The notes beneath the pieces are model-generated. The model was not told the origin of the DNA. It made no database searches and saw only the letters and a program-made list of their open reading frames with translations. From positions 1-22,765 of IMG/VR virus record IMGVR_UViG_3300021960_000555: a stretch of 22,765 bases of DNA, one strand, 5' to 3'. Made by a program: the position numbers and the translations under genes. Source of the stretch: a virus. Shown here piece by piece: positions 1-22,765 of this stretch; position 1 is the first letter of the stretch; the number at the start of each line of letters is the position of its first letter.

Positions 1-84
1 TGCAAAAATATGCATCTGGTCAATTAGTTGGTCCAGATACATATCTTGAATGGAAAAATCAGACTCGTCGTAGAAGTTGAACAT
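1..84 (-). CDS. Hypothetical protein, N-terminal fragment (runs off the window)
   Basis: An open frame starts with ATG at 84-82 and stays open to base 1, giving 28 residues that begin MFNFYDESDF. The start is supported by a GGGGAGA ribosome binding site about 10 bases upstream and by a sigma70-like promoter at 115-143 placed to transcribe this gene. The visible part is acidic and aromatic-rich with no motif I recognise. It is the first gene after the endonuclease gene and probably opens a new transcription unit that continues outside the window. Its function cannot be judged from this fragment. Confidence 0.6.
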   Translation of the reverse strand, partial: MFNFYDESDFSIQDMYLDQLIDQMHIFA

Positions 85-114
85 GCTTGGGCGTCTCCCC
101 TTGACTACCTCGTT

Positions 115-143
115 ATTATAGCAGACCCATCAGCGGGGGTCAA
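115..143 (-). promoter_or_regulatory. Sigma70-like promoter with extended -10
   Basis: On the minus strand there is TTGACC at 143-138, a 17-base spacer, and TATAAT at 120-115 preceded by TGC (an extended -10). This matches the bacterial housekeeping sigma consensus in both boxes and in spacing. The -35 box overlaps the stop codon of the GIY-YIG gene. Transcription would start near base 108, about 25 bases before the ATG at 84. It is the best-formed promoter in the window and fits host-polymerase transcription early in infection. Confidence 0.75.
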
Positions 144-598
144 GGGTTGAAATAATCTTTACGCATGTACCGACCGAGGATGTTTGAGTTGTAAAACGCT
201 GGTGTGCCATCTGACATTGCCTCCGTAAGTACATTGTTTAGGAATAGTTGTCGGGTCTCTTCAAAGTTTGTGAGTCCCTTACTTTTATGTAGGCTTAAAA
301 TATCCCGTTTAAAGGTATGATTTCCGAACTCCTTCCTGTCGGCAGTAAGTTCAGCAGAGCTTCCGTAGTATTTTTTCCAGTCGCTTTCACTCTTAACTCT
401 CCTGCCTCCACCTCTAGGCTTTCGTAATTGGTGAAAATACTTTCTCCCGATGTAGCGTTTACCCGTGAGGATATTTGTAATGCAATAGACGAAGCCGAAA
501 GAATCACCAATATCTTCAGATAGAAAAGGTTGTCCTTCAAAAATCCAGGGGTTTTCATAATCAACTTGTTTTTCATTAGTCTGTTTCTCCGTCGTCAT
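140..598 (-). CDS. GIY-YIG family endonuclease
   Basis: A protein of about 152 residues with the GIY-YIG nuclease signature near residues 37-51, seen as GFVYC followed by GKRYIGRK. It also has a later GSS element, a probable catalytic Glu in an FEETRQ segment, and a C-terminal YNSNILGR motif like those of many phage GIY-YIG proteins. The family cuts DNA using one metal ion; in T4-like phages, free-standing members are often homing endonucleases of the Seg type. The domain fills almost the whole protein and I see no separate DNA-binding module. The start is uncertain: I chose ATG at 598, but a TTG two codons upstream at 604 has a better-placed AAAGG. Either start overlaps the 3' end of the upstream 50-residue gene. 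Whether it is a homing enzyme or has another role cannot be told here. Confidence 0.75.
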   Translation of the reverse strand: MTTEKQTNEKQVDYENPWIFEGQPFLSEDIGDSFGFVYCITNILTGKRYIGRKYFHQLRKPRGGGRRVKSESDWKKYYGSSAELTADRKEFGNHTFKRDILSLHKSKGLTNFEETRQLFLNNVLTEAMSDGTPAFYNSNILGRYMRKDYFNP

Positions 599-728
599 CT
601 TCAATGCGAACCTTTCTCACATTCTCACTATCTAGGTAAGAATTGGGGTCGCCATATATTTCTGCCTTAAGCTCTGCAACAGCAAACTCAAGGTCTTTAA
701 TTAAGATTTTTAGATTGTCTTTGTTCAT
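576..728 (-). CDS. Small conserved-type phage protein (50 aa)
   Basis: ATG at 728-726 to TAA at 578-576 gives a 50-residue protein beginning MNKDNLKILIKDLE and ending in an acidic tail (EDDDGETD). It is probably a short amphipathic helix followed by a charged tail. Its ATG overlaps the stop of the upstream 54-residue gene as ATGA, which supports translational coupling. Its 3' end overlaps the start of the endonuclease gene by about 23 bases. No domain is recognised. I believe similar micro-proteins sit near talC in cyanophages, but this is from memory and was not checked. Confidence 0.6.
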   Translation of the reverse strand: MNKDNLKILIKDLEFAVAELKAEIYGDPNSYLDSENVRKVRIEDDDGETD

Positions 729-889
729 ATTCTATATTCTTGAAGGGCATTTAATACTTCTTGAAGGGCATGATGTGCTCCATCACACCACTCCTGACTT
801 CGAGCCGAGTAAGAACCATTGTATAGTTTATTTTTCAATTTTAAAACTCGCACCTCAAATTCGTCCTTACTCAGTTCGTTCCTTGGCAT
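725..889 (-). CDS. Small hypothetical phage protein (54 aa)
   Basis: ATG at 889-887 to TGA at 727-725 encodes 54 residues starting MPRNELSKDEFE and ending ALQEYRI. A good ribosome binding site, GAGGAAAT, lies just upstream inside the end of talC, nine bases after which the gene begins. The product looks all-helical and charged, with one Cys and a His pair near residue 40. The stop overlaps the next ATG (ATGA), so it appears co-translated with the following gene. Function unknown. Confidence 0.6.
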   Translation of the reverse strand: MPRNELSKDEFEVRVLKLKNKLYNGSYSARSQEWCDGAHHALQEVLNALQEYRI

Positions 890-898
890 TAGATTTCC

Positions 899-1549
899 TC
901 AGTTGTGTAGTTCTGCCCAATCGGCATTGAACTTTTCTAGACCCGTGTCCGTAAGAATGTGCTTGTAAAGACTATAAAAAACTGGCAAAGGCAAAGTACA
1001 AATGTCAGCTCCCACTCTAAAAGCAGCGGATACTTGGTGAGCTTCCCTAATGGAAGCAGCGAGGACTTCAGTTTTGATTTGGTGAGTAGCGAAGACATCT
1101 GCAATCTCCTCAATAAGATGAATACCATTCCAGTGCTGGTCAAATACACGACCAACAAAAGGAGAAACATATGTTGCTCCTGCTTTCGCAGCAAGTAATG
1201 CTTGTGCCGTTGTGAATACTAATGTAACGTTTACATGAACATCATCAGTTGTTAATTCTCTACATGCCTTCAGCCCTTCGACTGTACATGGAACTTTGAT
1301 TGTAATGTTTGGTCCGATTTCCAGGTAACTCTCTGCCATGTCAAGCATCTCTTCTGCCGTGTCACCGACAACCTCTGCAGAAATAGATGCGTTCCAGGGA
1401 AAGATTTCAGAAATTTCCCTGATTACTTCTTTGGGGTTTCTACCCGCTTTGAGCATAAGACTAGGATTCGTTGTGACGCCATCAATCAATCCTGTCTCGT
1501 AGGCATGAGCAATGAGTTCTGGGTCAGAACAGTCCAGAAAGATTTTCAT
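899..1549 (-). CDS. talC: Transaldolase, TalC/fructose-6-phosphate aldolase-like
   Basis: A 216-residue class I aldolase of the short TalC/FSA subfamily, which is about 215-220 residues, so it is full length. Visible signatures are the N-terminal MKIFLDCSDP strand with catalytic Asp6, GVTTNPSL at 24-31, the Schiff-base Lys85 in ITIKVPCT, and SPFVGR near 129-134. Transaldolase moves a dihydroxyacetone unit between sugar phosphates in the non-oxidative pentose phosphate pathway. Cyanophages carry talC as an auxiliary metabolic gene, thought to steer host carbon toward NADPH and ribose for nucleotide synthesis, which fits nrdA/nrdB nearby. A strong AAGGAGAG site precedes the ATG. The gene follows a terminator at 1585-1609, so it probably has its own promoter in the short gap (see 1571-1578). 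Confidence 0.95.
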   Translation of the reverse strand: MKIFLDCSDPELIAHAYETGLIDGVTTNPSLMLKAGRNPKEVIREISEIFPWNASISAEVVGDTAEEMLDMAESYLEIGPNITIKVPCTVEGLKACRELTTDDVHVNVTLVFTTAQALLAAKAGATYVSPFVGRVFDQHWNGIHLIEEIADVFATHQIKTEVLAASIREAHQVSAAFRVGADICTLPLPVFYSLYKHILTDTGLEKFNADWAELHN

Positions 1550-1570
1550 GACTCTCCTTATAGGTTACAG

Positions 1571-1578
1571 CTATTTAG
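1571..1578 (-). promoter_or_regulatory. Possible late-promoter-like element before talC
   Basis: On the minus strand the sequence CTAAATAG lies 21 bases upstream of the talC ATG and just after the terminator hairpin. It differs from the T4-type late consensus TATAAATA at its first two positions and its last. The position, between a terminator and a gene with a strong ribosome binding site, is the main support. There is no convincing sigma70 pair in this gap. Tentative. Confidence 0.3.
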
Positions 1579-1584
1579 AATAGC

Positions 1585-1609
1585 AAAAAAGCACCCGAAT
1601 GGGTGCTTT
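1585..1609 (-). terminator. Rho-independent terminator
   Basis: A perfect nine-base-pair stem (AAAGCACCC and GGGTGCTTT) closes a four-base loop. On the minus strand it is followed by a run of six T. It lies just after the stop of the 1628-1792 gene and before talC, so it should end transcription of the small-protein cluster. On the plus strand the trailing T-run is poor, so the minus direction is favoured. Confidence 0.85.
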
Positions 1610-1627
1610 GTGTGTATATTGAAACAT

Positions 1628-1792
1628 TTACTTTTTATTATAGATTGGTTCTATCGATAAAAGTTGTTCAAAATATTTGTCCAAGTGAATTTTGTAACAG
1701 GACCAGTATGTTACTCCTCTATATTTGAGTTGATAACATGCTGGTGGTCTGTTACTTGCATCCATATCATCAGTGTGATATCGATAATCCAT
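1628..1792 (-). CDS. YRG-motif micro-protein (DUF4278-like), second copy
   Basis: ATG at 1792-1790 to TAA at 1630-1628 encodes 54 residues. It contains KYRGVTYW near residues 23-30, the YRGxxY core of small cyanobacterial and cyanophage proteins of the DUF4278 type, whose function is unknown. The rest is rich in Tyr and Asp and ends in two Lys. The start codon overlaps the stop of the preceding gene by one base (TGATG) and has no good binding site of its own, so translation is probably coupled. Both genes are exactly 54 codons and share the YRG core, suggesting a diverged tandem duplication. The family assignment rests on the short motif only. Confidence 0.6.
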   Translation of the reverse strand: MDYRYHTDDMDASNRPPACYQLKYRGVTYWSCYKIHLDKYFEQLLSIEPIYNKK

Positions 1793-1956
1793 CACTTGTT
1801 ATAAGTGTGACCGCGATAGCAGAAGGTTCCATGGACTTCATCAGCACCTTGCTTGCACTCATACTGGACACCACGATAAGAGGTGTGCATGATTTGTGCA
1901 TCGTGCAGTGCTGCTGCTTTCTGGATCTGCTTCTTGATGAGAGTAAGTGTGTTCAT
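1792..1956 (-). CDS. YRG-motif micro-protein (DUF4278-like), first copy
   Basis: ATG at 1956-1954 to TGA at 1794-1792 encodes 54 residues, with AGGAGA eight bases upstream. It has two YRG elements, SYRGVQYE near residue 26 and CYRGHTYNK at the C-terminus, which is the layout of DUF4278 proteins common in cyanobacteria and their phages. The N-terminal 20 residues form a Lys/Ala-rich helix. The function of the family is not known. It is followed with a one-base overlap by a second YRG protein and then by a terminator, and lies downstream of a likely early/late promoter at 2286-2301. Confidence 0.7.
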   Translation of the reverse strand: MNTLTLIKKQIQKAAALHDAQIMHTSYRGVQYECKQGADEVHGTFCYRGHTYNK

Positions 1957-1998
1957 TGTAGGTCTCCTAAAGAAATGAGGTTTTTAATCCCCGTTCCT

Positions 1999-2193
1999 TC
2001 AGTCGTTTGCGTCCTTGCTATCAAAACAATGGGGGTCTGTATGATTAATCCAATGGATTAAGATATCAGATTTTTCAGCAGGAGTGAAAAGAGTTGTCTC
2101 TTTTAGACCCTGCTTCAACCATTGATAGTCTTCACACCTAAGGAAATCCCCAGGAGGAACATGACTAAAGAAAATCAAAGCTAGTGATAACAT
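1999..2193 (-). CDS. Hypothetical small phage protein (64 aa)
   Basis: ATG at 2193-2191 opens a 64-residue frame starting MLSLALIFFSH and ending DPHCFDSKDAND. The first ten residues are hydrophobic, too short for a full membrane helix, and are followed by a Cys/Trp-containing helical segment (CEDYQWLKQG). GGAG lies about 12 bases upstream, within a small AACG/CGTT hairpin. This is the first gene after the composite promoter and structured leader at 2195-2301. I do not recognise a domain. The start could be a few codons off, but the promoter and the gap upstream support the frame. Confidence 0.6.
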   Translation of the reverse strand: MLSLALIFFSHVPPGDFLRCEDYQWLKQGLKETTLFTPAEKSDILIHWINHTDPHCFDSKDAND

Positions 2194-2194
2194 A

Positions 2195-2284
2195 GGATGA
2201 ACGCTCCGTTCCGCGACTTACTTGCGTCCCACCATCGGAAAGAGAGGGTGGGATGAACGTAGATGGTAACTTTCGATACCATCT
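2195..2284 (-). other. Structured 5' leader with two hairpins and a 9-base direct repeat
   Basis: Between the promoter and the 64-residue gene there are two inverted repeats. One has eight perfect pairs at 2261-2268 and 2277-2284 with an eight-base loop. The other has seven perfect pairs, TCCCACC at 2227-2233 and GGTGGGA at 2247-2253. Neither is followed by a T-run on the minus strand, so they are not simple terminators. GGATGAACG occurs twice, at 2195-2203 and 2251-2259. A further short AACG-GAG-CGTT stem holds the likely ribosome binding site. It may be an mRNA-stabilising or translation-controlling leader, or a small RNA. Confidence 0.5.
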
Positions 2285-2285
2285 A

Positions 2286-2301
2286 TATTTATATTATAGC
2301 A
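2286..2301 (-). promoter_or_regulatory. Composite promoter: extended -10 merged with T4-type late motif
   Basis: Reading the minus strand from 2301, TGCTATAAT (extended -10, 2301-2293) runs directly into TATAAATA (2293-2286), sharing one base. The first fits host sigma70-type recognition without a -35 box; I find no good -35 hexamer. The second is an exact match to the T4 and T4-like cyanophage late promoter. Either would transcribe the small-gene cluster 2193-1628. The promoter lies just after the stop codon of the 2302-2607 gene. Confidence 0.65.
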
Positions 2302-2318
2302 CTAATTTTCATTAGTGC
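2299..2318 (-). other. Perfect stem-loop at the 3' end of the 101-aa gene
   Basis: GCACTAAT and ATTAGTGC pair perfectly over eight bases around a GAAA tetraloop (minus-strand reading). The stem covers the last codons and the stop of the upstream gene, and its 3' arm supplies the TG of the extended -10 element. GAAA is a stable GNRA loop, so the RNA hairpin should form. The sequence after it is TATAATATA rather than a T-run, so it is at best a weak terminator. Protection of the mRNA 3' end is an alternative. Confidence 0.5.
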
Positions 2319-2607
2319 GTGGTGTTACAGATTTGAGATACTTATCACTCTCTGGCTCTGTAATAAGAGTCATTCCTCTTTCAATAAAGTCTTGACTCTT
2401 ATCGACTTCCATGCGTCGTGCCTTTTTCTTTTCATTTTCCCAAAGCATTTCTGCCATAGGATTTTCAAACTGACCGACTTCATCTAGAAATTTGTTTGCC
2501 CATTCTTCGTCACCAGGGAGCGGCTCTGTACCGTACTCCCAGGTGTCGTAGTCTTCCTCGTTACGAGGGTCAAAGGGCAAATCCTGCGAAGGTGTTTGCT
2601 TCGACAT
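2302..2607 (-). CDS. Conserved-type hypothetical phage protein downstream of nrdB (101 aa)
   Basis: The frame is open from 2661, but the best start is ATG at 2607-2605, with GGAGGA about 11 bases upstream inside nrdB. This gives 101 residues overlapping the 3' end of nrdB by 38 bases. The protein is very acidic in its first half (NEEDYDTWEYG, PGDEEW) and has a Lys/Arg/Glu-rich helix near 58-75 (ENEKKKARRM). No Cys or metal motif is present, so it is not the glutaredoxin often found beside nrdB. Its co-translation with nrdB suggests a link to nucleotide metabolism, but this is inference from position only. Confidence 0.7.
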   Translation of the reverse strand: MSKQTPSQDLPFDPRNEEDYDTWEYGTEPLPGDEEWANKFLDEVGQFENPMAEMLWENEKKKARRMEVDKSQDFIERGMTLITEPESDKYLKSVTPRTNEN

Positions 2608-3700
2608 CTTGTTTGATTCCTCCGATGACATAAGATTCAATCTCCGTTTCTTGTGGAGCATTCTGCTGTCCCTTAGAGTTCAACCAATGCTCTGTCCAGG
2701 GGAGAGGATTATTCTTAGCGGGGATGTCAAACATTGGCTTGATACCGATTGCTTTCATCCTACGATTAGCAATCCACTCCACATAATTATGTAGGAGACG
2801 TTCGTTGAGTCCAATCATCGAACCGTCTTTGAACAGATAATCTGCCCACATTTTCTCTTCATTTACTGCAGTTTGGAACATTTGTTGTACAAATGGTTCT
2901 TCTTCTGTAGCAATTTGTTGCATTTCTGCATCGTCTCCTTCTCTCCACTTGTTCAGAATATTTTGTGTTAGAACAAGGTGTTGTGATTCATCACGAGCAA
3001 TTAGAGAAAGAATCTTTGCAGAACCTTCCATGAGTTTGTTCTCACCAAAAGCAAAAGAGCAGGCGAAGGAAACATAGAAACGAATGCCTTCCAGAATATT
3101 CACGTTTGCAACTGCACGATACAGTTTACGCTTCAACTCAACACGGTCGTATCGACCAGCATAATGCCCCTCTTTTGCCAACTCCCACATTGTACTCGTA
3201 TCATACTGATGTGCATGATTAATAAAGTCATCGTAAGACTGTGTAACAGAAGATGCTCTGTCTAGAATCTTTTCATCCTCTAGAATGGTGTCAAACACTT
3301 CACTAGGGTCAGGATACACGTTCTTAATGATGTATGTGTAGGAGCGAGAGTGAATCATCTCCATGAACTCCCAGACCAACATAGATGCTTCTAACTCAGG
3401 GAGTGAACAGTAAGGGATAAAAGCCATCCCAGGACCACGCCCTTGTACAGAATCCAGCATGATTTGGTACTTAAGGTTGCTAGTGAAGATGTGCTTCTGC
3501 TGCGCCGATAAAGTTTGGTAATCACTTCTATCCTTCTGTAGGGAGACCTCTTCAGGTCTCCAGAAATATCCAAGTTGTTGCTGAGTCAACCTATCGAAGA
3601 CAGGGTACTTGTAGTTGTCATACCTCTGGACTCCCAGAGGAGCACCGAAAAACATTGGTTGCTTTTTAGTGTCTACTTTGTTGCTATTAAATACAGTCAT
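2570..3700 (-). CDS. nrdB: Ribonucleotide reductase class Ia, small (beta) subunit
   Basis: A 376-residue R2 protein that houses the di-iron site and tyrosyl radical used by NrdA to reduce ribonucleoside diphosphates. All iron ligands can be placed by comparison with E. coli NrdB: Asp83, Glu114, His117, Glu204, Glu238 and His241, with radical Tyr121 in HSRSYTY. Length equals that of the E. coli protein. The start is ATG at 3700-3698 because T4 NrdB begins with a very similar segment (here MTVFNSNKVD then PMFFGA). A GTG at 3730 would add ten residues and has GAGGAA nearby. It lies 10 bases after the nrdA stop. The C-terminus (NTFAGFAL) should be the tail that docks into NrdA. Confidence 0.97.
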   Translation of the reverse strand: MTVFNSNKVDTKKQPMFFGAPLGVQRYDNYKYPVFDRLTQQQLGYFWRPEEVSLQKDRSDYQTLSAQQKHIFTSNLKYQIMLDSVQGRGPGMAFIPYCSLPELEASMLVWEFMEMIHSRSYTYIIKNVYPDPSEVFDTILEDEKILDRASSVTQSYDDFINHAHQYDTSTMWELAKEGHYAGRYDRVELKRKLYRAVANVNILEGIRFYVSFACSFAFGENKLMEGSAKILSLIARDESQHLVLTQNILNKWREGDDAEMQQIATEEEPFVQQMFQTAVNEEKMWADYLFKDGSMIGLNERLLHNYVEWIANRRMKAIGIKPMFDIPAKNNPLPWTEHWLNSKGQQNAPQETEIESYVIGGIKQDVEANTFAGFAL

Positions 3701-3710
3701 ACCTTGTACT

Positions 3711-6017
3711 TCAGATTTTACAGGACTCACAGTCTTCCTCCTCGGATTCTAGCAGTTGTTCGATAAGATTGTCAATCTCACTTGCACGTTGCATGTTTTC
3801 TTCAACGTCAGTATCTTTTTTATTATCATATGTATTTTGATAATAAGATGTCTTCCAACCATATTTGTAAGTAGTTAGAAGGTCCTTTGCCATCACAGAA
3901 ACTGGAACTTCATTGTCGGGATATTGTTCGGGATTGTAACTCCAGTTTCCAGAAATTGCTTGGTCAAAGAACTTTTGGATTACTGCCGTAACTTTAATGT
4001 AACCATCATTGTTCGGCATATCCCAAAGAAGAGTGTAGTTGTTCTTGAGCGTATTGTATTGAGGGACAATTTGCTTAAGGGGTCCTTTCTTACTCTTCTT
4101 AACGGACAGGAAGTCTCTAGGAGGCTCGATTCCATTGGTTGCGTTTGACACAACGGAACTGCTCTCCGAAGGCATCTGTGCGGACAGTGTGCTGTGTCGG
4201 AGACCGTATTGGAGAATCCGCTCACGAAGAAACTCCCAATCGCACTGTAACTCATTAGGGACAATTTCATCGACTTCCTTCTTGTATGTATCAATCGGAA
4301 GAATCCCATCAGCGTACTTAGTTTTACCAAAGTAACCGCAAGGACCCTTCTCCATTGCCATTCGCATAGAAGCGTTCAGAAGGGCATACTGGAACCTCTC
4401 AGTGAGTTTATGAACTAGGTCATGGGCTTTGGTCGTATCGTACTTTGCACCATGCTTAGCAAGATAATGAGCAAGACCAATGTATCCAATGCCCAGAGAG
4501 CGACGATTCCTTGTAGATTCTTCTGCTGCTTTAACAGGATACTCTTGGTAATCAATGAGAGCATCCAATCCTCGTACAGCAAGTTCACAAAGTTCATCAA
4601 GTTCGTCCAGGGACTTCAGTTTGCCTACGTTGATAGCAGACAAGATGCAAAGAGCAATCTCACCCCTACCATCAATGTGTTGAATAGGGTCAGTAGGAAG
4701 TGTAATCTCCTGACACAGGTTAGACATATTAACCTTGTCTTTGAAAGAAGAGTGAGTGTTGCAATGGTCGATGTTCATGATATACAGACGACCAGTCTCT
4801 GCTCTCTCCTTCAGGAGGTCCAGAAAAAGTTCTTGAGCTCCGATAGTTTTTCTTGGAATAGACTCATCTCGTTCGTAACGAACATATAACTCGTCAAATC
4901 CATCAGTGCCAAAAGCATCATACAGACCAGGAACATTGTGCGGACTGAAGAGGGAGATTTCTCCGTTGGAGATGAAACGTTCATAGAAGAGTTTACTGAA
5001 TTGAATACTATAATCTAACTTACGAACTCGGTTATCTTCCGTTCCCTTATTATTTTTTAGGACAATGATGTCTTCGATTTCTTGGTGCCAGATGGGGAAG
5101 TGTACTGTCGCTGATCCACCTCGGATGCCATTCTGTGTACAACATCTGACAGTTGACTCAAACTTTTTGAGGAATGGTACAACACCCGTGTGCTGAACTT
5201 CTCCACCTCTGATTTTACTGTTGATGCCACGGATTCTGCCTGCGTTGATACCGATGCCCGCCCTTTGTGCAACGTATTTGCCAATTGCCATATCAGAGCT
5301 AAAGATAGAATCGAGGGTGTCATCAACATCAACAAGAACACAGCTAGCAAATTGTCGAAGTGGAGTTCTAACCCCCGCCATGATAGGTGTGGGAATGTTG
5401 ATTTTGTGCTTGCTGATTGCGTCATAATACCTCTTGACGTACTCCAATCTATAGAACTTGTCGTCATTTTGAAACAGAGTTGCAGCAATCATCATGTACA
5501 TAAACTGGGGTGTTTCATACACCTCGCCAGTGCTGCGATCCTGCACGAGATATTTATCTACAACCTGACGAATACCAGCATATGTGAATAAAAAGTCACG
5601 GTCATGGTCAATAAAACTATTCAGTTTTTCCCATTCTTCTGCAGAATAAGAATTAATGAGGGTGCCATCATACAGACCCATTTCTGTACACTTCTGAATA
5701 TGGTCATACAGAGGAGGATGTCCATCAGGGTGACCATTGTATACTGCTTTCCTCAAACCAAACAAGAGCAGTCTAGCAGCAACGAACTGATAGTTGGGTG
5801 CATCCAAGGAAATGAGGTCGTTAGCAGAACGAACAAGAATTTCTTGAATAGCAGCAGTTTCAATACCATCAAAGAATTGCAGGTTGGCATTCATTTCCAC
5901 CTGACTCTCAGACACCCCTGCAAGACCTCTGCAAGCGTGCTCTACCATCACATGAATCTTATCGAGGTCGAGAGTCTCTTGCTCCCCGTTACGCTTGATT
6001 ACATGAATCTCTTTCAT
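3711..6017 (-). CDS. nrdA: Ribonucleotide reductase class Ia, large (alpha) subunit
   Basis: A 768-residue catalytic subunit, similar in length to E. coli NrdA (761). An N-terminal ATP-cone (roughly 1-90) is intact, so dATP/ATP activity control is possible. Catalytic residues are present: the buried pair Cys226 and Cys457, the triad Asn433-Leu-Cys435-Gln-Glu437 (thiyl radical Cys435), and the radical-transfer Tyr pair 725-726 in SYYQNT. The C-terminal redox pair is Cys763 and Cys766 in DCESCKI, a CxxC spacing tighter than the CxxxxC of E. coli. I chose ATG at 6017-6015, which overlaps the primase stop as ATGA with AAAAAGG just before it; an in-frame ATG four codons upstream is possible. It forms an operon with gene 61 and nrdB. 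Confidence 0.97.
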   Translation of the reverse strand: MKEIHVIKRNGEQETLDLDKIHVMVEHACRGLAGVSESQVEMNANLQFFDGIETAAIQEILVRSANDLISLDAPNYQFVAARLLLFGLRKAVYNGHPDGHPPLYDHIQKCTEMGLYDGTLINSYSAEEWEKLNSFIDHDRDFLFTYAGIRQVVDKYLVQDRSTGEVYETPQFMYMMIAATLFQNDDKFYRLEYVKRYYDAISKHKINIPTPIMAGVRTPLRQFASCVLVDVDDTLDSIFSSDMAIGKYVAQRAGIGINAGRIRGINSKIRGGEVQHTGVVPFLKKFESTVRCCTQNGIRGGSATVHFPIWHQEIEDIIVLKNNKGTEDNRVRKLDYSIQFSKLFYERFISNGEISLFSPHNVPGLYDAFGTDGFDELYVRYERDESIPRKTIGAQELFLDLLKERAETGRLYIMNIDHCNTHSSFKDKVNMSNLCQEITLPTDPIQHIDGRGEIALCILSAINVGKLKSLDELDELCELAVRGLDALIDYQEYPVKAAEESTRNRRSLGIGYIGLAHYLAKHGAKYDTTKAHDLVHKLTERFQYALLNASMRMAMEKGPCGYFGKTKYADGILPIDTYKKEVDEIVPNELQCDWEFLRERILQYGLRHSTLSAQMPSESSSVVSNATNGIEPPRDFLSVKKSKKGPLKQIVPQYNTLKNNYTLLWDMPNNDGYIKVTAVIQKFFDQAISGNWSYNPEQYPDNEVPVSVMAKDLLTTYKYGWKTSYYQNTYDNKKDTDVEENMQRASEIDNLIEQLLESEEEDCESCKI

Positions 6018-7012
6018 ACCTTTTTCCATTCGCTTAGTTTAATCTGTGCTTGTAGACCGCTGTAAGTGTTAAATTCTACCAGATATTGTACGTCATGTCC
6101 AGCGATAAACATGTCGTTTAAGTCCTTCTGTTGAAGATTATCAGGCCAAATCACAACCTCATATCCTTTATCAATGACTTTTTCTATTCGCTTGATGATT
6201 TCTTTGTTACGCTTTTCGTTGTCATAAACGAAGACAACTTCTTTATCACGCAACAGTTCCCAGTCAACATCTGCTCCTGCCATTGCAATTGCATTGTCGA
6301 TATACAAACTATCAAACGGTCCTTCGGTAATGTATATGGTCTTGTTGAAATCTACTTTATTAAGACCAAAGATTTTAGTTTTGGATTCGTCCAGCATGAT
6401 AGTGATGTATCGCATCTTATCATGTGCGTCTAGGGACCTTCCTTGAAATCCGAACCATGTTCCATCGGTGTCAATGAAAGGGATAATAATTCTGGGATGG
6501 TCCTTCTTGACATCTTTGAACGTAGGTTTCTGTGTATTCACCCATGTACAAAACTTGTCTGTATAGAACAAGTTGGAGAAATGTTCTTCAGGAATCTGAC
6601 GACCGAGAAGATATCCTCGTGCAGGGTGTTCATTATTTAGTTGTTCGATACTTTGAAGTTCTCCCTTTTTCTTGAACTTCGGTTTTTCAAATTGAACGGG
6701 TTTAGGTTTGGGAACATACGAACCTTTGCCAGTAGTTCCATTCTTGTATCGCTCCATGATGTACTCGTCATGAAGGTCGGGAGCATTGTCCTTCAAGAAG
6801 TTAGGCAGAGTCCTCCCTACGCCGCAGTTGTGGCACTTGAATACCATATCCGTCTTGATACGAAAGAAGTACCCTCGTGCCTTGTTACGGTGCTTCTGAG
6901 AGTCACCACAGTAAGGACAGCGAAAGTTATATAAGTCTTCCTTCTTCCGAGCGAACTTTTCTAGTCGCCCCGAAAGAAGGTTCACATAATGAACATCAAC
7001 AAAGTTAGACAA
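6014..7012 (-). CDS. 61: DNA primase, T4 gp61-like
   Basis: A 332-residue primase that makes RNA primers for lagging-strand synthesis with the gp41 helicase. The N-terminal zinc-binding domain shows Cys32-x2-Cys35 and Cys60-x2-Cys63, with the CGDSxxxxNKARG signature shared with T4 gp61. The TOPRIM-like catalytic core has Glu230 in ITEGPFDS, Asp264 in VYDNE and a KDLND motif at 296-300; GFQGR is at 188-192. The start is TTG at 7012-7010: it overlaps the preceding stop by eight bases and leaves about 31 residues before the first Cys, close to T4 gp61. No in-frame ATG lies between it and the zinc motif. It is followed by nrdA with an ATGA overlap, linking priming and nucleotide supply. Confidence 0.95.
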   Translation of the reverse strand: MSNFVDVHYVNLLSGRLEKFARKKEDLYNFRCPYCGDSQKHRNKARGYFFRIKTDMVFKCHNCGVGRTLPNFLKDNAPDLHDEYIMERYKNGTTGKGSYVPKPKPVQFEKPKFKKKGELQSIEQLNNEHPARGYLLGRQIPEEHFSNLFYTDKFCTWVNTQKPTFKDVKKDHPRIIIPFIDTDGTWFGFQGRSLDAHDKMRYITIMLDESKTKIFGLNKVDFNKTIYITEGPFDSLYIDNAIAMAGADVDWELLRDKEVVFVYDNEKRNKEIIKRIEKVIDKGYEVVIWPDNLQQKDLNDMFIAGHDVQYLVEFNTYSGLQAQIKLSEWKKV

Positions 7013-7433
7013 TACGCTGGACTACCGCTGGGTCCATCATACTTGTCTTCTGGACTGGTGTCAAGGCGAATCCGATGTTTGGTAGGATTTGTAGTAATGT
7101 AACTGCAGTGGTAAGGACAGCACCAGCCATCCAAACCCATCTTTGTGCTTCTTCTATCTTTTTATTTTGCTCATAAAACTTTATTTTCACACCTTTATCA
7201 ATATCAGCAACCTCTTCTTTCAATTCCTCCATCATTTTAAGGATGAGATTATCTGTTCGTTCACTCTCGGCAAGACGACTCTCGTGACGCTCTAGAATAA
7301 TTGCCACCCTGTTACTATTTTCACTAATAGTCGCAACCGCTCTTTCAAGCTTATCGAGCATTTCTTTTGATAGGTCTTCATAGATGTCGAGTTTTGATTC
7401 AAGGACCGCTAATTTTTGAAGACCGAATGCCAT
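7005..7433 (-). CDS. Coiled-coil protein with one C-terminal membrane segment (142 aa)
   Basis: A 142-residue protein with a long charged helical region (about 8-95, Leu/Ile/Val heptad-like spacing) followed by a hydrophobic stretch at about 99-124 (WVWMAGAVLTTAVTLL), then a short tail. The coiled coil plus C-terminal membrane anchor recalls the general plan of XhlA-type phage membrane proteins, but I see no specific signature and do not claim lysis function. Its ATG overlaps the stop of the upstream gene (TAATG), and its end overlaps the TTG start of the primase gene. It belongs to the gene group running from the late promoter at 9267, so it may be expressed late. Confidence 0.7.
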   Translation of the reverse strand: MAFGLQKLAVLESKLDIYEDLSKEMLDKLERAVATISENSNRVAIILERHESRLAESERTDNLILKMMEELKEEVADIDKGVKIKFYEQNKKIEEAQRWVWMAGAVLTTAVTLLQILPNIGFALTPVQKTSMMDPAVVQRIV

Positions 7434-7966
7434 TATTGATCCACCGTTGCTTGTGCGCCACCAACGCGCTGTTTATTCTTTAACATTTGAACCTTCTTCT
7501 GAAGTTGCTTTTGCATTTCAGCAGTCTTCAGTTGAACTTTTTTCTTTTCATTTGCAATCTGCTGCTGCGTCATCTGCTGCTGCATTTGCTTATCATCTTG
7601 CTCAGAAACATTACGCATATGCTTTGTGCGCTTGTCCATGAAGAATTTACCAGCTTCGGCAGGCATGATTCTTTCAAGTTTAATATCTGCTCTGTGTTGA
7701 GGAGCAACAATCATACGAAGTTTGCGAGCAAGTTCTGCTCCAGATGACGCATAGATAACGGTATCACCGAGTTCAGGAATAGTAACTTTATATTGAAGAA
7801 GAGCAGAACGTTGTTCTGTAGCTTCACCAAGACCAACATTAGTTACAGTCTCTTTCTTTTTCTTTAACTTCTTACGAAATTTCATGACAGGATCATAACC
7901 CGCATTAGGACCAGCGGCATCAGCACTACCACTAAAACCTCCAGTACCAGCAGTTGCGATTGTCAT
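7433..7966 (-). CDS. Hypothetical phage protein, Gly-rich N-terminus and Gln/Lys coiled coil (177 aa)
   Basis: A 177-residue protein. The N-terminus is a Gly/Ala/Ser-rich stretch (TAGTGGFSGSADAAGPNAGY) followed by a basic patch KFRKKLKKKK. The middle, about 55-110, looks like a compact alpha/beta segment (YKVTIPELGDTVIYASSG). The C-terminal third is a Gln/Lys-rich coiled coil (residues 122-165). A GGAGAG site precedes its ATG and it overlaps the upstream gene by four bases. The composition suits a structural or assembly protein and I believe similar proteins occur in other cyanophages, but no domain is identified. Confidence 0.75.
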   Translation of the reverse strand: MTIATAGTGGFSGSADAAGPNAGYDPVMKFRKKLKKKKETVTNVGLGEATEQRSALLQYKVTIPELGDTVIYASSGAELARKLRMIVAPQHRADIKLERIMPAEAGKFFMDKRTKHMRNVSEQDDKQMQQQMTQQQIANEKKKVQLKTAEMQKQLQKKVQMLKNKQRVGGAQATVDQ

Positions 7967-8325
7967 AGTCTCTCCAATTCTTCTTCTAAATCTTGGTCTG
8001 TATCCAAATCAGATAACATTCCTATAGGATATTTATTTAAATATAAAAGTACAGTCTTTAAAATACTCCAATACTCCCTCTCTAACTTAAAGAAAAGTAA
8101 GGGAGTTGCTGCTTCGCCAAATACATTATAAAGAATGATGAGATGATTAATAATAAGATGTGTCCTTAGTGGACCTCCACGAACATAACGCTTCAAGAGT
8201 CTTTTCAGATACTTGAAGCGTTTCATGTCTTCATCAAAATCCTCTCTGGTTACGCAGTGAGGATTTTCATAATGCTTTATGGCGAACAGAATGTAATTAG
8301 ATTCATTCAGTTCGCTAAAGTTCAT
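7963..8325 (-). CDS. Conserved-type T4-like cyanophage protein (120 aa)
   Basis: A 120-residue, mostly helical protein starting MNFSELNESNYILFAIKHYE, with a central conserved-looking stretch HLIINHLIILYNVFGEAATP and a final acidic tail. This layout recalls a small uncharacterised protein encoded next to structural genes in T4-like marine phages (DUF7207-like, by memory). It starts six bases after the stop of the Ig-like protein gene and overlaps the next gene by ATGA. The upstream ribosome binding site is weak, so coupling to the gene before it is likely. Function unknown; possibly assembly-related because of its neighbours. Confidence 0.75.
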   Translation of the reverse strand: MNFSELNESNYILFAIKHYENPHCVTREDFDEDMKRFKYLKRLLKRYVRGGPLRTHLIINHLIILYNVFGEAATPLLFFKLEREYWSILKTVLLYLNKYPIGMLSDLDTDQDLEEELERL

Positions 8326-8331
8326 ATGTTA

Positions 8332-9237
8332 TCAGGCGGCATTAACGAGTCTCAGGGTTGCAGCATTAGAGATGACTTCCTCAGCACCCTTGCTGGTGGT
8401 AATCTTAACTCTGAACTGGATACCATCGTATGCAGCAACAGAATCATCTTCAGAACCAGGAGCACCCCACTTAGCAGTTGTAGTGTCAACCGAGAGAGTT
8501 GCACCAGTTACGGCAGTGTATGCTGCTCCATCAAGAGATGTAGTGAGATTGACCCAGCGAGTAGCACCAGGGAGCTTACGTTGCCACTGATAGTAAATAG
8601 TACCAGACTGATCGACTGTTGCGGTAACTCCGAAGGTTGTTACAGCACCAGAAGGAAGTTCCAGAGTCGTTGCACCATCGCCAACCGATACAGGTTGTGC
8701 AGAGATGGTGATAACTTCCAGAACGTCTGCTACCAGAGTATCATCAGCGTCGTCACCAGCAAGGAGTGCAGTGTTGCTTACGAATGCAATGTGCTCTGCC
8801 TTGTGACGGGTGTTGCCACCGCCATCAACGTGTGTACGATACTTCCACCAACCAGGACCAGTGATTCCACGAGTTTTGTTGGAAGCAACTGTAGCCTCGG
8901 TGTCGTCTACAAAGAGAAGTTCATAAGAAGCACTGTCGCCACCCTTAATGACGTACTCAGCAACTGCCTTAGGAGCAGTACGACGAACAGCATTTGCAGC
9001 ACTAATAGTTCCAGACGATGCAACATAGTCTGTATGAAGTTCCAGAGTAAGACCGTCACTTGCTACGGATTTTACAATATAAGGAACAGTAGCGAGTTCT
9101 AAGATGTCACCAGCAACGATATAATCCGCTGTGGTGTCATCGTTGAAATCACCAGTAGTAGTAACAGTAGCGTCATTCTGGATGACCGCTACGTCAGTTA
9201 AAAATGCTTTCGCATCAATTTTTCCGAATACAGACAT
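8332..9237 (-). CDS. Putative virion structural protein with C-terminal Ig-like domain
   Basis: A 301-residue, Thr/Ala/Val/Asp-rich, beta-rich protein with no Cys. Residues about 180-300 look like an immunoglobulin-type fold: QPVSVGDG, then a Trp-containing strand YYQWQRK, and a final FRVKI...NAATLRLV strand, as in phage Ig-like decoration domains. Residues 1-110 form a separate beta domain (IVAGDILEL, VPYIVKSVASDGLTLELHTD) that may be a small barrel. Ig-like domains on phage virions are usually surface-exposed and weakly carbohydrate-binding. A GGAGAA site and an exact TATAAATA late promoter 30 bases upstream support late, virion-type expression. Which part of the particle it belongs to is not clear. 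Confidence 0.8.
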   Translation of the reverse strand: MSVFGKIDAKAFLTDVAVIQNDATVTTTGDFNDDTTADYIVAGDILELATVPYIVKSVASDGLTLELHTDYVASSGTISAANAVRRTAPKAVAEYVIKGGDSASYELLFVDDTEATVASNKTRGITGPGWWKYRTHVDGGGNTRHKAEHIAFVSNTALLAGDDADDTLVADVLEVITISAQPVSVGDGATTLELPSGAVTTFGVTATVDQSGTIYYQWQRKLPGATRWVNLTTSLDGAAYTAVTGATLSVDTTTAKWGAPGSEDDSVAAYDGIQFRVKITTSKGAEEVISNAATLRLVNAA

Positions 9238-9266
9238 TGTTCTCCGAAGACGTTTTTCCTAATATT

Positions 9267-9274
9267 TATTTATA
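9267..9274 (-). promoter_or_regulatory. T4-type late promoter
   Basis: An exact TATAAATA on the minus strand, 29 bases before the ATG of the Ig-like structural gene and directly abutting the T-run of the terminator at 9280-9295. T4-like phages use this single element with gp55/gp33/gp45 for late transcription. The location in a short intergenic gap, correct strand and late-type downstream gene make it convincing. Confidence 0.85.
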
Positions 9275-9295
9275 AAAATGGGGGCTTACGCCCCC
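9274..9295 (-). terminator. Rho-independent terminator after the 67-aa gene
   Basis: GGGGGC at 9280-9285 pairs perfectly with GCCCCC at 9290-9295 around a TTAC loop. On the minus strand the stem is followed by A and then five T (9278-9274), whose last T is also the first base of the late promoter. It should end transcripts coming from the 570/289/67-residue gene block. Confidence 0.85.
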
Positions 9296-9303
9296 AGTAA
9301 GTA

Positions 9304-9507
9304 TCACGCTTCTTCGCGTGCTTCAAGTGCTGCCTTGACTTTCTCAAAAAGTTCGTCATCAGCAGTAGTCTTTGTTAGTTTAACTGCTTTACCCACAATC
9401 AGAAGGCACAGGTCGATGAGTTTCTCACCGAGTTCTGCGTCATCAGGAATCTTAGAGACAGCAGCATCTACAACTTTATATGCTAAAGGTAGCAGAAAGG
9501 ATACCAT
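9304..9507 (-). CDS. Small hypothetical phage protein (67 aa)
   Basis: A 67-residue protein starting MVSFLLPLAYKVVDAAVSKI. The N-terminal third is hydrophobic, a middle LIDLCLLIVGKAVKL segment is amphipathic to hydrophobic, and the C-terminus is a charged helix. It could associate with membrane or with another protein. An AGGT motif precedes the ATG. It lies alone between a 36-base gap and a strong terminator. I do not recognise a family domain; the frame is convincing because of the neat fit between regulatory elements. Confidence 0.7.
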   Translation of the reverse strand: MVSFLLPLAYKVVDAAVSKIPDDAELGEKLIDLCLLIVGKAVKLTKTTADDELFEKVKAALEAREEA

Positions 9508-9543
9508 GATTTTTACCTAAACAGGAGTATATCCTATATAGGC

Positions 9544-10413
9544 TCAATCTCTTGGCGAAGTGTGCTTTGCCATCGATTCAACTTCTTTCTTTTCTTTAGA
9601 AGTGTAACCATGCTTGACGACCCTAGAAACCTGACGATTGGTTTGTCTACGCTGAGTTTCAGCAGGAGTCTCCTTAGCACCAGGGACTTTCTTACCAGTA
9701 CGCTTGGCACCAGGGAATTCTTTCTTGTGTGCTTTGTGCTCAGGGGTCTTGGCGATGTCAAGTTTCTTGCCAGTTTTCTTCTCGTGTGCATCGAGAACCT
9801 TCTGACGTGCTTTGACTTTTGCTAAAGATACTTGTGCATCTTCGGATCTACCTTCTTCAAGTTCAATCTCTTCAACATACTGAGAGCGATACTTGCCACC
9901 AGTTGCCTTATGAGTATCAGCAAGTTCTGCTGCTCTTGCGTCAGCATACTTTTTGCTCTTTACAGGTTTGCCAATCTTCTTCTCCTTCTTTCCATCAGGA
10001 GAACCCATTACTTGAAAAGGCATCTCGGCAAGGAACTGCCCAAAGGTCAAGAGAGTTTCGGTTTCTGCGATGCTTTGATTGCTTTCTTCTGAAACTTCTT
10101 CTTGACTGACATAGGCTGTTTCCTCTTTAGTAGTTTTCTTGGTTTTCTTTTTGATGGTAATGGATTTGTTTTTACCAGACTGACCACGAGTTGCTTCCGC
10201 TTCGTCATGGTCAAAGGTATCATCATCCATAGGGTCATAATATTTTGCTTCGGTGGCAACTTCTTTTTCACCACCTTCCTTCCTACGCTTCTTTTCACAC
10301 TTCATACAATCACAGTCTTCACCGTGATTGTTTTCCATTTCAGTGATTTCAGATTGCTTAGGATTGATTTTGATTTTAGTTTTCTTCTCAGAAAGTGCTT
10401 TAAAACTCAGCAT
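9544..10413 (-). CDS. Lys/Glu-rich putative head or internal protein (289 aa)
   Basis: The start is ATG at 10413-10411, with a perfect GGAGGT four bases before it that overlaps the end of the upstream gene. This gives 289 residues. The protein is highly charged and probably largely disordered: a CDCMKC cluster (34-39) that could bind metal, a KKKTKKTTK stretch near 90, and a basic C-terminus with GAK repeats ending KHTSPRD. Two segments resemble T4 prohead-protease substrates: the N-terminal SFKALSE|K and an internal TFGQFLAE|M at 130-131. Together with neighbouring virion-like genes this suggests an internal or core head protein. No enzyme domain is visible. Confidence 0.7.
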   Translation of the reverse strand: MLSFKALSEKKTKIKINPKQSEITEMENNHGEDCDCMKCEKKRRKEGGEKEVATEAKYYDPMDDDTFDHDEAEATRGQSGKNKSITIKKKTKKTTKEETAYVSQEEVSEESNQSIAETETLLTFGQFLAEMPFQVMGSPDGKKEKKIGKPVKSKKYADARAAELADTHKATGGKYRSQYVEEIELEEGRSEDAQVSLAKVKARQKVLDAHEKKTGKKLDIAKTPEHKAHKKEFPGAKRTGKKVPGAKETPAETQRRQTNRQVSRVVKHGYTSKEKKEVESMAKHTSPRD

Positions 10414-10414
10414 A

Positions 10415-12127
10415 TCAACCTCCATAGTTATTCTGATGCTTGGGGTCTTGACCGATACGATCAAAACGCTCGCGCTCTTTCTTGGAAGTGATAGCACTTA
10501 CAATCTTAGCAGACTTGTCTTGTGCAATCTTCTTTGCTCTACCTGTAGAAGATAAAGAAGTGCGAGCAAGATTTCCTGCACGACGATACATTCTGTTTTC
10601 TTTGTCGCGGTCAATCTCCTTGTAACCTTCTTCGATTACATTTTCAATCTCTTCAATGGAGAAGAGACCAGACTCATACAGATGTGCAATTTGCTCATAC
10701 TCTTCACCAAGACGCTTAGCGAGTTTGTCACTACCGCTGGATACAGCACGAGCAGTTTTGCCAACTGCCTTCTTGATTCCTTTACCAACCAGTTTAGCAG
10801 CACTCTTGAGAGCACCACCAACAGCCTTGCGGGTAGAACCTTTTTCAGAAGACTTAGACTTCAGGATTCCAGGACCACTGGAACCAGAAGAACTGCTGCT
10901 TTCCCCGCCACCACCAGACTTAGAACCGCTATCAGAACTGCTGGAAGTTCCACGGGTAGACTTCAGAAGTGCATCTAACTTACCGTCAGTGCCATCGTCG
11001 TCAGAAGAAGTTTCTTTCTTTTTAGGAGGAGTCTTCTCCATAGAAGTACGTTTTGCTTTGATTCTTGCTGCTTCCTTCTCACCCTGATAGGTGCCTGCAA
11101 CTTTACCAGCAGTAGAAACAGCAGCCTTACCTGCCTTACTAGCAGCACGACCTGCCATCTTAGCACCTGCCTTAACAGCACTACCAACTTTCTTAGCAGC
11201 ACTCTTAGCAGCAGACTTCATACGCTCTACTCTGGAAGGACCAGAGGGAGCACTGGATTTTTCAGCAGCAGACTTCATTGCAGAACCAGTTTCAAGTCTA
11301 TCCTTTGCCTGGTCTCTGCGACGCTGAGTCTCCTTGGGGTCAACTCTCTCAGAAATAACTTCCACTTCCTCAAGTGCTTCGCAGATTTCAATGAGGTCTT
11401 GGTCATCTTCAGCAACTTCAAGAATGATTTCTTCCATGAAGTCGATGAGCTCCTCATCGGTCATAGCATCAATCTCTTCACCAAGCATTGCCAACTCTTC
11501 CCATTCTGCATCAGAGAATGCAAATGCTTCATTCTTAGCACCAGACTTATGACGAGTTACACCTGCAGAATCAACATAGGTCTCTTTCTCACGTCTAGGA
11601 GTTACATAACCAACTCCAGGAACCGCACCCGTTTGTCCAGCATCTCTTGCAGCATTTCTTGCAGCTGCTCTTTGTGCTGCTCTCTTACGGTTGCGGTCAT
11701 ACTTAGCATCTTCGCCAAGAACTTCAGCATTCTTGTCGTAGTTGACGAAGTGCTCATGCTTCTCGGAGATTACAATCTCAAGTTCTTCGACGGGGACGTT
11801 TTCGTAAATCCATTCGCCATCGGTGATGTCGTAGTGAGTTACAGTGCCATCTTCCAGCAGAGTGTGCTGCTCAGGAATGGTTTCAAACTCTTCCTTAACG
11901 CCGCCATCGGGAGCATACTTGACAAGTTTTGCACAGTCATGACCTTTGGGTTTTGCTTTGCCACCCTTTTCGTCACGACCAACAGCACCAACAATAATGT
12001 CTGCTTTGGTTACTTTGTCATAAGGCACGGCATTATTAGCAAGATTGCCGTCTCCTTTTTTCTTTGCTTCATACATCTGCACTTGTTTCAGTGCATCTGA
12101 CATATCTGGTAGGTCGTTGAGATTCAT
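10415..12127 (-). CDS. Large low-complexity putative virion/internal head protein (570 aa)
   Basis: A 570-residue protein built of compositional blocks. These are a mixed N-terminal region (1-140), an Arg/Ala patch (145-160), a strongly acidic helix region (about 205-262), a histone-H1-like Lys/Ala-rich segment (303-345), a Ser/Gly linker (388-425), a second Lys/Ala segment (433-475), a short helical module (about 476-506) and a basic tail. The acidic and basic parts suggest nucleic-acid or core-protein contact. Large, low-complexity proteins of this sort are known as virion components in cyanophages. It starts four bases after the NMNAT-like gene and ends one base before the 289-residue gene, so the three are co-transcribed. 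A possible late element lies at 12152-12159. I cannot assign a specific role. Confidence 0.75.
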   Translation of the reverse strand: MNLNDLPDMSDALKQVQMYEAKKKGDGNLANNAVPYDKVTKADIIVGAVGRDEKGGKAKPKGHDCAKLVKYAPDGGVKEEFETIPEQHTLLEDGTVTHYDITDGEWIYENVPVEELEIVISEKHEHFVNYDKNAEVLGEDAKYDRNRKRAAQRAAARNAARDAGQTGAVPGVGYVTPRREKETYVDSAGVTRHKSGAKNEAFAFSDAEWEELAMLGEEIDAMTDEELIDFMEEIILEVAEDDQDLIEICEALEEVEVISERVDPKETQRRRDQAKDRLETGSAMKSAAEKSSAPSGPSRVERMKSAAKSAAKKVGSAVKAGAKMAGRAASKAGKAAVSTAGKVAGTYQGEKEAARIKAKRTSMEKTPPKKKETSSDDDGTDGKLDALLKSTRGTSSSSDSGSKSGGGGESSSSSGSSGPGILKSKSSEKGSTRKAVGGALKSAAKLVGKGIKKAVGKTARAVSSGSDKLAKRLGEEYEQIAHLYESGLFSIEEIENVIEEGYKEIDRDKENRMYRRAGNLARTSLSSTGRAKKIAQDKSAKIVSAITSKKERERFDRIGQDPKHQNNYGG

Positions 12128-12131
12128 TTTA

Positions 12132-13289
12132 CTAAGCGTCCTTGTCCTTTTTATTTATCTTGCGAATGAATTCACCTGGGGTGAGCTTCCTCATATAGTT
12201 AGCGAGTTTGTCTGTACCCATTTCCCCAGCAGGAGTAAAGTCAAAGAACTTAATATCATTTCTTTCAACTAAGTCTTTCAACCAAGAACGAAAAATACCA
12301 TCACGCTCATCAATACTGATGACATAATTGCTACCACGACTAACGACTTTACTAATGATCCCCGTGTTAACATTTTCTACAAAGGTGCCAACCTTAAACA
12401 TTTCATTTTCAAAGTATGCTTCACGCATTCCTCTGGGGTCCAACTTAGGAGCAATCTCATGAAGTTGGAATGATGCATCCGCAAAATCATCAAACTCTTC
12501 AACCTGCATTGCTGCACGAAGAAGCATGAATAACTTCTCAGCACCATCCTTGCCAAGTGCTTTAGGAATACCCTGCTGGAACGAATCAAAGTCTCCTTCT
12601 GCTGCTGCTTTACGCATCTTAGATGCAGACATTCCTTCTACACCTTCAGCATCAGGGTCGCGGTCACCCGCACTCACCACTTTGATTTCGTCGAATGTGT
12701 ATAATTCCCCGTTATATTTCTGTGCGAGACTGTTGAACTCGCTAACCCTGTCGCCTCCCACCACAATGTTAACGCTGCTATAGCCGTCATTATCGAGGGC
12801 ACCGAGAACATCAAAAATGGTACGCATGTCGCCATTATCAATAATCGCATTCGCGTGGTCTGGATATGCCATCCGCATATATTTAATTTTAGTCCCTGCG
12901 TCGAGCGGGTTCTTCTTAGGATCCTCCGACCTTGAGGGGTATATTCTATACTCTCCTCCATTTGATTTTGCCTCTCTTGCTACTTTTGCAAGAAGTTTTT
13001 CATGTCCAACAGTAGGTGGATTAAATCTTCCGAATGTAATAGATATTGCGCCTTGATCGACCTTACCCGTGCCATCTCCAGTTTCTTCTTCTCCATTCTG
13101 TTGAGTTGGCGCAGTGTCGGGATTCTTGGGGTCAACCTTTACAAGTTTTCCATCCTTAGACATATGTGTTACGTTGCCCGAAGCGTCGGCATAACGTCCG
13201 TAACCAATATGCTTAAGTTTTAAAGTCTGTGCAGCCTTTGCTGCGAAGGATTTTTCGGCTTCAGTTAGGAAAGCACTGAACTTTTTCAT
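12132..13289 (-). CDS. NMN adenylyltransferase/cytidylyltransferase-like protein with capsid-targeting-like N-terminus
   Basis: A 385-residue protein. Residues about 82-240 carry nucleotidylyltransferase signatures: GRFNPPTVGH at 87-96 (the xxGH class), VGGDRVSEF at 177-185, and MSASKMRKA at 220-228, corresponding to the ISxTxxR-type motif. Enzymes with this fold join a nucleotide to NMN or a phosphoalcohol; the exact substrate is not deducible. The N-terminus, MKKFSAFLTE|A, closely matches the capsid-targeting peptide of T4 internal proteins (MKTYQEFIAE|A), including the L/I-x-E cleavage rule of the gp21 protease. An acidic linker lies near 60-78 and a mixed C-terminal domain of about 110 residues follows. 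It starts one base after the ligase-like gene. Packaging is inference; the catalytic motifs are directly seen. Confidence 0.85.
   Translation of the reverse strand: MKKFSAFLTEAEKSFAAKAAQTLKLKHIGYGRYADASGNVTHMSKDGKLVKVDPKNPDTAPTQQNGEEETGDGTGKVDQGAISITFGRFNPPTVGHEKLLAKVAREAKSNGGEYRIYPSRSEDPKKNPLDAGTKIKYMRMAYPDHANAIIDNGDMRTIFDVLGALDNDGYSSVNIVVGGDRVSEFNSLAQKYNGELYTFDEIKVVSAGDRDPDAEGVEGMSASKMRKAAAEGDFDSFQQGIPKALGKDGAEKLFMLLRAAMQVEEFDDFADASFQLHEIAPKLDPRGMREAYFENEMFKVGTFVENVNTGIISKVVSRGSNYVISIDERDGIFRSWLKDLVERNDIKFFDFTPAGEMGTDKLANYMRKLTPGEFIRKINKKDKDA
12152..12159 (-). promoter_or_regulatory. Possible late promoter (GATAAATA) before the 570-aa gene
   Basis: GATAAATA on the minus strand matches the cyanophage NATAAATA late core and lies 24 bases upstream of the ATG at 12127, similar to the spacing before the Ig-like gene. 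It lies inside the end of the NMNAT-like coding region (Lys/Asn codons), where A/T-rich words arise by chance, so it is a candidate only. Confidence 0.4.
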
Positions 13290-13290
13290 T

Positions 13291-14190
13291 CTACCAATTT
13301 TTATTAAGATTAAAGTTTGCTTTACTAAAAGTCAGTCGGTCTACGAGTTTGTAGGGATTATCAGAAACAGTTACGAAACCTTCATGTTGTGCAGGTTCCC
13401 CATCGATGTAACATTCAACTGTTCCATTAACGATAATCGCATCGAGTAGACGCTGTTTCAGTTGGAAGATTTTATGCCACACCTTAAAGGTAGACACATT
13501 AACCTCTTCCTTATATTTATCAGGTAACGAATTGTACATAACGGCAGCACTAGGTATCTCACCACTTCGAATGAAACTATTGATATGCTTTTTCAGTTCT
13601 GCAGAATGTGCAACCTTACAGAAGGGAATCATTGCAACAATCTCTGCAGCAAGTTTCCACCCAAACCAATAACCAATATAGGCATCATTCGTATTTACAA
13701 AGTACACATCATTAGTGGACTTCATCTTAACACCAAGTTTTGCCTCGGCATCAGGAGAAACTCTGCTATAACAAGTATGAGGAGCAAGAATTATTTCTTG
13801 AGTAATCTCGTGGGCAAAGTGATACTCCACAGTATTAGGATGAAAAACATTGCCCCCACCGACACCGATCCAATCAGCTTGGACAATACCACTGATGCGA
13901 GGAAGATAGCGATAACATAACCTAAGAATATCAGCAACATTACCTTTGTGATTCTTAGCAATGTCTTCATAGGAATAGTTAATCAGAACTTTCTTCTTAT
14001 TAAAAACAGACTTGGTGCCAACGAAGAACTTACCATTCTCAGGATTAGTTCCAAAAACAATAGCAGGAGCACCGTCATACTTAATACTGATGTTCCACTT
14101 TGCTGTCATTGCTTCCTTGATAGCAGCAAGTGCTACGCGACGACCATCGAAGATGGAGTCCTCCAGATGCTCAAGGTGTTTGTTCGGCAT
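13291..14190 (-). CDS. KxDG ligase-like nucleotidyltransferase
   Basis: A 299-residue protein with the core motifs of covalent nucleotidyltransferases (DNA/RNA ligases and capping enzymes): motif I Lys37-Tyr-Asp-Gly40 in SIKYDGAPA, a motif IV-like Glu270-Gly in HEGFV, and motif V-like Lys281/Lys290 in YKLVDR and FSKANF. Lys37 would carry AMP. The protein ends right after motif V, so there is no OB-fold; it resembles stand-alone phage ligase-like proteins (DUF6267 type, from memory) rather than full T4 ligase. Whether it seals DNA or RNA, and with which cofactor, is unknown. It has its own terminator upstream and a TGCTATAAT promoter, with a GAGG binding site, and is directly followed by the NMNAT-like gene. 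Confidence 0.8.
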   Translation of the reverse strand: MPNKHLEHLEDSIFDGRRVALAAIKEAMTAKWNISIKYDGAPAIVFGTNPENGKFFVGTKSVFNKKKVLINYSYEDIAKNHKGNVADILRLCYRYLPRISGIVQADWIGVGGGNVFHPNTVEYHFAHEITQEIILAPHTCYSRVSPDAEAKLGVKMKSTNDVYFVNTNDAYIGYWFGWKLAAEIVAMIPFCKVAHSAELKKHINSFIRSGEIPSAAVMYNSLPDKYKEEVNVSTFKVWHKIFQLKQRLLDAIIVNGTVECYIDGEPAQHEGFVTVSDNPYKLVDRLTFSKANFNLNKNW

Positions 14191-14211
14191 TCATCCTCTG
14201 TCTATAAGACT

Positions 14212-14220
14212 ATTATAGCA
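14212..14220 (-). promoter_or_regulatory. Extended -10 promoter of the ligase-like gene
   Basis: TGCTATAAT on the minus strand, about 22 bases before the ATG at 14190 and just past a terminator. It is identical to the extended -10 elements at 115-123 and 2293-2301. No -35 hexamer is evident, because that position lies within the terminator stem. Its repeated use in three intergenic gaps supports a real promoter class. Confidence 0.6.
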
Positions 14221-14223
14221 GAA

Positions 14224-14246
14224 AGGGGGTCCGCTTAGGACCCCCT
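14224..14246 (-). terminator. Rho-independent terminator after the 378-aa gene
   Basis: AGGGGGTCC (14224-14232) pairs perfectly over nine bases with GGACCCCCT (14238-14246) around a GCTTA loop, a very stable GC-rich stem. On the minus strand it is followed by TTTCTGC, a short T-run. It separates the uvsX-41-mazG unit and the 378-residue gene from the ligase/NMNAT block. Confidence 0.8.
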
Positions 14247-14256
14247 GTGTGCCAGT

Positions 14257-15393
14257 TTAAATACTGAACATTCCCGCCTGTGCCTCCAAGTAATGTCTTG
14301 GATAGAATTTATAAACTTTCTTTCCACCAGATGTTCCACTAGCCACCTCAAGTTTATATCTAATCTGCATAATAAAATATTCTTTACCTTTCATCTTTTT
14401 ACCATTTTCATCTGCCAAATAGATTTCAATCTTAGGGTCACCAGTTTTTTTCATTTCTACAGAAAATCTATGCCCCAGTAATACATTTCTAAATGCTCTG
14501 TCTGCTACTCTTGTTTTAACTCTTCCACTACCAGCAAACTTAACCAGTTCAGTTCTAACATTTCTTGAGAGACCATAGATGATGTAATCAGCAAACTTTC
14601 TTTTTACATCAGTCTCCCCTTCAGCATTTAATCCTTCTTCTAAAATTTCCTTCGCTTTATTATAAACTACTCTTGCAGCAGCTTTTAGATTATCTCCTCC
14701 ACCAGTATTTTGAGCATCTTGTCTGCTAGTATATTTTTTAGTATAAACTTCTACGTCAAAAAAGTCATTAAGCTTTTTATCATACGCTTTTTTAGATGCA
14801 CTAACGTTTATTCCCATTTCTGAGAAGATGTTATCAAATTTATCAAATCCTAAACCAGAGACTTGGTGAAATTGTTCACCACCAGTAACTTTTAAAGAAT
14901 AATCGACATTCCTAAATTTTCTATCGGGATGCATGGGAGAATGCACTTCAATCTTTACATCTGCCTTTGTTCCTTTTTGGTCTTCTGTTCCTGCAGCAGT
15001 TACTTTAATTTCGTCTTGACGATTATTAATAGATAACCCTCTTGCCTGTGCATTAAGTCGTGAATGGGAGTTAGCAAATCTTACTGCACCATCACGCAAA
15101 TCCGATACTTTTCCCCAGTTAGTTCTTACTTTTAAAAAGTCACTTGCTTTTTTTGGAATAGAAACACTAACAGTAACGGTATCAATCACCGCACTACCAA
15201 CATCATTTACATTCTTCTTATATCCATCTTTCATCATTTCTCGCAAAACAGTATTGACATCAGATGCAGTTACTCTTGGAAGAGTTTTAGCACTTCTTTC
15301 TTTTGCCCTCTTTACAAATCTTGCTGCTACAGCAGCAGCGAAAAATGCTTCAAACAAATCTCCTCTGTTAGCATCAATCTTCTCTGCTGCCAT
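14257..15393 (-). CDS. Hypothetical protein, possible PD-(D/E)xK nuclease fold (378 aa)
   Basis: A 378-residue basic protein of unknown family. Its first part contains RGDLFEAFFAAAVAARF (Glu15 in a helix), then ADVKIEV with Asp145 and Glu149, and DYSLKVTGGEQFHQVSG with Lys168 and Gln residues. An early helix Glu, a later Asp on a strand, and an SxK on the next strand followed by Gln is the layout of restriction-endonuclease-like PD-(D/E)xK enzymes. The canonical Pro-Asp pair is absent, so this is a suggestion. The C-terminal half is Lys-rich and ends with Tyr-rich strands (YKFYPRHYLEAQ). The ribosome binding site is weak and the gene starts one base after the small membrane protein gene. It ends at a strong terminator. 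Alternative: a structural or DNA-binding protein. Confidence 0.55.
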   Translation of the reverse strand: MAAEKIDANRGDLFEAFFAAAVAARFVKRAKERSAKTLPRVTASDVNTVLREMMKDGYKKNVNDVGSAVIDTVTVSVSIPKKASDFLKVRTNWGKVSDLRDGAVRFANSHSRLNAQARGLSINNRQDEIKVTAAGTEDQKGTKADVKIEVHSPMHPDRKFRNVDYSLKVTGGEQFHQVSGLGFDKFDNIFSEMGINVSASKKAYDKKLNDFFDVEVYTKKYTSRQDAQNTGGGDNLKAAARVVYNKAKEILEEGLNAEGETDVKRKFADYIIYGLSRNVRTELVKFAGSGRVKTRVADRAFRNVLLGHRFSVEMKKTGDPKIEIYLADENGKKMKGKEYFIMQIRYKLEVASGTSGGKKVYKFYPRHYLEAQAGMFSI

Positions 15394-15394
15394 C

Positions 15395-15601
15395 TTACTC
15401 TATAGGATCGTCAAGACTATTTAGATAATCCTTTTCATTCTGGTAGACTGTTTTCTGTCCTGACCATATCTGATACCCCTCAACAACATCAGGGATTAAC
15501 CATTGGTCCACCCTATAGCAATACTTCCAGTTGGCAGGCTGAACACAGTTCAACACAACCACCTGGAAGAATGCTACTAGATGTATCCAGAGACTATACA
15601 T
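15395..15601 (-). CDS. Small protein with N-terminal membrane segment (68 aa)
   Basis: The frame is open from 15715, but the preferred start is ATG at 15601-15599, overlapping the stop of the oxygenase gene by eight bases. A longer start would overlap that gene by over 120 bases. The product begins with a hydrophobic segment of about 18 residues (YSLWIHLVAFFQVVVLNCV), which could be a membrane anchor or signal, followed by a Trp/Tyr-rich polar part (NWKYCYRVDQWLIPD) and an acidic end. No family recognised. It sits between an oxygenase gene and the possible nuclease gene. Confidence 0.6.
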   Translation of the reverse strand: MYSLWIHLVAFFQVVVLNCVQPANWKYCYRVDQWLIPDVVEGYQIWSGQKTVYQNEKDYLNSLDDPIE

Positions 15602-16148
15602 AATTAAACCATCCAGTAGCAATATATTTTGTTTGTGTCTTACTGATAACTCCTTTGTGCATGTGTGTCCATGCTGCAGGAAATAACACAATTGTTCCAG
15701 TTTTTGCTGGTACAATTGTATTTTGATATGGATAGCATGTACCCCCTTCGTCAGTTACAGTATTCAAATACAAAGTCCATACTAGCATACGAGCATACTG
15801 ATAATCACTAATTCCTCCTTGCTCACAATGAACTGATGGATATCCTTCTCCTGGAAAGTATCTTTGTAAATTATAAGCAGAGTAAATTGACCATTTATCA
15901 AGGTTGTCGAGGAGATAGTATTTTTGTTTGTATCTAGTAACACATTCTGATAATGCTGGCAATATTAAATTTGTTACATCATCATTATTACGGATATCCA
16001 TATGGATATCCGTAGATATTTTTTCACCAAATTCAGACTTTCCTTTAATGTATAATTTATTATTTTTATCAAACCAAGAAATAATAAATTTGCAATCAGA
16101 GTCAGTTAATGAATCTGGATATTCTTCTATAAAATTATACGTCACCAT
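15594..16148 (-). CDS. 2OG-Fe(II) oxygenase family protein (copy 2)
   Basis: Start ATG at 16148-16146, overlapping the end of mazG by 14 bases, gives 184 residues. The C-terminal half has the double-stranded beta-helix pattern of 2-oxoglutarate/iron oxygenases: His107-x-Glu109 in SVHCEQ, distal His164 in HMHKG after a LFPAAW strand, and Lys174 in TKYIATGWF for 2OG binding. Here the facial triad carries Glu in place of the more common Asp. The family hydroxylates protein, nucleic acid or small-molecule substrates; prolyl-4-hydroxylase-like members are frequent in cyanophages with unknown targets. The last third resembles the oxygenase at 17911-18477, so they are likely distant paralogues. An upstream start at 16205 would lie inside mazG and is not needed. 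Confidence 0.85.
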   Translation of the reverse strand: MVTYNFIEEYPDSLTDSDCKFIISWFDKNNKLYIKGKSEFGEKISTDIHMDIRNNDDVTNLILPALSECVTRYKQKYYLLDNLDKWSIYSAYNLQRYFPGEGYPSVHCEQGGISDYQYARMLVWTLYLNTVTDEGGTCYPYQNTIVPAKTGTIVLFPAAWTHMHKGVISKTQTKYIATGWFNYV

Positions 16149-16536
16149 CCTGTCGATTCTCAGAATAGTGAACATCAAACTCACCACCAGGATAACGGGA
16201 CACAAGTTTGTCCACGTTCATTTCAATAACTTCCTCAAGGGAAACACCGAGACCAATACATGCTTGGGCAACATACCACATGATGTCACCTAATTCACGC
16301 TTAAGGTGAAACAGGTTTTCTTCATTCACGGGTTTACCTTGGAAAATAATCTTCTTCACAACTTCGGTGAACTCACCTGCCTCAGCAGACATTCCTACAG
16401 CAGCAGTAAGCAGTCGCTGGGTAGGAAATCCTTCCCTTTCCAGTTGGAAGAGACGGGCGGTAAAATGAGAATAGTCCTGACTTTCTTTCGACGTGACGGC
16501 ATCGACGAATTCAACATACTTCTTAGGGTCAATCAT
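16135..16536 (-). CDS. mazG: MazG-like nucleotide pyrophosphohydrolase
   Basis: A 133-residue single-domain protein with the all-alpha NTP pyrophosphohydrolase motif: Glu52-x2-Glu55 with Glu58 in SAEAGEFTEVVKK, and Glu81-x2-Asp84 in ELGDIMWY, the metal-binding EXXE/EXXD set. The family cleaves nucleoside triphosphates to monophosphates. Cyanophage MazG was first proposed to lower (p)ppGpp, but biochemical work favours nucleotides such as dGTP/GTP. It starts eight bases inside the end of gene 41 and its stop overlaps the next oxygenase gene, so it is translated with the replication genes. This fits a role in recycling host nucleotides. Confidence 0.92.
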   Translation of the reverse strand: MIDPKKYVEFVDAVTSKESQDYSHFTARLFQLEREGFPTQRLLTAAVGMSAEAGEFTEVVKKIIFQGKPVNEENLFHLKRELGDIMWYVAQACIGLGVSLEEVIEMNVDKLVSRYPGGEFDVHYSENRQDGDV

Positions 16537-17914
16537 ACTTTAAGTCTTGGAATGTTTTCTTTGCTGTAAACTTTTTAACTAAATCGATTTGCTGTTCTTG
16601 AGAACCTTGACCAGAATCAACTAGGTCTTCTTGAGCAGAATCCTCTACATCATACAACCTCATCTTCGACCTGTCAATACCTACACAGAATCTTTTGTTA
16701 GAGGCAATATCATTATATCGGTTCTTGAGTTGCTTGACCATGATTTGATTCATGCCCTCAAGCTCCTCCGTGCTAATAAGGGCAAACATAAGATCAGCAG
16801 TAGCAGGGAGACCAAAGGATTCACTAGTGTCAGTAAGGTCAACATCAGTGCTACCGTAACCTGAACGAGTGGTCTGCGTAGCACTGATAATAGGAACATT
16901 ACACTCCACAGCAAGACCCCGAAGTTCTTCTGCGATTGCCTTGACATAGGTGTAGGAGTTGACAATGCTGCCTTTATATCTCTGGGAAGCACAGATATTA
17001 AGGTAATCCACAAAGATAATATCGGGTCGAATAGACCGCTTAAGAGCAAGATCGCTAATAAGAGACTTAAAGTGTCCGACATGAGCAGAGGCAGTTGGGT
17101 ACTCTTTAATAATTAGCTTACCTTGAGTCTTCTTAGAAAGGTTCGCAATCTTTTTGTCAAACATCAACTTAGGCAAATCACCTAGTTGTTGGATTGGAAC
17201 GTTGAGAAGATTCGCATCAATGCGCTCTGCGATCTTCTCCTCCGCCATTTCCAATGTGATATAAAGGACGTTCTTACCCTGGAGGAGGGTAGCGGCAGCA
17301 CAGTGGCACATAAACAAAGATTTGCCCACCCCAGTGCCAGCGAGTGCGATATTGAGAGTCTTGTTAGGGAGACCGCCCTTCGTAATCTTATTGAAGAACG
17401 AAAGGTCAAACGGGATTTTATCTTCTTTGCGATGGTAGAAATCATAGCGTGATTCTGCGTCCGAAACATAATCGTGTCCTACGTGTTGGTCGAATGATAC
17501 TCCGAGTGCCTCAGAAAGAATCTGTGGAATGGCACCTTTATCACGTTTGGAATCCTGTCCATCAGCAATCTTGACACTCTCCATAAGCGATAGGTAGATT
17601 GCACGCTCTTGACACCACTTTTCCGTAGAATCAACGAGCCAGTCAAAGTCTGCGGTATCATTGGAAAGGACATTTAGGACTCCGATAATCTCTTTAAATT
17701 GTTCTTCAGTAAGGTCAGTTCGTTCCTGACACTCAATGCCAATAGCATTTAGCGAAGGCATTGCATCATACTGACTTACATACTCATGTATTTCGAGAAA
17801 GATAATCTTGTGCTCTCTTGCAGTAAAGTAATCAGACTTCAAAAAAGGAAGAACCTTACGAGTATACTTCTCATTATAAATGAGGTTACTGAGAATGGTT
17901 ACTTCTAGGTTCAT
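16529..17914 (-). CDS. 41: Replicative DNA helicase, T4 gp41-like (DnaB family)
   Basis: A 461-residue hexameric 5'-3' helicase that unwinds the fork and partners the gp61 primase. The N-terminal domain (about 1-150) matches T4 gp41 in segments such as ETEKW-like DSTEKWCQERA and FDQHVGHDY. The RecA-type core has Walker A AGTGVGKS at 192-199, LEMAEE near 221-226, and Walker B IIFVDY around 299-304, followed by SYTYVKAIAEELRGLAVE. Length is close to T4 gp41 (475). I chose ATG at 17914 because it overlaps the preceding stop as ATGA and matches the T4 N-terminus; the frame is open to 17983 but that would lie inside the oxygenase gene. Confidence 0.96.
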   Translation of the reverse strand: MNLEVTILSNLIYNEKYTRKVLPFLKSDYFTAREHKIIFLEIHEYVSQYDAMPSLNAIGIECQERTDLTEEQFKEIIGVLNVLSNDTADFDWLVDSTEKWCQERAIYLSLMESVKIADGQDSKRDKGAIPQILSEALGVSFDQHVGHDYVSDAESRYDFYHRKEDKIPFDLSFFNKITKGGLPNKTLNIALAGTGVGKSLFMCHCAAATLLQGKNVLYITLEMAEEKIAERIDANLLNVPIQQLGDLPKLMFDKKIANLSKKTQGKLIIKEYPTASAHVGHFKSLISDLALKRSIRPDIIFVDYLNICASQRYKGSIVNSYTYVKAIAEELRGLAVECNVPIISATQTTRSGYGSTDVDLTDTSESFGLPATADLMFALISTEELEGMNQIMVKQLKNRYNDIASNKRFCVGIDRSKMRLYDVEDSAQEDLVDSGQGSQEQQIDLVKKFTAKKTFQDLKYD

Positions 17915-18477
17915 ACGTAGTGCAGGTAAGTTCCGACGATGTACTTTTTGGATGTTAATGGTGGTAATCCAGCATGTCTCCACTGCCAGGTAGCAGGGAA
18001 CAGAAGTATTCTACCACACTTTGGCGACACTGAATGGGTAAGTTTAGGAAAATTTGTTTCCCCACCAACCTCTACATCATTAAGATATAAAAAACAAACT
18101 AGAAATCTGCGAGCAGAGTTGTAGTTTCCAACATCAACATGGTCTTTGAATTGGTCGTAATCATTATTGTTGTACATCTTGATACGAAATTCTTCAAAAG
18201 CATACTTTGAAGGAAAATCTGGACCTAAGTCCAAATCTTTCATATACAATTCAATAGCATCAATAAAAGAGTTTTGTAGTTTTGCTTGGATAGACATCCA
18301 AACTTTATCATTTTCCAAATATTTTTTGGAAATATTCAACTCACTAAAAGAAGGTCTTTGTTCCCTATCGAAATATTCGAAGTCGGAGGAGTTGAAAGAT
18401 TCAATTACAGTTTTACAAAAACCTTCTTCTAAGACACCATCATATACTCGAATAAAATCTTTAAGTTCAGTTCCCAT
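17911..18477 (-). CDS. 2OG-Fe(II) oxygenase family protein (copy 1)
   Basis: A 188-residue protein with the full oxygenase triad: His113-x-Asp115 in KDHVDVG, distal His168 in RHAG after a LLFPATW strand, and basic Lys177/Lys178 before YIVGTY for 2-oxoglutarate. GGETNFP before the distal His is typical of the prolyl-4-hydroxylase-like group. Substrate unknown. The ATG at 18477 is supported by AAGGAG seven bases upstream, inside the last codons of uvsX; the overlap is 11 bases. The stop overlaps the start of gene 41. It is thus inserted between recombinase and helicase genes and would be made with them. Confidence 0.88.
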
Positions 18478-19477
18478 AACGAAACTCCTTTGCTGCTGCT
18501 TCATCAAGTGCCTGCATTATTTCGGGCGTGAAGTATTTCTCGGGATCAGCGAGAATAGACTTAGGATAAACAGCAGATTCACCAATGACGATACGATTGC
18601 CCCGCTTCTCGAATACTCCGTACTTTTCACCCAGCTCCAGTAGTCCATAATACTTGTCCAGTCCACGGTCGTAATAAAGACGTGTTTCAACTTGAGAGTT
18701 CTCCTTAGTAAGACGAGACTTTGCTGCTTTACACTTAATGATATTACCTACAACCTCAGTACCATCCTTCTCCTTCTTCTTAGACAGATAGATGATAGTA
18801 GATGCTGCATACTTCAGACCAGAACCTCCGCCCATTTCCTTGGTGGGAATATAGGCACCAACAACATCATAGGTATGATTGGTCACGAGCAGAGGAACAT
18901 TTGCCTTGCCCAGTTTCAGAGTCAGCACTCGGAAGATAGACTTCACAACCTGAGCACGAGTCATGTCACGAGTCTCTTTACCTGCCTCAGAGTCTTCAAT
19001 CTCCTTAGAGGTGGACAGCATACCCAGAGAGTCAAGAACAAACATCATGGGTTGACGTTGCTCAGGTTTCTGTTCTAGATACTTGTCGAGAATCTTGATT
19101 GCTTGAGTACGAAACTCTTGCACAGTTGTAACAGGAACAATCATCATGCGCTGAGAATCGATACCTCGGTCCTCAATCATTTGACGAGAGATAGCAGACT
19201 CCGACTCAAAGTAGATTACCCCAGCATTGGGGTCAGACTCAAGAAAATGCTGGACAATCCCAAGGCAAAAGAAAGTCTTGCCAGTAGAAGACTCACCAGC
19301 GATAGCAGTGATTTTGTTTGAGGGGACTCCACCGTAGATTGAACCGCTAACCAGAGCATTGAAAATGTAACTACCAGTATCAATGAAGCCAGAAGTATCT
19401 CCTGCTGAGACACCATCACTAACAAGTCCTGCATATTCATTACCAATTTCCTTTACTATGTCTTGCAGAAAATTCAC
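18467..19477 (-). CDS. uvsX: UvsX recombinase (RecA/Rad51 family)
   Basis: A 336-residue strand-exchange protein that coats ssDNA for recombination-dependent replication and repair in T4-like phages. It has Walker A GESSTGKT at 61-68, an ESE element at 91-93 holding the catalytic Glu, Walker B MMFVLDS at 144-150, and a GGG-containing DNA-binding loop near [12 protein letters not shown]. The start is a GTG at 19477-19475 with a perfect GGAGGT six bases before it, overlapping the upstream stop as GTGA. Length is slightly shorter than T4 UvsX (about 390), lacking part of the C-terminal acidic tail. It lies next to the DNA polymerase as in related phages. Confidence 0.96.
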
Positions 19478-19629
19478 TCTTTGACCTCCAATAATGTTGT
19501 AATGTAATTAGAACGTTTCATGGCACGTTCAAACCATTGTGCTTCTTTCATGTCTTCAAAGATTTTCTCTTCTCTGGGAGAAAATCCAAATGCATTTTGA
19601 TACGAAACAATGAACTTTACTTTATTCAT
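19474..19629 (-). CDS. Small hypothetical protein between gp43 and uvsX (51 aa)
   Basis: ATG at 19629-19627 overlaps the DNA polymerase stop as ATGA, and TGA at 19476-19474 overlaps the GTG of uvsX. The 51 residues begin [15 protein letters not shown] and include [20 protein letters not shown], a charged helix. The first segment looks like a beta strand. No domain is recognised. Overlaps on both sides with essential replication genes make it a real coupled gene; its position suggests a helper of polymerase or recombinase, but this is inference. A longer upstream start would lie within gene 43. Confidence 0.75.
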
Positions 19630-22127
19630 CCAAATAGAAACTCCAGTGATGCTACTTTTTCTGCTTGCCATCCAATCGTGTCCATGATTACTTTGATAGG
19701 TTCCAAGAACGACTTTTCAAATTGTAAATCATAATCCACCTGTCTGTCAAGACCAAACTCTTTTGGGAATGTTCCCAGATAACTGATAACATTCTCGTTA
19801 ATTTTATTGGGGGTCTTAAGATAAACAAACTTAATCTTTTCACCATCTTGAATCAACGGATACTTATGAGTAAGTTTGTGTTTCTTGTTGTAGAAGTTGT
19901 ACAACAATGCACCGCGAACATGAATAGGTGTACCTTTACTATAGATGGTCGCAGGAAGATTGGACCACTTATTTATTCCATTACACCCTCGGGGGAAAGA
20001 AATATCTTCGACTGGTAACGAAGAAAACTCATCTCGGAAATCTGCAATAAATTTTTGTGCTGATTCCTCATCCTGATTCATGATAACCTTCATACACTCC
20101 TTAATAGCAGTGCGACAAGCAGCAGGAGTAGAAGATTTGACTGCTTCCAAACCCATGATTTTAAGTTTGGGTTCAGCATATTGAACACCCTCACTGTTCC
20201 ATACATTGAGGATGTATCGCTTCTTAGCAGTCCAGAGTCCTTTGTTGGCAATGTTCTCTCGCTTCATCTGCATCTTCTGTTCATAAGCACCTACGTATTC
20301 CGCCAACGCTTCATAAGAACGATCAATATGTTTTTCAAGTTCCATCTGACACACCTTGTCAAGGAACTTAACGATGCTAACATCAGTTTTCTCTCGCCCT
20401 CCGTATACAGAATCAACAAGAGGACCCAGATTAAGATAGATACTGTCAGTATCTGAGGCAATGACATAATCTTCTCCGTCAGTTTTTAGTACCTTATTCA
20501 GGTACTGATTCATTTTGTTCTCAATCCAACGAATCGAGACTTGACCCGAGAGAGTGATTGCCTCAGCATTTGCCAGATTGTAATATCGGAAGTATTGGTT
20601 TCCGATGGCACCATAGGCAGAGTTGAGTTGGATCTTCCTTGCCATTTGGATGTTGTTGAACTTTGATATATCTTTTTGTAGTGCCAAGGTCTCTGCAGAT
20701 GTCTTGGCATGTTCAAGGGATTGCTTTGCGGCAAGCATCCTCTTTTTGTAAATTGTTCGTTCATCATAAATCTTCTGCATCATTTCAGGTAGGAACCCAT
20801 GAATATCTTTTCGATACTGGGCACCATTAGCACAGACACAATACTCACCATTGATGTCTAATGACTCTGTAAGAATCTTATCAACTGTTGCCGTTGGATG
20901 CCTCTGGTCAACAAGTGTCTCTGGCGAGATGTTGTACTGCATAATAAGGTGAGGGTACAGACTATTAAGGTCAAAAGATACAACCCAATCATACTTTCCA
21001 GGAATCGGTTCCTTGACGTATGCTCCTGCATATTTTTCATCCTTCTTAGCACCTTTGCGAGGGGGCACAACAATGTTACGCTCACTAAGATAGTTATAAA
21101 TCATCGTGTCCCACATACGGACCTGACTATACACATCTTCAAAGTTCACCTTAGCATCATAGCTCATGGTGATAGCAAGTTCAAGCAACTTCATCTTATC
21201 TTCCAATCGGTCAATAAGTTCAACGTCTTGGATGTTGTACTCCATGAACTTCTGCCAATCACGAGTATAGAAGTCTTTGAAGTTTTCGTACTCGCTATGG
21301 TCTACCTTTCTTTGTCCGAGTTCAACGAAGGCAATATGGTCGAGACGATAAGACTCTTGGTTTGAATATGTAAACTTACGATAAAGATCCAGATAGTCAA
21401 GGATGTTAACACCAGAGATATCGTAAGCATAATTTTTGCGTCCTTGGACATAAACTTCCCTCTCATTTGCACGATTCCAAGGGGACAGACTCTTCATCCA
21501 TTTTTCCCCAAGCACACGATTAACCCGACGAGCAATGTAAGGAACGTCATACAAGTTCACGTTCCAACCCGTCAGGATATCAGGAGTATTTTCTACCCAC
21601 CATCCAATAAAATGGTTGAGCATTTCACGTTCAGTCCAGAAGATATGAGTCTCCACATCCTTAGGTGCTTCAAACTCACGAGTTGCCCAGCAGTAATACT
21701 GCTTGGTCACCATGTCTTTGATGGTGATAGACAACATTTCTTCTGCTGCTTCTTCTACATTAGGAAATCCATTTTCACACTGGACCTCAATGTCCATTGC
21801 AAAAATTTTCATCTGACTAATAGTATAGTCTACTTCGTCAGGGAACTCCTGTGAAATAAACTGGTATACGAATCTCTCATATCCATGTACTTTAAATCCT
21901 TCTACTCCCTCATACTGGGCAATAAATTCCCGTGCTTCCCTGGCAGTTTCAAACTTAAGGGGTTTAACATAATCGCCAGTTAGGGTTTTATACTTCTCCT
22001 GTTTGTTAGAAGAAACAAAAAGAGTAGGACTAAAATGGGTACGAGATTGGACTTTTTGCCCATTCTCATACCCACGGTAAAGGATAGTATTGCCAGCGAG
22101 TTGTACGTTTGTATAAAAACGGCTCAT
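19626..22127 (-). CDS. 43: DNA polymerase gp43-like, family B
   Basis: An 833-residue replicative polymerase with 3'-5' proofreading, a little shorter than T4 gp43 (898). Exonuclease motifs are intact: Asp112-x-Glu114 (AMDIEV), Asp194 in NLYDVPY and Tyr297/Asp301 in YNIQDVE. Polymerase motifs are DLNSLYP at 386-392 (motif A), KIQLNSAYG at 498-506 (motif B) and DTDS at 559-562 (motif C). The C-terminal VASLEFLFG resembles the sliding-clamp (gp45) binding tail of T4-type polymerases. GGAGAA lies upstream of ATG 22127, which overlaps the previous stop as ATGA. No intein or inserted homing gene interrupts it. It runs straight into a small gene and uvsX. Confidence 0.98.
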   Translation of the reverse strand: MSRFYTNVQLAGNTILYRGYENGQKVQSRTHFSPTLFVSSNKQEKYKTLTGDYVKPLKFETAREAREFIAQYEGVEGFKVHGYERFVYQFISQEFPDEVDYTISQMKIFAMDIEVQCENGFPNVEEAAEEMLSITIKDMVTKQYYCWATREFEAPKDVETHIFWTEREMLNHFIGWWVENTPDILTGWNVNLYDVPYIARRVNRVLGEKWMKSLSPWNRANEREVYVQGRKNYAYDISGVNILDYLDLYRKFTYSNQESYRLDHIAFVELGQRKVDHSEYENFKDFYTRDWQKFMEYNIQDVELIDRLEDKMKLLELAITMSYDAKVNFEDVYSQVRMWDTMIYNYLSERNIVVPPRKGAKKDEKYAGAYVKEPIPGKYDWVVSFDLNSLYPHLIMQYNISPETLVDQRHPTATVDKILTESLDINGEYCVCANGAQYRKDIHGFLPEMMQKIYDERTIYKKRMLAAKQSLEHAKTSAETLALQKDISKFNNIQMARKIQLNSAYGAIGNQYFRYYNLANAEAITLSGQVSIRWIENKMNQYLNKVLKTDGEDYVIASDTDSIYLNLGPLVDSVYGGREKTDVSIVKFLDKVCQMELEKHIDRSYEALAEYVGAYEQKMQMKRENIANKGLWTAKKRYILNVWNSEGVQYAEPKLKIMGLEAVKSSTPAACRTAIKECMKVIMNQDEESAQKFIADFRDEFSSLPVEDISFPRGCNGINKWSNLPATIYSKGTPIHVRGALLYNFYNKKHKLTHKYPLIQDGEKIKFVYLKTPNKINENVISYLGTFPKEFGLDRQVDYDLQFEKSFLEPIKVIMDTIGWQAEKVASLEFLFG

Positions 22128-22363
22128 TGAGATTCGTACTTCTCCAACAACTTTGGTGTCGGATCCAGTATAGTCAAAATTACCTCGGATGTCAAGAACA
22201 AATCTCGCTGTTCCGAGTAACGAGGGAAGGGTCGAATTTCCTCGTCACCAAATACTTCTACACATTTTTCAATGAGAATACTTGGTTCTTCATCAAGTTC
22301 AGTTACAGAACCTAGAAGATATTCACTCCTGTCCTTCAGAAGAATCAGTTTGACGTTTTCCAT
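22124..22363 (-). CDS. Small protein with Sm-like sequence pattern (79 aa)
   Basis: A 79-residue protein beginning MENVKLILLKDRSEYLLGSV and continuing through ELDEEPSILIEKCVEVF. The order of short strands, with a Gly before the second strand and an acidic turn before the third, resembles the Sm1 motif of LSm/Hfq-type RNA-binding barrels. This is a pattern observation, not a recognised domain. The C-terminus is PRYSEQRDLFLTS...ILDPTPKLL, which could hold a later strand. It overlaps the preceding gene by 41 bases and gene 43 by four. An AGAGG site nine bases upstream supports this ATG. Being translationally tied to the polymerase, it may be a regulator or accessory factor. Confidence 0.7.
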   Translation of the reverse strand: MENVKLILLKDRSEYLLGSVTELDEEPSILIEKCVEVFGDEEIRPFPRYSEQRDLFLTSEVILTILDPTPKLLEKYESQ

Positions 22364-22703
22364 TAATTTTTGCCTCTACTAGTTCAGTGTACTTTTCAAC
22401 AACTTGGTCATGTGTTTCGTATGCAGATACTACCTCATCAATTCTGAAGAAGATGTGGTCATGCTTACACAGTGGCAACCAAGGTTCCATAACAATTTCT
22501 GGTTCATTCAGTTTGTGAATTCCATCTTCATCTCCAGACTGGATATTAAGTTCCATTCCAGAATTAATCCAGATAGAATATGGATGCCTCAGTTGGTATG
22601 CAACGGGAGTCTTATTCTCCTCACCTTCAGCATTTGAAGTTACCTCATAAATGTCAGAGATAATATCTTCACCGTTTTTTAGTCTTACGATTCTTACGCT
22701 CAT
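22323..22703 (-). CDS. Conserved-type phage protein, possible Sm-like barrel (126 aa)
   Basis: ATG at 22703-22701 has a near-perfect AGGAGG four bases upstream, so I prefer it to an in-frame start five codons earlier. The 126 residues begin MSVRIVRLKNGEDIISDIYE, a strand-Gly-strand pattern like that in the next gene and in LSm-type proteins. Next come VAYQLRHPYSIWI and EPEIVMEPWLPLCKHDHIFF strands, then a C-terminal helix (VVEKYTELVE) and a charged tail. Function unknown; similar proteins lie upstream of gene 43 in cyanophages as I recall. Its start overlaps the end of the previous gene by 35 bases. Confidence 0.75.
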   Translation of the reverse strand: MSVRIVRLKNGEDIISDIYEVTSNAEGEENKTPVAYQLRHPYSIWINSGMELNIQSGDEDGIHKLNEPEIVMEPWLPLCKHDHIFFRIDEVVSAYETHDQVVEKYTELVEAKINGKRQTDSSEGQE

Positions 22704-22765
22704 AATTCCTCCTTTCAATTTCTAGTACTGCTTCCTTAATAATGTCTTTAAGGATCTTGTCTTCG
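22669..22765 (-). CDS. C-terminal fragment of an upstream gene (enters from beyond the window)
   Basis: A frame open from the window edge to TGA at 22671-22669 encodes at least 31 residues, EDKILKDIIKEAVLEIERRN then a very basic tail ending TKKR. Its codons for ERRN provide the AGGAGG ribosome binding site of the next gene, a common arrangement in this window. RegA, which often precedes gene 43 in T4-like phages, is not recognisable from this fragment. It may also be a non-coding leader, since only the tail is visible. Confidence 0.5.
   Translation of the reverse strand, partial: EDKILKDIIKEAVLEIERRNYERKNRKTKKR

Follow-up and report, generated by a model that had tools for sequence, protein, structure and literature searches.

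The stretch of DNA analysed here (hereafter referred to as the window) is a virus record of 22,765 bases from a cyanomyovirus close to cyanophage S-RIM50, which it matches with 95% coverage and 99.2% identity. On the minus strand, nrdA, nrdB and a small gene are followed by an intergenic region (2194-2301), a gene of 64 amino acids (64-aa gene) and a gene of 54 amino acids (Table 1). The 54-aa product matches Pfam PF14105 (DUF4278) with 24.1 bits (E 4.7e-5), just under the cut-off of 25.3; all DUF4278 matches obtained with Pfam here fall under the Pfam cut-off. A second, weak DUF4278-like gene lies straight after it (1628-1795, minus strand; sub-threshold score of 17 bits, E 0.0078). By its substitution pattern, the 64-aa reading frame is a real gene, because the differences from 15 relatives of the same length concentrate at codon position 3 (392, against 216 and 119 at positions 1 and 2). 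Its protein has no Pfam family at E 1 and falls into a PHROG (phrog_13397) annotated as of unknown function. The predicted model of the protein consists of two main helices (mean pLDDT 82.1, pTM 0.63), with no PDB match at E 0.001 and a single match, a protein of S-PRM1, in a viral library at the same threshold.

In a sequence-only reading, the intergenic region had been described as a long structured leader of the 64-aa gene, with two strong hairpins, a nine-base direct repeat and a small stem holding the likely ribosome binding site, and an RNA-level control element, a small RNA or an RNA-stability element had been suggested. The structural features are real. The repeat, GGATGAACG at 2195-2203 and 2251-2259 on the plus strand, reads as two copies of CGUUCAUCC on the coding minus strand. 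On the minus strand, one hairpin is formed by GAUGGUA..UACCAUC enclosing GAAA (2262-2283) and the other by UCCCACC..GGUGGGA (2227-2253), and the small start-codon stem, GAACG-GAG-CGUUC (2199-2211), contains the GGAG that precedes the 64-aa gene. The folding energy of 2180-2290 (minus strand) is -33.3 kcal/mol compared with -23.6 +/- 3.6 kcal/mol for dinucleotide shuffles (z -2.69), 3 of 200 of which fold as stably.

Judged by its motifs, the leader looks like the 5' half of an aptamer of the glutamine-I type (glnA, RF01739), the 3' half of which lies about 200 bases further on. The 5' half, of the order CGUUCA-P2-CGC-AAGUA-P3, stands ahead of the 64-aa gene, whose stop codon is overlapped by the 3' half, of the order P3'-GAA-GGAACG-G. 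The structure does precede the 64-aa gene, as had been claimed, but it is not merely that gene's own leader, because it supplies one half of an aptamer that appears to close around the gene; the other half is found at 1991-2011 and overlaps the stop codon. Control at the RNA level is supported by the glutamine-type aptamer half and by compensated pairing in relatives; covariation in related phages had been named as a check, and compensating changes are present across them. A separate small RNA or stability element is superfluous for explaining the data.

Table 1. Predicted aptamer parts, genes and neighbouring features at the locus (positions in the window).
Feature	Positions	Strand	Basis or remark
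Promoter-like boxes	2286-2298	-	TATAAT at 2293-2298, preceded by TGC; overlaps TATAAATA (2286-2293)
Extra 5' hairpin, GAAA in loop	2262-2283	-	Between promoter-like boxes and aptamer
First CGUUCA, P1 5' strand (C1 and G2 in glutamine-II numbering)	2254-2259	-	Rfam alignments; available text of PMC6698751
Helix P2 hairpin (slot A)	2227-2253	-	Insert of about 200 nt instead in 42 of 194 relatives
CGC (putative ligand-site strand) and AAGUA (loop E 5' half)	2219-2226	-	Rfam alignments, relatives
Helix P3 5' strand, AGUCG	2214-2218	-	Compensated pairing with 2001-2005 in relatives
Inner hairpin GAACG-GAG-CGUUC with GGAG	2199-2211	-	Second CGUUCAUCC copy starts at 2203
Gene-closing helix, start side, UCCUAUGU	2190-2197	-	Includes AUG (2191-2193)
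64-aa reading frame (phrog_13397) in P3 loop	1999-2193	-	C-terminus ..DSKDAND, then stop
Gene-closing helix, end side, GAUAGCAAGGA	2012-2022	-	Pairing with start side
Inner CGCAAA	2006-2011	-	Near-copy of CGCAAG in the 5' half
P3 3' strand CGACU (2001-2005) and GAA (1998-2000, loop E 3' half)	1998-2005	-	Holds stop codon UGA (1999-2001)
GGAACGG, P1 3' strand and putative ligand-site residues	1991-1997	-	Pairs with 2255-2259; available text of PMC6698751
54-aa DUF4278-like gene, presumed riboswitch target	1792-1956	-	AGGAG at 1964-1968

Searching viral contigs for the conserved portion yielded at least 120 stretches. Loci chosen by pattern, by name and by protein were pooled (226, one match each), and after the removal of 22 duplicates and of 10 loci cut by a contig end (5 before the first CGUUCA and 5 before the 3' half), 194 distinct complete elements remained. 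The relatives share a layout of CGUUCA, a slot (slot A) occupied by a hairpin or a longer insert, CGCAAGUAAGUCGCGGAACGGAG, a second CGUUCA, a gene (slot B) and a 3' block, CGCAAACGACU[G/A]AAGGAACG or a close variant, which contains the stop codon of the slot-B gene (here the 64-aa gene). The RNA motif was required for entry into the slot-B pool; no locus with enough sequence was dropped for its absence. Relatives of the 64-aa protein occur in 41 phage records, and both halves are present in all 12 named phages chosen by this protein and examined. For the other slot-B family, the best 80 of 524 protein-chosen loci have AAGUA and P3 before the gene in 80 cases and the canonical 3' half in 79; in the odd one (L383), the linker and one P3 base differ, and the latter still pairs by wobble.

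Compensation is clearest in helix P3, whose five pairs are all possible in each of the 194 elements across 140-192 nt; the types are AGUCG/CGACU (181), AAUCG/CGAUU (4), AGACU/AGUCU (3) and single-wobble forms (6). A scan for changed P3 strands returned five contigs, each with AGACU followed past the gene by AGUCU, a compensation that spans the reading frame. In 51 distinct gene-less aptamers with the core CGUUCA / CGCAAGUA / GAAGGAACG, P3 is an ordinary, freely varying helix of four pairs (47-51 of 51), with a fifth in 13. Where P2 is a short hairpin (152 elements), pairs 1-5 form in 152, 152, 149, 136 and 135 elements, with several compensated types. The P1 strands CGUUC and GAACG are present and invariant, partly since the search patterns fix CGUUCA and GGAACG, and P1 thus has no covariation support of its own. 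The loop E strand AAGUA, also a requirement of the search pattern, occurs in all elements and in the 80 protein-chosen loci mentioned above; the 3' strand of loop E is GAA in 148 and AAA in 46 of the 194 elements, and the window has AGUA and GAA.

In Rfam searches, the window scores 23.3 bits with glutamine-II (cut-off 33) and 23.2 bits with glutamine-I, RF01739 (cut-off 35), with no other family matched at E up to 1; such a score below the cut-off is to be expected if a gene interrupts the aptamer. A natural gene-less relative with a 15-nt hairpin in slot B (L098) reaches 46.4 bits with RF01739 (gathering threshold 35, E 3.3e-7), and its match extends from the first CGUUCA through the last GGAACG, the same two halves as in the window. 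Among eight relatives searched, L098 alone exceeds the RF01739 cut-off; five have sub-threshold matches to the first half and two, both with a long slot-A insert, have no glutamine match at E 1. Glutamine-II (RF01704) gives 24.9-28.9 bits where matched among the eight, under the cut-off of 33 as in the window, and its P2 helix with pseudoknot loop is not found, the alignments showing deletions and non-standard pairs there. In the glutamine-II crystal structure, C1, G18, C39 and G40 contact glutamine and G2 takes part in a base triple (available text of PMC6698751). Equivalents of all five are present here, the long-range pair being C:G instead of G:C. From these motifs, we infer that the element in the window belongs to the glutamine riboswitch class, with glutamine binding as a prediction. 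The outer parts very probably constitute one glutamine-I aptamer, a predicted three-way junction of P1, P2 and P3 with loop E, the P3 loop of which is filled by a whole gene.

The slot-B genes encode 49-66 residues. Among the 191 with a recognised ATG, 182 stop at the same site in the aptamer strand, and the nine others stop earlier, without the terminus encoded there and with the RNA motif kept; the DAND termini are encoded by the same twelve bases, with identical codons, in 130 of 131 cases. A second insert is found in the P2 loop in 42 of the 194 elements, 41 of these inserts holding a reading frame of 65-75 codons. In one such element (L131), the slot-A gene starts near the inferred transcript start with no ribosome binding site obvious by eye, and its protein matches PHROG 6471, of unknown function. 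In a gene-less aptamer (L163:1219-1296, minus strand), the P3 loop keeps a copy of the inner CGUUCA-hairpin-CGCAAA, and the inner module may therefore function independently.

Both slots are closed by helices formed from the ends of their contents. Positions 1-6 of the slot-B closing helix pair in 193, 193, 192, 192, 162 and 100 of 193 elements, with pair 4 being C:G in 138, U:A in 35, U:G in 17, A:U in 2 and a mismatch in 1. For 104 distinct slot-B genes, the mean pairing of the ends is 5.49 against 4.79 +/- 0.06 when ends are swapped between loci, a value reached in 0 of 1000 shuffles with kinship ignored. The 42 distinct slot-A inserts have a mean stem of 5.52 compared with 3.89 +/- 0.23 (0 of 2000 shuffles, kinship likewise ignored), and their pair 3 is C:G in 26, U:A in 15 and U:G in 1. 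Of the 41 slot-A inserts with a stop found, 28 have the end of the stop codon two bases ahead of the aptamer strand, and in these the pair-3 base is the last base of the stop. When co-changes are counted on trees, few are independent and significance is not reached: slot-A pair 3 is concordant in 3.5 of 4 with none opposed (p 0.25), slot-A pair 4 in 3.7 of 4 (p 0.125) and slot-B pair 4 in 1 of 3, with 2 unchanged. The inner hairpin is compensated in S-PRM1 (L321), and one more element has a similar sequence.

The gene that follows the element carries the DUF4278-like YRG motif in all 188 assessable elements (6 contigs were too short), and a gene with this motif also follows 52 of 53 assessable gene-less aptamers (7 were too short). 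Cyanobacterial glutamine riboswitches mainly partner DUF4278 genes and activate expression, and the protein IF17 contains a DUF4278 domain (available text of PMC6316151).

Upstream of the element, no sigma-70 promoter was called in 1900-2700, and a terminator reading of the region was rejected, the three terminator-like calls in that interval all lying on the plus strand. The boxes listed in Table 1 include TATAAATA, which we take to be a 'late-type' promoter-like box. Among 182 distinct upstream sequences of relatives, a -10-like hexamer was found in 161, and in 141 of these it ends 7-9 nt 5' of the first CGUUCA; in the window, this distance is 33 nt. Stretches resembling the extra 5' hairpin of the window occur in S-RIM8, S-RIM4, S-B64 and S-H25, and this hairpin could have a role in stability. 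The -10 box of relatives (for example L005, L020 and L320) often lies within a perfect inverted repeat whose arms vary (GGTC-TATAAT-AGACC and others); a stem of at least 5 at the box was observed in 96 of the 182 upstream sequences versus 4 in shuffled copies.

On unconstrained ligand-free folding, the outer P1 is paired with a mean probability of 0.88 in the window, the corresponding value exceeding 0.5 in 38 of 38 sampled relatives, but the ensemble mean for P3 is only 0.29 here and 0.31 for L098. When the interior of the gene is shuffled, P1 changes from 0.84 to 0.80 and exceeds 0.5 in 34 instead of 38 of the 38; P1 thus barely drops, and the fold of the gene is therefore unneeded for closure. 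Alignment folding of the coding sequence yields 18 pairs in one length class and 11 in another, mostly at the ends, and 30 pairs with a longer start helix in the class of the window (27 sequences). In samples of the nested genes, folding is more stable than in codon-shuffled copies, with a mean z of -2.97 for slot B (n 60) and -3.71 for slot A (n 40); samples of DUF4278-like genes give -2.11 (n 40) and mid-gene stretches of long reading frames -1.24 (n 38). The idea that the coding sequence folds in a conserved way along its entire length was rejected, with the pairs placed mainly at the ends and P1 closure independent of the fold of the gene.

The start codon is unpaired with a probability of 0.19 in the full element versus 0.49 without the 3' half, and is more open without it in 27 of 35 sampled elements; the arrival of the 3' half therefore tends to bury the AUG. 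Closure does not conceal the GGAG any further (unpaired 0.65 in the closed form versus 0.56), and control through an inner hairpin hiding it is not supported, on this ground and because S-PRM1 lacks a GGAG. In the mechanism that we propose, glutamine would bind the composite aptamer, and closure of the two halves would bury the start codon of the inner gene. Ribosomes traversing the inner gene would, in turn, hold the aptamer open, such that translation of this gene and glutamine sensing would be mutually exclusive. The closed, ligand-bound state would alter the expression of the DUF4278-like gene, presumably upward by analogy with the cyanobacterial glutamine riboswitches. The element may be a translation-gated riboswitch, a model put forward tentatively and with somewhat less than even confidence: its core would assemble only when no ribosome is on the inner gene, so that the RNA would report both glutamine and ribosome traffic, and in the fifth of the elements in which both junction arms bear genes, a three-gene operon would be wired through one aptamer.

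The same motifs could be divided differently, into two tandem small glutamine aptamers without P3, one made by pairing of the first CGUUC to the inner GAACG and one by pairing of the second CGUUC to the last GAACG, each of which would bind glutamine. Each half does resemble a repeat of CGUUCA-stem-CGCAA..GGAACG. Taken alone, the first half matches one or both glutamine families with 23-29 bits, both here and in several relatives, and the second half reaches 28.1 bits in L098. However, when each fold is forced, the composite is the more stable one in 12 of 13 elements (the exception, L080, by 0.2 kcal/mol), the tandem fold leaves the P3 co-variation across the gene unused, and the Rfam cut-off is passed by the composite only; moreover, S-PRM1 keeps the inner hairpin by compensation and loses one of the five tandem pairs on each side. 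The tandem division, which we consider very unlikely, was therefore dropped on account of the L098 match, the P3 compensation and S-PRM1.

A single composite aptamer could, in principle, retain the glutamine-type fold and be re-tuned to another ligand or to none, and would then serve only to clamp the inner gene structurally. In favour of this reading, CGG carries C at its third position here (although GGAACG-G has the G that matches it), loop E is variable and P1 closure is predicted even with no ligand present. Against this stand the equivalents of the reported glutamine contacts C1, G18, C39 and G40, the triple base G2 and the long-range C:G, all of which are present (available text of PMC6698751), and a downstream gene of the type that accompanies glutamine riboswitches; such re-tuning is very unlikely. 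The nearly invariant blocks, which flank slots with differing genes or a hairpin, might also be regarded as recombination sites in the DNA at which small genes are shuffled as cassettes, with the pairing incidental, and the element indeed adjoins nrdB/talC in some phages and lies at other sites in others. Nevertheless, the compensated changes in P2, P3 and the closing helices, the Rfam match and the constant DUF4278-like gene demand an explanation at the RNA level, and purely DNA-based boundaries are very unlikely; shuffling at the conserved blocks may occur in addition to the RNA function of the composite aptamer.

The 73-nt 5' half has partial matches in 423 of 50,697 phage records at E 1e-3, of which 49 match at least 80% of its length; the 5' half alone is no proof of a nested gene. 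By name, the 423 are Synechococcus (350), Cyanophage (63), Prochlorococcus (8) and Marine (2) records. A scan of cellular genomes (one per prokaryote species, with one pattern) found two contigs, both titled TMED129; these copies of the 5' half (L313, L314), in contigs titled as a Euryarchaeota MAG, are perhaps stray phage DNA. Ordinary patterns of the glutamine-I type, some as two adjacent copies, were also observed in viral contigs (L198, L206, L220, L221 and others). The nested arrangement seems, from these sequence comparisons, to recur across marine cyanobacterial viruses as a new variant form of the known glutamine riboswitch.

Riboswitch aptamers are usually viewed as compact leaders ahead of genes, whereas here an aptamer appears to surround a gene, and its 3' strand would be coding sequence, stop codon and putative ligand site at once. 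If true, this would represent a new coupling of metabolite sensing to translation, would mean that standard covariance-model cut-offs overlook gene-interrupted aptamers, and would link cyanophages, by way of DUF4278-like proteins, to possible control over nitrogen metabolism in the host. No description of a gene inside a riboswitch aptamer was recognised in the literature searched, in which the coverage of subscription papers is thin. RNAs of the glnA type are known in marine phages, namely cyanophage S-CREM1 (PMC9964418) and methylophage Melnitz (PMC9004378), and the available text of the two reports makes no mention of a gene within, or splitting, the aptamer. Tandem glnA RNAs have already been published (available text of PMC2864571).

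The element shares with glutamine-I (RF01739) the CGUUCA, the P2 hairpin, the AAGUA/GAA strands of loop E, P3, GGAACG and the DUF4278-like gene that follows. It differs in the gene and inner hairpin within the P3 loop, in the additional P2 insert of 42 of the 194 elements, in a long-range pair CGC..G in place of CGG..C and, for 182 of 191 elements, in an aptamer 3' strand that also codes for protein and supplies the stop codon. With glutamine-II (Downstream-peptide, RF01704), it has in common the CGUUCA, the CGC strand with a C:G long-range pair, GGAACGG and a small gene downstream, but the P2/pseudoknot loop of that class is replaced by P3 and loop E, and the scores remain below the cut-off. 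Some introns carry a reading frame in a peripheral loop, and such introns resemble the present elements in having a protein gene in the loop of a structured RNA; here, however, the RNA is a presumed ligand sensor instead of a self-splicing molecule, and the gene, a short one, has no assigned function.
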